In this document: positions 1-62,229 of the stretch, piece after piece
How the letters are laid out: every line of letters starts with the position of its first letter
Position numbering within the stretch: the stretch's first letter is position 1
Source of the DNA: a virus
Length of the DNA: 62,229 nucleotides
Strand: one strand, 5' to 3'
Virus record (IMG/VR): IMGVR_UViG_3300020477_000002
Location: 1 to 62,229 of that record
Made by a program: the position numbers and the translations under genes
Notes under the pieces: generated by a model
The model's input: only the letters and a program-made list of their open reading frames with translations
Databases searched by the model: none
What the model was told of the DNA's origin: nothing

Positions 1-77
1 ATCAGGCACATACCCGCACATACAGGCGTGTGTGAATGCCGAACCAACCCCACGCACAGGAGTGAACGATGGGAAAT
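1..77. repeat. Terminal direct repeat, left copy (circular assembly overlap)
   Basis: These 77 bases recur exactly at 62153-62229. A length of exactly 77 equals a common assembler k-mer, so the repeat most likely marks a closed circular contig and not a biological terminal redundancy. It contains two CACATAC repeats 10 bp apart (7-13 and 17-23), a ribosome binding site (AGGAG) and the start codon of the first gene. Confidence 0.93.
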
Positions 78-449
78 CTAGCAACAAAGCTACTCGAAGA
101 CGTAGCACAAATGCAATCACAGATTGCATCACTTGAAAAGGCCGTAGCGAAGCTAAGCAAACCAAGCAGAGCTAGAAGCGTAGCTTCCAGTGAAGCAGAG
201 CTTCAGCAGTTCCTGACGAAGCACGAGGAGGGCAAACCCTTCGCCCAGCTTCGGAAGGCTCTGGATGAGCACTACGCTGACTTCGCCAACTCCAGCTTAG
301 CAGAGCTAAGCCGGAAGCTGTTCAACAACGCAAAGATTAAAAATCTTTGCAAGGCTTGGGCAACACACCACAAAGAACCTTCGGTTCTGAAGTGGGCAAC
401 GGCTAAGACCAGAAACAACGCCAAGATTTTGGCTTGGTACAAAGGCTAA
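69..449 (+). CDS. Hypothetical protein in a hairpin-saturated, GC-rich gene
   Basis: Encodes 126 aa, basic and mostly helical, with a short coiled-coil-like N-terminus (leucine/glutamine-rich, residues 1-35) and a Trp/Lys-rich C-terminus. I do not recognise the family. AGGAG lies 5 bases before the ATG. The DNA is unusual: by hand count 68 of 120 bases at 181-300 are G or C (57%), against 33-42% in early-gene lines sampled elsewhere. The reading frame is studded with short perfect hairpins (111-129, 183-196, 192-204, 295-311, 330-350, 374-388, 420-433, 441-456), and the last holds the TAA stop in its loop. A strong terminator follows directly. Single-gene unit, foreign composition and own terminator suggest a moron. 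The transcript might also act as a structured RNA. Coding status is likely, function unknown. Confidence 0.7.
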   Translation: MGNLATKLLEDVAQMQSQIASLEKAVAKLSKPSRARSVASSEAELQQFLTKHEEGKPFAQLRKALDEHYADFANSSLAELSRKLFNNAKIKNLCKAWATHHKEPSVLKWATAKTRNNAKILAWYKG

Positions 450-462
450 AGCCTTTACCCAG

Positions 463-502
463 AACCCCTTGTGGATCTACGGATCTGCAGGGGGTTTTTT
501 TT
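463..502 (+). terminator. Rho-independent terminator with UACG tetraloop
   Basis: A 15-bp stem (463-477 with 482-496, counting G-T pairs) is closed by the tetraloop TACG flanked by C and G, the exceptionally stable cUACGg fold. A run of eight T follows (495-502). It sits 14 bases after the stop of the first gene and should insulate that gene from the early region downstream. Confidence 0.92.
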
Positions 503-609
503 ATGCCTACAGGATTTAACAGCCAGTCTGTTACAACCCCAATGGCAATTAACTCTGGTATAACAGTTGCTTATGCCAGTCAATGTAAACCATGTAATCG
601 GAGCGTAGT

Positions 610-852
610 ATGACGAAGGAAATAATCAAGCCAACCCCACATAGAGGGGCAAGGATATGCTGGACAAATATACGTCCATTGCCAGCTAACACAGTTGGTA
701 AAACGAACTTCAGTTTCACTGAACCTGTTGTAAGGCACTTTGAAGGCGAGCCTATGGTATCTGAGGAGGATGCGAAGCCTAAGAAAGTAGTGAAAGTGAA
801 GTGCAATGCTGATGGTATACCGAAGATCAAGTGGTTTGACCAGAAGATCTAG
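610..852 (+). CDS. Hypothetical small basic protein
   Basis: Encodes 80 aa with a lysine-rich C-terminal half. A GGAG ribosome binding site lies 6 bases before the ATG at 610. No domain is recognised. It is isolated between the terminator of the first gene and the non-coding stretch 853-1295, so it probably has its own promoter within 503-609, though no clear -35/-10 pair is visible there. Confidence 0.6.
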   Translation: MTKEIIKPTPHRGARICWTNIRPLPANTVGKTNFSFTEPVVRHFEGEPMVSEEDAKPKKVVKVKCNADGIPKIKWFDQKI

Positions 853-861
853 GCAGAGTGT

Positions 862-905
862 GTAGTCTGGTAAAAGGTCAGGGGTTTCACCTAGTACCAG
901 ACTAC
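862..905. repeat. Perfect 11-bp inverted repeat
   Basis: GTAGTCTGGTA at 862-872 is the exact reverse complement of TACCAGACTAC at 895-905, with a 22-base spacer. The TACCAG core also occurs in the operator at 4048-4112, so one regulator may bind both places, but the two sites are arranged differently. A second small hairpin (906-926) follows immediately. Confidence 0.75.
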
Positions 906-1052
906 GATCCCTCAGGGTGAGGGTTCATCTAAAGGGTTTATAACAGGGTCAATTAGCTTAGGCTAAGTGGTTGTTTTATAAGCCTTTTAACTCATCGTAA
1001 ACGATGATTACATTTTCAAGCCTATATATATATTTTATTTACTATAAGACTA

Positions 1053-1086
1053 TATATAAAGAAAAGAAATATATAAAGAAAAGAAA
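1053..1086. repeat. Tandem 17-bp A/T-rich direct repeat
   Basis: TATATAAAGAAAAGAAA occurs twice head to tail (1053-1069, 1070-1086) in an A/T-rich setting. It could be an iteron pair for an initiator or an upstream promoter element. Only two copies are present, so an accidental duplication is also possible. Confidence 0.7.
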
Positions 1087-1295
1087 GTTACATAGCTTTG
1101 TAACCTACCTGTAAGTTCCACAGTTACACAACCTTCCCAATTTACGTTTAAAACCACGCTAGATTGAAACGATGTCCTAACACTAGGTAAGCGTAGCCTT
1201 GTAATCATTCGTTTCATTCTAGGGGTGTTTTGAACATCCTATGACACAACAATGGTGTTGTTGTCATCTTACCTTAACTCTAAACGGAGTGAACT

Positions 1296-1667
1296 ATGTC
1301 TAATAATAGACGAGTTGAAAGTATTACCGCTAATGGTTGTGAACTTAGCGAAGACAGTACACAAGTACAGAGAGACATTGCATCTGAACTTGCTACACAC
1401 AAGGCAGTGTTCAGCCAGATTGAATCCTGTACTCCTGCTAACCAGAGCAGAGGTGGCTCTTATGGTAAGCATCCTATGCTGGAAGCTAGTAGTGGTACTG
1501 TAACTGAAGTATCCATTGATAACCAAGTTATGTCCTACCTTACAATGCCTAAGCAGAAGCGTAATCGTATACTGCTTGATGGCAGGGTTGTAAACCCTGA
1601 AGGTGAGACAGTGAGATACTGGAAGGATGCTCTGATAAAGGAAGGTGTTGAATCTATCGAGATATAA
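1296..1667 (+). CDS. Hypothetical protein
   Basis: Encodes 123 aa, with no recognisable domain. The Ser/Thr/Glu-rich N-terminal half looks flexible, and the C-terminal third (from about residue 80) is more compact and mixed in charge. CGGAG lies upstream of the ATG at 1296. An opposite-strand frame of similar length overlaps it, but the ribosome binding site and the orientation of all neighbours favour the plus strand. It is flanked on both sides by structured non-coding DNA, so its expression may be controlled through RNA structure. Confidence 0.65.
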   Translation: MSNNRRVESITANGCELSEDSTQVQRDIASELATHKAVFSQIESCTPANQSRGGSYGKHPMLEASSGTVTEVSIDNQVMSYLTMPKQKRNRILLDGRVVNPEGETVRYWKDALIKEGVESIEI

Positions 1668-1904
1668 TACTGCCTTTAAATATACATCCTTCAACAGTAG
1701 TTCCGGAGTCTTGCATAGCAAGATTTCCCGGTGTGATTACTGAGGTTAGGTTACATCACCTAGCCTCAGTATCATGGGAAGTTTAAACCACATCTGAGTT
1801 GCTTCCCAATAGCTTAGTCAGAATTCTGAGCTATTGGTGTGCAATTCTAATGTCAGATTGCATATATGTCAAGTTATTTTTTACACACTAAACATGGAGG
1901 ATAT
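1668..1904 (+). other. Non-coding hairpin cluster before the small-gene operon
   Basis: At least four inverted repeats follow each other. They are a 14-bp stem with a 6-base loop (1738-1751/1758-1771), a 7-bp pair (1775-1781/1802-1808), an 11-bp stem (1807-1817/1826-1836) around the 12-bp palindrome TCAGAATTCTGA, and a short stem (1840-1848/1855-1862) followed by a T run (1877-1882). The second and third overlap and are mutually exclusive, as in attenuators. The cluster ends just before the ribosome binding site of the gene at 1905. Confidence 0.65.
1738..1771 (+). repeat. Strong 14-bp stem-loop
   Basis: TACTGAGGTTAGGT (1738-1751) pairs with ACCTAGCCTCAGTA (1758-1771) with one G-T pair and a TACATC loop. 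With a bulge the stem extends outward by three more pairs. It is the strongest hairpin in the leader of the small-gene operon. Confidence 0.75.
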
Positions 1905-2093
1905 ATGAGTGAATCACATATCAAGCCCTATGTATGGGATCAGATGGAACTAGTACGAATGCTTACCGATCTATACATGAAAAACAAGGACACTGAACAA
2001 GGGTTAATAAAGGGGATGCTAGGTGAACAAGCAAGCACGGCATTGAGAAAAGCTATCAACCTAGAATTAATCAAATTACTGGAGGAAATATGA
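1905..2093 (+). CDS. Small hypothetical protein, first gene of the tiny-gene operon
   Basis: Encodes 62 aa, helical and mildly acidic. The start at 1905 is chosen because GGAGG lies 4 bases before it; an upstream in-frame ATG at 1866 lies in the hairpin leader and lacks a site. The stop overlaps the next start as ATGA, which implies translational coupling. No family recognised. Confidence 0.7.
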   Translation: MSESHIKPYVWDQMELVRMLTDLYMKNKDTEQGLIKGMLGEQASTALRKAINLELIKLLEEI

Positions 2094-2428
2094 ACACTAA
2101 ATCAGTAGGCTCTGCCTTCTTCGATCTAAAAAATATCTGCGAAGAAGTTAGAGGCAGGCTCATCAGGAAGCTGATACGAGAAGCAGTCGGTGAAGCTATC
2201 CAACAGTCTGCTTACCTAGTTGAAAACGATGAGGAAGTGAATGAACTTATAGCTGAGTATTCTACTTCCGTACTACAGGTTACAAGAGTAACTGAAGATG
2301 TAACCCAGCAGATTCGTAATTACTGCATGAAAAATCTCAGTGATGACGAAGATATGAGGGAAGGAGTCAAGGAGGAACGCATGAAAGAGATGCGTGGTGA
2401 GACTGAACCAGTTGAACTAGAGTTTTAA
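2090..2428 (+). CDS. Small acidic hypothetical protein
   Basis: Encodes 112 aa, acidic and predicted helical, starting on the ATGA overlap with the previous gene and preceded by GGAGG. Residues near 80-112 are dominated by Glu, Asp, Arg and Met. No domain recognised. Second member of the coupled small-gene operon 1905-4047, whose products are candidates for host-takeover proteins by position only. Confidence 0.7.
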   Translation: MNTKSVGSAFFDLKNICEEVRGRLIRKLIREAVGEAIQQSAYLVENDEEVNELIAEYSTSVLQVTRVTEDVTQQIRNYCMKNLSDDEDMREGVKEERMKEMRGETEPVELEF

Positions 2429-2438
2429 AGGAGAGCTT

Positions 2439-2669
2439 ATGGCAATAATCGGGTTAGAAACCAACAAGATATACAATCATGCTCGTCTAAACGAGATGAT
2501 GTATGTAATGAAAATACTTCACGAAGGTCTTGAAACTATATCAGTTGTTACTGATGAAGACCCAAGATCTATAGCAATAGAAACACTTAAATCAATGGAG
2601 GATGTATGCTCAAAGAGCGAATTAGCAACGACACTTCTAATACCAGAGACACTGAACGAGATGGACTAG
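2439..2669 (+). CDS. Small acidic hypothetical protein
   Basis: Encodes 76 aa with a well placed GGAG before the ATG. No domain recognised. Its 3' end is overlapped in another frame by a 51-aa frame starting at 2606 that has its own ribosome binding site inside this gene. Confidence 0.68.
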   Translation: MAIIGLETNKIYNHARLNEMMYVMKILHEGLETISVVTDEDPRSIAIETLKSMEDVCSKSELATTLLIPETLNEMD

Positions 2670-2761
2670 CTTTCATAATCTTTGAGGAGATTGATGATGA
2701 GCAGGCTGTCAAGGAACTAGATCACCAAGTAGACAGGAGGTTACATGCCCACACTAAGTGA
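2606..2761 (+). CDS. Overlapping 51-aa acidic protein
   Basis: This short frame begins ATG-CTC-AAA at 2606 with GGAGGA just upstream (2598-2602 region). It ends at TGA 2759-2761, overlapping both neighbours out of frame (64 bp at the start, 17 bp at the end). The product is rich in Asp/Glu with two short hydrophobic stretches (LAFIIF). The gap between the flanking genes, 2670-2744, is otherwise unexplained, which supports a real gene. No family recognised. Confidence 0.55.
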   Translation: MLKERISNDTSNTRDTERDGLAFIIFEEIDDEQAVKELDHQVDRRLHAHTK

Positions 2762-2945
2762 GGAAGAAATCACTGCCATCATAGATCAGGTTATCATAGA
2801 TGTTGGCAACAAAGATTACACTGCTATCTACGAATTAGTTGAGAAGTTAGCTGAGTTAGATAGTACAAACGTAACCTTACTCCTCAGGGGATTCTTATCG
2901 GAAGGATTCTTTAAAGCAGAGGATAATGCTATGGAGGGAATATGA
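2745..2945 (+). CDS. Small acidic hypothetical protein
   Basis: Encodes 66 aa, acidic and helical, with AGGAGG just upstream of the ATG. It is coupled to the next gene through an ATGA overlap. No domain recognised. Confidence 0.66.
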   Translation: MPTLSEEEITAIIDQVIIDVGNKDYTAIYELVEKLAELDSTNVTLLLRGFLSEGFFKAEDNAMEGI

Positions 2946-3142
2946 GTCAAATAACTGATGATGAGTTCATTGATGGACTTGAGGCTTGGCTCAATAAAAC
3001 TGTAGGTAAAACATGGGACTTTCGCTTTGAAAGTTCTGATGCTGAGGCAGGGAATGTTGGGCTTAGTATCTCCATGCAAGTATGGGGATTAAAGTGTGAT
3101 GCTCTGTTAGATTATGATGGTGAAATACAAGGAGGAGCATGA
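2942..3142 (+). CDS. Small hypothetical protein
   Basis: Encodes 66 aa with mixed alpha/beta character and two tryptophans in its central part. It starts on the ATGA of the preceding gene with GGAGG upstream and ends on the ATGA of the next. Unknown function. Confidence 0.66.
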   Translation: MSQITDDEFIDGLEAWLNKTVGKTWDFRFESSDAEAGNVGLSISMQVWGLKCDALLDYDGEIQGGA

Positions 3143-3348
3143 GTGAAATTAAAGAGCATAACCCTCGTGCATTTGATGAGCGTTACATTGAACGCATAGA
3201 GGATACAGTTGATATTGTAGTTGACAACATGGATGTGAAAGATCTTGTTGCATATACAGCAAGCTCATTGAAAGACTACTATGTAAACGTAGCAAGTGAG
3301 GAAGAGATTGAAGAATTGCTACGGGATAACGAACCACTACCATTCTAA
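3139..3348 (+). CDS. Small acidic hypothetical protein
   Basis: Encodes 69 aa, strongly acidic towards the C-terminus (EEEIEELL). AGGAGG precedes the start. The negative charge would suit a DNA-mimic or protein-binding inhibitor, but nothing in the sequence shows this. It is followed 8 bases later by the 59-aa gene at 3357. Confidence 0.66.
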   Translation: MSEIKEHNPRAFDERYIERIEDTVDIVVDNMDVKDLVAYTASSLKDYYVNVASEEEIEELLRDNEPLPF

Positions 3349-3356
3349 GGAGGAAT

Positions 3357-3536
3357 ATGGAGCTAAGAAACTTAACAGAATTCCCAACAGATTACCTTGA
3401 TGCTTACTGTGATGCACAGCATGGGCATACTAATTGGGTAGTGCTAGGGAATAGAACTAAATTTACGATAGATGACCCGAAGATAGCATCTGTTGTAATC
3501 TTTTACAAGAACCCAGCAGAGGAGGAACATGAGTGA
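3357..3536 (+). CDS. Small 59-aa hypothetical protein
   Basis: Begins at ATG 3357 with AGGAGG 4-5 bases upstream and ends at TGA 3534-3536, overlapping the next start. It fills what would otherwise be a 180-base gap in a tightly packed operon. The product has a hydrophobic strand near residues 45-50 and an acidic C-terminus. No family recognised. Confidence 0.65.
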   Translation: MELRNLTEFPTDYLDAYCDAQHGHTNWVVLGNRTKFTIDDPKIASVVIFYKNPAEEEHE

Positions 3537-3711
3537 TATAATGGACACAAGAATTGAATGTCCGCATTGCTTTTCACCTAATGTGGATCAGTTCGTAAAC
3601 AACGATGAACTATGGCACTGCCACACCTGCTCAGAGATGTGGGAAGTGGGAGAAAGCCTAGAGTTCTTAACCATTAAACATCCTGAACCTATGGAAGGGG
3701 TAAGCTTATGA
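3529..3711 (+). CDS. Small zinc-ribbon protein
   Basis: Encodes 60 aa. Two CxxC knuckles (CPHC near residue 11, CHTC near residue 31) separated by about 18 residues form a classic zinc ribbon. Such small ribbons often bind nucleic acid or RNA polymerase, so it is a candidate transcription modulator. GGAGG precedes the start and the stop overlaps the next gene (ATGA). Confidence 0.68.
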   Translation: MSDIMDTRIECPHCFSPNVDQFVNNDELWHCHTCSEMWEVGESLEFLTIKHPEPMEGVSL

Positions 3712-3980
3712 GAGTAATAGTTACAATAGAAGAATCCAGTGGAGGATTTGCTGAGTGGAAAACATATAACATCAGAGTTCGTAAATGTCCACCGCATGAG
3801 GCTATGTTTGGATATGAAACTAAGAGCAATGAGTTTATATGTGAGTTAGAAGATTACTCTGATGAGGATATACGAAAGTATATGGAGAAGGAAGTAACCC
3901 TGACCCATACCGAAGCACAGCAAAGCTTTAACGAGATGGCTAATTACCTGCTGACAGGTAAAAGGGAGGGTGATGGGTGA
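3708..3980 (+). CDS. Hypothetical protein
   Basis: Encodes 90 aa, beginning with a beta-strand-like MRVIVTIEES and ending with a charged helix. It starts in the ATGA overlap with the zinc-ribbon gene. No domain recognised. Confidence 0.65.
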   Translation: MRVIVTIEESSGGFAEWKTYNIRVRKCPPHEAMFGYETKSNEFICELEDYSDEDIRKYMEKEVTLTHTEAQQSFNEMANYLLTGKREGDG

Positions 3981-4047
3981 CTTCTATTCAAAGCCTGTGA
4001 TTAACTATTACAGGAAAAGAAAACTCCTACCTAAAAAGCCTAAGTAA
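3973..4047 (+). CDS. 24-aa basic micropeptide
   Basis: A frame ATG-GGT-GAC at 3973 preceded by GGGAGGG runs to TAA 4045-4047. The product is very basic (KRK and KKPK near the end). It overlaps the previous stop by 8 bases and closes the small-gene operon just before the promoter at 4069. Short length makes this tentative. Confidence 0.4.
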   Translation: MGDFYSKPVINYYRKRKLLPKKPK

Positions 4048-4112
4048 TATACCAGTGTAAAATAAAACTTGACAAGGTGTAACCACTGGTATATCCTAGC
4101 GATAGTACCAGT
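4048..4112 (+). promoter_or_regulatory. Sigma70-type promoter inside an inverted-repeat operator
   Basis: The -35 TTGACA (4069-4074) is followed by a 17-bp spacer and -10 TATCCT (4092-4097). A perfect 10-bp inverted repeat, TATACCAGTG (4048-4057) and CACTGGTATA (4084-4093), brackets the -35 and runs into the -10. A third half-site TACCAGT lies at 4106-4112 near the expected transcription start. This is the layout of a repressible phage promoter. It would drive the membrane micropeptide and the AAA+/VWA module, and possibly everything down to the helicase. The -35 and following bases (GGTGTA) match the late promoter on the other strand. Confidence 0.85.
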
Positions 4113-4141
4113 CTACTCTAACTAGAAACAAGGGAGAATAG

Positions 4142-4222
4142 ATGGTTGAATTAATAATACCAGCAATTATAGCTGTGATCGTGGTGATCATAGTTATCCA
4201 AGACTTAAATGATAAATATTAA
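4142..4222 (+). CDS. 26-aa single-pass membrane micropeptide
   Basis: Starts at ATG 4142 with GGGAG seven bases upstream and ends at TAA 4220-4222. Almost the whole chain is a hydrophobic helix (residues 4-19, Ile/Val/Ala), followed by a short polar tail ending in DKY. It is the first gene after the operator-controlled promoter and lies 12 bases before the MoxR-like ATPase, so the two should be co-expressed. It could be a membrane anchor or a small inner-membrane effector. No family can be assigned to so short a peptide. Confidence 0.6.
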   Translation: MVELIIPAIIAVIVVIIVIQDLNDKY

Positions 4223-4234
4223 ACGGAGGAATAT

Positions 4235-5407
4235 ATGAAAGCATTAAACTTTAACGAAACACAGACAGCCGTAGCTCTCTGTATGAAAGCTGATGTAGTA
4301 CCATTCATCTTTGGACATCAGGGTATGGGTAAATCAGCATCCATTAAACAACTGGTTGACCATATCAGTAGTGGCAGAAAGAAACCATTTCACCTGATAG
4401 ATCTAAGACTCTCACAGATTGAAGGCATAGATCTAAGGGGGCTGATGAAAATAGAAGATGGGATTACTAAGTATTACCCACCATCCTACCTAGCACCTAT
4501 GCTTGAGAAGGATTGGGAAGGTACTATCTTCATGGATGAGTACATGCTTGGTGATACTGATGCTCGTAAGGGATCTATGCAGTTAACAACTGACCGAAGG
4601 ATCGGGGAGTTTGTGTTCTCACCTAAGGTGTATCCTGTTATGGCATCGAACAGAACTCAGGATGAAACCATGCAGGGTAAACTGTCAGGCCCAGAGGCTA
4701 ACAGGTTTGCCATATGGGAGATGGATTATGATGCAGATTATTTTAATCAGGCTGCCGTAGCTGGATTTGAATCTGACTATAGTCATCTGCCTAAGTGGGA
4801 TGACCTGCCTGATCCACTGTCAAGAGAGGATAAGCACCCTGTTGATGGAAGGATAAGGTTCTTTATAGCCAATCAGGACACAACAAATAACCCTGTGTTT
4901 AAGAACTTTGATCGAGCATCTTTCAAGGCTGGATCATTTGCCCATGCTACTCCACGTTCATGGCATGCAGTGAGTAGAATCCTGCAAGTTTGTGATCGGG
5001 ATGCAGAGGTATGGGAGAAACTACCTAGCTTCAAGTCTATCCGCAGAGCATTAGTATGTGGATTGGTTGGAGATGGAGTAGGGACTAGCTTTACTGGCAT
5101 GATTGATCAGCTAGATAAGTTAGTTGATATCGAAGCAGTTAAACGTGATGGGTCTAAGGCTAAACTGCCTGACCAGAATGACTCCATGTGTGTAGGAATC
5201 TGCTGGATCTCAGTAGGTGTACTCACAAATGAGAGACACTTCACCCCAGAGACTGCTGATAATATTATCAAGTACATCAAACGACTTGGTGATATATGTA
5301 AGGAGTTACCTCAGACAGCTAAGGCTATGATTGAGGGTACAAATTGCCCATCAATTCAGAGTGCCATTGAGAACAGCAAGGAATATCACAAGCTTGCTGC
5401 TGCATAG
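4235..5407 (+). CDS. MoxR/CobS-like AAA+ ATPase
   Basis: Encodes 390 aa. The Walker A motif GHQGMGKS is at residues 27-34, the Walker B IFMDE at about 98-102, and a sensor-type segment (ASNRTQDET) follows at about 140. MoxR-type AAA+ proteins work with VWA proteins as remodelling chaperones that insert cofactors or activate partner complexes. Phage N4 also encodes an ATPase/VWA pair (gp24 and gp25). Here a DUF3150-like protein and a VWA/HExxH protein follow in the same operon, forming the expected triad. The actual target is unknown. GGAGG precedes the ATG. Confidence 0.88.
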   Translation: MKALNFNETQTAVALCMKADVVPFIFGHQGMGKSASIKQLVDHISSGRKKPFHLIDLRLSQIEGIDLRGLMKIEDGITKYYPPSYLAPMLEKDWEGTIFMDEYMLGDTDARKGSMQLTTDRRIGEFVFSPKVYPVMASNRTQDETMQGKLSGPEANRFAIWEMDYDADYFNQAAVAGFESDYSHLPKWDDLPDPLSREDKHPVDGRIRFFIANQDTTNNPVFKNFDRASFKAGSFAHATPRSWHAVSRILQVCDRDAEVWEKLPSFKSIRRALVCGLVGDGVGTSFTGMIDQLDKLVDIEAVKRDGSKAKLPDQNDSMCVGICWISVGVLTNERHFTPETADNIIKYIKRLGDICKELPQTAKAMIEGTNCPSIQSAIENSKEYHKLAAA

Positions 5408-5415
5408 GAGGATAC

Positions 5416-5667
5416 ATGATCTTCGTAGCTGTCACACCACTCCAGTGGAGATGGGCTTTCACTATTGAGGAGGCACAACAGAAGTCACTGGAAACTTTTA
5501 AGAAGATGAAGGAGCAAGGCTTATATAAGATGTACATTCCTATGAAAGTCTATGCCTTAAAGAGTGGAGTTACTGCACAGAAATTCCACATTGAACATGA
5601 CACCGATCTCCTCGGCAGGTATCAAGCCGTAGCCAGAGGTGGTCAATGGATTATAACTAAAATATAA
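5416..5667 (+). CDS. Small hypothetical protein
   Basis: Encodes 83 aa, mixed alpha/beta and basic, eight bases after the AAA+ gene with GGAGG before the start. No domain recognised. Its position inside the AAA+/VWA module suggests an accessory role. Confidence 0.65.
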   Translation: MIFVAVTPLQWRWAFTIEEAQQKSLETFKKMKEQGLYKMYIPMKVYALKSGVTAQKFHIEHDTDLLGRYQAVARGGQWIITKI

Positions 5668-5676
5668 GGAGCTAAT

Positions 5677-6054
5677 ATGACTACATTAAATAAAGATGGT
5701 ACACCCAGAAAGAAAAGAATAACCAAGCAAATGATCATGGCAAAGAATAGGAAGAATGGTCAGAAGAAAGCATGGGCTACACGTAAGGAAAGATATCCTG
5801 AAACCAATGGATACAAACCTGAGATGGTTGACACTGACGTTAAGATTAGTGCACCTGTATCCACTGTTAAGGCGGAGCCTGTTGAATCTTCACTCACCCC
5901 TGATGTCTTGGAAAAGTTAATACAACTTGAAGACTTCCTTAATGATATCCCCGGCAATAACTTTAATAGAGATCAGTTTATTGCCAATGCAATTATCAAT
6001 GCAATAAATAGTGCCCTTGCAATACAGGGTGTTACACTCGTAACTAAAGACTAA
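5677..6054 (+). CDS. Hypothetical protein with basic N-terminus
   Basis: Encodes 125 aa. Residues 1-45 are very rich in Lys/Arg (KDGTPRKKRITK and KNGQKKAW) and look like a nucleic-acid-binding tail. Residues 70-125 form a more hydrophobic, helical domain. AAGGAG precedes the ATG. Unknown function, in the same operon as the AAA+/VWA pair. Confidence 0.65.
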   Translation: MTTLNKDGTPRKKRITKQMIMAKNRKNGQKKAWATRKERYPETNGYKPEMVDTDVKISAPVSTVKAEPVESSLTPDVLEKLIQLEDFLNDIPGNNFNRDQFIANAIINAINSALAIQGVTLVTKD

Positions 6055-6074
6055 CATTTATTTAGGAGGAATAT

Positions 6075-7034
6075 ATGTCAGACAATTTATTTAATCCAAC
6101 AGGTGAACCAGAACCACAGATATTAACTGGTGCTATGCTTGTTGAGTTAAACCTGAAACAGTTCGGGTTGACTCGCAAGCTAGGCTGGGAAGCGGCACGA
6201 GCTATATCGAATGACAGTGGTAACAAGGAGTCATTCACTGGTGGTCAGTCACCTACAACTAAGGCATCCAAGTGGATTATACCGAAGCATCTGTATGATC
6301 CCATTCAAAAGTACCAGAGCGAAACACGTAGGATTCATAATGATTATACGTGTGGTATGCGATGGACTACTAACATGGATATCATGTCCACTAGGATGTA
6401 CTCAGGTGGTGGGCATGGTATGAAACCCTATGCTGAGTTCATTGAGGAAAGAAAGTTTGGACTTGAATCCTTGAAGCATGACTTTGCTTACAACATCTAT
6501 CCTCAGGCAGTTATCACTGCAAAGAATGATCTCGGTGGGTTGTATCAGGAAGAAGATTACCCATCACATGATGAGGTCTATCACACTATCAGTATGCAGG
6601 TTAATGTAACTCCGATTGCAAAGGGATCAGACTTCAGGTGTTCACTTGATCCTAAGGTGCAGGAAGAGATGGCACATGAGCATGACAAAAGACTTCTCGA
6701 AGTACAGAAGGACAGCGTTATGAAATTAATAGCCGGACTATCGGAGAAGGTACAGCATATACATGACAGTATAGAGAACGACAGGGTCTTGCATGATAAG
6801 ACTCTGTCTGACCTGTATAAGCATGCTATTAACCTACCTGCTATTGACTTTACTTCTGATGACACACTATCTGACATAGCATCTCAGGTAGCAATGTCAT
6901 TGATGGATCAAGGCAACCTCGATAAAGAAAGTCTTAAGGATAAGTCAGTGAGGGAGCGTACCAAGCAGGAAGCAGATGATCTGGCAAGGAAGCTGGATGC
7001 ATATGCTGATGTTAAACAACAGGAGGCAACATGA
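6075..7034 (+). CDS. DUF3150-like protein of the AAA+/VWA module
   Basis: Encodes 319 aa. The N-terminal half carries the features I associate with DUF3150: an early segment on metal-binding-like strands, a central block YAEFIEERK, then LGGLYQEEDYPS and a DFRCSL strand near residues 155-195. The C-terminal third is charged and coiled-coil-like. DUF3150 proteins are of unknown function and typically sit between a CobS/MoxR-type ATPase and a CobT-like VWA protein in phages and plasmids, exactly as here. AGGAGG precedes the start and the stop overlaps the next gene. Confidence 0.65.
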   Translation: MSDNLFNPTGEPEPQILTGAMLVELNLKQFGLTRKLGWEAARAISNDSGNKESFTGGQSPTTKASKWIIPKHLYDPIQKYQSETRRIHNDYTCGMRWTTNMDIMSTRMYSGGGHGMKPYAEFIEERKFGLESLKHDFAYNIYPQAVITAKNDLGGLYQEEDYPSHDEVYHTISMQVNVTPIAKGSDFRCSLDPKVQEEMAHEHDKRLLEVQKDSVMKLIAGLSEKVQHIHDSIENDRVLHDKTLSDLYKHAINLPAIDFTSDDTLSDIASQVAMSLMDQGNLDKESLKDKSVRERTKQEADDLARKLDAYADVKQQEAT

Positions 7035-8425
7035 CTCCGAAACCTAAGGGGCAGTCTAAGTATGATGATCCTAACTCAGGGTATACAGAAATAGATAAGG
7101 AGTTTATGGAGAAACGTGCCAAGCAGAGGTATATAGAGGCACAAACCTACCTAGTACGCAAGATACCTGTACTAGGTATACCTCTCTTGGAGAAGCTTCC
7201 ACCTAAGCAATCATACAAGGTGCAAGCGATGGCAACTGATGGTACTTGTATCATTTACAATCCAGAGTGGGTAGTACAACAACCACTCCTTGAACTTGTA
7301 CATGTCATTGCACATGAGGTAGCACACGTAGCATTTAAACATATGACTAGACGTAAGAACAGGTGTCAGAAGTTATGGAATGTAGCAACTGACTATCAGG
7401 TTAACTCCTACCTCCACTTGATGGGGGTAGGGCAGATGCCTAAGAACTGTTTATATGACGAGAAGTATAACGGGATGCTCATGTCCTCGGATGCTATATA
7501 TAATGACCTCGTTCAGAACTCTAAACCTGATCCTAATGGTGATGAACCAGACAAAGAACAGGAAGAGACTAGCCAAGGGGATGGCGATAGCGATAGCAGT
7601 GGCAATGACACTCCACAAAACAATAACTTTGAGGAGGAAATGGAAATTGCTGCAAGCTATGGATGGGTTGATGACTATGATGGCAGTGATCCAGATGCAT
7701 TCGGTCAGGATGAGAATGGTGATAAGCCTGTCAACATTACACCTGCTGATCTGCAAGAACTTGAAGCAGAGATTGAAGAGGCTATTTCTCATGGTGAATT
7801 TGCACACAGTAAGATATCTGGTGATCAACCACCAGTATCTATCAATGAAATCATGGAGCCTGCCAATGTAGAAGTTATAGATTGGGAGGATGCACTGCAG
7901 GAATTCCTAACTGAGAAGGTAAAAACATTTAAGAACTGGAACAGACCACATAAGAGATGGTTGCAACAGGGATTCTGGTTGCCTTCTAAGGGAGCATATG
8001 GACTGAAGGATATCGTTATAATGAATGACGAGTCTGGGTCTATGTCTGAAGAGGAAAACCAAGCATGCCTTACTAACATAGATGAGTTGAATCAACAAGG
8101 TCTTGTCAGCTTTGACAGGGTTGTGCTTATGCACTTCACTACTAGGGTTTCACATATAGAATACTTTGAACCCGGTGATGACCTGATCTATAGACGACAC
8201 TCATCAGGAGGTACATGCTTTGATACAGTATTCAAAAAGGCTAAGGAGTTAGAGGAAGATAGTCTGATAGATCCGTCTTGCTACATAGTAATGACTGATA
8301 TGTATGACTGGTTCCCACCTGAGCCTGAGCACCCTGTTCTGTGGATGTCGGTAACAAGCCCACAAGAACTTTACTCTAATGAAATGATCCCAAGTTATGG
8401 GAAGATAACACACCTACAAATATAA
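7031..8425 (+). CDS. VWA-domain protein with HExxH metallopeptidase-like domain
   Basis: Encodes 464 aa. The N-terminal domain carries HEVAH at residues 95-99, a zincin-type HExxH. An acidic low-complexity linker follows at about 170-235. The C-terminal domain is a von Willebrand A fold with the MIDAS motif DESGS at 333-337 and TDMYDW near the end. This corresponds to the 'putative metallopeptidase plus VWA-like' architecture (DUF2201-like) that pairs with MoxR ATPases; N4 gp25 is a VWA relative. The likely role is to recruit or process a substrate presented by the AAA+ partner. The start overlaps the DUF3150-like gene by 4 bases. Confidence 0.85.
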   Translation: MTPKPKGQSKYDDPNSGYTEIDKEFMEKRAKQRYIEAQTYLVRKIPVLGIPLLEKLPPKQSYKVQAMATDGTCIIYNPEWVVQQPLLELVHVIAHEVAHVAFKHMTRRKNRCQKLWNVATDYQVNSYLHLMGVGQMPKNCLYDEKYNGMLMSSDAIYNDLVQNSKPDPNGDEPDKEQEETSQGDGDSDSSGNDTPQNNNFEEEMEIAASYGWVDDYDGSDPDAFGQDENGDKPVNITPADLQELEAEIEEAISHGEFAHSKISGDQPPVSINEIMEPANVEVIDWEDALQEFLTEKVKTFKNWNRPHKRWLQQGFWLPSKGAYGLKDIVIMNDESGSMSEEENQACLTNIDELNQQGLVSFDRVVLMHFTTRVSHIEYFEPGDDLIYRRHSSGGTCFDTVFKKAKELEEDSLIDPSCYIVMTDMYDWFPPEPEHPVLWMSVTSPQELYSNEMIPSYGKITHLQI

Positions 8426-8432
8426 GGTACAT

Positions 8433-9416
8433 ATGTCAATAATATTACACGATTTTAACACTGAAAAATGGGAGGATATAAGGAATCGCTACTCTCTTGG
8501 AGCTTTCATTGGAGGTAGCGAAGCCCCACCCATTAATGGTACATCATCTTATGGGGGAGGATACTCCCTCATGAGGAGAAAGCTAGGGCTTGAGGAGTTT
8601 CCAGACCTGTCCGAAAAGATTAACGTACAGCGTGGCAATACACTTGAGCCTATCCTTTTAGATGAAGCAAGCAAGATGTTAGGTGTTGGTATTAGTAAGC
8701 CTAACTATATGCTTCTCAATAAGGAACATCCATTCATGATAGCAAACTTTGATGGTGTTACTGAGGAAGCGGAGCCTTACATAATAGAAGTAAAGACTAC
8801 GCAAAGTAAACCTAAGATTGACCTTGCTAAGAAGGGCATCGTTGCAGATGACTGGCTTACACAAGGCGATCATTACTTACACTTCACCCAGTTTAAGGGA
8901 TGCCCTAATGAAGGACAGTATTTCAAGGGGATTATCTATGTGATAGCTTACCATATACATCACGAGCCTATCCTCATAGAGGTATCTCGTGAGGAAAGAC
9001 TAGAGCATATGGAGAGATTGCTTATCAAAGAGAAAGCATTCATAGATATGTTCAATGATAAGATTATACCTGAGCCTACAGGATTAGAGGATGATACTAA
9101 ATCAATTAAGAAACAGTATCCAACCTATGGCCCTGATGAAAGGGAAGCTACGCAGGAAGAAATTGAGATGCGTAATAGGTATAAGGAATTAAGTAAAACT
9201 GAAACAGATGCCAAGAAGGAGAAGGCTAAGATCAGCAACATCCTAAAGGATAGGATGGGGGTTGGTAATTACAGAAAAATACAAAGCGTATGTTTCATAA
9301 GTCATGGTGAGTCCTTTGATAAGAAGGCTCTGGTTGAGAAACTTAAGAAGCATGAACTGGATCATCTCGTAGATGAATCCAAATCACAATACACTAAATT
9401 TAGTATAATGTCATAG
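8433..9416 (+). CDS. YqaJ/lambda Exo-type 5'-3' exonuclease
   Basis: Encodes 327 aa. PD-(D/E)XK nuclease landmarks are visible: GSEAPP near residue 28, an ERGNTLEP-like QRGNTLEP near 70, Asp107 in NFDGV and E119-x-K121 in IEVKTT. This family resects double-stranded DNA ends to give 3' single-stranded tails. The next gene encodes an annealing-protein candidate, so the pair forms a Red-like recombination system acting in replication and concatemer formation. The C-terminal 100 residues are a charged helical extension. Confidence 0.85.
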   Translation: MSIILHDFNTEKWEDIRNRYSLGAFIGGSEAPPINGTSSYGGGYSLMRRKLGLEEFPDLSEKINVQRGNTLEPILLDEASKMLGVGISKPNYMLLNKEHPFMIANFDGVTEEAEPYIIEVKTTQSKPKIDLAKKGIVADDWLTQGDHYLHFTQFKGCPNEGQYFKGIIYVIAYHIHHEPILIEVSREERLEHMERLLIKEKAFIDMFNDKIIPEPTGLEDDTKSIKKQYPTYGPDEREATQEEIEMRNRYKELSKTETDAKKEKAKISNILKDRMGVGNYRKIQSVCFISHGESFDKKALVEKLKKHELDHLVDESKSQYTKFSIMS

Positions 9417-9423
9417 GAGGAAC

Positions 9424-10242
9424 ATGAGAAAAATTAAAACAACAAAGATTGGTAAGAAGGAATATGTAGAGGTAGACGAAAGGATACGTTTGTTCTGGGA
9501 GTTACATCCTAATTGGACAATCCTTACCGAGATGGTCTATAACTGTGAAGAACAAATGGTTTGTATCTTCAAGGCTAAGATTATAGATGAAAATGATGTG
9601 ATCAAAGCTACTGGTCATGCCCGTGAATTCCAAGCAGATAAAAAATCTATGGTTAATAAGACCTCACATGTAGAGAACTGTGAAACTTCAGCTATTGGTA
9701 GAGCCTTAGGTATTAAGGGTATCATAACTGAGTATGGCATCGCATCTGCAGACGAGGTTAGGAATGCTATAGAACAAGAGAAGGCTATGGATAGGGAAGC
9801 TAAGGAAGCGGAGCAGGATAAGGTTATTAAAATTGTAACCGATGCCGCTAAGAAAAAGGTGGAAGATGAGAAGCCTGAAGTTAATGTAGCTAGTGACTAT
9901 GCTTCCACTACCCTTACACAGGATGCTACCCCTGAGCAACTTGAATCCATCTTAGGCAAGAAGCCTAAGCAAAAAGAAATAGATGAACTTGAGAAGGAAC
10001 TTAGCACCGACAATGCTGAGGAGGAACAGGAATACTTAGTTGATTTAAACAAAAGGGTATCCATGTTGAAGAACTCCAAGGATGCTAAGGCTCTTGCTGA
10101 AGAGGGTCGCAAGTGGAGCAAGAACTGGACATACAAGAAGGATGAATACCAGACATTGTATAAATGTATTGCTGAATCATTTGCAACTTACAAAAGATCT
10201 GAGGATCAAGCAAAGGCTGCCAACTCTAAAGGAGGTTCATGA
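9424..10242 (+). CDS. Putative ERF/Sak-type single-strand annealing protein
   Basis: Encodes 272 aa. Residues 1-120 contain the block ETSAIGRALGIKGI followed by YGIASADEV, which I associate with phage ERF/Sak3-like annealing proteins. The C-terminal half (120-272) is highly charged and helical. Such proteins coat the tails made by the partner exonuclease and anneal complementary strands. Adjacency to the YqaJ exonuclease strongly supports the role. Family assignment within the annealing superfamilies is less certain. GGAGGAAC precedes the start. Confidence 0.7.
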   Translation: MRKIKTTKIGKKEYVEVDERIRLFWELHPNWTILTEMVYNCEEQMVCIFKAKIIDENDVIKATGHAREFQADKKSMVNKTSHVENCETSAIGRALGIKGIITEYGIASADEVRNAIEQEKAMDREAKEAEQDKVIKIVTDAAKKKVEDEKPEVNVASDYASTTLTQDATPEQLESILGKKPKQKEIDELEKELSTDNAEEEQEYLVDLNKRVSMLKNSKDAKALAEEGRKWSKNWTYKKDEYQTLYKCIAESFATYKRSEDQAKAANSKGGS

Positions 10243-11021
10243 TTAAGATCAACAACAATATAGGTGTTGGTGATAAACTTACAGGGGATCTCCTCAGAGA
10301 TCCTCTGGCATGTTCATTGCTAATGTATTTTATCTTCGACCATTCAAATGGAGATGAGCTAGGGTCTGTAATTTCTGTACAGGAGCTGTCAGATTATGTA
10401 TTACAAACCCCTAAGGTTATAAAGAAAAGATTGGAACGACTTGAAGAAGCAGGTCATATCATATCCATAAAACAATTTCATAATGAGGATAGCGGTAAGA
10501 AGTTAGCTAAGTTATACATGCTTAACTTTGATAGTAAGTTATTCCTTAAACCTGCTAAGAAAGCTGATCCAATTAAAATAACAGAGGATCATGATACGTT
10601 GATTAAAAAGTTTACTGAAATTAATCAGCGGGTTCATGGTATGGAATTTAAACCTGAGTCATCAGTTGAAAAACAACGATGGGTTAAGGGTGCTCAAAAA
10701 GTTCTGACACTTAAACCCGGAGGCAAGGAATTTGATATAGGAACATATGAAAAAGTTGTTGAGTTCCTTGCACATCAACTCAAGGACTTTAACAACACAG
10801 GAGATAAGTTTAAAATGCGATGTAAAGACATGGGTAATCTTGTATACAAACATCCTAATGCAACAGACTGTAAATATATTAAGGCATGGGAGATGATGAG
10901 AACAAACTCAGGTCACCGCAGTAATCTAATTAACAACATGGAGGAGAAGAATGTCCCAGCAACAGTCAATGATACAGGAAATGGTCATCAATCTCATGGA
11001 AGCATATGGGAAAAGGCGTGA
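10239..11021 (+). CDS. Putative replication initiator (lambda O-like, winged helix)
   Basis: Encodes 260 aa. Residues 20-75 form a winged-helix pattern (ISVQELSDYVLQTPKVIKKR, then LEEAGHI), followed by a second globular part (100-210) and a disordered tail. Placement between the recombination pair and a helicase-loader-like gene plus DnaB mirrors the lambda O-P arrangement. It would bind the origin and recruit the loader. No origin iterons were found inside the gene. Its 3' end overlaps the next gene by 71 bases. Confidence 0.6.
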   Translation: MIKINNNIGVGDKLTGDLLRDPLACSLLMYFIFDHSNGDELGSVISVQELSDYVLQTPKVIKKRLERLEEAGHIISIKQFHNEDSGKKLAKLYMLNFDSKLFLKPAKKADPIKITEDHDTLIKKFTEINQRVHGMEFKPESSVEKQRWVKGAQKVLTLKPGGKEFDIGTYEKVVEFLAHQLKDFNNTGDKFKMRCKDMGNLVYKHPNATDCKYIKAWEMMRTNSGHRSNLINNMEEKNVPATVNDTGNGHQSHGSIWEKA

Positions 11022-11493
11022 CGATGGCGATAAATTCCTTATTGGCATATGGCAGAAGGCTCTGGATGGGTGTAGTGAGGACGATCTACGTATAGGATTT
11101 CAGAATCTTATCTCAACTAGGGTCAAGTCAGGTATGCCAGTACCTGCTGAGTTCTTTGAAGCATTGCATAAAGATCTATACGATGATGCATTGATGGCAT
11201 GGAACCAGTTATTCCAAGTATTAAAATCACATCCGGGTAGACCTGTAAGTTTTTCAGATACAATTCTAGCCGAATCAGTCAGGAGACTAGGTGGATTAAA
11301 CTTTCTAGGTAGTCTCAATGCCAGCGAGTTACACTTTCAAAAGAAAAGTTTCACAGATACTTACTGTGTACTAGCAAAGCAGAGTCAGGAGTTTGATATG
11401 CTTTGTCAGGGTACGTATGATGCTAAGCCTATAGAGATGGCTTCATTAGCTAGACGTAAAACTCTCAGGCAGGCTGAGGAGGAGCATGAGTAA
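10951..11493 (+). CDS. Putative helicase loader (lambda P-like, DUF6475-like)
   Basis: Encodes 180 aa. The N-terminal half resembles replicative helicase loader and inhibitor domains. The C-terminal half has the DALMAW...VRRLGG...F.KKSFTDTY pattern I associate with DUF6475 phage replication proteins. GGAGGAGAAG precedes the ATG, inside the end of the initiator gene. It lies directly upstream of DnaB, overlapping it by 8 bases, so it likely loads this helicase or the host one. Confidence 0.65.
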   Translation: MSQQQSMIQEMVINLMEAYGKRRDDGDKFLIGIWQKALDGCSEDDLRIGFQNLISTRVKSGMPVPAEFFEALHKDLYDDALMAWNQLFQVLKSHPGRPVSFSDTILAESVRRLGGLNFLGSLNASELHFQKKSFTDTYCVLAKQSQEFDMLCQGTYDAKPIEMASLARRKTLRQAEEEHE

Positions 11494-12832
11494 CTCAGCA
11501 GAAAAGTCTATCGTTGCTTTATGTATTAAGTATCCGGATATGATACCAGTAGTACGTACTTCTATAATGGGTAAGATGTTTACCAGTCAGAAGTATTCTG
11601 CAATTTATAAAGCATGTTTAAAACTAAAAGATAATAATAAACTTGTCGATTCAGTAACCTTATCCGACCATATTAAATCCAATAAAAAAGCCAGTGTAGT
11701 ATTCGATGGTGAGGATGTATTATATAGCACCCTCTCAGAGATTACTGACACAGAAGTAAAGGCAACATCTTTTCAGGATTATACAGACATAATCGTTAAC
11801 AATTATCGCAAACAATTTGCGGTAGATGAAACACGAAAGTCTGCTGATAAGATGAAGGATGGTGAGGATGTTACAACAGTTGTTGAGACACTCGGTGAGA
11901 ACCTTCGTGAAACTGAACGACTAACATCCAAGCCCTTCAAGTCCTTCCTTGATATAGCACAGGAAGAAACAAACCAAATTGAAATCAGAGCGAATCGTGG
12001 CCCGGTAGGAATAGAAGAATTGTTCGTACCAATGGCCTTCGATTCCCTTGGTAAATTCATTAAAGGGTTTCGCTATGGCAGTCTGTCTCTGTTAGGGGCA
12101 CGACCTGCTATGGGTAAGACTACATTTGCTGTAGCTCTAGCTGCTGATGCTGCCCGTAGAGGAATCAAAACTCTATTCATTTCTATTGAGATGGATCAGA
12201 GTGAGATTGCACAGAAGATGCTCAGTCACACAAGTGGCATCCACTTCAATAAGATTCTGGAGGGGTTCTCGTTGGAACAGTCTGATTGGGATGGCTTAAC
12301 ACAAGCGTTGAGCCAGCACAATGAAGGCTGGGGAGAAAACTTGGCAATAGATGACGAGTCTAGTACACCTTCTGAGGTACTGCGGTCTATCAATTGGGGC
12401 ATTAACGAAGGTTATAGATATATAATTATAGATCACCTTCATGAGTTAGTGTTCGATGATAGGAGATCACACATCTCACTAACAGAGGCAATGGGAGATT
12501 ATGTGAAGCGTCTGCGTAACATGGCTCAGCGAAATGCTCTTGCTGTATTAGCACTATGCCAACTCAACAGGGAGGTTGAGAAGCGTTCATCTAAGATACC
12601 ACTCCCCTCAGACTTGGGGGAGAGTGGTGCTCTTGAACGTGTAGCACATAATGTAATCATGCTATATCGTGACGAAGTTTATAACAGAGCTTCAGAACAT
12701 AAAGGAGAACTTGATGTTGTAGTTGCCAAGGCTAGAGGCGGACAAACAGGTATTGCTACTATGGATTTTGATGGTGGCAAGAACCTAGTACAGGATCAGG
12801 TATATGAACTTAAACCTAAAGGGGAATTATGA
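11486..12832 (+). CDS. dnaB: Replicative DnaB-type helicase
   Basis: Encodes 448 aa, near the usual DnaB length. The N-terminal collar domain (1-100) and linker are present. The RecA-fold C-terminal domain begins at about 175, with Walker [10 protein letters not shown] near 204-212, Walker B IIIDHLH near 315, the QLNR motif near 355 and the arginine finger region after it. It unwinds DNA at the fork. Because no polymerase or primase is encoded, it must work with the host replisome. The stop overlaps the next start (ATGA). Confidence 0.95.
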
Positions 12833-13461
12833 ATAGTGATAGGAAAAATTTGCCTAACAGGAGGCGTGGCTTCACCCAGAAGGCTCGCATAGGGGGACAC
12901 AAGATATACTTACATACAGGTGAGTATGGAGATGGTTCCCTTGGAGAGATCTTCTTGGATATGAATAAGGAAGGAGCTACATTGGGAGGCTTAATGAATT
13001 GTTTTGCAATAGCGGTTTCACTAGGCTTGCAGCATGGTGTGCCGCTAAGAAAATATGTTGATGCATTTACTTTCACAAAGTTTGAGCCGTCAGGTATGGT
13101 TCAGGGTAGTGATTGTATTAAGATGTCTACGTCACCACTGGATTATATATTCAGGGAGTTGGCAGTAAGGTACGATGACAGACAGGATCTGGCTCACGTA
13201 CCACCTGCCCAGATCGTAGACAAAAAGACTGAGAAGTATATACCAGAGATAGATGGATTACCCCTGCCAATAGAGGGAGCATCTGTCCCTGAGAAGATTC
13301 CAGTTGAGGTAACACCAAAGACTACACCTTCCAAAGCAGAGGAGGCAAAGGTCAAAGGGTATGAGGGTGAGGCTTGCACCTCATGCAGTCAGTTCACTTT
13401 AGTTAGGAATGGATCTTGCTTAAAGTGTGTATCATGTGGAGAAACTAGTGGGTGTTCTTAA
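12829..13461 (+). CDS. Orphan NrdJ C-terminal (TSCPD-like) domain protein
   Basis: Encodes 210 aa that correspond to the C-terminal part of class II (adenosylcobalamin-dependent) ribonucleotide reductase NrdJ. It has an [17 protein letters not shown] start, a central block [13 protein letters not shown], the [12 protein letters not shown] segment, and a C-terminal CxxC pair plus [14 protein letters not shown] that matches the redox-active/zinc tail of NrdJ. The catalytic barrel is absent from this genome. Split NrdJa/NrdJb genes exist in Pseudomonas, but here NrdJb stands alone. It may complement or redirect the host enzyme. It is coupled to dnaB by ATGA. Confidence 0.85.
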
Positions 13462-13481
13462 GCTAATACTATTATTGCTTA

Positions 13482-13519
13482 TTGTATATTCATACATTTC
13501 ATTCTATCCAGAATGGAAT
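13482..13519 (+). promoter_or_regulatory. Promoter with operator over the -10 region
   Basis: TTGTAT (13482-13487), a 17-bp spacer and TATCCA (13505-13510) make a plausible promoter for the regulator/SSB/RHH genes. A 10-bp inverted repeat with one mismatch and a 4-bp spacer (13496-13505/13510-13519) covers the -10. This is a likely operator, perhaps for the Cro/CI-like protein encoded at 13633. Confidence 0.6.
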
Positions 13520-13532
13520 AGTTTTATTCTAC

Positions 13533-13610
13533 AATTTTATAAATAATTTATTTTATTTATTTATTTATTTATTTATTATAAAATAATATTTATATTATTA
13601 TAAAAATAAT
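13533..13610. other. 78-bp uninterrupted A/T tract, candidate DNA unwinding element
   Basis: All 78 bases are A or T, including about six tandem TTTA/TTAT units around 13550-13577, with weak inverted symmetry. It lies between the helicase block and the SSB operon. Such tracts melt easily and suit an origin or a promoter upstream element. No initiator boxes were recognised next to it. Confidence 0.7.
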
Positions 13611-13632
13611 CCTACCTATATGAGGTTGTTCT

Positions 13633-13848
13633 ATGGATGGAACATATAAACTCAGCAGTTTTCCTAAAAATCTTAGGAAATTAATGTTTGAAAAAGGCAT
13701 GAGTTCTGCACATCTAGCAGAGGAGTTAGATGTGGTACGGATGAGTGTATATAATTGGAGGGCAGGCCGTGCCGACCCTTCTTTACGGAGACTCTTCGAG
13801 ATCTCCTCGGTGCTTGACACCAACATAACTAATCTATTAAAGGAGTAA
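13633..13848 (+). CDS. Cro/CI-like helix-turn-helix regulator
   Basis: Encodes 71 aa. It is a five-helix XRE fold: LRKLMFEKGMSSAHLAEELD followed by VVRMSVYNWRAGRADP, with the recognition helix near residues 32-42. It is a small transcription repressor, probably acting on the operator over its own promoter (13496-13519) and possibly at 4048-4112. GAGGTTGTT lies before the ATG. No integrase accompanies it, so a role in lysogeny is not implied. Confidence 0.85.
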   Translation: MDGTYKLSSFPKNLRKLMFEKGMSSAHLAEELDVVRMSVYNWRAGRADPSLRRLFEISSVLDTNITNLLKE

Positions 13849-13852
13849 TAAA

Positions 13853-14200
13853 ATGCCCAGTTATAATAAAGTAATTATCGTAGGAAACATGGGAGCCGAT
13901 CCCAGTATTAAGGAAAGTTCAACTTATGTAAGCGTAGCAACTAACGAGTCATGGAAGGATAAGGAAACTGACGAGTGGCAGGAGAGAGTATCTTGGCACA
14001 AGGTTATGGCTTATGGCTACACTGCAGAGAAACTTAACAAGCTGTCGAAAGGCACAAACATAATGGTTGAGGGTAGCCTTGACTATTTCACACCAAAGGA
14101 AGAAGGTGAAAATCCTGCGGCCTTTATTAAGGCACAGAAGATTACCAACATGTCCCAAAAGTCTAAAGATGATGGCGGGAAGGACGATATTCCATATTAA
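13853..14200 (+). CDS. ssb: Single-stranded DNA-binding protein
   Basis: Encodes 115 aa, a compact SSB. The OB fold starts YNKVIIVGNMGADP and contains VSWHKVMAYG and KGTNIMVEGSL. The C-terminus ends in the acidic tip DDIPY, close to the canonical DDIPF used to recruit replication and repair partners. It protects single-stranded DNA at forks and during recombination by the neighbouring exonuclease pair. It follows the regulator gene by 4 bases. Confidence 0.93.
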   Translation: MPSYNKVIIVGNMGADPSIKESSTYVSVATNESWKDKETDEWQERVSWHKVMAYGYTAEKLNKLSKGTNIMVEGSLDYFTPKEEGENPAAFIKAQKITNMSQKSKDDGGKDDIPY

Positions 14201-14203
14201 TTA

Positions 14204-14473
14204 ATGCAAGATAAGAAGTCTAACATAACGATACGGCTCCCTGAGAGTGCACTAGAAATATTCAGAGATCGAGCTGCCAAGTCAGGGGAGGCCGTATCTA
14301 AAGTCGTAGCAGATGCCTGTGTTTCAGTGATTGAAACACCAAAGCTCATGGAAGAGCAACAGGCTATGCCGATGGAACTGGCAGAGGGTGAGGCTCCTCC
14401 ACCGGAGAAGACCTATCTGTCAGATCCCTTTGCATATAAACCATTTGTATTTGTTGACTCAGATACTGAGTGA
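14204..14473 (+). CDS. Ribbon-helix-helix (Arc/CopG-like) protein
   Basis: Encodes 89 aa. Residues 6-45 fit a ribbon-helix-helix fold: strand NITIRLPES followed by two helices (ALEIFRDRAAKSG and EAVSKVVADACVSVI). The tail is acidic and proline-rich. It is a probable DNA-binding regulator, the last plus-strand gene, three bases after SSB. The ribosome binding site is weak, so translation may be coupled to ssb. Confidence 0.7.
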   Translation: MQDKKSNITIRLPESALEIFRDRAAKSGEAVSKVVADACVSVIETPKLMEEQQAMPMELAEGEAPPPEKTYLSDPFAYKPFVFVDSDTE

Positions 14474-14774
14474 GATTGACGGCAGGCAAGCGAAGCAGAA
14501 TTCCCTGTGTCTTTGTTAAGGTTTCAATTACCTTCCTTAAACAGAGGCAACTCCACTAGACTGTTCCACAGGATCATATCCTACAGGGCTAGGACAGGGA
14601 GGATGACATAATACATTCAGAGTTCGTCTGTGAAGCATAGAAGGTGTGTGGATAAACCTAATGTTGCGGTTGCTTGCCGACAAACCCTACCCCTAATTGT
14701 ACCATTTAAAAACCCTACCCAAAGTACCAATCACCCCAGAACATTGCGATACAGAGAGATCTGAGCATCCAAAT
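14474..14774. other. Convergent intergenic region between early and late halves
   Basis: No gene seen. An imperfect stem (14511-14521/14535-14546) lies just after the last early gene, without a T run. GGCAAGC (14484 region) and its inverse GCTTGCC (14673 region) form a widely spaced inverted repeat. The region must hold the 3' ends of both opposing operons, but no clean intrinsic terminator is visible on either strand. Confidence 0.6.
14511..14546 (+). terminator. Possible early-operon transcript end hairpin
   Basis: CTTTGTTAAGG (14511-14521) pairs imperfectly with CCTTAAACAGAG (14535-14546). There is no U-run after it, so it is at best a rho-assisted or RNA-stabilising 3' hairpin. Confidence 0.35.
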
Positions 14775-17700
14775 CTAGCGAAGAGCAGGTGATTCTGCTA
14801 TTCTGTCTGTGATTTGGTTCCTTAACAGGTATAATTGATCCATCCTCTCTCTTTTTTGTTCAGCCCCCATATATTTATCAAAGCGAATGATCCTTATACG
14901 TTTATTTATTTCATTAAGCATGCGTTGCTTCTTCTTAATGAAGTCCTTCCACTTTAATAAATCCTTTTTCTCCTCATATATTTCCTTATACCTATCCCAA
15001 TCTTCCAATTTCTTTGACAGGTTCAAATCATTATGTGCTTGTTCTACATCTTTAAGCCTTTCATAAAATGCAGTACCTGCTTTAGTGTTACGGATAGGCG
15101 ATGCCTGAAACATTTTTCTTAATACAGGATGATCCATAAACTTCTGAGCTGGTCGTTCAGGAAAATCCCTAGCCTTGGATACAATCATATTAGATAGCCC
15201 TATACCTAGCTCTCCTACCCAGCCAAAGTATCCATTAACTAAATGCTCTAACTGCATAGGCGAAATTTCTACACCTGCCCAATCGAATGCTTCCGACATA
15301 GTAATCATTGTCTCGGAAGTATACAGGTCACGCTTCTCCTTAGCAGACATATTCTTAAAGCGGTACGGCTCTATCGGTCTATCAAAGAAGAAGTTCTTAT
15401 TCATTCCGACTTCTATTAAAGGTTTAACTACCTGTGGTATGGGTGTCATATCGAACTCCCTAAGAAGAACTGATTTAACAGCACTTACAAATAGCTCCCC
15501 ATTAACAGGGTCTTTCTTCCTCGCCATGTCAAGTCCACGCCATGCTAGGTTAGCCACGATAGCAAACTCATGAGGCTTAGGCATTCTAAAAGCGGTATCA
15601 GTGCCGGGTATATTAATCCACCAGTACATATCCTTATCCCAATCCTGCCTTCTTTGCCACTCTTCGTTATCCTCATACATAAAATACTCAGCTATTGAAG
15701 CTGCAGTTATAGCACTAGACACAACCACAACAGGGATAGGATTATTTATTAATGCACGACCTGTCTTGTACTTACCTTGAAGCATAGCATTTGCAAACGG
15801 GGTTAGTGACGTTACTAAATTAACCCACTTAGCACCACCATGCAGGGTGAAGTCCATTAAATCTCTAGCTTCAAACGCAGCCTTTAGCTGCGAATCACCT
15901 TTATCTAAATGATGTCGGAAGATTGCGGCTCTGTTAGCATTCTCAAGCTTGTCACCAAATCTCTGGTATCTATCCCAGACACCTCTTGCCATAGCGGTAT
16001 ACTTCCTCACCGCATTCATATATCCATCATGTGCTTCAGGATTTGCACCTATAAAACCTGACCTCATTTCTTTAGTGAGAAGCTTCTTCGAGAAGTTAGG
16101 ATCATCAGATCTTATATTACCAAACTGTATATAAGCACCTGATACCAGCATGTCTGCCTCACTCCTACCTAATTCTTTATAACCACCAACAGCATTCTTA
16201 AATACATTATATCCAACTTCACTTTGTGCTGCGGCATTCATTGTATCTCGAAGTACGTTCCTTACTTTGAATACTGGACTGGCTGTAGTAATTCTAGTGA
16301 ATAAGTTCTTTGCATATAAAGCCCAACCCATACCTGCAAAATCATTACTTACATTCATTGACCCAAGTGAATCGAACAGCATGGGATCTGATATTTCATA
16401 ATGAAAATCCTTCCCATCTTTAATAACTCTCAAGGAAGATTCTGAAGGATGCCTAACCCTTCTAGCTAAGAACTCTCCTGATATTGGATCTTTTATTTTC
16501 GATGCTTGTTCTAATGTTAGCACTGCAGAATCGTTCTTAAGCGATGCCGATATGATGTGCATGGCATTTCTTACAAGGTTATCTAGTGGATTATCCAGTG
16601 CTCTATGGGAACCCTTTAGCTGTTTAATACCTGTCTGCCCTGCTAGTGACTTATAATTACGTGTGCCTTTGGGCACATCTTTACCAATCCCCTCTTCAAA
16701 ATGTCTGAAGAATGGTAGATACCAATCTGTATTCCAGTTGGATGCTGACTCAGCATTAAACAGGCCCATATCAATACCAAAATCAACAATCCCTTTGTTC
16801 CACTCAGCTAATTCCTTAGCCATTTTTGCATAGAGATGTTTCCTAGATACTGTTACACCTGTTGTTGCATCCCTAAGCTCACCTTTATCAAATCCATTTA
16901 CCGGATCAATAGCGGCATCAATATGTTTTCTTTGTATGCCTAAGGTTTCTTCACCCATTTGCTTCTCAAGAAGGTCTGCTCTTTTGTATGCAACCCAAGC
17001 AACAAACCTGTCAATCTCAGATTTATAGTCATCCTTGTTGCCCATCTTACCACCCAATGGACGGAGAATTTCAAACAACCCCCTACCTTTTGGATCGAAC
17101 TTGACTTCATTTATAGTTACACCATCTACCTTTTCCCTCTTTACAGTAATACCTCCATGCCTTAGCTTAACAGCCATCACCCCATCTTCTCTGTTCGAGA
17201 GCCTAGCCTTCATGTACTCTACATCACCAACCTTTGATTTAACAACTCTATAGGGATCTGTAACCTTATGTATTATCTGAGCACCTAATCTACCCCACCA
17301 CCCTGACATAGTTTTTTCGTTAGGATTATAGGAGGGATACATTGCATCCATAGCTTCCAGTTGGTCAACACCTACGTCACCCATATTCCTAAACTTTTCG
17401 TGAGGCTCAAGGATTTTCAAGTGCCTTTCACCAAGTTTAGTTTGTCTCATTTCCCTCACGCTTTCTATATGAGAGATGTCTTCAAGTGGCATATCAGATA
17501 CGCCAAAAAAATCTAGCTCTGATCCTAGTTTTTCTTCACCGGGTTTTGCTGGCCTATTTAAAGCTGCTTGTTCATCTCCTTCTGCATAAATAACTTGCTT
17601 AGGATAATTTCTCCATGCTCTATCTTTTCTTTTCCAAGCTTTTGCCATATCAAGAAGTCCAAGCTTAACCTCTGCAGGAGTAAGTGCAGTTTGTTTCCAG

Positions 17701-20700
17701 CCTAATGACTCCATGAATCTACCAAATACCTTCCTAAACCAAAAAGCAATCTTGTCTGTGAATGTAGGATCTTCAGCAAACTGCTTACTGGATTCTTCAG
17801 TAAAGTATTCACGCCCCTTATCTACATCCTCCCTACCTAGATACTCTGATATCCTAGCTACAATTTCTAATGAAGCCTCAGTCTCTGCATGTAATTCAAG
17901 ATCCTCCCCAAACTTTTTATTATACTCAGAAAATTTAAAGTTACCGCTAGTTCCTTCATTATCAACCTTCATAAAATAAACTTCTGCAATAGCCCTAACC
18001 TCTTCATAAGTTTCTTGTGCCTTAGCTTTGGAGGTAGCTGAAGTTGTATTTACATTGCCAAACTTCCTAAGAAATTCCTGATGTGGTTCATATGGTATTT
18101 CTTCAAACATTTCCTCAAACCATCTATCTCCCCTTGCATCTTGATTACTTTTAAGCCAGTCTCCATACATAGGCTTACTTAGTTCTTCTGTGATGAAAGC
18201 CTTATATGGATGGGACTTCATCCTTTCATTTTTAAGAGCATCATAACCATGCTGCATAAAACTTTTAATACTGTTTTGATAGTGAGGCCCAAGCATTGAT
18301 GCACCATAGCCCGGAGTATTCTCATAATATTCAGCAAACTCTTCAGTCATATTGTTCTTGACAAGCTGAACAAGCTCATCCTTTGCAGGCTTAGGAAGAA
18401 GCTCAACAACTCCATGACCTACTGATTCATGCCATAATGTTTTAGCTAGTATGATTTCACTAGTCATCATCCTCTGGTTAAGGTAGACACGCCTTGTTTG
18501 TGAATCAAACCATCCAGCTATTGGCAGAGTACCCATCATTCCATCTGATAATACACTTATTCTTGGAGCACCCGGATATCTATTGGTAAATTTTTCAATC
18601 ATTTCTTTTATTCTAGGCATAGGTAGGGGTGCAGGCATAGCCTTATCAACTATGTCACCGGGTTCGGCTTGTCTATTAGGATCAGCTATCCTTAATTCTC
18701 CTTCTACTCTACGCCATCCTTGACCTATATTTCTTTGAACTTCTTTTACAGCCTCCCACCACTCGTCACTAAATAGAGTGTGATCTGCTGTAGCTTCTTT
18801 AATTTCATTGGAGATAATGATTCTATCAGATAGCAGGTGAGCCTGTAATTGGAATGGACTTGTTTGTTCAGCTTCTATTAACCTCCAAACTGGACTATCT
18901 TTTAGTTGCTGGTATCTATTCTTTACGGCCTCCCATTCTGCATCTAATTCAGCTTCAGTCATCATATCCGACTCACCAACTTGAGAAGGATATTTCCAAG
19001 ATCCTGCTTCTTCAGATAATATTTCTTCTACTGTAGCATCGAATGCCTCTATTTCTTCTGGAGTTAAGTCTGCCCTTATAGAAGAATCAACAGGGGTTGG
19101 AAGTATAATGGGGATTGCTCGCCCATCACTTATTTGATCCTTTAATTTACTTTCATACTCTGCAATTTCCTCAGGTGTATATTTTTTCTCCTTATCTTTA
19201 GCAGCCTCAACTTCATTATAGTAATCAGTTGATGTGCCTACATCTGTGTCAGTAACAAAGTCATCATATACTGTGCCGTGATCTTCTGCATTCTTCTGGA
19301 CTAAGGCAGTTAATGTTTCAATCTGTGCCTCACCATGTGCTGAACGATTGATATTCTCCTTAGTCATCTGCTGAACCAGCTCATCTTCATCCTGCTGTAG
19401 TCGTTCCCGATCAGGATTAAGACTCTTAACTGTTTCTACATAAGTACTTGCAGTTGCCTCATCTTTGAATTCAATATTAACTACTGTAGGCTCTTCCCCC
19501 TTACCACGCTCATACATGTATGATAGTTCAACTAAGTTACCTGTATTAAATGCCCACACTATAGGCGTTCCTGCAATATCTTCCTGCATAGTAATAGCAT
19601 CAACTTCATCAGCCAGCTTATTAAGATTAACGTCTACATCTCTGTCAACTCTAGCAAGTATATCAGATGGCAGTGATGGAGAGTCTTTGGTGGTTTCTAT
19701 CAGGTCAGTCCTGTCGAGTTTCCTACTAATAAACTTGTTGGCCTTCCTGTCTTTACCCAACATAACACCATGTTGATGCAAGGTGCGTTTAATAAAGTCT
19801 GGAACAACCTGTGGCTCTGGATCAAGGGCGGCTAATAAGGAGCTGCCACTCTCATATCTAGCAACAGAATCAGGCTCAGCAACATCGATGTCCATATTAA
19901 GTCTGTAGATTTTCCAGTCATCACCCTTAGCCAGACCCTTACTGACAATGAATGAATCATCACCACCTAAACTATCAATGAATGTTTCTATTTCGTTTTG
20001 CTTGGCATCGGAAAGGTATGGTGCAAAGATACGTTCAACTTCTGAAGTAACTATTTGCCATACATCAGGGGTCTTTGGTTCTTTGTAGGGTACTTTTTTG
20101 GTTGCTTTGACAGCACCTCTGGTGAGCTTTGATACTAGGTCTTCTGGATTGGTAGGTTCAGCTTCCTTTTTTGTTTCTTGTTTTTCCTCCCTTACTTCGG
20201 ACTTTTTTTTTAAAGTTTTCTTGGGCTTCCTTGTAGCCTTTAGTTTCTCAGAAGCTTCCTTCTCTTTGGCAGAGTACTTATCCACCTTAGTACTAACAGT
20301 GCTACCACCCTTCTTGGCTAATGCAAAATTAACTTTTTCCCTTTGCTTTTGTGTCAACAGTGGGAAGTATCTATCCTTTAGGGACTGGCTATTATCAGGT
20401 GTTACTTCACCTTCCAACCAAGTTACTAATGCATTGCGTATAAGTTCCTTTAAATCAGTTGGAGCTTTTTTAACACCACCTAGATCCTTCTTTATTTGTT
20501 CAGAGAAAAATTCTGTAGTTTTACCTGTCGCATCCCAACGGGATACATCAGTATACTTAGGATCATCTTCTATTTTCGCATACCAATCTTCTCTGAATTT
20601 TTCAGGTAGGGAGTTCTTTACGGCATCCGCATCTAACACCCTTCCAGTTTTCTTAGCTTGGTTTACTCGCTCCTGTAGTATCTCTAATGCCTTGCCAATA

Positions 20701-23700
20701 GCACCAGTACCTTGCTCTAAGGCATCCCCTACTGTTGCCATCTCACCTTTTGGGGGTCTGACGGGGGCTTTTGTTTCTTTCTTAGGAGCAACCTTTGCCC
20801 TAATCTTTTCTAAAACATCCATTGGCTTATCAGTTTTTTCAACCTTAACACCAACACCTTTAGCTACTCTACTTACTACATCTTCGAGTTCACTTAATGG
20901 TACATCGCCTACGTCAACTGTCTGAATTAATGCCCTAGCTTCTTCGGCTGCATCTATCCTGTCCTTTATCTTTTCTTTGCCCTTCTTACCCCTTCTAGCG
21001 GCAAGCTTATCCTTCATATCCTGTTGCTTGGTACGCTTCTTTGCGGCATCATCTGCCAATCCTTTATCTGTTACCTGCTCAGGAGATTTAAGGTCTGCTG
21101 ACTTCTTCCTATTGTCAACCATACCCTCTGTCAAGGCATCTGTATGTACCTGCTCCTCAACATCTGCCTGAGTTACTGGTCTGGTGCGAGGTGTTCTAGG
21201 TTTCTCAGTACCTTCAGCTACTCTCAGTGGCGTGTCAGCTTCCCTACCTTCAGTAATGAATCCGTTCCTGTATTTACCACCCTTTTCTTTAACACTATAC
21301 GTATCAGCTAATCCTGACAGCAGGTGTTGGAGCATAGCTTCTGCTTCCCTAGTATGCTTACCATTCTTGCTTATAGCATGTCTTCTTACAGTACTATCTG
21401 GTCTATAATTACGTCTTTCTTCAGGTGTTAATTGATTGTAACGATGCGTTTCTATTAGTTCTTTTTTAACTGTTTGTCCTAGCTTACCTGCCCCCCTCTT
21501 TTCAGTAGAAAAGAAAATATTACCATCACGATCAACCCCATCGAACCTCCACTTCTGTACTTTCTTCGGGAAACTATTGGGATCATCATTACGGAAGCCC
21601 CTATTCTTAGAATAATGAATAACAGTTTGCCCTATGAGTGGGGTAATGTCTTCTTCTGGAACCTTTTTAGGACTCTTTATAGTACTTCCATCACGATTAT
21701 AAAGCCTTACTCCTTTAGTAAATTTAGGGGAAGCAGCAACTTCAGCAGCAAGTTCTTCTTCTAGCTCCTGCCTTTCTCTACTTATTTGTTCTTTTGTCTG
21801 GTTTAATTCTCCCAATCCTTCTTCTATAGAACTCCTTAATTCCGCTTGCTCCTTTGCTTCAGCATCACCCAGAACTTCAATATCAGAAGCAGCTCGTGCT
21901 CTTGAAAATGGAAGTGCATCACCGGGAACTTCTATTTCAAGCTCCAGTGCTAAGTCTTCTGCTATCCTATCCCTTAAGTCTGCTGGGATTTGATATTCAT
22001 TTTTCTTTTTACCTTTCTTTGTTGTATATTCAGTTGGTTTGATACCTTCTTCCTCAGCCCTTTCCTTAATCTTGTTATATAACTTACCTCTTTGATAGTT
22101 CCAATCCCAACCTCCTTCTTGGAATCCCTCCCTAAGTGCCCATGATTTAACAAGTTCAACTATCTCAGTAGCAGATTCACCTACAGTTAGAGTTTCTGGT
22201 ATAGGAGTTTCTTCATAAATTGTTTCTACCGCTTCTTTTTTAACAGTTGGTTTTTTCTTTGGTTCGGTTCCCTTCTCCGCAACCACACTGGCTTCCCTTT
22301 CTGTACCAACTTGTTCAACTGCTTCCCCTTCTTTTGGTGGTAAAACTGGTGGTAAATCTCCAGCCTTGGTACTTACTGGTGTAGCATCAGGTTCAGGTGT
22401 AACTACAGGTTCACCTACTTCCTCAGCAGGAGCCTTCTCAGCCCTGACTGCATCAGCCCTAGGTATAGTACCAGCCTTCTCCATGTTAGCGATGACAGCA
22501 TTAACACCTTTGTTATCAAGATTTACATTACCTTGAGCTGTCTGCAGGTAGGCTATATCACGGGGGCTTCTTTGTTCTTCTGGTGTCTGAAGTATATTAT
22601 CTACAGTCTGCCTTAGAACTGCATCCTCATTAAGCTCAACTGCTGGGTCGGCTGCCTCCTGTATTGGAGTAGCATCTGGAATAAAATGAGTTCCGGGCTT
22701 GAATGAATCTACTCTACGCTTCCTTTCTGATGTACGTTTAGGTTCTGTCTTCTCACCAAGAAGATCAGCACCTCTTCTCATGTCAGCTATTTCTTCATCG
22801 ATGACTCGTACAATACGATCATCCTGATCTACTGCCTTCTGCCTTAATCTATCAAGTTCTACGAGTGCAGTCTCCGTATCAGGAATATCTATTGCAGATC
22901 TAACCTGATTTAATATAACTCCCTTAGGAACAAAGTCCTCATCACCCGGTTTAGCAGTTCCTGATGGTCGAGCAATAGGATTACCATTCTTATCTAAACT
23001 AAAAGATCCCTTCTCCCACGCTTTATAGCCTCTATATCCACTAACACTACCAAATGGGCCACCCATAACACCACCCATCAGTGCCTCGTAACCTACCTGC
23101 TTAGGATCAATTCCATATATAGTACCTGCTAATAATGGGTATGGAATCTGCTCACCAACATCTCCTAATGCCAACATCTTAGCTTCCATTGCAGTATACT
23201 GAGAACCTGCTGATTGAAGTGCCTCTTCAAGTGCCTCTATACCTGATGACTTAGCACCTGTTCTCATTATAGTTCCCCATTTACCTGATGCGGTCTTAAT
23301 CATTTTAGCAAAACGACCTGCACCAGCAGGTGTTCTGTTAAGTGGATTAAATAAATTACCTAGAAATACCTTCCATGCACTATCATCAGCACGTTCAGAT
23401 AAAATCTTTACAGCCTCTAATCGTATTGCCTCTTCATCTTCAGTGGTAAGCTTCTTCTTCATTGCAGTCTCAAGCTTCTCCCTTACCATTGGATCTGTAA
23501 TAATATCTACATAATTAAATCCAACTTCTGCCAATGCTTCTACTGTATTCCTTGCCATAAAAGCTGTCAGCCAAGCGGCAGCTCCAGTTATTCCTATGGC
23601 AGCAGCAGTCTTTGCTCCAACAACTGCACCTGCTACACCACCTACCATAACTGCCGCCATTGTTGGGACAGATACGGATAGATCAAAGAGGAACTGAGTA

Positions 23701-24191
23701 ACAGGATTCATATCCTTAGATTGGTATGCGTATATAAGACTGTTCTCCCACCTTGATTCATCCATTTGCTCTAGGTTGTCAAGCATACCTTCAGGATCAT
23801 CGAGTCCTTTTGCTATTGCAAACTCACTTACATCAACCATCTGACCGCCCAGATTTTTAACCATCTGGCCCCATCTGCTAACAGTTCCACCGAAGCCTTT
23901 CTCACGGCTGAAATCTCCGGGGTTATCTGCTTGCCCTAAGCCATATGCATCAAACAAGTATTCCAAATCATCGTCAGATATGTCAGGCATGGTTGATTTG
24001 ATCTCCCTTCTTAAGGAATTTCTTTTCAACTTCCATGCTCCGTATGGATTGTCTGGCATATTATAAAGGCTATCTAATTCAGACCTGTACTTTTGTGCCT
24101 GAGGAGGTATTGCTAAAGGTTGAGGAGCTATAGGATCAACCTGATATCTCCTCATTTTTGTATCTTCAAATCCTTTATATTGTTCTGCCAT
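14775..24191 (-). CDS. Giant polyvalent internal virion protein (3138 aa)
   Basis: The largest gene, 15% of the genome. The N-terminal part has a hydrophobic, glycine/alanine-rich stretch (about residues 175-215) that could insert in membranes. Residues 450-1350 are a long Lys/Glu/Pro-rich segment. HESVGHG at about 1917-1923 is an HExxGH motif as in zincin-like domains of polyvalent proteins. The C-terminal region (about 2560-3000) around FKVRNVLRDT and SLTPFANAMLQG resembles the LPD38-type domain. Such proteins are packaged and injected with the DNA. It is last in the late operon, behind two other internal virion proteins. No RNA polymerase motifs were identified. GGAGG precedes the ATG. Confidence 0.75.
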   Translation of the reverse strand: MAEQYKGFEDTKMRRYQVDPIAPQPLAIPPQAQKYRSELDSLYNMPDNPYGAWKLKRNSLRREIKSTMPDISDDDLEYLFDAYGLGQADNPGDFSREKGFGGTVSRWGQMVKNLGGQMVDVSEFAIAKGLDDPEGMLDNLEQMDESRWENSLIYAYQSKDMNPVTQFLFDLSVSVPTMAAVMVGGVAGAVVGAKTAAAIGITGAAAWLTAFMARNTVEALAEVGFNYVDIITDPMVREKLETAMKKKLTTEDEEAIRLEAVKILSERADDSAWKVFLGNLFNPLNRTPAGAGRFAKMIKTASGKWGTIMRTGAKSSGIEALEEALQSAGSQYTAMEAKMLALGDVGEQIPYPLLAGTIYGIDPKQVGYEALMGGVMGGPFGSVSGYRGYKAWEKGSFSLDKNGNPIARPSGTAKPGDEDFVPKGVILNQVRSAIDIPDTETALVELDRLRQKAVDQDDRIVRVIDEEIADMRRGADLLGEKTEPKRTSERKRRVDSFKPGTHFIPDATPIQEAADPAVELNEDAVLRQTVDNILQTPEEQRSPRDIAYLQTAQGNVNLDNKGVNAVIANMEKAGTIPRADAVRAEKAPAEEVGEPVVTPEPDATPVSTKAGDLPPVLPPKEGEAVEQVGTEREASVVAEKGTEPKKKPTVKKEAVETIYEETPIPETLTVGESATEIVELVKSWALREGFQEGGWDWNYQRGKLYNKIKERAEEEGIKPTEYTTKKGKKKNEYQIPADLRDRIAEDLALELEIEVPGDALPFSRARAASDIEVLGDAEAKEQAELRSSIEEGLGELNQTKEQISRERQELEEELAAEVAASPKFTKGVRLYNRDGSTIKSPKKVPEEDITPLIGQTVIHYSKNRGFRNDDPNSFPKKVQKWRFDGVDRDGNIFFSTEKRGAGKLGQTVKKELIETHRYNQLTPEERRNYRPDSTVRRHAISKNGKHTREAEAMLQHLLSGLADTYSVKEKGGKYRNGFITEGREADTPLRVAEGTEKPRTPRTRPVTQADVEEQVHTDALTEGMVDNRKKSADLKSPEQVTDKGLADDAAKKRTKQQDMKDKLAARRGKKGKEKIKDRIDAAEEARALIQTVDVGDVPLSELEDVVSRVAKGVGVKVEKTDKPMDVLEKIRAKVAPKKETKAPVRPPKGEMATVGDALEQGTGAIGKALEILQERVNQAKKTGRVLDADAVKNSLPEKFREDWYAKIEDDPKYTDVSRWDATGKTTEFFSEQIKKDLGGVKKAPTDLKELIRNALVTWLEGEVTPDNSQSLKDRYFPLLTQKQREKVNFALAKKGGSTVSTKVDKYSAKEKEASEKLKATRKPKKTLKKKSEVREEKQETKKEAEPTNPEDLVSKLTRGAVKATKKVPYKEPKTPDVWQIVTSEVERIFAPYLSDAKQNEIETFIDSLGGDDSFIVSKGLAKGDDWKIYRLNMDIDVAEPDSVARYESGSSLLAALDPEPQVVPDFIKRTLHQHGVMLGKDRKANKFISRKLDRTDLIETTKDSPSLPSDILARVDRDVDVNLNKLADEVDAITMQEDIAGTPIVWAFNTGNLVELSYMYERGKGEEPTVVNIEFKDEATASTYVETVKSLNPDRERLQQDEDELVQQMTKENINRSAHGEAQIETLTALVQKNAEDHGTVYDDFVTDTDVGTSTDYYNEVEAAKDKEKKYTPEEIAEYESKLKDQISDGRAIPIILPTPVDSSIRADLTPEEIEAFDATVEEILSEEAGSWKYPSQVGESDMMTEAELDAEWEAVKNRYQQLKDSPVWRLIEAEQTSPFQLQAHLLSDRIIISNEIKEATADHTLFSDEWWEAVKEVQRNIGQGWRRVEGELRIADPNRQAEPGDIVDKAMPAPLPMPRIKEMIEKFTNRYPGAPRISVLSDGMMGTLPIAGWFDSQTRRVYLNQRMMTSEIILAKTLWHESVGHGVVELLPKPAKDELVQLVKNNMTEEFAEYYENTPGYGASMLGPHYQNSIKSFMQHGYDALKNERMKSHPYKAFITEELSKPMYGDWLKSNQDARGDRWFEEMFEEIPYEPHQEFLRKFGNVNTTSATSKAKAQETYEEVRAIAEVYFMKVDNEGTSGNFKFSEYNKKFGEDLELHAETEASLEIVARISEYLGREDVDKGREYFTEESSKQFAEDPTFTDKIAFWFRKVFGRFMESLGWKQTALTPAEVKLGLLDMAKAWKRKDRAWRNYPKQVIYAEGDEQAALNRPAKPGEEKLGSELDFFGVSDMPLEDISHIESVREMRQTKLGERHLKILEPHEKFRNMGDVGVDQLEAMDAMYPSYNPNEKTMSGWWGRLGAQIIHKVTDPYRVVKSKVGDVEYMKARLSNREDGVMAVKLRHGGITVKREKVDGVTINEVKFDPKGRGLFEILRPLGGKMGNKDDYKSEIDRFVAWVAYKRADLLEKQMGEETLGIQRKHIDAAIDPVNGFDKGELRDATTGVTVSRKHLYAKMAKELAEWNKGIVDFGIDMGLFNAESASNWNTDWYLPFFRHFEEGIGKDVPKGTRNYKSLAGQTGIKQLKGSHRALDNPLDNLVRNAMHIISASLKNDSAVLTLEQASKIKDPISGEFLARRVRHPSESSLRVIKDGKDFHYEISDPMLFDSLGSMNVSNDFAGMGWALYAKNLFTRITTASPVFKVRNVLRDTMNAAAQSEVGYNVFKNAVGGYKELGRSEADMLVSGAYIQFGNIRSDDPNFSKKLLTKEMRSGFIGANPEAHDGYMNAVRKYTAMARGVWDRYQRFGDKLENANRAAIFRHHLDKGDSQLKAAFEARDLMDFTLHGGAKWVNLVTSLTPFANAMLQGKYKTGRALINNPIPVVVVSSAITAASIAEYFMYEDNEEWQRRQDWDKDMYWWINIPGTDTAFRMPKPHEFAIVANLAWRGLDMARKKDPVNGELFVSAVKSVLLREFDMTPIPQVVKPLIEVGMNKNFFFDRPIEPYRFKNMSAKEKRDLYTSETMITMSEAFDWAGVEISPMQLEHLVNGYFGWVGELGIGLSNMIVSKARDFPERPAQKFMDHPVLRKMFQASPIRNTKAGTAFYERLKDVEQAHNDLNLSKKLEDWDRYKEIYEEKKDLLKWKDFIKKKQRMLNEINKRIRIIRFDKYMGAEQKRERMDQLYLLRNQITDRIAESPALR

Positions 24192-24193
24192 AT

Positions 24194-26482
24194 TTAGTTC
24201 CTCCTTTTTCTACTACCATATCTACCCTTGCCAGAAGGTCTTCTTGACTTACCGCTATACTTATCTTGAGTCATTACTGCAGCCCAGAATTGTTCAAATC
24301 TGTTTTGCAAAAAACTTTTTCTTGGGCTAGTCTCCGTTGCATATAAACCCTTATTAAATAGTTCAAACTCTGCTTTCAATAATATTCCTCTAGGATTACG
24401 CTCTTGATTACCTAGCTCTGTTTCAGTTCCAACAAGGTGAGAAATGTAATCACGGAAAGAAGTAAACCCAAGTTCTTTATTTCTATCAGTCATAAAAGAA
24501 CCACCATGCCTATATGCCATATCCCCTAATAGTTGTTTTAGTTCAGGATATTTTCTATATACACTGGGCTTAAGGAATTCATGATTATTAGTTAGAATTT
24601 TTAAATTTTTATCATATGCCCACATGCCTAATGCTTTCCCTTCTTCAGGAGTAAGCTTAAGGCTATCCCTGTTAGCTTGTTGGGCTGGAGTAAGAACATC
24701 TATAGGAGATTCTCCTCTTTTAACATGACCTAAAAATTCATGAAGATCAGGGGCTAAGAAATATTTTTCAAGTGCTTTCCACTTAGGACTTTCTGGTTTA
24801 AGATTCAATTCCTTCCTTACCTGATTCATTATTTTAGTTTTGTGATTGGCATCTCCTTGTGCCATTTCCCATGCATTAACTGAAGGGCCAATTGCCGGGT
24901 CATCTAAATCATCAACTACATGAGCTAATCCATCTGCCTCTACTTTAAATCCTTCATTATATAAAAGATTATTTGCAACTTGCTCATCATATTCATCTGA
25001 ATATATACTTTTTGGAACTGCAGACAAATCCTTTTTAATAACAGTTGAAGGAGTTACATCTACACGAAATCCGGGTTCCTCTGCACCAAGCTTCTTCTCA
25101 ATTTTTTCAATCGCTGTATTAATAGTTGGCCCATATTTTAACCTAAGGACTTCTTCCTCACGTTTGAGATTATTTACAATACTTTCTGTCGTTGTTTCAA
25201 TCTGTGCTTTAGTATCATCACTAAGTTCTCCATCTTCTACTAATTCAGCAGTTATTTTATTTAAAATAGTTTGCTTTGTAGGATCAAACTCAGCCCCACG
25301 ACCACTAGATTCTATACCTATTAAAGGAGCACCAGCTCGAATCCTTGCAGCAAGGCTTGCTCTCAACCTTTGTATATAACCTGAGAGTTTGTTATCAAAG
25401 GACAGCTCCTGTCCATTTTTATCTACTGTAGGAATTGGAATATCAATAATATCCTTACCTTCTTTAAGATCTGCAGCAGCCTGCTTCTCGACCTCATCTT
25501 GATCAGCAGCCAGCACTTCATTTGTGGGTTGTACAGGTTTAAGTAATGATATTGGCCCTTTGTGCAGAGGCTGTGGTTCAAATTTAGGTATAGTCTCTGA
25601 TCCAGAATCTATTTGTTTCTTTTTCTTATACTTCTCCTCAAGCAACTGTTCATTGAACTCATGTATCCCCGTTTTTACCAAACCAGCAGGTTTCTTTTCT
25701 GGTGTGTTAATAGTATAACCAAGCTGATTCTTAACATACGCAACCATATTATTAACATCATCCCTTGGTTCTGTATACACATCAGGATTATAATACCCGG
25801 CATCTTCTGCCCATTTCATAAAATCTGTAGTAGCTGTATGCTGAGGATTTGTTGTTAGCTCTTCAATAATTTCCTTCCTTCTCTGCTCTATATCATCTCC
25901 CTTGTAATTAGCATAGTCTTCAAGTAGTCTTTGGGTATTCTTAGGGAATAAGTTTTTATATTTAACAACCAATTCATACTTAGATAACTGCTGAGTATCA
26001 GCTATATAAGCATCATAGATTTTATTCCATGTCTTCTCTATCTTATTTCGATCCCTCCATCCCCAAGCCTTACCATTCTGTTGGATGTTCCCCATCTCAA
26101 CAGCTTTCATATGTAGTCCAAGCTTATGGGTAACTTCTCGCCTTTGATTTTCCTGATCTGTAATATCCTTCTGCCACCCAGCCTTACGCATATCTCTGCC
26201 TATAGTACCCCCGAAGTACTCCTGAGGCTGTTGGTCTGTTTTTAATTTTAATCCCGCTTGCTGTGCCCCTGCTTCTTGGGGTTGTTGCCCCTTATATCCA
26301 GAGTAAAGATCAGCACCAAAGATTTGGCCTGTCCTCTCAGCCATGTTAGCAAATGCACCACCAGCATAACCTATATACTGTCTAGTTCTTTCAGCATCTG
26401 CATTCCTTTGCTGTATCTGTTCTGATAAATTCTTATGCCGATACGGAAGCAGTCTTCCACTGTCGTAAAATGCTATTGCCAT
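24194..26482 (-). CDS. Putative internal virion protein (762 aa)
   Basis: Encodes 762 aa, charged and helical, with a Glu/Lys-rich middle and a very basic C-terminal tail (SGKSRRPSGKGRYGSRKRRN). No enzymatic motif is recognised; no lysozyme or transglycosylase signature was seen. It lies two bases upstream of the giant polyvalent gene and after the coiled-coil 498-aa protein, an order typical of the three ejection proteins of short-tailed phages. The basic tail may contact DNA in the head. Confidence 0.65.
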   Translation of the reverse strand: MAIAFYDSGRLLPYRHKNLSEQIQQRNADAERTRQYIGYAGGAFANMAERTGQIFGADLYSGYKGQQPQEAGAQQAGLKLKTDQQPQEYFGGTIGRDMRKAGWQKDITDQENQRREVTHKLGLHMKAVEMGNIQQNGKAWGWRDRNKIEKTWNKIYDAYIADTQQLSKYELVVKYKNLFPKNTQRLLEDYANYKGDDIEQRRKEIIEELTTNPQHTATTDFMKWAEDAGYYNPDVYTEPRDDVNNMVAYVKNQLGYTINTPEKKPAGLVKTGIHEFNEQLLEEKYKKKKQIDSGSETIPKFEPQPLHKGPISLLKPVQPTNEVLAADQDEVEKQAAADLKEGKDIIDIPIPTVDKNGQELSFDNKLSGYIQRLRASLAARIRAGAPLIGIESSGRGAEFDPTKQTILNKITAELVEDGELSDDTKAQIETTTESIVNNLKREEEVLRLKYGPTINTAIEKIEKKLGAEEPGFRVDVTPSTVIKKDLSAVPKSIYSDEYDEQVANNLLYNEGFKVEADGLAHVVDDLDDPAIGPSVNAWEMAQGDANHKTKIMNQVRKELNLKPESPKWKALEKYFLAPDLHEFLGHVKRGESPIDVLTPAQQANRDSLKLTPEEGKALGMWAYDKNLKILTNNHEFLKPSVYRKYPELKQLLGDMAYRHGGSFMTDRNKELGFTSFRDYISHLVGTETELGNQERNPRGILLKAEFELFNKGLYATETSPRKSFLQNRFEQFWAAVMTQDKYSGKSRRPSGKGRYGSRKRRN

Positions 26483-26507
26483 AACGTATTCCTTTTATTT
26501 ATTATTT

Positions 26508-28004
26508 TTATCTAATTGATCTACCATGACCCCATTGTAAACCGCCACTTCCTTTTATCCTCCAATTTTTATTATCTTTTCTATTCATAAAAGCAGAATT
26601 GTGTTGAACGGAAGATGGTACTCTATCATATGATCCGGGCAATCCTGATCCACCTCTTGGAATATAACTTGGCTGACTATCTTGGTAATTTATACCACTA
26701 TAGTTTTTACCTAATCCGGGGTGAGCCCCACTTGAAGTATACATAGTTTGATATGGATCTGGGCCACTAGCACTTACATTTGACAGATCTGGCTTGCTTG
26801 CCGAAGCAAATCTTGTATTCATATCAGGATTTCTTATATGTGATATATTAGAAATAAGATTACCATCGGGAGGTGGTGGCGTACCTCCAGCAGGCCGTGC
26901 CATTCTTCCATACATGTCAGCTTCTGCACTAGCCGCCCTACCTGCTTGTATGCCTGTGTATAGATTTGCCGCAGTACCTGCAATAGCAAGACCTGTCTGG
27001 ATACCTCTGCCCATCCGACCAGCATTATACTCATCAACCTGTTGCTGTGCCATACGATCACTAAGCATAAGCTCCTGCTCCCTACCCATACGTTGCTCTT
27101 CTATACTTGTTCTCCTGTCAGACATAGCATCACCCATCTGATCATAGCCCATACTAGCTTGCAGTGATCTTCCTGCTAAGTTCGCAAACCTATCTCCTGT
27201 AGCACCATACTGAGATGCAAGTGCAAGGTTAGCTTGTGATCTATTAAGCCCTGCTGTAGCAAGATTCATCTGATCTGCTATACGTGACTGGTGAGCCTGT
27301 GCCATAATCTGATCTGCCTGCTCCTCATCACCAAGCATGCCTGACTGTTGCATTATCCTATTAGCATCAAGCTGCATTTCCCTCATCCTATTCTCCTGAC
27401 CTGCAAACCAGCCTTTCTGTTTAGCTTTAGCCATATTAGTACCTGCAGTATTCTGAGCATCCATCATTAACTTAGCTGCGGCAACAGGATTAGTCTTTGC
27501 TAAGCCAGAAGCTACTGCCTTAGTTTGTTGCAATGCTGCTTCATTCCCCATCTTAGCGGCATCCATTACCATTGCCTGCACTGCATCAAAGCTACCGGGC
27601 TGGTATTTCTGGGCTTCAAGATCTAATCTGTAAGCTTCTCTCTGCTTCTGCCTCTCCATTGATCTTTCACGTAACCCTGCATAATGTTGCCTGTCATCTG
27701 CAAGTTCACCAGCTCTTCTCTCTCGCATAGCGGCTGATGTAATGCCTGCTTGGGCTGCACCAGCTTGTGCTTCTGATCTACCATATAACCTACGAGCCTC
27801 GCCTGTATCTTTAAGGTATCTGCCATACTCATCCTGACCACGACCTTCATAAAAATCCCGTCTTTTACCATACCTATCGTATGATTTATCAGACCTCTCC
27901 TTCCACTTCTTGAGTTCTGCAGGATTGTGAAACCTTGCGGCATCACCCATCTTAGGGCCACCAAGACTCTCAAACATTCCTCTAATTGCTTTCCCTATGG
28001 GCAT
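26508..28004 (-). CDS. Putative internal virion protein, coiled-coil (498 aa)
   Basis: Encodes 498 aa, rich in Ala/Gln/Met/Arg. Residues 30-330 are almost continuous helix with repeated AQAGAAQAG and MAQQQ-like patterns. A hydrophobic segment (GIQTGLAIAGTAANLYTGIQ) lies near 340-358, followed by a disordered Gly/Pro/Ser tail. This composition is typical of the first ejection (inner core) protein of podoviruses. Assignment rests on composition and gene order. Confidence 0.65.
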   Translation of the reverse strand: MPIGKAIRGMFESLGGPKMGDAARFHNPAELKKWKERSDKSYDRYGKRRDFYEGRGQDEYGRYLKDTGEARRLYGRSEAQAGAAQAGITSAAMRERRAGELADDRQHYAGLRERSMERQKQREAYRLDLEAQKYQPGSFDAVQAMVMDAAKMGNEAALQQTKAVASGLAKTNPVAAAKLMMDAQNTAGTNMAKAKQKGWFAGQENRMREMQLDANRIMQQSGMLGDEEQADQIMAQAHQSRIADQMNLATAGLNRSQANLALASQYGATGDRFANLAGRSLQASMGYDQMGDAMSDRRTSIEEQRMGREQELMLSDRMAQQQVDEYNAGRMGRGIQTGLAIAGTAANLYTGIQAGRAASAEADMYGRMARPAGGTPPPPDGNLISNISHIRNPDMNTRFASASKPDLSNVSASGPDPYQTMYTSSGAHPGLGKNYSGINYQDSQPSYIPRGGSGLPGSYDRVPSSVQHNSAFMNRKDNKNWRIKGSGGLQWGHGRSIR

Positions 28005-28012
28005 ATTTTACC

Positions 28013-28588
28013 TCACTTGCGTAATCTATTTAATGTTTGTCGTGCTAACCTCTTAGCCCGTTTTGCTGACGACCCTTCAACTGAAAGGATACGTTCTTTA
28101 TTTAGATATGAAGCGTTCACACTTGCATCCTCTGCATCCGGATCATGAGCTGTATTTCCATGTTGCCCTGTACCACCGGGAGTACTTTGACTGCCACCTG
28201 CACCCGGATTATATCCCGGCCCACCGGGAGCACCAAAAAAAGTAGGCCCAATAGTATTTGTTTTAAGAAAATGAGTTCTTGTCCATCCCATATAAGCCCC
28301 ACCATATCCTAAGACATTCAATTCCATATTTGCATGAGTATCCATATCGCTAGTATAATCCTTCATCTCTTGTAATATACCATGTCCTTGAGGTGAGCCG
28401 GGAGTTGTATATCCTGCCATAACTACAGTATTTATATCATTCAAGTCAGTTATTAAGATATTAAGTTTTGCTGAAATGGCCTGCAAGTCTGTAACAACTA
28501 AGTTTATTTTTGTTCTCAGCTCTAATATATCAGTTTCTAAGGCAGCAAGCTGAGCAGACTGTATTAAATCTATCTTCTTTGTCCCCAT
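28013..28588 (-). CDS. Coiled-coil virion protein, copy B of a tandem pair
   Basis: Encodes 191 aa. Residues 5-55 form a leucine/isoleucine coiled coil (LAALETDILELRTKINLVVT), followed by DINTVVMAGY, a Gly/Pro-rich linker and a basic tail (SAKRAKRLARQTLNRLRK). The gene just upstream has the same length and layout, with NLVVTD versus NLIVTD, NTVVMAGY versus NTVIMAGY, and similar basic tails. They are diverged tandem duplicates. The role is unknown; position suggests a minor virion component. Confidence 0.65.
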   Translation of the reverse strand: MGTKKIDLIQSAQLAALETDILELRTKINLVVTDLQAISAKLNILITDLNDINTVVMAGYTTPGSPQGHGILQEMKDYTSDMDTHANMELNVLGYGGAYMGWTRTHFLKTNTIGPTFFGAPGGPGYNPGAGGSQSTPGGTGQHGNTAHDPDAEDASVNASYLNKERILSVEGSSAKRAKRLARQTLNRLRK

Positions 28589-28589
28589 A

Positions 28590-29165
28590 TTAACGTGACC
28601 TTTTAAGTAAGGTACGTGCTATCTTTCTTGCCCTTGTTTCACCTTTAGTTTTTAATGTCATAACTGCCTTTGATTCCGCACTATACGTTGGTGATGATGC
28701 TGTTGCTTGTTGAGAAACAGAAGTATGTAACGATCTTGTAGCACTACCTTGTGCAGTCCCACTTAAATTACACCCCGGTTGTGAATAGCCGGGATAGGGT
28801 GGCAAACTAGCCGTAGCAGAAGTAGGAGGATGAACTTCCTTATATGATGGTGTACTTGTTTGCGATGAACTACCCGGAAATAACTCATACCTGTGTTTCT
28901 CAAAATTGTTAACCAGCTCATCCAGCCTTTTTAATATACCAGTATTTGCTGTACCTGACCCACTTCCTACAGAATATCCTGCCATAATTACAGTGTTTAA
29001 ATCATTCGCATCATCTATTGCATCATTAAGTTTCTTAGTTATTCCATTAGTTGCGTGAGTTATATCTGTTACAATCAAGTTCAATTTATCCCTAAGCTCT
29101 TTTACATCATCTTGTAGGGCTTCAATCTGTTCAGTTTGTAGTATATCAATTTCAGATACTGACAT
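28590..29165 (-). CDS. Coiled-coil virion protein, copy A of a tandem pair
   Basis: Encodes 191 aa, a paralogue of the next gene at 28013-28588. The coiled-coil N-terminus (IEALQDDVKELRDKLNLIVT), NTVIMAGYS motif and basic tail (TRARKIARTLLKRSR) correspond, while the Ser/Thr/Pro-rich middle differs in sequence. The start overlaps the stop of the upstream 66-aa gene. Function unknown. Confidence 0.65.
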   Translation of the reverse strand: MSVSEIDILQTEQIEALQDDVKELRDKLNLIVTDITHATNGITKKLNDAIDDANDLNTVIMAGYSVGSGSGTANTGILKRLDELVNNFEKHRYELFPGSSSQTSTPSYKEVHPPTSATASLPPYPGYSQPGCNLSGTAQGSATRSLHTSVSQQATASSPTYSAESKAVMTLKTKGETRARKIARTLLKRSR

Positions 29166-29365
29166 TATCCATCCATTAATAAGGCTAGTGTTTCCGATTG
29201 TTCCTTTATCATACTCCTTAAATTAGATATCTCAGCTTCTGCATTAACTATCTTGGCTCTCAGCTCTGCATTAACACGTTCCTGATCCCTGAAAGCCTCC
29301 TGTGTAATCTGATCATCTATCTGTGATGCAACTACATTTAATCCGTATCGTTCTGCATCAGCCAT
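29165..29365 (-). CDS. Small coiled-coil protein
   Basis: Encodes 66 aa, helical throughout, with a coiled-coil heptad pattern from residue 25 (NAELRAKIVNAEAEISNLRS). It shares single-base overlaps with both neighbours, so translation is coupled. It may be a minor virion assembly protein. Confidence 0.62.
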   Translation of the reverse strand: MADAERYGLNVVASQIDDQITQEAFRDQERVNAELRAKIVNAEAEISNLRSMIKEQSETLALLMDG

Positions 29366-29922
29366 TAGCTAGGTACTGCTGGAGTTTCAACATCACTTAC
29401 ACTGATGTCTGTTTCAAATGATCCTACGTATCCTCGTGGATTAGAATTAGTATTCTCAACCTGCTTCCACTGGAATATATAACCCCTACTTCCAGACGGC
29501 ATATAGAACTTCTCAGTCTTCCAAACAGTTGAGCTGAAATAACGACTAGAGCCTAGCTTATTGCCATCGAAATACATATCTATAGTAACATCACCCTTGT
29601 ATGTTATTTGTGCTTCTGACAGCTCTTTAACGACTCTGTGAGATGATACTGGAGCAGCTACTATCTCACAGTTAACCATGTCACATCCATCCTCTATGCT
29701 TATCTGTACTAATGAGCCTGCCTGTGATGGATTAGGGAATATCCTAAGAGGCAGAAGCTTCCCTTTAACTGTAAGATCACTGCCTATAACTGTCTCTGTT
29801 CCTGCATGCTCACCATCTACAGCAAAATTAAACTTAAGATTTCCTCCACTTACTCTAGGTATTACACCAACCATTGCCTGATGAAATACTACTGGTGCAG
29901 GATACTGCTGAAACTCTGCCAT
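29365..29922 (-). CDS. Virion protein sharing a domain with the nozzle-like protein
   Basis: Encodes 185 aa, beta-rich. Residues 105-175 (YKGDVTIDMYFDGNKL, then EKFYMPSGSRGY) resemble the C-terminal 75 residues of the adjacent 2101-aa protein (YKGDIDFRVMLDGELI, then EERIYLPASAYGQ). The two C-terminal domains look homologous, so this may be a duplicated, detached domain that assembles at the same place on the tail. The start overlaps the stop of the large gene by one base. Confidence 0.68.
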   Translation of the reverse strand: MAEFQQYPAPVVFHQAMVGVIPRVSGGNLKFNFAVDGEHAGTETVIGSDLTVKGKLLPLRIFPNPSQAGSLVQISIEDGCDMVNCEIVAAPVSSHRVVKELSEAQITYKGDVTIDMYFDGNKLGSSRYFSSTVWKTEKFYMPSGSRGYIFQWKQVENTNSNPRGYVGSFETDISVSDVETPAVPS

Positions 29923-32900
29923 TATGCTGCCATATTCCCGTTAAATGTTACTGATTCTATAGTGCCTGACCTGCTTTCGTTCATGTAATGTATCCTCTGT
30001 CCATATGCAGATGCAGGTAAATATATTCTCTCTTCCTTAAACTCACCATCAGGATTATTTAATTCTTTCCTGTATATTAATTCCCCATCTAACATCACCC
30101 TAAAATCAATATCACCCTTATAGAATACATCTGCACTATGAGTTAGAGTCTGGGCTTGGTATTGCTGAAGAGGGTAGTGACGGATTGATAGTGTCTGAAC
30201 TCTCATGTTGCCCTCCATTTTAACAGATAATGTTCTGAATCTACGTAGATCAGTCAAGTACAGATCTGCTGTTAGAGGTTCTACTGTATCACTAGGGGGT
30301 AGAGTGAAAGACCTAGCCGCAGTTGTTTCATTATTAATAAATATATCTACAACTGGCAGATTCCCCCAATATATTTTACCTGTCCCACTTCTTAGTGGTT
30401 CCTTGTCTAATAGTATAGCTGGATATGTAACACTATTAACTACTGCAGTGGTTATACTGCTTACTTTAGTATTATCTGCAAGCATTTCATTCCATATTTT
30501 ATCGCCTGCCTTAATAGATGAGGTATCAAAATCAAGTGGCATTACTATCTTTTTCCTTTCTGTCTCAGATAGATTGCCTCCACCTATATCAATCTCAAAG
30601 TACTGCTCTGCATTTCCATAGTTAATAAAGACATCATACATATCAACTTCATCATCACTACCTGCCTGAACTAAATCTCCTGCATCTAAATCATCTGGAC
30701 TCATACCTAACAATTCTGCGGCTAATGCCTGTCCTCGTATACCATCTGTATTAGTTTCAGATGACTTAGATTCTAGCACTTCGTATACTACTGCCAGTGA
30801 TCCCAAAGCTTTTGCAAGTGCAGGTTCTCCTGCATCTATCTTCTTGCTTTTCCATACTATATTAGTTGCCTTAGTTGAGCCTACTTCCTCCACCTTAAAA
30901 GAAGAATCTCCTTTCTGATCATCTTCTGTAACAACTATTGCCTTACCTACAGCTTTAGAGTAATGAGCATGGTGTGCTTCTATTGAAGTCTGGCATAATC
31001 TTAGATCACCTCCTGTTATTTCAAGCCTGATACCCTTACCAGATCCGGGCTTTTGAAATAGCCAGTAGACCCCGTCTGACACACATGCCTGAGGCTTAAC
31101 AAGATCAGTTACTATATGCTTATCCCTAGTTAAATACTGAACCTTCCCAGCCTGATAGTATGCAATGCCATCATTTGCAGTGAGCCATAAAACCCCGCCA
31201 CCAAACTCAGCTACAGTATGTTCATCGCCTGCCTTAATTCCATGTGCATCAGGCACTCTAAATGCTATCATTGCTTTAGGATCAGTACCTCTCACCCTAT
31301 ATAATGAATTAGTTGTCCATACTAGCCCCTCTCCTGCGTGTTCTTTTATTGCCCTGATCTCAGAATCTAGTGTAACTACAGCATCAAGAGGCCAGTATTC
31401 AGGAGTGCCATATCTTGAGAACTGTAAGTTAGCATCTAATGCTCCGAAATACATTGACCCAACTGATGTAATATACCTGTAATAATCCTCGCTACTCTCC
31501 GTTTCAAAGAAGTTCTTCTTTTCCTCATTATATGTAAGACCTATAGGAGGATAGTTATCATTCTGTAGATAGTGCAGTGATGTTACTGGTGCTCGTGCTT
31601 TATCCCTGTAACCAAAGCTATTGATTTCTATTGACATATTAGTAACAGAGGTATTGGAATATGTTTCTTCATAACTAAATACTGTAACACCAGCTTCATG
31701 AATAGTAGGTAGACTTCCTGCTGAATTAGTTGTACATCCTGTAAACTTATTAGGGGAGGATGTTATATCTCTACCTGTATATTCGTATATCTCATTACCG
31801 ATTAGTAATTTTTTAGGGCTACCTGAAGATGCAGTTTGGAATAGTGAGGCATCTTCAACAAATATTGTTATTGCTCCAGTACTTGCAGAATAGGGAGGAT
31901 CTATAGTTACAGACAATGTAGACGTATCTTGATTTCTGTGTTGTATTTCAAGTAACCACTCAACAACATCAACTGTCTTACCTGACTCATGTCTACTAGC
32001 AGAGGAATCATTTTGTGCACGAGTACATCCTGTTAATGATGTGCCTGATACACCAGTATATGATATGTATTCCTCTTCAATCTTAACTACTCCTGCAGTA
32101 GGCCATGCACTTGGGTTTGTTGTGCTGGTTAAGGCAATGGTAGTTGCAGTTTCATTAATCTCTGCTGATAGTGTAGTTGTATAAGCAACAGTAGGAGATG
32201 CACTTTCACTAAGCTGGATTATATTCCACGAACCATCCATGTCCGAAGGAGTTGCAATTAAATCAAAATTTGAATTAGTAAATCCTCTTAATTTACTAAT
32301 ATCCTGATATGTCTTCAGGCTATAGAACTGTGAAAGAGTAGATACTCGTGCAAATGTACCACTTATGCCTGATAAACTAAGTGGGAACCCTGTTAGATCA
32401 GGCATATCAATATCACGGAGGAACATCCACTCTGATGAATCTCCACCATAACGATACACACGTATTGTTTCTATATCTGTATTATCAAAGTGGAAGAAGT
32501 TCTCATCAAAGTTAATTTGTATGCAATCATCTGCACTATCCAAGGGCTGGATGCCTTCAGCAGACGCTACTGATGGAGCACTCTCATTGCCCCACTTATC
32601 TAGGAAAGATGCACGATAATAGAAATCTATATTCGGGCCATAAGGATTAAACATATTGGGAGCACCTACCAAGAATGCTGAGATACCAACCTTTGAAGCA
32701 TCAAAGGCATTACCAGCAGAATCTGCCTGCCCTAGAAGATATCCTTTTTCTTTAGCATCTACGCCACCTTTTAGGTTTATTGCACTATCATTTAATACAT
32801 AAAAGTTTTGACCAGAATCTTGATAGTTAGTAAATGATATTCTATTATTTGCACCTGTTTGCCCAGTTGATGGGACTACTGTTTCAGCAGTTTTAAAGAA

Positions 32901-35900
32901 TACTATATCACGATACACTTTACTCTTGAATTTAATCTCAAGCTTAGGATCTGTAATCTGTGTACCTACTCCTCCAGACTGAAGTGTAGTAGGAGCGTCT
33001 AGTATGTACCATGTAAAATCATTCTGGTTCCCAAGCATTTTATTAGACTCATGGTTTAATCCTATCGTAGGATCTCCAGTACTATTATAAACTCCAGAAT
33101 CGAACTTCCATTCAACTGACAAAAACCTTGGAGTTCCACCATCATCTGTTACAGCTTCCCTAGTTTTTATAACCTGACCCCATGCTGATACATTATTACT
33201 ACTAGATGAGTGGTTGACCCATGAATTCTTAAGATCAGATTCAAAGAATGGAACTGATGTATGTATATCGTACTTCTCTGTATCTGCACCTCTGTATATA
33301 CCCCATGCCTTAAGGCCATCAAAATGAAGGGGTTTATTAAAATCATAGGAAAGTATAGAGGTTTCTGATTTAGTGGTTCCTGTTTTAACAAGTCTCCATT
33401 TGGGTTGTGCTTCTGCCTTTGGCCTAATCTTCACGAACACAAACACAACACTGCTTGCTATTACATGGAGTACATCCTCAACTAACCCTGTCAATCCTAA
33501 ACCTGTTGCAAGTTCTGGCTTAGCCTTAACATATTTAACATTATAAAATGGATCATATACAGTAATATTATCTTTATCTACAACAGATAGATAATCAGAT
33601 GTTAAGTGATAAACTCCAGCATTACTAAACACGCTGGAGGATGGTGCTACATCACTGTCACTTCCATTTTGAGAATATAACTTACCAGACTTTTTATACA
33701 ATATCCTTGGCTGTGCACCTGACGTTGTGGTAACAGCCCTTATATCCTGATCCTTCCATTTAATGCTATGTTTAAAATCAGAATTGGTTGTTACTGCACC
33801 TGAGTTAGGCCTTACTTCTATTATTTGATTATCAGGATCTTCTGCTGGACGATTCGCTGTTAATACATGTCCAAATAAATCAGTTTGTATTACTTCCCTC
33901 TGAGGCCCATCAAGTTTACCTCCTCTATGAGCATAATCTGGGTGTACATACAGAAGGGTTGTCTCATCTGCAAATGGATCAATTGAATTAATTATTGGAT
34001 AACAACTTTCATCTGCAATAGGTCTATCATCAACCCTATCGAAGTATATCTTTGTTGCTGAATTATCTATTCTTGTAATCTTTGCAAGAAAATAATCCTC
34101 ACTAAGATTTGTAGACACCCCTTGAGAAGCATACTTTCTGCCACCCTGTGGTTTTATCTGTATGCCATCACCCCACCTTCTAAAAGACTGATTCCATGAT
34201 AATGTCCTATGAAGATGTGATGCCCTTGCCTGAACTTTAATAAAATCTCCAACTGTAAATGCTTTATCTGATGCTTCAGCAAATGCTATGCTCTTTTCAC
34301 TGGCATTTATTACTGCCTTCGTCCACAACCTTGACTTAGGAAAGTTAGTTTGTAATGTCAATGAACCACCCGGACTATAACTACACAGCCTTTGTATAGT
34401 AGGTACAACTGTATTAGAATATCCAGTTGACCCAATAGTATTAGAAGTGCTATTTTGTTTTAATCTTTTATTTGATACTCTTAATTCTTGGTCAGGATGA
34501 GCACTTCCCTCATTATGTTCCATAGTCCAAGTTCTCTTCTTATCTATGGTCATATCGTCATAGAAAGGATACACACCATGATACCAATCCCATCTTCCAA
34601 ACGTGATATTTTTCTTACCAGTATAAGTAGAGAAATGGTAGCTATAGAATTTTCTTTGATTTAAAATTCTGTAATCATGTGTTTTATTCCACCTATGATA
34701 TAGTTCATGAGTCCATGTTCCTACAGTACCTTTAGGTAAGGTGTTATTAACATACTTTCTTGTTACTCCATACTTAGGAATAGACAATGTAATTGTAGGC
34801 TCTACAGTATAGTAATTTCTTCTGGGATATGAATTACTGACAAGTCCGGGGATATCTCCAGATGTCAAAGTGGATACAGATTTTGTAACATTCATATCTC
34901 CTGTTACAGAAATATTCTTTATGTCAGAATCTTTTGGACTAACTCCCTTCTTACCAAACATAAATATATCAGGCTTATTAGTTCCAACATATTTAACCAT
35001 TGCCCACTCATTAGCCTTATGAATAACTGCACACCATTTTATTCCTACTTCAACATTCCTATCATACTGATGAGTACCTACTCCATAACCATTATCAAAT
35101 TGCCCCTTTGCCCACCATCTAGGAGTTTGCCAGCTTGCATATCCACCACTTACCTTGGCTGGAGGATTACTGCCAGACTTTGCATATATCTCTACCTCAT
35201 CAGAACCAGCATTATATGCACCACTTCCATCTCCTTCACTTTTATTCCCATCTCTAAGTAAGAATAATATAGAATCATATGCTAATGGGAGTATCCATCT
35301 TTCGTTAGCACTATCTGTATATGCACTTGGAGCTGTGTCTGAGGTTTGTATTTCCTGAGCAAATGTTATAACTCCATTACATACATCAAGGCTGGTAATT
35401 GAAGTACCTGTTGCACCTGTGGTTTTGTTGAAGGGGCTTCCTGCATCTCCACCTTGTGATGCATCAAGTGTATCAAACGTATTTACAGTCATTGAGGAAC
35501 TACTAAGGGCAACAGTTTCTATAAACTGAGCATCCCAGCAAATGAAATAGTTTTCCTTAAAAAGAAAACCATTACTATGTTTAGTGAGGTTTCCAGACTG
35601 TATTAAGTTAGTAGTCCATCCCCCAGAACCATCTGGCTGACGAGTAACAACCTTCCAGTCAGATGTACTATCATCTATCCAGTAAGGCTGACCACTATAG
35701 TAGTAAATCTTTTTATCATCAGTGTTAGAATCTGCCCTGTGTTCTTCTAAGGATGGGGCATCACTATAAGGAGGGGTGTTTGATGCTGTACCTGTATCTA
35801 CTGCACCAAACTTATCTGAATCTAGCTTTAGTAGGTGTGATCCTTCTGCAGGTCTTAGTCCCCTAGAGCCTTCTGAGACAACAGAACCTGTAATAATAGA

Positions 35901-36227
35901 CTGAGGAGGTAGTGAAGGCCCAAGATTCCTAGATACGTTTTCTTCATCATTAATTATTTCTTCAAACTTTGGTCTTTTATTATTGTATGTTTTAACAACA
36001 CCAATACCAGACTCCTCAAAAGACACCGCTTCTGAGTCACGTATCCACTCACCTCGGTAGTGGTAATGACCAGCATCAGTCAGCTCTTCAAGCCCGTCAC
36101 CGGGTTCAAGGGCAAAGCCCTTTAAGTTTATATCAAGAGCTTCTTCTCCTTGGTCATCACGTAAATTCTGGGGATCAATCTCATTAGATATCCCACCAGT
36201 AAACTGTCTAAGTACATTCCTTGGCAT
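29922..36227 (-). CDS. Large nozzle-like tail protein (2101 aa)
   Basis: Encodes 2101 aa, beta-rich. The N-terminus (FTGGISNEIDPQNLRDDQGE) resembles the start of podovirus nozzle/tail tubular B-type proteins. Residues around 1500-1750 (RYGTPEYWPLD, then GEGLVWTTNSLYRVRG and GGGVLWLTANDGIAYY) look like beta-propeller blades of T7 gp12 and P22 gp10 relatives. At 2101 aa it is more than twice the usual nozzle length, implying large insertions in the first 1300 residues. The C-terminal 75 residues are repeated in the next gene. It probably forms the distal tail tube. Confidence 0.65.
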   Translation of the reverse strand: MPRNVLRQFTGGISNEIDPQNLRDDQGEEALDINLKGFALEPGDGLEELTDAGHYHYRGEWIRDSEAVSFEESGIGVVKTYNNKRPKFEEIINDEENVSRNLGPSLPPQSIITGSVVSEGSRGLRPAEGSHLLKLDSDKFGAVDTGTASNTPPYSDAPSLEEHRADSNTDDKKIYYYSGQPYWIDDSTSDWKVVTRQPDGSGGWTTNLIQSGNLTKHSNGFLFKENYFICWDAQFIETVALSSSSMTVNTFDTLDASQGGDAGSPFNKTTGATGTSITSLDVCNGVITFAQEIQTSDTAPSAYTDSANERWILPLAYDSILFLLRDGNKSEGDGSGAYNAGSDEVEIYAKSGSNPPAKVSGGYASWQTPRWWAKGQFDNGYGVGTHQYDRNVEVGIKWCAVIHKANEWAMVKYVGTNKPDIFMFGKKGVSPKDSDIKNISVTGDMNVTKSVSTLTSGDIPGLVSNSYPRRNYYTVEPTITLSIPKYGVTRKYVNNTLPKGTVGTWTHELYHRWNKTHDYRILNQRKFYSYHFSTYTGKKNITFGRWDWYHGVYPFYDDMTIDKKRTWTMEHNEGSAHPDQELRVSNKRLKQNSTSNTIGSTGYSNTVVPTIQRLCSYSPGGSLTLQTNFPKSRLWTKAVINASEKSIAFAEASDKAFTVGDFIKVQARASHLHRTLSWNQSFRRWGDGIQIKPQGGRKYASQGVSTNLSEDYFLAKITRIDNSATKIYFDRVDDRPIADESCYPIINSIDPFADETTLLYVHPDYAHRGGKLDGPQREVIQTDLFGHVLTANRPAEDPDNQIIEVRPNSGAVTTNSDFKHSIKWKDQDIRAVTTTSGAQPRILYKKSGKLYSQNGSDSDVAPSSSVFSNAGVYHLTSDYLSVVDKDNITVYDPFYNVKYVKAKPELATGLGLTGLVEDVLHVIASSVVFVFVKIRPKAEAQPKWRLVKTGTTKSETSILSYDFNKPLHFDGLKAWGIYRGADTEKYDIHTSVPFFESDLKNSWVNHSSSSNNVSAWGQVIKTREAVTDDGGTPRFLSVEWKFDSGVYNSTGDPTIGLNHESNKMLGNQNDFTWYILDAPTTLQSGGVGTQITDPKLEIKFKSKVYRDIVFFKTAETVVPSTGQTGANNRISFTNYQDSGQNFYVLNDSAINLKGGVDAKEKGYLLGQADSAGNAFDASKVGISAFLVGAPNMFNPYGPNIDFYYRASFLDKWGNESAPSVASAEGIQPLDSADDCIQINFDENFFHFDNTDIETIRVYRYGGDSSEWMFLRDIDMPDLTGFPLSLSGISGTFARVSTLSQFYSLKTYQDISKLRGFTNSNFDLIATPSDMDGSWNIIQLSESASPTVAYTTTLSAEINETATTIALTSTTNPSAWPTAGVVKIEEEYISYTGVSGTSLTGCTRAQNDSSASRHESGKTVDVVEWLLEIQHRNQDTSTLSVTIDPPYSASTGAITIFVEDASLFQTASSGSPKKLLIGNEIYEYTGRDITSSPNKFTGCTTNSAGSLPTIHEAGVTVFSYEETYSNTSVTNMSIEINSFGYRDKARAPVTSLHYLQNDNYPPIGLTYNEEKKNFFETESSEDYYRYITSVGSMYFGALDANLQFSRYGTPEYWPLDAVVTLDSEIRAIKEHAGEGLVWTTNSLYRVRGTDPKAMIAFRVPDAHGIKAGDEHTVAEFGGGVLWLTANDGIAYYQAGKVQYLTRDKHIVTDLVKPQACVSDGVYWLFQKPGSGKGIRLEITGGDLRLCQTSIEAHHAHYSKAVGKAIVVTEDDQKGDSSFKVEEVGSTKATNIVWKSKKIDAGEPALAKALGSLAVVYEVLESKSSETNTDGIRGQALAAELLGMSPDDLDAGDLVQAGSDDEVDMYDVFINYGNAEQYFEIDIGGGNLSETERKKIVMPLDFDTSSIKAGDKIWNEMLADNTKVSSITTAVVNSVTYPAILLDKEPLRSGTGKIYWGNLPVVDIFINNETTAARSFTLPPSDTVEPLTADLYLTDLRRFRTLSVKMEGNMRVQTLSIRHYPLQQYQAQTLTHSADVFYKGDIDFRVMLDGELIYRKELNNPDGEFKEERIYLPASAYGQRIHYMNESRSGTIESVTFNGNMAA

Positions 36228-36260
36228 CTATCACAACCCCTTTATTATTTATATATTGTC

Positions 36261-36614
36261 TCACGTAGGATTCTGAGGGAATACCTTTGGATTGCATTTA
36301 TCTGCTAATAGTTTTGTAAGGTTAATTTCTTTTATTATTTCTTCCCTCTGAACTTCTTCAGGTGTAAGCTTCTCACGTATTGTATCCGTATAACAATCGC
36401 AAATTTGCCAAACTAATATCTGCGTCATGTATGGATGTTTGTGCCTCCAGCTCACTGAGCACACTTGCCAAAGACTCCGTATTTCTATTGTCTCGAAATT
36501 GCCATTGTACTTTGGTTTTATCTGAGTGGTTTGTTGGCAACTCGAAGTCAGGCTCAAAGTCAACAACAAGGCCACAATCCAATTCAAGCGTAATGCCCAT
36601 TTTAATATGTCCAT
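36261..36614 (-). CDS. Putative lipoprotein, possible outer-membrane spanin
   Basis: Encodes 117 aa. The N-terminal signal-like helix (residues 8-24, WIVALLLTLSL) ends in TSSC, a near-lipobox with an unusual Thr at -3. Several further cysteines and a C-terminal charged helix follow. The gene starts inside the end of the M15 peptidase gene, where spanin genes often lie. A second frame overlaps but lacks a signal or membrane segment, so no classical nested Rz/Rz1 pair is evident. Confidence 0.5.
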   Translation of the reverse strand: MDILKWALRLNWIVALLLTLSLTSSCQQTTQIKPKYNGNFETIEIRSLWQVCSVSWRHKHPYMTQILVWQICDCYTDTIREKLTPEEVQREEIIKEINLTKLLADKCNPKVFPQNPT

Positions 36615-36982
36615 ACTGTAGGTCTTGGCCCTTCGTCTGGAGATAGTATATCAAGGTGAACAAACCTTTTAGAATGAGTACCTTTCTGGCTCATTCCTAC
36701 ACCACTAACTCCGTGTTTTTGTGCGACTGCAAAAAGTCTCATTGCATCTGCACCAGAGATTAATATATCTGCTGCCTTTGCATATGTATGAGGCCCATTC
36801 TTTCCAGTGCTTGATACCCTTGCATTGTGTTTTTCACATCTGTATCCAGATGTTACCTTTAATGGACGTTGCATTTCATCCCTAATAGATTGTAAGGTCT
36901 TCATAAATTCTTCATCCATGTCAGCTTTACCACAACAAGTGCAAGCCATCTCGTCTGTCGTAAAGTTCTGTGTAATGTGCAT
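36602..36982 (-). CDS. Endolysin, peptidase M15 family
   Basis: Encodes 126 aa. The zinc ligands His65, Asp72 and His109 are in the expected spacing (PHTYAKAADI and FVHLDI), after SGYRCEKHN near residue 45. M15-type enzymes (D-Ala-D-Ala carboxypeptidase or L-Ala-D-Glu endopeptidase) cut the peptide stems of peptidoglycan and serve as endolysins. A CxxC pair near residues 14-17 is an extra feature. No signal peptide is present, so it needs the holin candidates encoded just upstream. Confidence 0.9.
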   Translation of the reverse strand: MHITQNFTTDEMACTCCGKADMDEEFMKTLQSIRDEMQRPLKVTSGYRCEKHNARVSSTGKNGPHTYAKAADILISGADAMRLFAVAQKHGVSGVGMSQKGTHSKRFVHLDILSPDEGPRPTVWTY

Positions 36983-37048
36983 AGCTATCCCTGCAATGAT
37001 AATTTTACCAAAATGCCTACGAGTAATAATAGAACCTTTCGGGAGCTA

Positions 37049-37228
37049 TTAACCATTGATACTCTTTTCATAGGCTTGTAATATCTTGTCGTCAACTTCA
37101 TTTTCAGTAGATTCAACAAGCCTTCTTAAGAGTATTAAAATTACCTGCTGTAGAAGCTTCTCGCTAAGCATCGACATACACATTGTTTTTACTGTACCCC
37201 CAATTAAAGGGGCTAATAGACCTACCAT
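37049..37228 (-). CDS. Small 59-aa protein in the lysis cassette
   Basis: Reads from ATG (37228) to TAA (37051-37049), starting directly after the stop of the upstream 57-aa gene. The N-terminal half is moderately hydrophobic (VGLLAPLIGGTVKTM, then LLQQVILILL) and the C-terminal half is acidic. It may be an amphipathic or membrane-associated holin regulator. No family recognised. Confidence 0.6.
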   Translation of the reverse strand: MVGLLAPLIGGTVKTMCMSMLSEKLLQQVILILLRRLVESTENEVDDKILQAYEKSING

Positions 37229-37402
37229 CTAATTATCTCCTGTAAGTGAATTAAGTTTTTCAGAGTTCTGATTAACCTGAAACTTGATTACCTTAACATC
37301 CCCACTTAACTCTGAGACTGTTACCAGTAACCATGAAATGCTGGCAATAACTAAACTGCCAACTACAAGAAGGATATTGTTAACGCTCATAGGTTGTCCC
37401 AT
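37229..37402 (-). CDS. Small 57-aa single-pass membrane protein
   Basis: Reads from ATG (37402) to TAG (37231-37229). A transmembrane helix spans residues 8-28 (NNILLVVGSLVIASISWLLV), followed by a soluble, helical tail with VKVIKFQVNQ. AGGAG is not present before the first ATG; the second Met (residue 5) is also possible. Topology resembles the next upstream gene (one membrane helix plus coiled-coil tail), suggesting related holin/i-spanin-like roles. Confidence 0.6.
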   Translation of the reverse strand: MGQPMSVNNILLVVGSLVIASISWLLVTVSELSGDVKVIKFQVNQNSEKLNSLTGDN

Positions 37403-37404
37403 AT

Positions 37405-37674
37405 TTAGTGTGCTGTTATTTTTCCTACTTGAATACGGATGTTTGTGACAATTTCTTTTAGCTCTTTCATCTGATATGAAAATGTATTTTCAGCCTCATG
37501 TAAATGTTCTAAGTGTATTGAATGCTGAGAAACTGTTTCTTCCAAATCTAATACAGTACTAAAGAGCCATCCTACGATTCCCAATAATCCTGCTACAACT
37601 AAAGGTGTAAAAGTTTTTACTAAAGCATGATCTGTAGCAGCAGTTAATGCACTTCCATTCCCATTATTTGGCAT
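37405..37674 (-). CDS. Membrane protein with coiled-coil tail, holin or i-spanin candidate
   Basis: Encodes 89 aa. One transmembrane helix at residues 21-42 (TFTPLVVAGLLGIVGWLF) is followed by a heptad-like helix (LEETVSQHSIHLEHLHEAE). A single anchor plus periplasmic coiled coil matches inner-membrane spanin topology, and some class III holins too. It is one base apart from the two-helix holin candidate. Confidence 0.62.
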   Translation of the reverse strand: MPNNGNGSALTAATDHALVKTFTPLVVAGLLGIVGWLFSTVLDLEETVSQHSIHLEHLHEAENTFSYQMKELKEIVTNIRIQVGKITAH

Positions 37675-37955
37675 TATTTTTCCCCATTAGATTCTTCATG
37701 TTCTGCATCCCTTTTCTCACGAAAGAAATAATCGGTAATTTTAACAAGTACGGCAACATATGTGCCGACCAATATATTGACAAGATCACGTGAAGTTTCC
37801 TTAACCTCTGCATAAAACAGTAGCCATAATAAGACCAAGAACGTAACTGCGTTTGCAACCGCAATCGTATAACGTGCCCAGAAATTAAGAAGTTTTCTAT
37901 TCTCGACTGGATCACCACCACCTCCTAATAATGATCTGTGAACTTTTTTGCTCAT
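37674..37955 (-). CDS. Holin candidate with two membrane helices
   Basis: Encodes 93 aa. Two hydrophobic helices (about residues 28-48, YTIAVANAVTFLVLLWLL, and 57-75, LVNILVGTYVAVLVKITDYF) are followed by a charged C-terminus. This topology and size fit a class II holin that opens the inner membrane for the endolysin encoded downstream. It overlaps both neighbours by 1-4 bases. Confidence 0.7.
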   Translation of the reverse strand: MSKKVHRSLLGGGGDPVENRKLLNFWARYTIAVANAVTFLVLLWLLFYAEVKETSRDLVNILVGTYVAVLVKITDYFFREKRDAEHEESNGEK

Positions 37956-38140
37956 TCATCACAATTTTTTATGCATTCCCAATAAGGACTTTTATTAAAT
38001 TTGTTTGCCTGTATAGTTCCCTTCCAAGGTTTATCTGCCTCCCAGTAACCTATATTCTGCGGAGTAGCACACGCATTTGCTATGAAGCCGTATATGATTA
38101 ATATATATAACCCCCATTTCCATAAGAACAACTCAATCAT
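37952..38140 (-). CDS. Small secreted or membrane-anchored protein
   Basis: Encodes 62 aa. Residues 5-22 form a signal-like hydrophobic helix followed by ANACA, which could be a signal peptidase or weak lipoprotein site. The mature part is short with two further cysteines (CIKNC). It is coupled to both neighbours by ATGA overlaps. Role in lysis or superinfection exclusion is possible but unproven. Confidence 0.6.
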   Translation of the reverse strand: MIELFLWKWGLYILIIYGFIANACATPQNIGYWEADKPWKGTIQANKFNKSPYWECIKNCDE

Positions 38141-38661
38141 TCTGGTTTAGTAGGCCATGTAATATCATCAGGATCACTCTGAGTTGGTACATCTCTTAAC
38201 TCCTGTCTGTAGGTTTCCATATCACTTGAAAGTGTGTTGTCTGAGAGTGCAAGATAATCTGTCTCTGCTAGTTTTCTATTCCTCTCTCTCCTTACATTAT
38301 CCCACTTATCTGCCAGTAGCCTTGCATCCTTTGCAGTGTCATCTCCAGTAAAATGAGTTTCAATCTCAATATCATTAACAGTTACTTTAGTTTTCTTATC
38401 TGACCATTTGATGTTGTAGACTCCTTCTGCTTGGTAATCACTTAACTGAACAAGTCTTGCAGACACATCTTCATCTGTGCATTCAACTATCGTGTAACCA
38501 GTTTCACCTGAGTAGTCCACTACAGGATGTCGATCACCAGAAGTGATTGTAGCAAGCCAAGCCCAATACTCAGGTTTGTCTAACCCTTTAGTTTTTCTCC
38601 TGCATTGCCACTCTTGTTCGTGAACTTGCTGGAGTACGTTGCTTTTGTGTGATATAAACAT
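38137..38661 (-). CDS. Tail fibre assembly chaperone-like protein
   Basis: Encodes 174 aa. The C-terminal part (RNRKLAETDYLAL, then YRQELRDVPTQ and ITWPTKPE) matches the phage tail assembly chaperone pattern (Phage_tail_APC-like), usually found after tail fibre genes. It follows the 883-aa fibre gene and probably helps fold or attach it. The N-terminal 110 residues are less typical. Confidence 0.75.
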   Translation of the reverse strand: MFISHKSNVLQQVHEQEWQCRRKTKGLDKPEYWAWLATITSGDRHPVVDYSGETGYTIVECTDEDVSARLVQLSDYQAEGVYNIKWSDKKTKVTVNDIEIETHFTGDDTAKDARLLADKWDNVRRERNRKLAETDYLALSDNTLSSDMETYRQELRDVPTQSDPDDITWPTKPE

Positions 38662-38663
38662 AT

Positions 38664-41315
38664 TTAACCTATTTTTATAATTCTAAATTCGTTATAACCA
38701 ACACTACTTCCATCAGCAACATTACCAGTACCATAATCAACTCTTACAGTAATGTAATCTCCTCTTTTACAATGCCACCTTCTCATGCCATGCACAGTAT
38801 CATCAGAAGACGTTCTCCTCATCAACCTACCATTATCTTGACCACCAGTAGTATTGTTTTTTAGAATAGTTACAACTCCACTATCCCCATGAAAATAATT
38901 TTGATATGAAACTTCATAGTAACCATCCTCAAGAATAATAATTCTATCGTATGCTATCGCAATTCCTTTATTATAATGGTCTTTTCCATCCTCAAGTCCT
39001 CTCCAATAATCACCGAACCATATATTGCCAGCAGTTACATGACCTCCTTCTCTTGCACAATGCATTTCAACTCTTGGCCCAATATAACTCGTATCCCTCG
39101 TAACCTCATCCCAAGTCTTACCGTCTGGTGTAACAACTAAGTTAGTCTGTTCCATATTCCTGTCACCACCTACCAACTCATGTAGGTAAGGTGTTTCAAA
39201 GGTCTGATAGTGGAAACTTGTGTGGATTGGGGAGGCTAAATGATATTGAGTAAAATTATATCCACCATTAAGAATAGTTGAAATTACCTCATTATTACCT
39301 AGTGTTGCAGAATCAGCTAGAGTGTAAAGATCACCAGTATCACCTCCCGCATTCGCTCCTGCCCCAATAGCAGTTTTAGTATTTGCAGTAGTACCGGGGA
39401 ATGTTACAGTATGAGATTGTTCTGAATTTGCTATTCCTGCAACAACATCTGTTCCAAAAAAGTGCAATTTTGCAGTCATAGTAGCAGTGCCAGCACGAAC
39501 ACCATTAAAACCAAATGGAGGAGCCACCCAAACTTCTACTGCCGGAGTAGCATTAAAAGCTGCAGATGAATCATAAAAAACATCCCTTGTTGCAGATAAA
39601 GCTCTGACTCCTTTGCTAATTTCTGTACCATTAGATTTTGCCGTTTGTTTTACAAAATCTGCCATTAGCATATAGTCTGCCAGCACTACTGCATCCTCTG
39701 GTATTGGTGGTTTCTTGGGTTGGTGGAAGGATATATCTGCTCTTGGCCCTTGTTCGTAAATATTATTACCAGTTGAAGCATCCCAATCTTTTACCTCAAC
39801 CCCGTCTACATACCATTTTCCTGTAGAAGTGCTTGAATCGTTTACTTCTATTTTAAAAATATGAGTTCCATACGGAAGATTTTGAACTACAGTTTTCGGA
39901 GCAGTATCGTTTGTGCCATCATGACCATCTATAGCTATACCAGTACCTATAAAAGTAATAAAAGCATCTTTGCCAGTAGCATTTCTAATAAGACCATAAG
40001 CATTATTAAGATAATAATCGTCTGCCCCTAATGAAGTAAGACCATCATCCATAACGTATGCAATATCATCGGCAGCTCCAGAAAGCATACTTGCATCTGC
40101 CCAATATGCTCTTTCTGTTCCTCCATTTACCGCACCATTACCAAACTCTCTCCAATGGAAAGTCTTGGCAACCTCAGAGAGTGAATGGTCTATTGCTCCT
40201 GAAAATGTAGGTAAATAAGTATTGTTTGCAACAGATGCATTAGCTTTTGCAGATATTGCAGTACCAGCAATATTCTGGGCATTAGGTGGCATCATGTTTA
40301 CTGATGTCTTGATTGTTCCATCACTAGCAACCCATTTAACTACTCTTCCACCATTGTAGGGTCTGTAGTAATTAGAACCATTTTTCCATCCATCTGTTCC
40401 TAATGAAGTAGCATAATCAATATATGTATTATGGTTATCTGTTTCATTGGTGAACCCATTAAAAGGATCATAATGTGGTGTACCACTTACAGTAAACTTC
40501 TTTCCGTAGCTGACTACATTCTGTGAGGGTATCTGGATTTTGGATTTGTTTGCAGTTGAAGAGGTGTCTTGGGCTATTAGTTCTACTCCATAGTTTGAGT
40601 AGTAAGCACCATTTGTGTTACTAATTCGCAAAGTATTGATACCCAATGTTGGAGTTGCATTAAATGTAACATTTACAACTGATGCAGAGTCAACAAACCT
40701 ACTTGATAGAGGTGAAGCTACACCAACAGCTAAATCATTGTTTTGTCTTGTGCCACCATTTATAGCAATACCAAATTGATCATTATTAGTTCCAGAAGGC
40801 CAATGTAGTACATTTGCATCATTAAAATAACCAACAATCTCAATAAAATGATTATCGTCTGCCATTGAGGATGTTGAATTTTCTAAAAAATTCCCATGTG
40901 CATTATTCAACATAACCCATTTGTCACCACAAGCCCTAACCCACTCTCTACCATCTATTGAATAAACATTTGATCCATGTGTTGCAGTCTCTTGTTCAAG
41001 TAATTGCAATGACTTAAACTTATGTCTCTGACTACCAAAATGAGCACCTATCCGTGGGTCTTTAATCGGCTTGCTACCCTTGATGTCTGTGTAGTAGTAC
41101 ATCCTTCCGTCTGACTGCACTGTTCCATATTTACTTGAAGTAACAGTAGAACTATTTGGGCCAGTTGTACTTGCAGATAATGAAGTAGTGCCATCAACCA
41201 TTTTGTCAGCAACCGCAGGATACAGCACACCGGGGATTATGTGTGGTAATACTTCACCAGCATCCATGCCAGTTGAAAAATCTGCTCCACTTGCTATATC
41301 TCTTGCTCGTGTCAT
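38664..41315 (-). CDS. Large tail fibre protein (883 aa)
   Basis: Encodes 883 aa, beta-rich. It begins TRARDIASGADF, a start seen in many phage fibres, continues through a long Asn/Gly/Thr-rich beta region and ends in a jelly-roll-like domain (from about 790, LEDGYYEVSYQNYF). The C-terminal domain probably binds the host receptor. It is flanked by a small fibre-partner gene upstream and a tail assembly chaperone downstream. Confidence 0.8.
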   Translation of the reverse strand: MTRARDIASGADFSTGMDAGEVLPHIIPGVLYPAVADKMVDGTTSLSASTTGPNSSTVTSSKYGTVQSDGRMYYYTDIKGSKPIKDPRIGAHFGSQRHKFKSLQLLEQETATHGSNVYSIDGREWVRACGDKWVMLNNAHGNFLENSTSSMADDNHFIEIVGYFNDANVLHWPSGTNNDQFGIAINGGTRQNNDLAVGVASPLSSRFVDSASVVNVTFNATPTLGINTLRISNTNGAYYSNYGVELIAQDTSSTANKSKIQIPSQNVVSYGKKFTVSGTPHYDPFNGFTNETDNHNTYIDYATSLGTDGWKNGSNYYRPYNGGRVVKWVASDGTIKTSVNMMPPNAQNIAGTAISAKANASVANNTYLPTFSGAIDHSLSEVAKTFHWREFGNGAVNGGTERAYWADASMLSGAADDIAYVMDDGLTSLGADDYYLNNAYGLIRNATGKDAFITFIGTGIAIDGHDGTNDTAPKTVVQNLPYGTHIFKIEVNDSSTSTGKWYVDGVEVKDWDASTGNNIYEQGPRADISFHQPKKPPIPEDAVVLADYMLMADFVKQTAKSNGTEISKGVRALSATRDVFYDSSAAFNATPAVEVWVAPPFGFNGVRAGTATMTAKLHFFGTDVVAGIANSEQSHTVTFPGTTANTKTAIGAGANAGGDTGDLYTLADSATLGNNEVISTILNGGYNFTQYHLASPIHTSFHYQTFETPYLHELVGGDRNMEQTNLVVTPDGKTWDEVTRDTSYIGPRVEMHCAREGGHVTAGNIWFGDYWRGLEDGKDHYNKGIAIAYDRIIILEDGYYEVSYQNYFHGDSGVVTILKNNTTGGQDNGRLMRRTSSDDTVHGMRRWHCKRGDYITVRVDYGTGNVADGSSVGYNEFRIIKIG

Positions 41316-41318
41316 GTG

Positions 41319-41621
41319 TTACTCCGTTGGTTTTGGATTGTCATCTTTTACTTTTTTTATTTCTGCTTCCATATCTGAGGGGAATGCTCCTGCTTTGTAT
41401 AAAGCATCTAATTGATCACCAATTTCTGGATAAGATTTTTGTCTATCTCTTCCATATTGATATGCTTCCCATTCACCTTTTAAGGTTTCTTTATGAGCGG
41501 CTCTTTTAGTATCATCAGCATAATCAGCTTCTCCCCAACGAGAAAGTATTTCTCTCCATACTGAAGAATGCTCACTTTCCCATTCTTTTAAATCTAAAAA
41601 ATTTATTAAATTGTTTTTCAT
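41319..41621 (-). CDS. Small fibre-partner protein, paralogue 1
   Basis: Encodes 100 aa. The C-terminal block YPEIGDQLDALYKAGAF followed by KKVKDDNPK recurs in the genes at 43039-43311 and 43896-44189, and in diverged form at 44771-45073. Each of them follows a fibre gene. Similar proteins of unknown role are common beside marine phage fibres. Likely role: fibre assembly or adaptor, by position. Confidence 0.7.
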   Translation of the reverse strand: MKNNLINFLDLKEWESEHSSVWREILSRWGEADYADDTKRAAHKETLKGEWEAYQYGRDRQKSYPEIGDQLDALYKAGAFPSDMEAEIKKVKDDNPKPTE

Positions 41622-42098
41622 TTATGCCTCCATAATATAAAATCCGCCCCAAGCAGAATAAGAGCCATGAAAATCAGAAGCATGAGCAGTACAAACTTGG
41701 ATATAATCTCCTCCTGCTAAAGTCATAGGAACGCCACCGTGCTGAATTATATCTCCTGAATCGCCTTCAGGGCCGAATGAAAGTTCGTTAGAACTTGAAT
41801 CATTAAGATTGACAAGAGTTCCGTTTTTCTTGAACGTAAATCCATTATTTGTATCGTTCTGTGCAGTATAACAATTAAAGAAAAACCAGTATCTGCCAGC
41901 AAAAGGTGCAGTGTATTTTTTATCAGTTGTGTTATAATCTCCACCTACATCAAAACAATCACCAGTACTAACATCATCAAATGGAACAATATCATACTGA
42001 GAAATGGCCGCCCAACCAGCTTCACCCCTTGCCTGAAAAGAAGATGGTCTTTTTATAACACCTGACTTACTTCCTGCTCCTCCAATTAATCCACTCAT
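41622..42098 (-). CDS. Fibre protein with C1q-like jelly-roll domain
   Basis: Encodes 158 aa. The start MSGLIGGAGSKSGVI is typical of small phage fibre proteins. The rest (from residue 30) fits a C1q/TNF-like jelly roll, with FAGRYWFFFNCYTAQND and GDYIQVCTAHAS. Such domains trimerise at fibre tips and bind receptors. Confidence 0.7.
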   Translation of the reverse strand: MSGLIGGAGSKSGVIKRPSSFQARGEAGWAAISQYDIVPFDDVSTGDCFDVGGDYNTTDKKYTAPFAGRYWFFFNCYTAQNDTNNGFTFKKNGTLVNLNDSSSNELSFGPEGDSGDIIQHGGVPMTLAGGDYIQVCTAHASDFHGSYSAWGGFYIMEA

Positions 42099-42107
42099 GC
42101 TAATCTC

Positions 42108-42551
42108 CTATGCGTTGTTCTGGTCAATGAAGGTAATTATAACGTCATATTCTGTGCTATTACTATCTGTCTGAAATGTTAAAAATTGAGCCACACCCCC
42201 TTGATCTGCTATTGCATTTTGTTTGGTTGTATCATCCATTGGCCCTGTAAAGTTAGCTGGCTCAAAACCATTGAAACTAAACTTATCATTCCAGACATAA
42301 GTTTCATTAGCTGGCGTAGGACAAACAAATATTTTATGTACGCTATTTGTAGTACCACCTACAGCATCATAGCCGTTAAGTCTAAGGAACCCATTTTCTG
42401 TACCAGATCGTGCATTACAGTGGCAAATGACACTTAGAACTGTATATATATGATGTTGCTCTCCTATAATTAATTTTTGAACTGGTGCCGCAATATCTTC
42501 AAAAAGATGTGTCCGAATTATTTCTGTTCCTGCTCCTCTAGCTATAGCCAT
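42108..42551 (-). CDS. Putative virion/fibre-associated beta protein
   Basis: Encodes 147 aa, beta-rich, with no named domain. It resembles small tail proteins that carry a single beta-sandwich (TVLSVICHCNARSG, GFLRLNGYDAVGG). It sits inside the fibre block, ten bases after its neighbour, and was likely acquired as part of a fibre cassette. Confidence 0.6.
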   Translation of the reverse strand: MAIARGAGTEIIRTHLFEDIAAPVQKLIIGEQHHIYTVLSVICHCNARSGTENGFLRLNGYDAVGGTTNSVHKIFVCPTPANETYVWNDKFSFNGFEPANFTGPMDDTTKQNAIADQGGVAQFLTFQTDSNSTEYDVIITFIDQNNA

Positions 42552-42552
42552 A

Positions 42553-43035
42553 CTATCCTCCTAATACCCAAGACTGGTGAAATGAGTTTTCCATAAACTG
42601 TCCTTTCTGTTTAATCTTTTTATTTGTTGCTGTTTCCATATCGGAACTAATTGTAATACTTGTACCATCTGCCGATATAGAATCTAAGGCTAACGAACCT
42701 ACGTTGGTTATATTATTATCACCGAAAGAGACATTCCCTGAGAAGCTTCCTCCTGTTGCTGGGACTGCATCACTTGAACTGAACGTGTGCTGTGCCTCGA
42801 TAATTACGACATCGTTCTGAGATAGAGCCGCAAGACCTGTGATTGAATTACCTGTGGTTGCAGTGAAGTCTGAGTCATGTAAGCGTACACCATTCAAATA
42901 GACTGCTACCCAACCAACAGTATAATTAATTGTCTTGCCACTGGTATCAGTGGTGATTGCTGTTTCACCACCAGATGTGGATGTGTAGTAGTATGTTTCT
43001 ACTCTACCTCGACTTAAATCGTTTCCTATATACAT
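42553..43035 (-). CDS. Tail fibre protein, short
   Basis: Encodes 160 aa. YLNGVRLHDSDFTATTGNSI followed by NDVVIIEAQHTF is a widespread fibre shaft module, and FSGNVSFGDNNITNVGSLAL is a collagen-like/knob transition repeat. It is followed in the direction of transcription by a 147-aa beta protein and preceded by a small partner gene. Confidence 0.72.
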   Translation of the reverse strand: MYIGNDLSRGRVETYYYTSTSGGETAITTDTSGKTINYTVGWVAVYLNGVRLHDSDFTATTGNSITGLAALSQNDVVIIEAQHTFSSSDAVPATGGSFSGNVSFGDNNITNVGSLALDSISADGTSITISSDMETATNKKIKQKGQFMENSFHQSWVLGG

Positions 43036-43038
43036 GAG

Positions 43039-43311
43039 TTATCCTTTGGGATTATCGTCTTTCACTTTCTTAATCTTAGCCGCCATCTCAGTAGAAAATG
43101 CACCCTTATGGTAGAGGTCATCTAGTTGATCTCCAATGTCTGGATACAAGGGTTGTCTTGCTCTGGCATAGGCTTGAGCATCGTACTCTGCTTGTGCTTT
43201 CTCCATATCTACGACTACATCATTACCATTAATATCTTTAAATTCCTTAAAATCCCTAATTGTTATAACAGAAGGATTTTGTTGTCTAATAATAGAATCT
43301 AAATGCTTCAT
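43039..43311 (-). CDS. Small fibre-partner protein, paralogue 2
   Basis: Encodes 90 aa. AEYDAQAYARARQPL, then YPDIGDQLDDLYHKGAF and KKVKDDNPK repeat the pattern of 41319-41621 closely. The start overlaps the stop of the upstream fibre (ATGA), so the two are translationally coupled. Confidence 0.72.
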   Translation of the reverse strand: MKHLDSIIRQQNPSVITIRDFKEFKDINGNDVVVDMEKAQAEYDAQAYARARQPLYPDIGDQLDDLYHKGAFSTEMAAKIKKVKDDNPKG

Positions 43312-43892
43312 CCTGATACCTCCATTAGTTGATAAAAAGATTTAGTATCAAAATCAGTTGAATAGCCATAATTATAGTAACCTGATACAGTACTCTTTGG
43401 TTGCATTTGAAGTTTATAACTATTAGTCCCGACACTAGGTGATGTATCTGTACCTATTAATGTAGGAACTGCCCCATGCCAGCTACTCGTACCACCAGTG
43501 TACGATTGAGATTGAGATAAAACACTTCCAGAACTATCCACAATGCGGAAGCCTACAGTTCCCGAATTTTCTGTTAAAGCACCCCCTATTGCAACTGTAA
43601 CGATTACCTTGCTACCAGATTTAACATTAGTAATAGTTACTTCGTGACAGTCTGTCCAAACTTGATTACTGTGAGATACATACCCACCATGATCACTTAC
43701 TACAACCTGCAAAACATGACCAGCCGGAAATGTTCCTGCCGTTATCGTTGCAGTGGTTAGAGTTGCATTATGCAGAGTAGAAGCACCAGCATCACCCACC
43801 TGTATGGCATAGTTACTGCCAGACTGATCCTGACCCTGTATTAAAGTTTTGTTGCCTGTTCCTGCGGCACTCTTAATTATAAAATCTGCCAT
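43308..43892 (-). CDS. Tail fibre protein with shared N-terminal module
   Basis: Encodes 194 aa. It begins ADFIIKSAAGTGNKTLIQ and contains ATLTTATITAGTFPAGHV. The neighbouring fibres at 44186 and 45070 share the same start or the TFPAGHV linker, so they have a common N-terminal attachment module and different C-terminal domains (here residues 65-194). This suggests receptor-binding diversity. Confidence 0.7.
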   Translation of the reverse strand: MADFIIKSAAGTGNKTLIQGQDQSGSNYAIQVGDAGASTLHNATLTTATITAGTFPAGHVLQVVVSDHGGYVSHSNQVWTDCHEVTITNVKSGSKVIVTVAIGGALTENSGTVGFRIVDSSGSVLSQSQSYTGGTSSWHGAVPTLIGTDTSPSVGTNSYKLQMQPKSTVSGYYNYGYSTDFDTKSFYQLMEVSG

Positions 43893-43895
43893 AGT

Positions 43896-44189
43896 TTATC
43901 CTTTCGGGTATTTATCCTTTGTTTTCTTAATTACTGCTTTCCATGAATCAACGCCATTATGATAAATCTCATCTAGCTGATCTGGGATACTTGGGTATTC
44001 TGATGCTCTGGATCGTTGGTATTCGTTTGCATCATATTCTGCTTGTAATTTTTTTATTTCTGCATCTACTTCGGCATTTGTTGGCTTTTTATCGTCACAT
44101 TGCCAATCAATACCTTTATAATCATCACCTATTATTGAGAATATTGCAGTTGGAACTAAAGATTTAATCGCATCTGCTATTGTAATCAT
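43896..44189 (-). CDS. Small fibre-partner protein, paralogue 3
   Basis: Encodes 97 aa. LQAEYDANEYQRSRASEYPS, DQLDEIYHNG and KKTKDKYPK match the partner family. ATGA overlap with the fibre upstream. The N-terminal domain (residues 1-45) differs from the other copies, as expected if it recognises its own fibre. Confidence 0.72.
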   Translation of the reverse strand: MITIADAIKSLVPTAIFSIIGDDYKGIDWQCDDKKPTNAEVDAEIKKLQAEYDANEYQRSRASEYPSIPDQLDEIYHNGVDSWKAVIKKTKDKYPKG

Positions 44190-44767
44190 GATTTTATCTC
44201 CTGAACAAATAATGTCGATATTTGGCTCCCATCTTGAAATTCAAAATCTTGAGTAGCAGGTTTCCCAACTATACTAATAGTTACACTACCAGTTGAAGGA
44301 ACTGTTAAATAGTCTACAATACTAACTTGTACTCGATTACGTAAAGTTGAAATTGATGTTGCAGATGACCAACGCATACATTGGGCAAAATCTCTTAAAG
44401 TTGATGATCCATCCTGAATTTCTAAATCAAGTTCTCCACCAGCACCAATCACATTCCCACCAATACTAGCAAGTACAAGCATCTTATTACTTGTAGAAAC
44501 AAAATTACATGCAACACTAATTATTGTATCTGAACCAGAAGCACTAATATAAACTCTATCTGAACTTTGAGTAAAAAAAGTTTCAGCTACTGGATGCCCT
44601 GCTGGAAACGTACAATTTGCCATACTAGCAATCGTTGGTGTAGTTAGGGTTGCATTAGCAATAGTAGCCCCAGAGTCTGCAGTTGTGAGGACATCTGTAC
44701 CTGTTCGGTCTTGGAGTCTTAGCCTGTCTCCAGAATTTGTCTGAGGTTTTATAATTAGGTCTGGCAT
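44186..44767 (-). CDS. Tail fibre protein with shared N-terminal module
   Basis: Encodes 193 aa. PDLIIKPQTNSGDRLRLQDR and NCTFPAGHPVAET resemble the N-terminus of the 194-aa fibre at 43308. The C-terminal 130 residues differ and form a beta-sandwich-like domain. Part of the alternating fibre/partner array. Confidence 0.7.
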   Translation of the reverse strand: MPDLIIKPQTNSGDRLRLQDRTGTDVLTTADSGATIANATLTTPTIASMANCTFPAGHPVAETFFTQSSDRVYISASGSDTIISVACNFVSTSNKMLVLASIGGNVIGAGGELDLEIQDGSSTLRDFAQCMRWSSATSISTLRNRVQVSIVDYLTVPSTGSVTISIVGKPATQDFEFQDGSQISTLFVQEIKS

Positions 44768-44770
44768 AGT

Positions 44771-45073
44771 TTAACTCTTAGGATATTTTGTTTTAATTGC
44801 TTGTCGTTTCTCTTGTAAGGCAGTCAGATCATCATCTAGGATTGCATGAACGCATTCTTGTATAGAGGGGTATTCTGCCTCACGTTTTCTTGAATAGGCT
44901 AGGGCATCGTATTCTGCTTGAAGTTCTGTAAGTTTATCTTCTGCTTGTTTTTTTGTTGGAGGTTTTTGACCGTCAAGATATTGCGTAGATTCAAAACTAT
45001 CTGTATCCCCTGCTAAATTACCTCCAACTAATTCCCTAATTGCATCATAAATCTTTGGTTTTTGACTTATCAT
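44771..45073 (-). CDS. Small fibre-partner protein, diverged paralogue 4
   Basis: Encodes 100 aa from the start at 45073, chosen because ATG overlaps the upstream TGA as ATGA; an in-frame start 18 bases earlier is less likely. KLTELQAEYDALAYSRKRE and EYPSIQE keep the family pattern, but the DQLDxLY block has degenerated. KTKYPKS ends the chain. Confidence 0.68.
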   Translation of the reverse strand: MISQKPKIYDAIRELVGGNLAGDTDSFESTQYLDGQKPPTKKQAEDKLTELQAEYDALAYSRKREAEYPSIQECVHAILDDDLTALQEKRQAIKTKYPKS

Positions 45074-45921
45074 CTTGCGATCTCCATACAAGTTATTGAT
45101 TGCATACTAGAACCAGCATCAAAGCCAATATAAGTATTATAGGCATTATGTGCCCTTGCTGAAATAGTATAAGTTTTTTCACTTGTTGAGTTCTCTGGAA
45201 CAGTATCTAAATAAACCATTGTTTGACCTTGCCATTTATCATGCCCAACTGATATTCCATAAGTCACTCCAGAAAGATTATAAGTTTCGGTAACATCTGA
45301 AGCGTTTTTATAAAAATCATAATACCCATAAGTTGCGGCAGTGTATGACATAAAAGTTGCTATTAATAAAATATCAGATGAGGCTAATGTTGGTGTAAAT
45401 GTAATACTAGTTGAAGCCTTAAATGGAGATGATGTCCAGCTAGTAGTAGTTGTATAAACACTACCACTAAATCTAGTATTTTCAGTTTTTATCACATGCC
45501 CTGTTGGGAACGTAGCATTACCAAGATTAAGATTTGGACTACCAGTAACAGCACTCCCAAGGGTTGCTCCTGTTCCTAACTCTCCTGTCATTCCAGTGAG
45601 TGAAGCATTCGGTGTTTGCGTAAGTGTACTGGCCTCAAGACTCCCTGAACCTGTTATGGTACGTGTACTAGTATCGTTAGTCAGGGTTATGGCATTCCCA
45701 TCATCCGATATCTTTGAGAGTATAAGGTTGTCTGATATGGTGACATCACCAACTACTGTAACTCCATCAGCTAAACGCATGGTGTGTTTATCATACGTTC
45801 CTGTTAGATTAAGGTTTGTAGGCTGGTCAGTAAAACTAATGTCATCAAGAGATATAGAACCGGGATCTATATCGGCACTTGATAATACTCTTGATCTTGG
45901 TGGTGTTCCTAAGTAGGCCAT
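45070..45921 (-). CDS. Tail fibre protein
   Basis: Encodes 283 aa from the start at 45921 (MAYLGTPP, a standard fibre N-terminus). It has GGAG upstream and a TAATG overlap with the preceding stop; a start 27 bases earlier is possible. DNLILSKISDDGNAI is a fibre shaft module, NATFPTGHVIKTE is the linker shared with the next two fibres, and the C-terminal 110 residues are a beta domain. First fibre of the alternating array. Confidence 0.75.
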   Translation of the reverse strand: MAYLGTPPRSRVLSSADIDPGSISLDDISFTDQPTNLNLTGTYDKHTMRLADGVTVVGDVTISDNLILSKISDDGNAITLTNDTSTRTITGSGSLEASTLTQTPNASLTGMTGELGTGATLGSAVTGSPNLNLGNATFPTGHVIKTENTRFSGSVYTTTTSWTSSPFKASTSITFTPTLASSDILLIATFMSYTAATYGYYDFYKNASDVTETYNLSGVTYGISVGHDKWQGQTMVYLDTVPENSTSEKTYTISARAHNAYNTYIGFDAGSSMQSITCMEIAR

Positions 45922-46265
45922 TATGTAATCTCCAATATACTCATACACACATCAACACTTGATGCGGCTGATGATTTAACCTTAATAAGATCTGTGGGTT
46001 CCATCACCAACTTCTGATCCCCACCAACAAGCACGACTGTCGATCCTGAAGGGACAGGAATGCTAGTTCCTAGTGATATATCATTGGTTGTATTAGCCAT
46101 TGTAGCTGATAAAGCTACATCAACATCAACTGAACTCCCAGTCACATTAGAGACAGACAGACCTATTACTGTCGTTTCCGTTGAAGAAGGAACAGCATAC
46201 GAACCAACTTGCGTCAGAGAAGTACCCACTCCTTTTGATGTTTTCTTTTTAAATGCATTTGCCAT
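45921..46265 (-). CDS. Small beta virion protein, paralogue of 48202-48576
   Basis: Encodes 114 aa with the pattern TTVIGLSVSNVTG, then SIPVPSGSTVVLVGG and a C-terminal DVCMSILEIT. The gene at 48202-48576 has the same strand order (ESVIIGFLVAS, IPLPADTSVDLIPG, DVFISVVERV). They look like diverged copies of one beta-sandwich tail or decoration protein flanking the 639-aa fibre. Confidence 0.62.
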   Translation of the reverse strand: MANAFKKKTSKGVGTSLTQVGSYAVPSSTETTVIGLSVSNVTGSSVDVDVALSATMANTTNDISLGTSIPVPSGSTVVLVGGDQKLVMEPTDLIKVKSSAASSVDVCMSILEIT

Positions 46266-46281
46266 AATTTATCCTTTAATA

Positions 46282-48201
46282 TCAGCCGAGTGCAATTGCC
46301 ATTGCAACGGATGCGTTATTAGCTTCAGTTTGAGTTTCTGCTGTAGTAAGCCCAACATGAGTCCACGATGATCCATCATAAACTTTTAACCTATTAGCTG
46401 TACTATCAAATGCCAAATCTCCATCAGCTAAGGCATTACCTCCCCCATCAGTTGATGGTGCAGATGGAGAGAAGTTGTCTATCTGGTATAGATCTGCAAA
46501 GTTACTAACATCAGATATATTAGTTGCTACTGTATCTAAATCTGCAACAACATCAGTAGTGCCTAATATAGCCATATCTGCTACACAATCGGAAGTACCC
46601 AAGAGTGCCATATCAGCAACACAATCAGCAGTTCCAAGCAATGCCATATCTGCTGTTGCATCTGCAGTCCCCAACCTAGCTAAATGACCAGTAGATGCAG
46701 TTGCCATAGCACTTGTACCTAATAAACCTATTTCTGTATCTCTGGCAGCAACAGCTCCTATATCAGTTGCATCTCCTGCAACTGCTGTTACATCACTACT
46801 AATACCTGCAACTGTAGTTACATTTGCACTTATACCTGCAACTGTATTTACATTAGCTACATTATCTGCAACTACATCAACCTGTTTAATATTACGATTA
46901 GTTCCACTTGATGCTGTAGTTGACCCATCAAACTTATTTGTTAGTATATCAATCTGGGTTTGATCACTTGCAGTTGGCTTAAATGCAGACCAGCTTGTAC
47001 TAACTGTATCATAAGCCCACATTGTCTTTTTATCGATATTCCAATACATTGCTCCATCATTTAATCCTCCATTCCGATTATTTAATATTGGATGAATATT
47101 AGTTACTGTGATAGTTGCTGTATTAGATGTACTGCCCGGATCAGTATAAAGAAGTGTGTCACCTATATTAAAATTCTTTCCCCAACTGGCAGTATTAGCA
47201 AATGTTGGATTACCTGATCCATCTGTAGTTATATCAAATGTATGTTTATCCGTTCCAGTAATTTGACCTGAACCAGATGTGCTTGTAGCTTCAACACCAG
47301 TATATGTTTGGCTTGCCTGCCATGCTCCAGATGGTGTGGGTGTATAATCACTTAATGCAGTAATACTACTATGTTTATCTCCTAAATACAGATCCTCAAA
47401 ATCATTGTACTTGGAGACTGTAAGATCATACTGTTGTTCAGCAGTTGCAGCATAAGATCTGGCAGATTTATCAAAACCCGAAACAACTGTATGCAGAGTA
47501 AAATTTTCACCACCTCCTAAAGCCCATTGCTTTGCAGTACCTTCAGTTGGAGTTGTTCCCGTTGCCCATTCTTTTGCTGAATATTCTGAATCTGCTACTA
47601 CTTCTCCTGTAGTCTTTGCCCATTCCTTTGCTGATCCAACAGTTGGTGCATCTGCTCCTGTTGCAGCAGCATAATCTTTAGCACTCCATTCTGTTCCGTC
47701 AACTGTTCCTGATGTATTAGTGGCCCAATCCTTTGCAGAACCACCTTGTGTTGAATTTGCTAAATTATCTTGTGCCCATGCTTTTGCAGATCTCAAATTG
47801 GCGTCCCCAGAACCTGACACAACACCTTGAGACATTGCCCATTCTTTTGCCGAACCTCCAGTAGTTAGCACACCAGAATTAGCATCTCCATGTGCATATT
47901 CTTTAGCTGAGAATTCTGATGTATCAACTGTACTATCAACAGTTGTTGCCCACTCCTTTGCTGCTCCCCTACTTGCAGTATTTGTTACACCTGTACCACC
48001 AACTGCATAAGCTTTTGCTGAACCTTCTCCACTATCTGCTCCAGAAACCTGATCAATTACAGTCCCATCTGTTTTCTTAGCCCAATAAGCTGCAGTTGCA
48101 CGTTCCTTCGCTATATCCTCAGAATCATCTATGATTCCTAATGCTGCGGTATTAGCTAGACTGGAGCTTCCTGCTCCTATATAAATTGGACTCTTAGACA
48201 T
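46282..48201 (-). CDS. Tail fibre with SAKEWA-type repeats (639 aa)
   Basis: Encodes 639 aa. Residues 60-230 hold about ten copies of SAKEWA/SAKDYA-like repeats, a coiled-coil shaft signature common in phage fibres. Near 500-560 a short repeat ADMALLGT(A/S)DC occurs three times. The C-terminus (ADGDLAFDSTANRLKVYDGS) is a typical fibre-tip segment. It is probably a trimeric long fibre or the attachment platform to which other fibres bind. Confidence 0.8.
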   Translation of the reverse strand: MSKSPIYIGAGSSSLANTAALGIIDDSEDIAKERATAAYWAKKTDGTVIDQVSGADSGEGSAKAYAVGGTGVTNTASRGAAKEWATTVDSTVDTSEFSAKEYAHGDANSGVLTTGGSAKEWAMSQGVVSGSGDANLRSAKAWAQDNLANSTQGGSAKDWATNTSGTVDGTEWSAKDYAAATGADAPTVGSAKEWAKTTGEVVADSEYSAKEWATGTTPTEGTAKQWALGGGENFTLHTVVSGFDKSARSYAATAEQQYDLTVSKYNDFEDLYLGDKHSSITALSDYTPTPSGAWQASQTYTGVEATSTSGSGQITGTDKHTFDITTDGSGNPTFANTASWGKNFNIGDTLLYTDPGSTSNTATITVTNIHPILNNRNGGLNDGAMYWNIDKKTMWAYDTVSTSWSAFKPTASDQTQIDILTNKFDGSTTASSGTNRNIKQVDVVADNVANVNTVAGISANVTTVAGISSDVTAVAGDATDIGAVAARDTEIGLLGTSAMATASTGHLARLGTADATADMALLGTADCVADMALLGTSDCVADMAILGTTDVVADLDTVATNISDVSNFADLYQIDNFSPSAPSTDGGGNALADGDLAFDSTANRLKVYDGSSWTHVGLTTAETQTEANNASVAMAIALG

Positions 48202-48576
48202 TTAGACCCTTTCTACTACTGATATAAAGACATCACATGTTTTAGAGGATGTAATTTTTAATATATCACCTGTTAAAGCAGGTGTTTCTGCATTGTTATT
48301 AGCGTGTTGTAATACAAGCTTCCCCGGTATTAAATCAACACTTGTATCTGCAGGCAGAGGTATTGTATCCATGATTTTAATCGTAGTTCCATCATAGTAA
48401 TTCGTATGTTCAACTGTAACTTCCCCTGCTTCAGTTGATGTGCTTGCAACAAGAAAGCCTATTATTACAGACTCTGCTGCTCCCGGTGAAGTCTCCCCAT
48501 CATCAGGTGCAGTATAAACTGTGGTTGCTGTTGCAGCAGGAATACTCTTTACAAATCGTCTGTACCTTTCTGCCAT
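48202..48576 (-). CDS. Small beta virion protein
   Basis: Encodes 124 aa, beta-sandwich-like, a likely paralogue of 45921-46265 on strand order and the IPLP and DVFIS motifs. It lies one base after the 131-aa tail gene. Function probably structural. Confidence 0.62.
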   Translation of the reverse strand: MAERYRRFVKSIPAATATTVYTAPDDGETSPGAAESVIIGFLVASTSTEAGEVTVEHTNYYDGTTIKIMDTIPLPADTSVDLIPGKLVLQHANNNAETPALTGDILKITSSKTCDVFISVVERV

Positions 48577-48577
48577 A

Positions 48578-48973
48578 TTAATCTCCTAGTATCATTTGGT
48601 TCTTTCTGGCAACTCTTGCAACCATTTGCTCTAGGGGCACAGTACTACCCTGATCAACAATGCTTGGAGTATCCAGTGTTGTTGTATTAGAAGAAAATAC
48701 AAGCTTGCCTCCAGTTATAGTTGCAATTGTATTCCCACTGTTATCACTAATTGTTCCAGTAAATTTTGAGTTATTAAGTACTTTATTATTTAAAGTAGCT
48801 ACACTATCTGCTGAAGGAACAAGATGACCTGCTCCCCCCAAACCATCATGAACTCGTAAATCCCAAGGATCACCTGAAGAATCAGACTTCTGTACTGTAA
48901 CTTCACCCTCAGAACCAGCAAACGTAGAATGTTCTGATGCGGTTCCTCTTCTAAATTTAACTGCTACACCCAT
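48578..48973 (-). CDS. Tail protein with Mtd-like N-terminal module
   Basis: Encodes 131 aa. VKFRRGTASEHSTFAGSEGE followed by LRVHDGLGGAGHLV is the widespread phage tail module seen in major tropism determinant N-termini and many fibre proteins. The rest contains a shaft-like repeat region (SDNSGNTIATITGGKLVFSS). Probably a fibre attachment component. Confidence 0.7.
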   Translation of the reverse strand: MGVAVKFRRGTASEHSTFAGSEGEVTVQKSDSSGDPWDLRVHDGLGGAGHLVPSADSVATLNNKVLNNSKFTGTISDNSGNTIATITGGKLVFSSNTTTLDTPSIVDQGSTVPLEQMVARVARKNQMILGD

Positions 48974-49890
48974 TATCTTCTCACTATAAATCTGTTAAGG
49001 TTTACCCCACCTGTAATTGAAGCAGGATGAATTGGTTCGGTTCTGTGTGCATCAACAGTAATTGCGAGTTTCTTATTCTTAAAGTATTCACTCTTCTCTA
49101 CATTCCGTAAATCGTGTTCCTTAAGATATGCTCTCTCCACTGCACCAAATGTTAATGCGTCTACCCATACATAATCTATATCGCAACTTGTAATATAATC
49201 TGTAGGTATAACTAAAAATGTGTCTGTGCTTTCTGTCAATGACTGAACTGTAGAATCGAATGTAAGGTTCCTGCCAAAATCATCTAATAATAAATCAGTG
49301 CTAGTCCATCCATTAAGTGAGTTTTGTATGTATCTTGTTACAGGATCATATGGATCTGAGTTATCAAGAAATGTATAAGGAACCTCATCACTCATGCGTG
49401 GCGGCCTCAATGTCCCAGTAAGTTTTATTGTAGTTTCAGTTGTTGGGATAGGCCAGACTCTTATTGTACTAGATGACTTTTGATCAATTACTAAAGCCTG
49501 AGGAGTGCCCGTAGATGTAGTCCAGTCCTCTATCTTGCTCCATATAGGGTTCCCAAATATTTCTGTTATAGAGTACTCTCCATCTTTAATAACTGTAGGG
49601 AGCCTTCCCTGTGACGCTAGGCTCTTCATTTCTGAAGTTGTTACTATTGGCAGTTCTCTCCCATCAATTGAACCACCACTTATGTCCATTAAGTTAGTGG
49701 GTAGACTGAGAAGATACGTAGTTGAATTAATAGTTAAACTTTTCTCTGCAGTAGGCAGACGAATAGTTCTCACTAAATCCAGCAACGAATCATGAATATA
49801 GTTATTCAGCTCAGTCTTAGTCCACCGAGTATAGCTGGTATCCTGAAGTAAAGTTACTACTCTTGATCTAATATCAGCTAACTCAATCAT
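48973..49890 (-). CDS. Head-tail adaptor protein
   Basis: Encodes 305 aa. The N-terminal helices (DIRSRVVTLLQDT, then WTKTELNNYIHDSLLDLVRT) are characteristic of the phage adaptor (DUF6682/gp10-like) family. The middle is beta-rich (TIRVWPIPTTETTIKLTGTL). Adaptors bind below the portal and link it to the tail. Order capsid, two small proteins, adaptor, fibres fits. It overlaps neighbours by 1-4 bases. Confidence 0.75.
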   Translation of the reverse strand: MIELADIRSRVVTLLQDTSYTRWTKTELNNYIHDSLLDLVRTIRLPTAEKSLTINSTTYLLSLPTNLMDISGGSIDGRELPIVTTSEMKSLASQGRLPTVIKDGEYSITEIFGNPIWSKIEDWTTSTGTPQALVIDQKSSSTIRVWPIPTTETTIKLTGTLRPPRMSDEVPYTFLDNSDPYDPVTRYIQNSLNGWTSTDLLLDDFGRNLTFDSTVQSLTESTDTFLVIPTDYITSCDIDYVWVDALTFGAVERAYLKEHDLRNVEKSEYFKNKKLAITVDAHRTEPIHPASITGGVNLNRFIVRR

Positions 49891-50348
49891 GCAACTTCAA
49901 CTCTCTCGACCTTTTCGTTAACCTTATCCTTATCTACATTAGAACCTTTAGGGGTCTTTAGTACCTGCACATTATATCTACAAACCTCATATCCAACCAA
50001 AGGTGCACCTTCCTGTGCTTGATGATATTTAGTTTCAACTGCATCCATAAGTACAGAGAAATGCCCCGGAGGTATTGCTCTTCGAGAGTTCCTTGGGAAT
50101 CTCAGTACCCAGTCATTCCATGTGACTGTAACTGGCCCCATCTGAGAAGGATCATCGCCATATCCAATTACTACAACTCCCCAACCTTCTGGTGTTTTAA
50201 GATCCTTGCCAACTTCCAAAGCTATATCTTCTTGGAAAGTTTTGTGCACAGATACTCTTTTCTTGCGGCCTGAATCATACATTGGATTATTTAACGTATG
50301 ACCATATTCCCCTGTTGGAAGTAATCCTCCTGCTAATTCACCACTCAT
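49887..50348 (-). CDS. Hypothetical virion protein downstream of capsid
   Basis: Encodes 153 aa, with mixed beta strands (WGVVVIGYGD, GPVTVTWNDWVLRFP) and a charged C-terminal tail. No domain recognised. Genes at this place commonly encode head completion or decoration proteins. Coupled to both neighbours by 4-base overlaps. Confidence 0.6.
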   Translation of the reverse strand: MSGELAGGLLPTGEYGHTLNNPMYDSGRKKRVSVHKTFQEDIALEVGKDLKTPEGWGVVVIGYGDDPSQMGPVTVTWNDWVLRFPRNSRRAIPPGHFSVLMDAVETKYHQAQEGAPLVGYEVCRYNVQVLKTPKGSNVDKDKVNEKVERVEVA

Positions 50349-50782
50349 GATATTGTCCTTGTTTTAATGAAAAATAAAATCTTGCCAGATGTTGGGAGTT
50401 TATCTCCCCTCATTCTGACAGTTAACCGAATCGTTTTGTTTGATCCGTCTGGAGGAAGAAATAAAGATTCTGGACGTTGCTGAAACGAATGTGGTTTCTG
50501 CGGTAACTTAGTCCATTTAAGATATAATTCATTTTCTTCCTTTACTCTACTTACCCTTCCTACACATATCTCTGCTGTAATTCCCTTGAATGGTTCAGTT
50601 AAAACAACTGATATTCTTTCAGGCAATGCTTGCGGATATAAGTAATGATCAAAGTAAGCATTTGTTATTAGGGTATCATTGCCACCACAAAACTTATGAT
50701 AGTCAATTTCTAATATTTGAGTTTCCCTAACCTGTTCAGAAACAGGGGCAGGAGGTTCCCACCCCTGAAATCTTTGTGTCAT
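50345..50782 (-). CDS. Hypothetical virion protein downstream of capsid
   Basis: Encodes 145 aa, beta-rich, with IRLTVRMRGDKLPTSGKILF near the C-terminus. It is nine bases after the major capsid gene. A head decoration or closure role is plausible from position only. Confidence 0.6.
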   Translation of the reverse strand: MTQRFQGWEPPAPVSEQVRETQILEIDYHKFCGGNDTLITNAYFDHYLYPQALPERISVVLTEPFKGITAEICVGRVSRVKEENELYLKWTKLPQKPHSFQQRPESLFLPPDGSNKTIRLTVRMRGDKLPTSGKILFFIKTRTIS

Positions 50783-50791
50783 TCACATCTA

Positions 50792-52048
50792 TTAACTAAT
50801 AGTAGATGCACCACACTCGATACGATAGATCCAGTCTTCATTGAGGATCTGGCAAGCATACCAGCTCTTCCAACCAACTGAACCAGACTGACCCAAAGGA
50901 TCAGTAACTGCAGGCTGTGGCATCACAACCTTAGGAATAACAGCATCATATCCAGAAAGTGAAACACATCCTAGACAATCTGCTGAGAAGATAACAACAG
51001 GATATACCTGTACGTTGTTACCATTTGGAACTGTAACAAGCTTGAGGGAAGCAATAGCTGCTCCAAGTTCTTCTGCCTCAATTGCTCCAGCTTCACCATA
51101 GTTACTGGAATCAGCAATAGTCCCATCCGTAGTACCAAATGATTGGCCTGTATGACCGGGAGTGTATGCTGAGTTTTGAGTCCTTGAGATTTGCGTATCC
51201 TTAATCTCAGTACCATCTGGCTGTCTACCAAACGGAGCTGCCTGAGTTGTCAGGACAAATCTAATCACACCCACACTTCCTAATTCCCCCGGAAGCATTT
51301 GCTGACCATTGTTACTGTACTTAACATAAGGAATAAAACCCGGAAGCTTTTCAATATCCTTACGCAAGTCAGTATGACCTACGGCAACATATGCCTCAGG
51401 TACTGGCTCAGTATTATACTTGGGAGATGGAGTCATCTGCTTCGCAATCTTGCGAGCTTCATTGTACTCCAGTGTGCGGACTGCTGTATCGAGAAGATTA
51501 GTAGTTGAACCAGTTGTATCACCAGCCGTTCCACCAATCTCTGCATCTACTGTGGCACGAGTAGTACCACCAGCATAAGCTGCTTGAGTACCAGAACGTG
51601 CATGTAGAAAAGTAATGAAGTCCATAAGCTCGGCAGCCTGAATTGACTGACGCTCAGTGACTTGTTGAATAATAGGATCAGTTGCTGCGGCAACTAATAC
51701 ATCAGTGGTAGCAACATACGATCCATACTGGTGTAGTTTTACCTTGATGATAGTCTGGAGCAACGTGTCAGCCGGAGGCTTTACTCCCTCAGCCAACGGA
51801 ACCATTGGCAGAGCGAATTTCTCAAATCGCTTCCATCGTACCTCAAGTCCCTCCTTCTGTGCTTTCGTCTCCTTCTGAGCAAATCGAGCCATTATCATGG
51901 ATCTCTTCGCTATCGCCAGAAACTTTTTTTGGATTTTAAACGCCTCCGTTTCGTCAAGGGAGCCGTATTTCATAGTTCCCGCAATGGATGCTACACCCGT
52001 AGCACCTCGGTTTGCATTGGAACCACCACTTGTCCAGTTTGTAGCCAT
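50792..52048 (-). CDS. Major capsid protein, N4gp56 family
   Basis: Encodes 418 aa. KLHQYGSYVATTDVLVAAAT followed by ELMDFITFLHARSGTQ matches the HK97-fold N4gp56 capsid family, with the usual long N-arm and the E-loop-like segment before it. It follows the scaffold gene after a 61-base gap containing a short hairpin and T run (around 52075-52101) that might tune expression. Confidence 0.85.
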   Translation of the reverse strand: MATNWTSGGSNANRGATGVASIAGTMKYGSLDETEAFKIQKKFLAIAKRSMIMARFAQKETKAQKEGLEVRWKRFEKFALPMVPLAEGVKPPADTLLQTIIKVKLHQYGSYVATTDVLVAAATDPIIQQVTERQSIQAAELMDFITFLHARSGTQAAYAGGTTRATVDAEIGGTAGDTTGSTTNLLDTAVRTLEYNEARKIAKQMTPSPKYNTEPVPEAYVAVGHTDLRKDIEKLPGFIPYVKYSNNGQQMLPGELGSVGVIRFVLTTQAAPFGRQPDGTEIKDTQISRTQNSAYTPGHTGQSFGTTDGTIADSSNYGEAGAIEAEELGAAIASLKLVTVPNGNNVQVYPVVIFSADCLGCVSLSGYDAVIPKVVMPQPAVTDPLGQSGSVGWKSWYACQILNEDWIYRIECGASTIS

Positions 52049-52109
52049 TATCTTACTCTATTAAAATGTTAAAAAATTAATCTAATGTAGAGCAAGAACA
52101 AACTCTAAC

Positions 52110-52925
52110 TCAGTATCCTTCGTCAGGTAATGAGTTAAACAGAGCTTCACCTGTAAGCCCTTGAGTAGGATCTGTAGTTGTGGCTTGAGGTTGTGAAGAC
52201 CCTAGTAATTGAGAAGCTTGTTGCCTTCTCACATCCTGTTTGTTATTCCCGGTATAGGGCTGATCACCCTGCATACTTAAGAATAATTGAATCACCTGAG
52301 CCTTTGCCTCATTATCACCCTGAGTCATACCCAGCCTACGCATTGAATCTTCATTCACCCAATCTATAAAGGCTCTGTCGTTTTCAATTGCAGGCCAAAC
52401 ACCGAACCCAAGTATGCCATCGAAATACGATTGCTGCGATATAGCATCATACTTTTGATTTAATGTGCTAATCGGTTCCTCGTATTTGTTTTCTACATAC
52501 CTGTTAATCCTGTCCTCTACATCATTTATTTGTTGTTGTTTGAATTGACTCAACTGCTTATTAACAAGTCGCTCTGCTAACTTCTCAGAAGTTCGCATAA
52601 CCTCAGGAAAATCTTCCATTACCCTTTGGTCATCTTCAGACAAAAAGTTTTCATCGGAATAAGGATCAGGTTTTTGAGTTTGCAAATTAATTTCTGATTC
52701 ACGCTCAAGCACTGCAAGCCTAGCTCGCAAGTCCTGATTTTCTGCATCCTTTTCTTTTTGAGCACTGAAGGCACGATCTGCATGTGGCCTTAAGTCCTCA
52801 TAACTTTTTGTTACTGAATCAAGCTTTTGTCTTAGTTCAGCAATTTCATCTTCTCTATCTGCCCCTTCGTTACTTGCTTGAGAATCAAGCATTTCTCCCT
52901 CAAAAGGAGGTGCTTCATCTGGCAT
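52110..52925 (-). CDS. Capsid scaffolding protein
   Basis: Encodes 271 aa, acidic, and almost all helix between residues 15 and 190, with coiled-coil segments (EIAELRQKLDSVTKSYEDLR). Low aromatic content in the N-terminal half and a disordered Gln/Gly C-terminus fit scaffolding proteins. Position between portal and major capsid gene supports this strongly. Confidence 0.75.
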   Translation of the reverse strand: MPDEAPPFEGEMLDSQASNEGADREDEIAELRQKLDSVTKSYEDLRPHADRAFSAQKEKDAENQDLRARLAVLERESEINLQTQKPDPYSDENFLSEDDQRVMEDFPEVMRTSEKLAERLVNKQLSQFKQQQINDVEDRINRYVENKYEEPISTLNQKYDAISQQSYFDGILGFGVWPAIENDRAFIDWVNEDSMRRLGMTQGDNEAKAQVIQLFLSMQGDQPYTGNNKQDVRRQQASQLLGSSQPQATTTDPTQGLTGEALFNSLPDEGY

Positions 52926-52928
52926 AAG

Positions 52929-53207
52929 TCACTCTTCGTTATGGGTTAATACATTTCGGACAAATGTTTCAAGGTCAAGAATATTCTTGATTTCTTTTAT
53001 TTCTCCGATTAGTACGTTAAAGGAGGCTACTTCCTTTCCGTCATAGAGGGGCTTCTCAGAGAGTCTGTCCTCTTTCCGTCTAAGTCTGTCCTCAAAAAAT
53101 TCAGAGAGCTGGTTCCATCGGGGATCTTCCCTCAGGCTGAGCAGGTGCTCCAGCTTCTCCCTGTCTATCTGCACCTTGATTCTGTTGTTCTTGAACATCT
53201 TCACCAC
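52929..53207 (-). CDS. Small charged protein overlapping the portal gene
   Basis: Encodes 92 aa, rich in Arg/Glu/Leu and predicted helical. The first 107 bases overlap the Gln-rich end of the portal gene in another frame. The start is GTG at 53207 or ATG at 53198. It exactly fills the 175-base space between portal and scaffold. Function unknown; possibly a head-assembly helper. Confidence 0.55.
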   Translation of the reverse strand: MVKMFKNNRIKVQIDREKLEHLLSLREDPRWNQLSEFFEDRLRRKEDRLSEKPLYDGKEVASFNVLIGEIKEIKNILDLETFVRNVLTHNEE

Positions 53208-55293
53208 GAAGTTCTGTTTCTCGTTGTTGTTGTGCTTGCTGTTCTTGCTGTTGACGTTGCTGTTGAGCTTCCATCTGTTGCTTTTGCATTTCCTCTAACA
53301 ACAATAACGAGGTTTGTTGTAATAAATCAGGTAGGTTCTCACTTAAAGTTAAATCCCCCTCTTTAATTTTAGCGAGTCTTTCCTGTATGATTCCTTTTCT
53401 TATATCGGCAGCAACTGCTTTCTTCTCATCTACAAGTGCTTTATCTTCATAGTTCTGGTTTTCCAGATCCATTTGCATCTGAGCCTGCTGTACTGCCTGC
53501 TGTTGTTCCTGCTGAGCATCTTCTGCTGCTTCTTCCTCAGACTTAATCAGCCCATCTATTTCTAATCCTAACCCAGCTTTTAATGGAACGGCAAGCTTCT
53601 CAAAATTAAATCTTCCTCTCATCTCAGGAACCTGACCTACAACCTGTATCAACTGAAGTACCTGTTGTATGGTAACTTCCTTTGCCATGAATGTATCAAA
53701 GCTTTTAGCCTGACAAAGGAAATCTCCTTTAATAGACAAGTCATCTGAGTCTGCCATTAACCAGTAGTATATGGCAGATACATTTGCAGTAACTAATGCA
53801 TTAAGTGATCTTACTACTCCTGTCGTTAACTTGTTTTGATTCTCATTGAGAATCTGCATTCCTGTGGCAGTCTTTGTCTGGTATTGTGCCCCAGACCCCA
53901 TACCTATGGGTGTCTGCCCTGATGATAGATCAGTATTCCTTTCTACTATCCTGAGTAAATCTACAAGCCCACTTGTTACATCTGGTATTAATACTGGTCT
54001 GAAAGCATCATTAACACTTTCTCCAGTCTTCATCCTGAATATCTTGCCGGGGAAAACATCATAGAAGTCATCCTGCGTACTATCAAAGGCATTAGGGTTT
54101 ATCGCAAACATTGGCTGCGATGACATTGTCTTCCCTTCAACAATCATTCCATAAATAAAATTCATCATGGATTGATCGTCACGGATAGCCTCATATATAC
54201 CGCTACCCCAAATACTATCTTCCTGTTCCTGCCAATAGCAAAAATCATATGGTATCCTGCCATCGAATGGATTAGGGATAGCCCTTAAAACCTTTGAACC
54301 AAGTACAGTAACAACGACAGGTAAATTAATTGGTGGCTCACCTTCTTTTTGATCAGGAACTTCCATATGTTCTGCTAGTTCCATCCTGCCTAATCCCCTA
54401 TGCCATAGCTCCAGTACACAATAATTCTTATTCTTATCGTAACTGGTACTCCATCGTTTAGGAGATGTACCACCTATATCTGATACTGTCTGACCCTCAC
54501 CCGTTTCTATACATCTTTCAATCAATTCTGCATCTAAAGCCCCATTAGACGATTCTGCCATCGCCCTTAATTCTTGAGCAGACATATAACGCCTCTGAAT
54601 TACCCAGTCTAAATCAGATTTCCCTGTGGAGCCGGAGGAAGGGAATACATCCCAAACGGAGATCCACTCGACATGAGGATACATTTCTGCTTCGACTGCC
54701 TCCTCAATCATCTCCATTAAAGGATCTGCGTAAGCTGTCTGGTATAGTGGGAAGTCAATCTTCTTGAGGACTATTGACTTGGTAACACCCGTACCATACA
54801 GTGTCTGCTCATTGATCACCTTGGATAAGACATCCTCATAGTTAGTAATATCCATGATGTCTCTGATTTTTAACTCACAGTTCTTAGCTCTCAGGATTGC
54901 TTCATCATATGGTGAATCACTTTGCAACACCTCTGGAACCATGAACTTCGGCCTTCGTGAAGGGCTGATCTTAAAAGGAATCTTGCCCTGCTGGAACGTA
55001 GCACTCATTAACTTTGTCCGTGCTTCGTGAACCTTCCTCTTAGTAAGGTTTACATATATACCACGTTCCTTTGCAATCTCTACTGCCTTAGATACTACAT
55101 CTGGGAATTCACCACGCATAGCATGCCATGCTGATTCCCATATCTCTTCTTTAGTTGTACGCTCAGTATCGGAAGAAGCTTCTGTATAAAGCTGTTGTAC
55201 CAATAAACCTAACGTGTCAGGAAGTAATCCCTCCGGCTGGTCTTCACTATCAGACGTAATATAGTGATTACTTTCCTTTGCATACTCTGCCAT
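53101..55293 (-). CDS. Portal protein
   Basis: Encodes 730 aa, in the upper range of podovirus portals. Residues 1-480 form the portal core (for example PYDFCYWQEQEDSIWGSGIY and SSGQTPIGMGSGAQYQTKTA). The C-terminal 170 residues are Gln/Glu-rich and helical, as in a barrel that projects into the head. It forms the dodecameric DNA channel. Its start overlaps the stop of a 15-aa micro-gene (TAATG). Confidence 0.88.
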   Translation of the reverse strand: MAEYAKESNHYITSDSEDQPEGLLPDTLGLLVQQLYTEASSDTERTTKEEIWESAWHAMRGEFPDVVSKAVEIAKERGIYVNLTKRKVHEARTKLMSATFQQGKIPFKISPSRRPKFMVPEVLQSDSPYDEAILRAKNCELKIRDIMDITNYEDVLSKVINEQTLYGTGVTKSIVLKKIDFPLYQTAYADPLMEMIEEAVEAEMYPHVEWISVWDVFPSSGSTGKSDLDWVIQRRYMSAQELRAMAESSNGALDAELIERCIETGEGQTVSDIGGTSPKRWSTSYDKNKNYCVLELWHRGLGRMELAEHMEVPDQKEGEPPINLPVVVTVLGSKVLRAIPNPFDGRIPYDFCYWQEQEDSIWGSGIYEAIRDDQSMMNFIYGMIVEGKTMSSQPMFAINPNAFDSTQDDFYDVFPGKIFRMKTGESVNDAFRPVLIPDVTSGLVDLLRIVERNTDLSSGQTPIGMGSGAQYQTKTATGMQILNENQNKLTTGVVRSLNALVTANVSAIYYWLMADSDDLSIKGDFLCQAKSFDTFMAKEVTIQQVLQLIQVVGQVPEMRGRFNFEKLAVPLKAGLGLEIDGLIKSEEEAAEDAQQEQQQAVQQAQMQMDLENQNYEDKALVDEKKAVAADIRKGIIQERLAKIKEGDLTLSENLPDLLQQTSLLLLEEMQKQQMEAQQQRQQQEQQAQQQRETELRGEDVQEQQNQGADRQGEAGAPAQPEGRSPMEPAL

Positions 55294-55340
55294 TATTTCT
55301 TTTTCTTCCCTTTACGCTTAGGTACGTGATATCCCGGCAT
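55293..55340 (-). CDS. 15-aa lysine-rich micropeptide coupled to portal
   Basis: ATG at 55340 with AAAGGAG seven to nine bases upstream, then 15 codons (MPGYHVPKRKGKKKK) and TAA sharing two bases with the portal ATG. Such a leader could translationally couple the portal, or the basic peptide may be a virion DNA-binding component. The strong ribosome binding site argues that it is translated. Confidence 0.5.
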   Translation of the reverse strand: MPGYHVPKRKGKKKK

Positions 55341-55342
55341 AT

Positions 55343-55567
55343 CTATCTCCTTTTAGTTTTAAGCCCTCTAGGTTTGTTATACTTACTTGGCATAATCCTT
55401 TTCTTCTTCTTCTTCAACTGCTTCCCTGTCTTCTTATTCGTTTTTGCTGAAGCCTTCTTCGGAGATGTCATACCTCCAGCTAAAAAGAAATGATCCGCCT
55501 GTACTCCCTCTGTACCACCTCTCCCGTGTTGAAGGCCTTTTTTATGTCGAACTTTACTTACTGCCAA
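55343..55567 (-). CDS. Small lysine-rich protein
   Basis: Encodes 74 aa if it starts at TTG 55567; an ATG at 55471 is an alternative. Over a third of the residues are Lys or Arg, in blocks (KKKKKR and LKTKRR). No fold recognised. With neighbours at 55293 and 55576 it forms a trio of basic products between HNH and portal, likely nucleic-acid-binding. Confidence 0.55.
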   Translation of the reverse strand: MAVSKVRHKKGLQHGRGGTEGVQADHFFLAGGMTSPKKASAKTNKKTGKQLKKKKKRIMPSKYNKPRGLKTKRR

Positions 55568-55575
55568 AGTAGCTC

Positions 55576-55950
55576 TTAATCCTTATAATCAATCCATTGA
55601 CTTGCTGCTCCGGCTGCAAATGCGGCTGAAGTACGCTTAATTATCTTCTTTTTCTTTTGACTTGAAAGTATGCTCTTAGTTTTCTTAAGTGGCCTTGATT
55701 TTTTACTTAACTTCAATACATCTGGTCTTTTAACTTTCTTTTTTCCTCGCCACCCCCAATCTTCTCTTGGGGATACACCTTCCTTTGCTTCACGCTTATT
55801 TATTTTTTTATAAACTTTTGCCAACGACTTTTTTTGAGAAGGAAGTAATTTCCCTCCTGTGCCTCCTGAGCCTCCTATCGTATCTAAAATATCAGCTCGA
55901 GTTTCTGTGCCACGCTTTGTATGCTTCTTAACATTTATTTTACTTACCAT
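55576..55950 (-). CDS. Lysine-rich hypothetical protein
   Basis: Encodes 124 aa from ATG 55950, chosen for AGAAGG four bases upstream; an in-frame ATG at 56046 lacks a good site. The N-terminus is basic, a Gly-rich turn (GGSGGTGGKLLP) is followed by a long basic stretch and ends in an Ala-rich helix. Perhaps a DNA-binding or minor head protein. Confidence 0.6.
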   Translation of the reverse strand: MVSKINVKKHTKRGTETRADILDTIGGSGGTGGKLLPSQKKSLAKVYKKINKREAKEGVSPREDWGWRGKKKVKRPDVLKLSKKSRPLKKTKSILSSQKKKKIIKRTSAAFAAGAASQWIDYKD

Positions 55951-56100
55951 AATACCTTCTTGAGGGGAAATTAGGGGGGTGTTAGAGTATTCGTCACAGT
56001 ATTTCTTTTCAATACAGGGCGATCTGAGCATCTTTTTTTCTAACAATTAATCATTATCAGCTTATTTAAGGGATATATGCCCGTCAATATAAATATTACT

Positions 56101-56514
56101 TTACATACCAATACGTTCCATAAAATCCTCATAACTCATACTCCCCTTTGCAGCATTACAATCACGACATGCTACTACTAAATTATCTGCATCAAGTATC
56201 TCATCCCTTGTATTCAGTACCTTTACAGGGATCTTGTGATCCAGTACAAAATCATCTGGCGACAACCTAGCCTTACAGTAATGACATGGGGCAGTGTTAT
56301 CAGAAAGTCTTGCTTCCATCCATTTTTTAATATAAGTAGACCTATTGTACCCACCCTTAGTCCTCCTTATGTGGCCTGATTCAACCTTCTTTTCCCATTG
56401 ACGCTTATTCTTGCACTTCTTACTGCAATATCTTTGCTTCTTATACTGATAATTATTGGGGACATACTTAGCCCCACAGACCTCACATACTTTATAACCC
56501 CTGTTTGTATCCAT
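56101..56514 (-). CDS. HNH endonuclease
   Basis: Encodes 137 aa. CHYCKARLSPDDFVLDHKIP and NLVVACRDCNAAKG show the HNH fold with the CxxC zinc pairs. A second zinc-binding region (CEVCGAKY and CSKKCKNK) is at the N-terminus. It is adjacent to the terminase large subunit; HNH proteins in this place stimulate terminase cleavage in several phages. It could also be a homing-type enzyme, but no intron or intein is seen nearby. Confidence 0.88.
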   Translation of the reverse strand: MDTNRGYKVCEVCGAKYVPNNYQYKKQRYCSKKCKNKRQWEKKVESGHIRRTKGGYNRSTYIKKWMEARLSDNTAPCHYCKARLSPDDFVLDHKIPVKVLNTRDEILDADNLVVACRDCNAAKGSMSYEDFMERIGM

Positions 56515-58308
56515 CTAAGCCCTTACATAATACTCTCTTCTCTGGGACTTAGTCTGTATAGGGATCTCCGGCCCCGGTAAATGAGGATACATATAGCACA
56601 TATATGCGGCAATCGCTAAAGACATGACCCTATCATCATGACAACCATGCTGTGCTGCTTCCTTACCATTGTTATGTATAACGAATGTCTGCAATTCATC
56701 TATTGTAGGTTTAGAATATATTTCAATCTGCTCTTCACGTATAAGCCTACGCAGTAAATCAAGAATCAACTTCCTAGTTTTTATATTAGTGTTAAACCCT
56801 AATCTCTTCTTCTGCCTTTGGCCTCGCTCATCCAGAGCCTTCTCAACGTATATATTGTCATAATGATGGATAGATGAAAGAAACTTCAATGTAAGCAACC
56901 CGTGATTATTATTCTCAACTGCAACCAGTGCATTGTTATACCATATACCAATAGTAACTATTATCCATGCAAGCAGGTCTGGATCTATACGTGCACACCA
57001 TGTGCCACATTCCTCATAAGTCTCTGCATCAAGTACAGTAACTACAGAATAATCAGGATTCCCTGTCTCAGTCATTATCCCCTCCGCTACATCGACACCT
57101 ATCCTGTAATGCCTTCCATCCTGAGGTGGATTAAATACAGTGAACTCCCCATCCAGCCTGTGATCCATAAAATACTTCATCTTCTCAAGACCACCTACAT
57201 TATGAAAACCATTCACTGGAACTTCAAAACGCTTAGGTGGAAAGTCCCTTTCCCTTTCCTCTGCAGTAAACCACATCTTGCTCAAGTTCACCGAATCAAA
57301 TGCACTCCTGCCTGATGCCACAAAAGCTTCCCTCGCAGTAGTAGGATACTCCTGATGGAATACATTCAGATCCCCCTGACACTCTGGGGATATGATCTTA
57401 TTCCTACGCCACTTCAAATGCTCAAGTGTAACCTTAAACTCAAACATCCCATCATCTGTTTCATATGATGTTTCAACTCCTAGTAGATTCTTTTCCTCAT
57501 CACCACCAAATGTGGGATTCTTACCCAATGAATTCAAGAATGAATCATCCTTAAGCTCCTCCTCACTTAACTCAGTCTTATACTCATCAAACACAAACCA
57601 AGGGAAGAACACAGTTTTAAGTCCACTCTCATCTTTATCTGCTCGCCACCACTCCTTCTCAAAGTAGTTACCTACACCCTTTGCAGTACTCTCCATCCAG
57701 ATCTCTGTTCCATATCCCTGCACAACACAGTTCATCATACCAGTTGCATACTCACGGGCACGACTGCCCCAACGAGCAACCTCAGAGCAATGCAACATAT
57801 CAATCCCGGCTCCTACCACTTCCGACCCTTCTACAGTAGACATGCCGTACCTAGAGTTTAAACCCTTACCATCACTGGAACCCCACGTAAGCTCCTGCTT
57901 TCCTGAGTAATGGGATAGCGGCTTGATAAAGGTTGGGTAGTTCTGCTCCATAACTTTCGTCATGGCAAACATTTCCGCAGTTGTATTCTTGGAATGTGTG
58001 CAGATATGCACTAACTGGTTAAACTGGGTGGCTGCACGTTTAAACATACGTGCCTGAACATATGTCGATATACCAAATCGCCTTGCCTTCAAGACAATTA
58101 TCCTGACATGGTTCTTTTCCTTTAACTGTTTCTGGGCAATCCCATGCAAGATCTTCTGCACAGGATTCATAACGAAGGGGATTAGGCTTTTAGTACCTAA
58201 CTCTTGAATTTTTAAGCAAAACTGGAAGTAAGTATCGTGATCCTGAAGCCGATCCATCAGCTCCTGCATCGCCTCCTTATCATCCTTTGCCGGAGATTGC
58301 TGTACCAT
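56515..58308 (-). CDS. Terminase large subunit
   Basis: Encodes 597 aa. The ATPase domain has a Walker A-like LKARRFGIST near residue 75 and Walker B (DMLHCSEVA) near 170. The nuclease domain has GVDVAEG near 400, ENNNHG near 470 and HDDRVMSLAIA near 565, the three metal-binding acid regions. It pumps and cuts DNA at the portal. It overlaps the RuvC gene by 29 bases. Confidence 0.93.
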   Translation of the reverse strand: MVQQSPAKDDKEAMQELMDRLQDHDTYFQFCLKIQELGTKSLIPFVMNPVQKILHGIAQKQLKEKNHVRIIVLKARRFGISTYVQARMFKRAATQFNQLVHICTHSKNTTAEMFAMTKVMEQNYPTFIKPLSHYSGKQELTWGSSDGKGLNSRYGMSTVEGSEVVGAGIDMLHCSEVARWGSRAREYATGMMNCVVQGYGTEIWMESTAKGVGNYFEKEWWRADKDESGLKTVFFPWFVFDEYKTELSEEELKDDSFLNSLGKNPTFGGDEEKNLLGVETSYETDDGMFEFKVTLEHLKWRRNKIISPECQGDLNVFHQEYPTTAREAFVASGRSAFDSVNLSKMWFTAEERERDFPPKRFEVPVNGFHNVGGLEKMKYFMDHRLDGEFTVFNPPQDGRHYRIGVDVAEGIMTETGNPDYSVVTVLDAETYEECGTWCARIDPDLLAWIIVTIGIWYNNALVAVENNNHGLLTLKFLSSIHHYDNIYVEKALDERGQRQKKRLGFNTNIKTRKLILDLLRRLIREEQIEIYSKPTIDELQTFVIHNNGKEAAQHGCHDDRVMSLAIAAYMCYMYPHLPGPEIPIQTKSQRREYYVRA

Positions 58309-58792
58309 CCAATATATTTTTTCTTAAATATCTTGCAATGAGTACCGCATCAGCAATCCCGTGATCTTTAACTCGTGTAAGTGAGAGTTCTGGATAGAGC
58401 TGTGATACCTTCTGTATGGATGCACCTTTTTCCTTACCCATATCAGGCATCATAACTTTTTTCCACGATTGAGGTTGAATTAAATGATAAGGTATTCCAT
58501 TACCTACGCATAAACCACGAAGAAAGCCATATGAAGCCATGTACCTCCCACTCGAAACTATGCCCTGATTCGGCATAGTCTGGCTCTTTTCAAGCCCTAC
58601 TGTGATAGGTTTAGCTTTCCACATCTTAAATATCATACCAAGCTTTGCTTCATCCAGTTCACGCTTCTTGCCTACCTTTATAATAGGCATATCCATTACA
58701 AAGTCTATCTTTAAATCTTTATCTAAAACAGCTATAGCCCCTGAGAATCCGGGGTCAATACCCATTAAATACATTTTCTTCCCTGTAATCAT
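58280..58792 (-). CDS. RuvC-like Holliday junction resolvase
   Basis: Encodes 170 aa from ATG 58792, chosen for AGGAGG six bases upstream; a start 21 bases earlier also exists. GIDPGFSGA, TVGLEKSQ and DHGIADAVLIARY give the RNase H-fold acidic residues. It likely debranches recombination intermediates before packaging, consistent with the exonuclease/annealing pair and its place next to terminase. Confidence 0.88.
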   Translation of the reverse strand: MITGKKMYLMGIDPGFSGAIAVLDKDLKIDFVMDMPIIKVGKKRELDEAKLGMIFKMWKAKPITVGLEKSQTMPNQGIVSSGRYMASYGFLRGLCVGNGIPYHLIQPQSWKKVMMPDMGKEKGASIQKVSQLYPELSLTRVKDHGIADAVLIARYLRKNILDGTAISGKG

Positions 58793-59366
58793 CGACAGCC
58801 TCCTGCTCTTCATGCTCTGATACCTGCCACGATGGGAGTATTTCTTCCTGTATTAGTGAGGGCTGAGCACCATACTTAGTTATCTTGCCACCATTTTCTA
58901 GGTACTCCTCCACCTTTGTTCTCAACTCAACTCTTTCTTCCGTATCAGATGGCGTAAAAGAGGCCGTGTTAACCAGTGCCACAGGTATTTTTATCTCTAT
59001 CTTGTGACCACACTGACCAGTTTTCCTCCATTTATTACCTGAACCTGCTGTCCCAAATATAGTTTTAGTCTGCCTATTCCATACAGTATTGTCAATGCCT
59101 AGTGCCCTATGCCGTTCACGCTTCTTTTTCCTTTTATCTGCCATAACAATTCCCCAGCAGGTCTTCTTGCAGTATATGTGACGTTCCGATTTCGGCTCAA
59201 ATTTATCACCACAATACACACATACCCTTGTAGGAAGTAATGACCTGAGACTTAAACGCTTTTCCCTGCGTTTCATCTCATAATAAGTAGCACATGACAT
59301 TGAACAAAATTTTGTCCTCCTTCTAGGAAGCTCATTACCACATACTGCACACCCCTTTCTCTTCAT
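58755..59366 (-). CDS. Zinc-finger protein with two CxxC modules
   Basis: Encodes 203 aa. CAVCGNELPRRRTKFCSMSC and CVYCGDKFEPK...CKKTC are two zinc-binding modules of the type found at the N-terminus of the HNH gene. The rest is soluble and acidic. It might bind nucleic acid or terminase. No nuclease motif is seen, so it could be an HNH-derived protein that lost the catalytic part. Confidence 0.65.
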   Translation of the reverse strand: MKRKGCAVCGNELPRRRTKFCSMSCATYYEMKRREKRLSLRSLLPTRVCVYCGDKFEPKSERHIYCKKTCWGIVMADKRKKKRERHRALGIDNTVWNRQTKTIFGTAGSGNKWRKTGQCGHKIEIKIPVALVNTASFTPSDTEERVELRTKVEEYLENGGKITKYGAQPSLIQEEILPSWQVSEHEEQEAVDDYREENVFNGY

Positions 59367-59368
59367 AG

Positions 59369-59674
59369 CTAAGCCCTTCCTACTGTTGGAGTACTTGCCA
59401 GTGCATCACTCTCCAGCATATATATCATAGTTCCGACTGTATCTGCTATCTCCAGCCAAAATGTTTCTGGGGAGGTATCGGATTTATGGGCTTCCATCAT
59501 CAGCTCCTGAAATGAAATACCAGACTTCCAAGATGCGGCAGCACAGGCAAGCATAGTTGCTAACTGCCTACGTGAATCTAATATAGAATCACTCTCAAGC
59601 TTCTGCTCCTTGACTGTTTTCTTCCGTCTGGACGTATTGTTGTTCTTTACTTTTGGTCTTACTATTTTCGGCAT
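59369..59674 (-). CDS. Small hypothetical protein
   Basis: Encodes 101 aa, basic at the N-terminus (RRKKTVKEQKLE) and helical after residue 40. Its first 80 bases overlap the end of the small terminase gene in another frame, and a ribosome binding site is weak. It may be a terminase partner by position only. Confidence 0.55.
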   Translation of the reverse strand: MPKIVRPKVKNNNTSRRKKTVKEQKLESDSILDSRRQLATMLACAAASWKSGISFQELMMEAHKSDTSPETFWLEIADTVGTMIYMLESDALASTPTVGRA

Positions 59675-60257
59675 GGTTAATCATCTTTATAGGTTGAGTG
59701 TTTGACTCGGCAATAATTTCCCCCTCTATGACATTATTGCCCATCTGTGTGTTTAGTTCCTTCAGGGCATCTTCCACCCTGTATACGTTCTCATTCTTCT
59801 GCTCGATGTACTTGTACTCATTAGGCATTGCAAGAGCTATCCTCTCACTACGTATGAGCTTCATCACTGTGTCGGCTTTAGCCGACCACATACTTAATTC
59901 ACTTGCATCCTTAGAATTAAGTACCTTCTCCTTTAAACTATTAAGTTCATCTAAGTGCTGATGGGAAATATTTGCCCGGTCATCTGCATACTTTTGTATC
60001 ATCCGTGTATGCATATGTGTTAATGCCTCCTCCCTCTTGGAAGCATACTGCCAGTTTCCTGCATTAACATACTTAGTCAGAGTGCTCTGCCAGAAGCCAT
60101 ACTTCTCACAGATCTGTGACCTAGTAAGTATACCAGCCTCAAAGTCCACCCTGACTGCCGCCTTCATCACTTCCCTGTGATGCTTGGCTTCATGCTTAGA
60201 TCCAGTTGTTACTTTCGTGGCATTGCTATTACCACGCTTCTTTACAGGTTTTCTCAT
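59595..60257 (-). CDS. Putative terminase small subunit
   Basis: Encodes 220 aa. Residues 30-75 hold a helix-turn-helix pattern (RSQICEKYGFWQSTLTKYVN), followed by a long helix and coiled coil (90-150). This order, HTH then oligomerising helix, fits TerS, which recognises the packaging site. It lies upstream of TerL with RuvC and a zinc protein between them. TerS sequences vary, so the call rests on fold and location. Confidence 0.7.
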   Translation of the reverse strand: MRKPVKKRGNSNATKVTTGSKHEAKHHREVMKAAVRVDFEAGILTRSQICEKYGFWQSTLTKYVNAGNWQYASKREEALTHMHTRMIQKYADDRANISHQHLDELNSLKEKVLNSKDASELSMWSAKADTVMKLIRSERIALAMPNEYKYIEQKNENVYRVEDALKELNTQMGNNVIEGEIIAESNTQPIKMINHAENSKTKSKEQQYVQTEENSQGAEA

Positions 60258-60263
60258 ATAGTA

Positions 60264-60473
60264 CTAAATTGGTGCTATATCATCTTCAGCAATCTCATCC
60301 TCCCACCTCTTTACTCGCTCCTTGTCAGATTCAATCTTATCCTTGAGCCAGCGATTCTGCCTCTTCTCAAGTTCCCTTCTTACTTCACTACGCTGATCCT
60401 TAGTGCTGTCATCCAAACAGGTAGATACTTTCTTCCTACCAATAGGCATCGATTTCATATTGTCCCCCTTCAC
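60264..60473 (-). CDS. Small charged helical protein
   Basis: Encodes 69 aa, with Lys/Arg/Glu-rich helices (KDQRSEVRRELEKRQNRWLK). An internal Met at residue 6 is an alternative start. Six bases before TerS. Unknown function. Confidence 0.6.
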   Translation of the reverse strand: MKGDNMKSMPIGRKKVSTCLDDSTKDQRSEVRRELEKRQNRWLKDKIESDKERVKRWEDEIAEDDIAPI

Positions 60474-60651
60474 AGCACGGCACTACATTAGTACCGCAGT
60501 TAATACATTGCTCATGACCATGTACCCTAATTGGTATCGTGATCATACCACAATAGTTACACCTGTTATGTGCCTCTCCATTTACCGACACTACCTCTGG
60601 GACGCTTTCCCAGCTTCCCCTTTTGTACACCTTTGTCCCCTTTAAAGCCAT
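60436..60651 (-). CDS. Small zinc-ribbon protein
   Basis: Encodes 71 aa. CNYCG and CINCG, about 17 residues apart, form a zinc ribbon, with an additional CC pair. It overlaps both neighbours. A nucleic-acid-binding or protein-binding role is likely, but no specific family was recognised. Confidence 0.65.
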   Translation of the reverse strand: MALKGTKVYKRGSWESVPEVVSVNGEAHNRCNYCGMITIPIRVHGHEQCINCGTNVVPCCEGGQYEIDAYW

Positions 60652-60823
60652 ATACCTTCAATAACACATTAACGCTTTCAGCATTGATAATCTGAGTCAA
60701 TGTCAATTCGTATGTTTTACCTTTCATTAAATTAGATAATACAGTATCTGTCAATGGTACATTTATCTTTATAGGGTCTGTCTGTTTTTTTATAATACGC
60801 CTGATGTTCTCCTGATCATTCAT
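60566..60823 (-). CDS. Small hypothetical protein
   Basis: Encodes 85 aa, with a helix-rich N-terminal part and a glycine/lysine-rich C-terminal tail (KGDKGVQKGKLGKRPRG). The tail overlaps the zinc-ribbon gene in another frame by 86 bases. Coupled to the gene upstream by an ATGA overlap. Confidence 0.58.
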   Translation of the reverse strand: MNDQENIRRIIKKQTDPIKINVPLTDTVLSNLMKGKTYELTLTQIINAESVNVLLKVYGFKGDKGVQKGKLGKRPRGSVGKWRGT

Positions 60824-61014
60824 TTGGCTTTGGAATTCCTCAACTCACTACGCCATGCGGCTTTCCTTTTATTATATTCATTCGTAAGATCAAAGATCCA
60901 ATCCTGCAACACATCAATCTGCCACAGTGGATACATCTTATCAAAGTGGGGCATTATCTTTATATGTCCTTCTCCTACAGGAACATCTGCAAGTAACTTA
61001 ATTTCAGTCTTCAT
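60820..61014 (-). CDS. Small hypothetical protein
   Basis: Encodes 64 aa from ATG 61014, chosen because it overlaps the upstream TGA as ATGA; a start 24 bases earlier is possible. Aromatic and helical in the middle (YPLWQIDVLQDWIFDLTNEY) with a basic tail. Unknown. Confidence 0.62.
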   Translation of the reverse strand: MKTEIKLLADVPVGEGHIKIMPHFDKMYPLWQIDVLQDWIFDLTNEYNKRKAAWRSELRNSKAK

Positions 61015-61427
61015 GTTGCTATCTCTATTAGGTTGCATAGTTTAACGGGGATATCATAAAAGTTCTCCCCCTCAGGATACCTTGTATTAGGTATATTCCT
61101 GACGTACTCCTCCTTCATGTGCCTACCATCTATGTGCCAAGCCTTACTGCAATCCTTGTTCAATACCCAAAATGCAATTCGCCTGCCACCCTCAAGGTAC
61201 TTCTTCTTCCTATAAGGGATATGCACAGTTCTCCAGCTCGTAGGCCACTCATCCTCCCACGAGGATTTAATCTCTACCTCATGGGATACGTTGATCCACG
61301 ACTGGATATCAGGGCCGTAATCCTCCCGTATATTAGTTAATATACCCTTGGAGTCAAGATACGACCTGACTGCTGTCTTTGCTTTATTGTCGCAAGCTAG
61401 ATATGCCTGCTTGTTGAAATATGCCAT
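61011..61427 (-). CDS. PD-(D/E)XK-like nuclease candidate
   Basis: Encodes 138 aa. GPDIQSW followed about 10 residues later by EVEIKSSW gives the D...ExK spacing of a PD-(D/E)XK active site, with a predicted strand between. VHIPYRKKKYLEGG and IAFWVLNKDCS fit the later strands of the fold. It is second in the late operon. It may process DNA for replication or packaging, or cut host DNA. Fold-level evidence only. Confidence 0.62.
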   Translation of the reverse strand: MAYFNKQAYLACDNKAKTAVRSYLDSKGILTNIREDYGPDIQSWINVSHEVEIKSSWEDEWPTSWRTVHIPYRKKKYLEGGRRIAFWVLNKDCSKAWHIDGRHMKEEYVRNIPNTRYPEGENFYDIPVKLCNLIEIAT

Positions 61428-61738
61428 TATAATAATCGTCCATGATTCCCTTCTAATAGCTCTTCTAATGGTATGTTAAAGTTTTCAGCTTCTGGTACTA
61501 CTAGCTGAAGAGGTGGAATAATACTTTTCTCGTGTACAGTCTGCGGCTCCTTAAGCTTAGCTTCGGCATCCCGCATAGCTTTTTGGTGATTTTCAGCAAG
61601 CATCTCATCATATGATGGGTAGCCCTTAGCCGCCTGCTTATCACTAACCTTACCCATAAAGCCGTATATCATTAATGGGACTGTAAACACTAATGACCAC
61701 AACCCTATGGTGTCTATGATCTCGTTAAATTTGTTCAT
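61427..61738 (-). CDS. Small membrane protein, first late gene
   Basis: Encodes 103 aa. One transmembrane helix (about residues 12-30, LWSLVFTVPLMIYGFMG) is followed by a soluble, charged helical region and a Pro-rich turn. It is the first gene behind the consensus late promoter, with a leader of about 115 bases. Function unknown. Confidence 0.62.
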   Translation of the reverse strand: MNKFNEIIDTIGLWSLVFTVPLMIYGFMGKVSDKQAAKGYPSYDEMLAENHQKAMRDAEAKLKEPQTVHEKSIIPPLQLVVPEAENFNIPLEELLEGNHGRLL

Positions 61739-61859
61739 GATTACCCCCGGTCTTGAATGTTTGATACGGACTTACCGGATCAGATTAAAGCATGCTGAAC
61801 AAGCAAGCCCGTAATTTCACCAAACAGATGAATCTTATATTGGTTAAGACTCATATCAG

Positions 61860-61888
61860 AGTATAAAGCAAAATGTACACCATGTCAA
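61860..61888 (-). promoter_or_regulatory. Consensus sigma70-type promoter for the late operon
   Basis: On the minus strand, TTGACA (61888-61883), 17 bp and TATACT (61865-61860). The bases after the -35 read TGGTGTAC, matching AGGTGTA after the -35 of the early promoter at 4069, so both may be read by the same host form of RNA polymerase with a shared factor site. It lies about 120 bases upstream of the first late gene. Confidence 0.85.
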
Positions 61889-62152
61889 CTATTATTTTCA
61901 TGAGGGGATAAGCAACTCATATTATTTTGGGTTTTCGGAAGGGGGGTGTAAGAGAGTAGGAGTCCCATATATATATGTGCACGGGCGGAGGGTCGCCTGT
62001 GGGGGGGACTTTTTGTGCGAACCATTTATTTGATCTGATCTTTTTTCTGGAGGTCATCCGAATCTGGGAAATGCTTCGGGGCAATCGAGCCAATTTTTTG
62101 GGAAAGTTGTGCTAGACTGAAAGCAGATCGACTTGCCACTTTTGGCAGGAAG
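61889..62152. other. Intergenic junction region with G-runs and hairpins
   Basis: No gene. It contains G6 (61941-61946) and G7 (62001-62007) runs, GGG at 61983-61985 and 61990-61992, and the 12-bp palindrome CATATATATATG (61966-61977). It also has a short T run (62041-62046) and a TGCCA/TGGCA hairpin (62134-62138/62143-62147). GGG-GGG-GGG-GGG spacing at 61983-62007 could fold as a G-quadruplex. An extended -10-like TGCTAGACT (62110-62118) may start the plus-strand gene at 69, but no -35 is visible. Line 61981-62040 is 55% G+C. Confidence 0.6.
61983..62007 (+). other. Putative G-quadruplex-forming sequence
   Basis: GGG (61983-61985), GGG (61990-61992) and seven G (62001-62007, usable as two tracts) are separated by loops of 4, 8 and 1 bases. 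This fits the common G4 pattern with one slightly long loop. It lies between the divergent late and first-gene transcription units. Confidence 0.5.
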
Positions 62153-62229
62153 ATCAGGCACATACCCGCACATACAGGCGTGTGTGAATGCCGAACCAAC
62201 CCCACGCACAGGAGTGAACGATGGGAAAT
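62153..62229. repeat. Terminal direct repeat, right copy
   Basis: Identical to 1-77. It includes the ribosome binding site and the first nine bases of the gene starting at 69, so the contig should be closed by removing one copy. Confidence 0.93.

Follow-up and report, generated by a model that had tools for sequence, protein, structure and literature searches.

What fills one short phage gene, and no other gene of the same contig, with perfect hairpins? The gene opens the early region of an uncharacterised phage contig of 62,229 bases, analysed here in full and called the window, whose terminal 77 bases duplicate its first 77, the kind of end repeat that assembly of a circular or permuted genome leaves. 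From position 69 the early genes point rightward and encode an ATPase, a RecE-like exonuclease, a DnaB-like helicase, an SSB and a repressor-like HTH protein; late genes run leftward and encode the terminase, a head–tail adaptor, the capsid and a polyvalent protein of 3138 aa. By terminase, the closest named phage is Roseobacter phage CRP-7, a distant relative (30%), which has a similar genome layout with an early MoxR-type ATPase and divergent late genes, but whose first gene lacks the hairpin array. Searches of a phage collection returned no match to the window start or to the relative L021 (blastn) or to the gene product (tblastn), and a scan of GTDB genomes found no relative.

The gene encodes a small, Lys-rich protein of 126 aa with an N-terminal coil, a linker and a C-terminal module. 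A low-confidence AlphaFold model (pLDDT 64) is all-helical, a Foldseek search with this weak model found no match, and neither the product nor the proteins of its relatives matched Pfam, PHROGs or NCBIfam above cut-off. The gene and its flanking signals are as follows.

62110–62118, plus strand: extended −10-like element TGCTAGACT, preceding the gene and spotted by eye only.
5–40, plus strand: leader stem-loop GGCA...CACATAC/GTGTGTG...TGCC with one G·U wobble; shape kept in relatives.
58–62, plus strand: Shine–Dalgarno sequence AGGAG, read from the sequence.
69–449, plus strand: first early gene, an ORF of 126 aa with relatives at the same locus and purifying selection in close pairs.
461–498, plus strand: intrinsic terminator, a 17-pair stem followed by a T run, conserved across the clade.

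Downstream of the −10-like element, two leader stem-loops (62126–62155 and 5–40) precede the start codon; relatives have leaders of similar shape and different sequence, and −10-like elements that include TGCTATACT and TGATAGAAT. Positions 62110–62118 lie outside the region scanned for promoters in the window, and a scan of the corresponding L021 region did not pick the element up. The leader and terminator stems are of the ordinary RNA type, and Rfam covariance models matched nowhere in the window. The hairpins of the gene are listed below with corresponding sites in L003 and L021, the relatives whose proteins are closest to its product, in that order.

111–129: hairpin ATGCAATC-ACA-GATTGCAT, 8 bp; L003 keeps it with loop AGA.
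145–155: short hairpin TAGC-GAA-GCTA; the same codons in L021 form TCTGTAGC-AAA-GCTACAGA (8 bp).
175–187: hairpin GAAGC-GTA-GCTTC, 5 bp; L003 has CAGAGAC-GTA-GTCTCTG at the homologous position, two pairs having changed in a compensatory way.
191–205: hairpin TGAAGC-AGA-GCTTCA, 6 bp.
295–311: hairpin GCTTAGC-AGA-GCTAAGC, 7 bp; the L021 site is GCTAGC-GGA-GCTAGC (two compensatory changes).
330–350: hairpin GCAAAGATT-AAA-AATCTTTGC, 9 bp; nearby, shifted by a few bases, L003 and L021 carry (C)AAGAGC-GTA-GCTCTT(G).
374–388: hairpin AGAACC-TTC-GGTTCT, 6 bp, of the complement class; the other strand reads a GAA loop.
420–433: tetraloop hairpin GCCAA-GATT-TTGGC, 5 bp.
441–456: hairpin AAAGGC-TAAA-GCCTTT, 6 bp, whose loop contains the stop codon; present in L003 too.

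The first-pass annotation had called this gene saturated with hairpins, and each hairpin that it quoted lies where it was placed, the one at 192–204 belonging to the 6-bp stem at 191–205. The saturation is real and stronger than claimed: the gene holds eight perfect stems of at least 5 bp with loops of 3–4 nt, far outside the range of synonymous shuffles that keep protein and codon usage (mean about 1.2; 1,000 shuffles), with a count matched by 0 of 1,000 shuffles in one run and by one shuffle in an independent run (P = 0.001). Stems of at least 6 bp number five against 0.4, codon-order and dinucleotide shuffles agree with the synonymous shuffles on the excess, and the RNA fold of the whole gene has z = −4.9 relative to synonymous shuffles. 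These three kinds of shuffle rule out chance, codon usage and amino-acid composition as the source of the hairpins. Since contigs from many separate IMG/VR samples carry the array, it is unlikely to be an artefact of a single assembly.

No other gene of the window resembles this one, as had been noted for the genes read in the first pass. Among 70 non-overlapping ORFs it is the sole extreme, the others holding 151 stems against 144 expected, and it has the lowest local folding score of the 55 window genes of 200–1,000 nt. The only other dense spot in the raw scan, at about 13200–13550, overlaps low-complexity TTTA sequence. The second strongest local folding score (z −3.6) belongs to the early gene at 10239–11021, which looks winged-helix-like by eye, matches no PHROG and may hold a replication origin.

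Relatives of the gene occupy the same genomic slot and, taken together, are hairpin-rich. L003 was found by protein search and more relatives by patterns taken from the conserved leader and terminator, giving 17 distinct genes (the window gene and 16 relatives), each the first early gene; the slot reads conserved AT motif, −10-like element, leader stem-loops and gene, then an intrinsic terminator on contigs long enough to include it. The products are small and Lys-rich (97–154 aa; L017 runs off its contig): an N-terminal coil leads through a K/P/A-rich linker to one of several different C-terminal modules. These modules look swapped: L014, for example, combines the start of L009 with the end of L013, and modular exchange of coils and of C-terminal domains involves L014, L009, L013, L011 and L025. 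Such swapping in a first early gene suggests a host-interaction protein of the arms-race type. Members of the slot are real genes, because dN/dS is 0.18–0.37 in the closest pairs; with a ribosome-binding site present and the frame kept in all relatives, the notion of a palindrome-derived reading frame, raised earlier for this ORF, is not supported.

When 12 of the genes are tested singly, most exceed their synonymous shuffles in stem number, most clearly L003, the window gene, L013, L016 and L017. L003 has 11 stems against 1.8 in shuffles, ten of them at least 7 bp long, with a regular spacing of 37 nt (post hoc P = 0.0003) that is not obvious by eye in other members. Not every relative is significant singly: L018 is not, and with stems of at least 5 bp L005 and L015 fall on the borderline. 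Local folding over the 17 genes averages a z of about −3.3 relative to shuffles, with L015, L022 and L025 weak; as the genes are related, they are not independent samples in any of these family statistics. The set uses mostly different stems, and the array recurs even where C-terminal modules are unrelated. In L013, L020 and L024 the Shine–Dalgarno GGAG upstream of the start codon sits within the loop of a 5–6-bp C-GGA-G hairpin, which could gate translation.

This recurrence, and a rule that governs the loops, go beyond what the first reading had noticed. Triloops dominate (43 against 7.6 expected; 12 loops of 5–6 nt against 7.8), the closing pair is almost always C–G across the 17 genes, and the loops read C-[A/G]NA-G or its exact complement C-TN[C/T]-G. 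In stems of at least 6 bp, R-N-A loops number 22 against 1.2 expected and T-N-Y loops 6 against 0.1, with 0 other loops against 1.8; C–G-closed loops with other triplets are fewer than expected. These loop classes were defined during inspection of the data, yet they coincide with an independent published rule, that of phage N4. The sequence d(C-GNA-G) is a classic ultrastable DNA mini-hairpin with a sheared G·A pair. Tetraloops are a minority, with GNRA or UNCG in 2 of 19, and G·T pairs inside stems number 0 against a chance expectation of 0.9 (small counts). Local folding z scores are alike for sense and antisense strands and for RNA and DNA parameters. At the first mismatch beyond the stem, G·T occurs at chance level (small counts) and A·C in excess (23 of 61 against 18% expected). 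The A·C excess prompted the idea of an antisense-RNA function, which we rejected: one further pair follows in 13 of 30 A·C cases and in 13 of 41 cases with another mismatch, no clear enrichment. The loop rule, the strand symmetry, the missing G·U pairs and the rarity of RNA-type tetraloops favour DNA-type hairpins over mRNA structure.

Hairpins that follow the rule are restricted to this locus. With stems of at least 5 bp, 48 lie in the 6.2 kb of the 17 genes and 25 in the surrounding 178 kb, a density of 7.8 per kb within the gene against 0.14 per kb outside (55-fold). The remaining 61.8 kb of the window is near expectation with no clear excess, and adjacent non-coding stretches and small variable genes show no excess of such hairpins. 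The ORF comparison and the density outside the gene rule out hairpin richness as a genome-wide property. One hairpin of the same loop class, TCTTGC-ATA-GCAAGA, lies at window positions 1709–1723 in a conserved non-coding gap and is shared by L003 and L005. A separate conserved non-coding stretch at window positions 862–932 (L003, about 5879–5948; L005, about 3538–3608; L009, about 2109–2181; L010, minus strand, about 69–145) contains two stems, the long GTAGTCTGGTA.../...TACCAGACTAC and a second, GATCCCTC/GAGGGTTC, with both-side changes at two pairs. It is possibly a phage regulatory RNA and has no Rfam match at gathering score.

The closest known counterparts are the early promoters of N4 (Schitoviridae). 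Run on the first 12 kb of N4, the loop rule returns six sites, including 90–102, 557–573 and 4546–4562, which lie before early genes and which we take to be promoters P1–P3. The rule thus recovers the N4 hairpins, placing the array in the same physical class: P1–P3 have perfect stems of 5–7 bp, C–G closing and a 3-nt purine/A-ended loop, and they too lie at the left, early end of a podovirus-like genome. Extrusion of the N4 early promoters requires the closing C–G pair and the 5′ G and 3′ A of the loop (PMC4496689), a pattern that the array shares, with A also accepted at loop position 1. The loop rule, with its strand symmetry and the lack of G·U, argues for hairpins of the N4 early-promoter DNA type rather than mRNA structure. 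N4, however, has three hairpins before genes, whereas here up to a dozen lie within one ORF. It is very improbable that every hairpin is itself an N4-type promoter for a virion-carried RNA polymerase, despite the shared hairpin class. N4 promoters are served by a virion-encapsidated RNA polymerase of the T7-like fold and share a conserved start context; across the present hairpins there are no conserved bases past the stem core and no start-site context, and the 3138-aa late protein has no match to that polymerase and no polymerase motif, although sequence searches may miss diverged polymerases. The −10-like element upstream of the gene is of the host type, and most R-N-A loops here are on the coding strand, whereas the N4 sites found read T-N-Y on that strand. 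The earlier suggestion of polymerase-binding sites is not supported in this strict sense.

An explanation at the mRNA level, in which a chain of hairpins shields the transcript from nucleases or Rho, binds a protein for autoregulation or soaks up a host factor, is better placed but still unlikely. The array coincides with a transcription unit that runs from leader stem-loops to terminator, the minimum free energies of three genes lie at z −3.8 to −4.9 relative to synonymous shuffles, and the Shine–Dalgarno sequences looped out in L013, L020 and L024 would suit a role in the transcript. Yet the coding stems contain no G·U pair although the leader stem has one, triloops take the place of GNRA and UNCG tetraloops, and complement-class loops are as enriched as the sense class, with equal folding scores on both strands. 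A structured RNA product, another of the earlier suggestions, fits less well for all that the leader and terminator stems are RNA-type; a string of binding sites survives best as extruded or single-stranded DNA, given the loop rule, the strand symmetry and the absence of G·U, and less well as mRNA.

The stems themselves turn over. Aligned relatives show 182 one-side changes against 48 compensatory ones, and many hairpins have lost their pairing in the relative with which they align; individual hairpins are thus gained and lost at a maintained density. Homologous sites carry replaced stems, as in GAAGC-GTA-GCTTC against GAGAC-GTA-GTCTC, GCTTAGC-AGA-GCTAAGC against GCTAGC-GGA-GCTAGC, and AAAGC-GGA-GCTTT against CTAGC-GAA-GCTAG. 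The first-pass annotation had looked to conservation of stems in homologues; single stems are often lost, but the locus acquires others in their place and so retains the feature. Turnover of this kind is expected if the hairpins have a mutational origin and bring no benefit, with transient hairpins forming where transcription, supercoiling or replication at the gene is high, and template switching or hairpin mismatch repair perfecting the arms. That explanation, which we hold to be possible but on balance doubtful, also suits perfect stems without G·U and a loop rule that picks out the most stable DNA mini-hairpins. Homogenisation of the arms with inversion of the spacer (PMC8604942, PMC8794818) would look much like the strand symmetry seen here and the apparent AAA-to-TGT loop change between L024 and L018. 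There is a precedent in nematomorph mitochondria, where perfect inverted repeats in functional protein-coding genes are attributed to DNA maintenance (PMC6649704). The repeats here likewise lie in a functional coding gene, but the nematomorph ones affect many genes with arms of up to 284 bp, against one locus, arms of 4–9 bp and a strict 3-nt loop rule. A mutational process would also have to spare everything but a single gene in 62 kb, the rest of the window and the neighbours lacking a clear excess. Some changes look stepwise on both arms (L009 against L010 at KELRSW; the window against L003 at RSVAS, all transitions), and pairing past the stem is near random (18, 18, 15 and 13 of 56) with few decayed longer stems.

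Palindromes within coding sequences also occur as Rickettsia palindromic elements, which, as cited in PMC6649704, are inserted mobile sequences, whereas stem sequence here varies from site to site. We rejected a mobile palindromic element, the stems being unalike between sites and relatives and direct repeats being short (longest 17 nt). A search of titles and abstracts, with incomplete coverage of the literature, found no phage coding or early gene reported to carry short hairpins or palindromes.

The best reading, to which we assign a probability of roughly 0.4, is a selected array of extrudable DNA mini-hairpins within coding sequence. The same bases would carry two messages, encoding a small early protein and providing short perfect inverted repeats in an array. 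Under negative supercoiling or in single-stranded DNA these repeats may fold, on either strand, into unusually stable C-RNA-G triloop mini-hairpins (R, purine) with sheared purine·A closure and stems of 4–9 bp. By analogy with the N4 promoter hairpins they would extrude in vivo, and selection on DNA structure would retain them. Such selection explains the restriction to one locus, the loop rule, the strand symmetry and the compensatory changes. Against it stand the turnover of hairpins, which selection for fixed sites does not predict, and the span from Shine–Dalgarno sequence to stop codon, which is equally predicted at the RNA level. The weakest step is that the hairpins may act, close to where the early region starts, as structural sites that do not depend on sequence; candidate binders are the gene's own basic product, or replication and recombination proteins on SSB-covered DNA, and the array could alternatively be a supercoil-dependent switch of the first early transcription unit. 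That the gene is a double-coded DNA element, its stems re-invented while protein modules swap and its body serving as a binding array or topological switch, we put forward tentatively, as something that may well prove otherwise.

If selection acts at the DNA level, this locus would be a case of coding DNA under strong selection for local non-B structure, in which the chemistry of the N4 promoter hairpins serves something other than promoting, and the cellular role of extruded mini-hairpins would become directly testable. If the hairpins are instead mutational in origin, the locus would be a rare one-gene case of hairpin-arm homogenisation shaping a protein.
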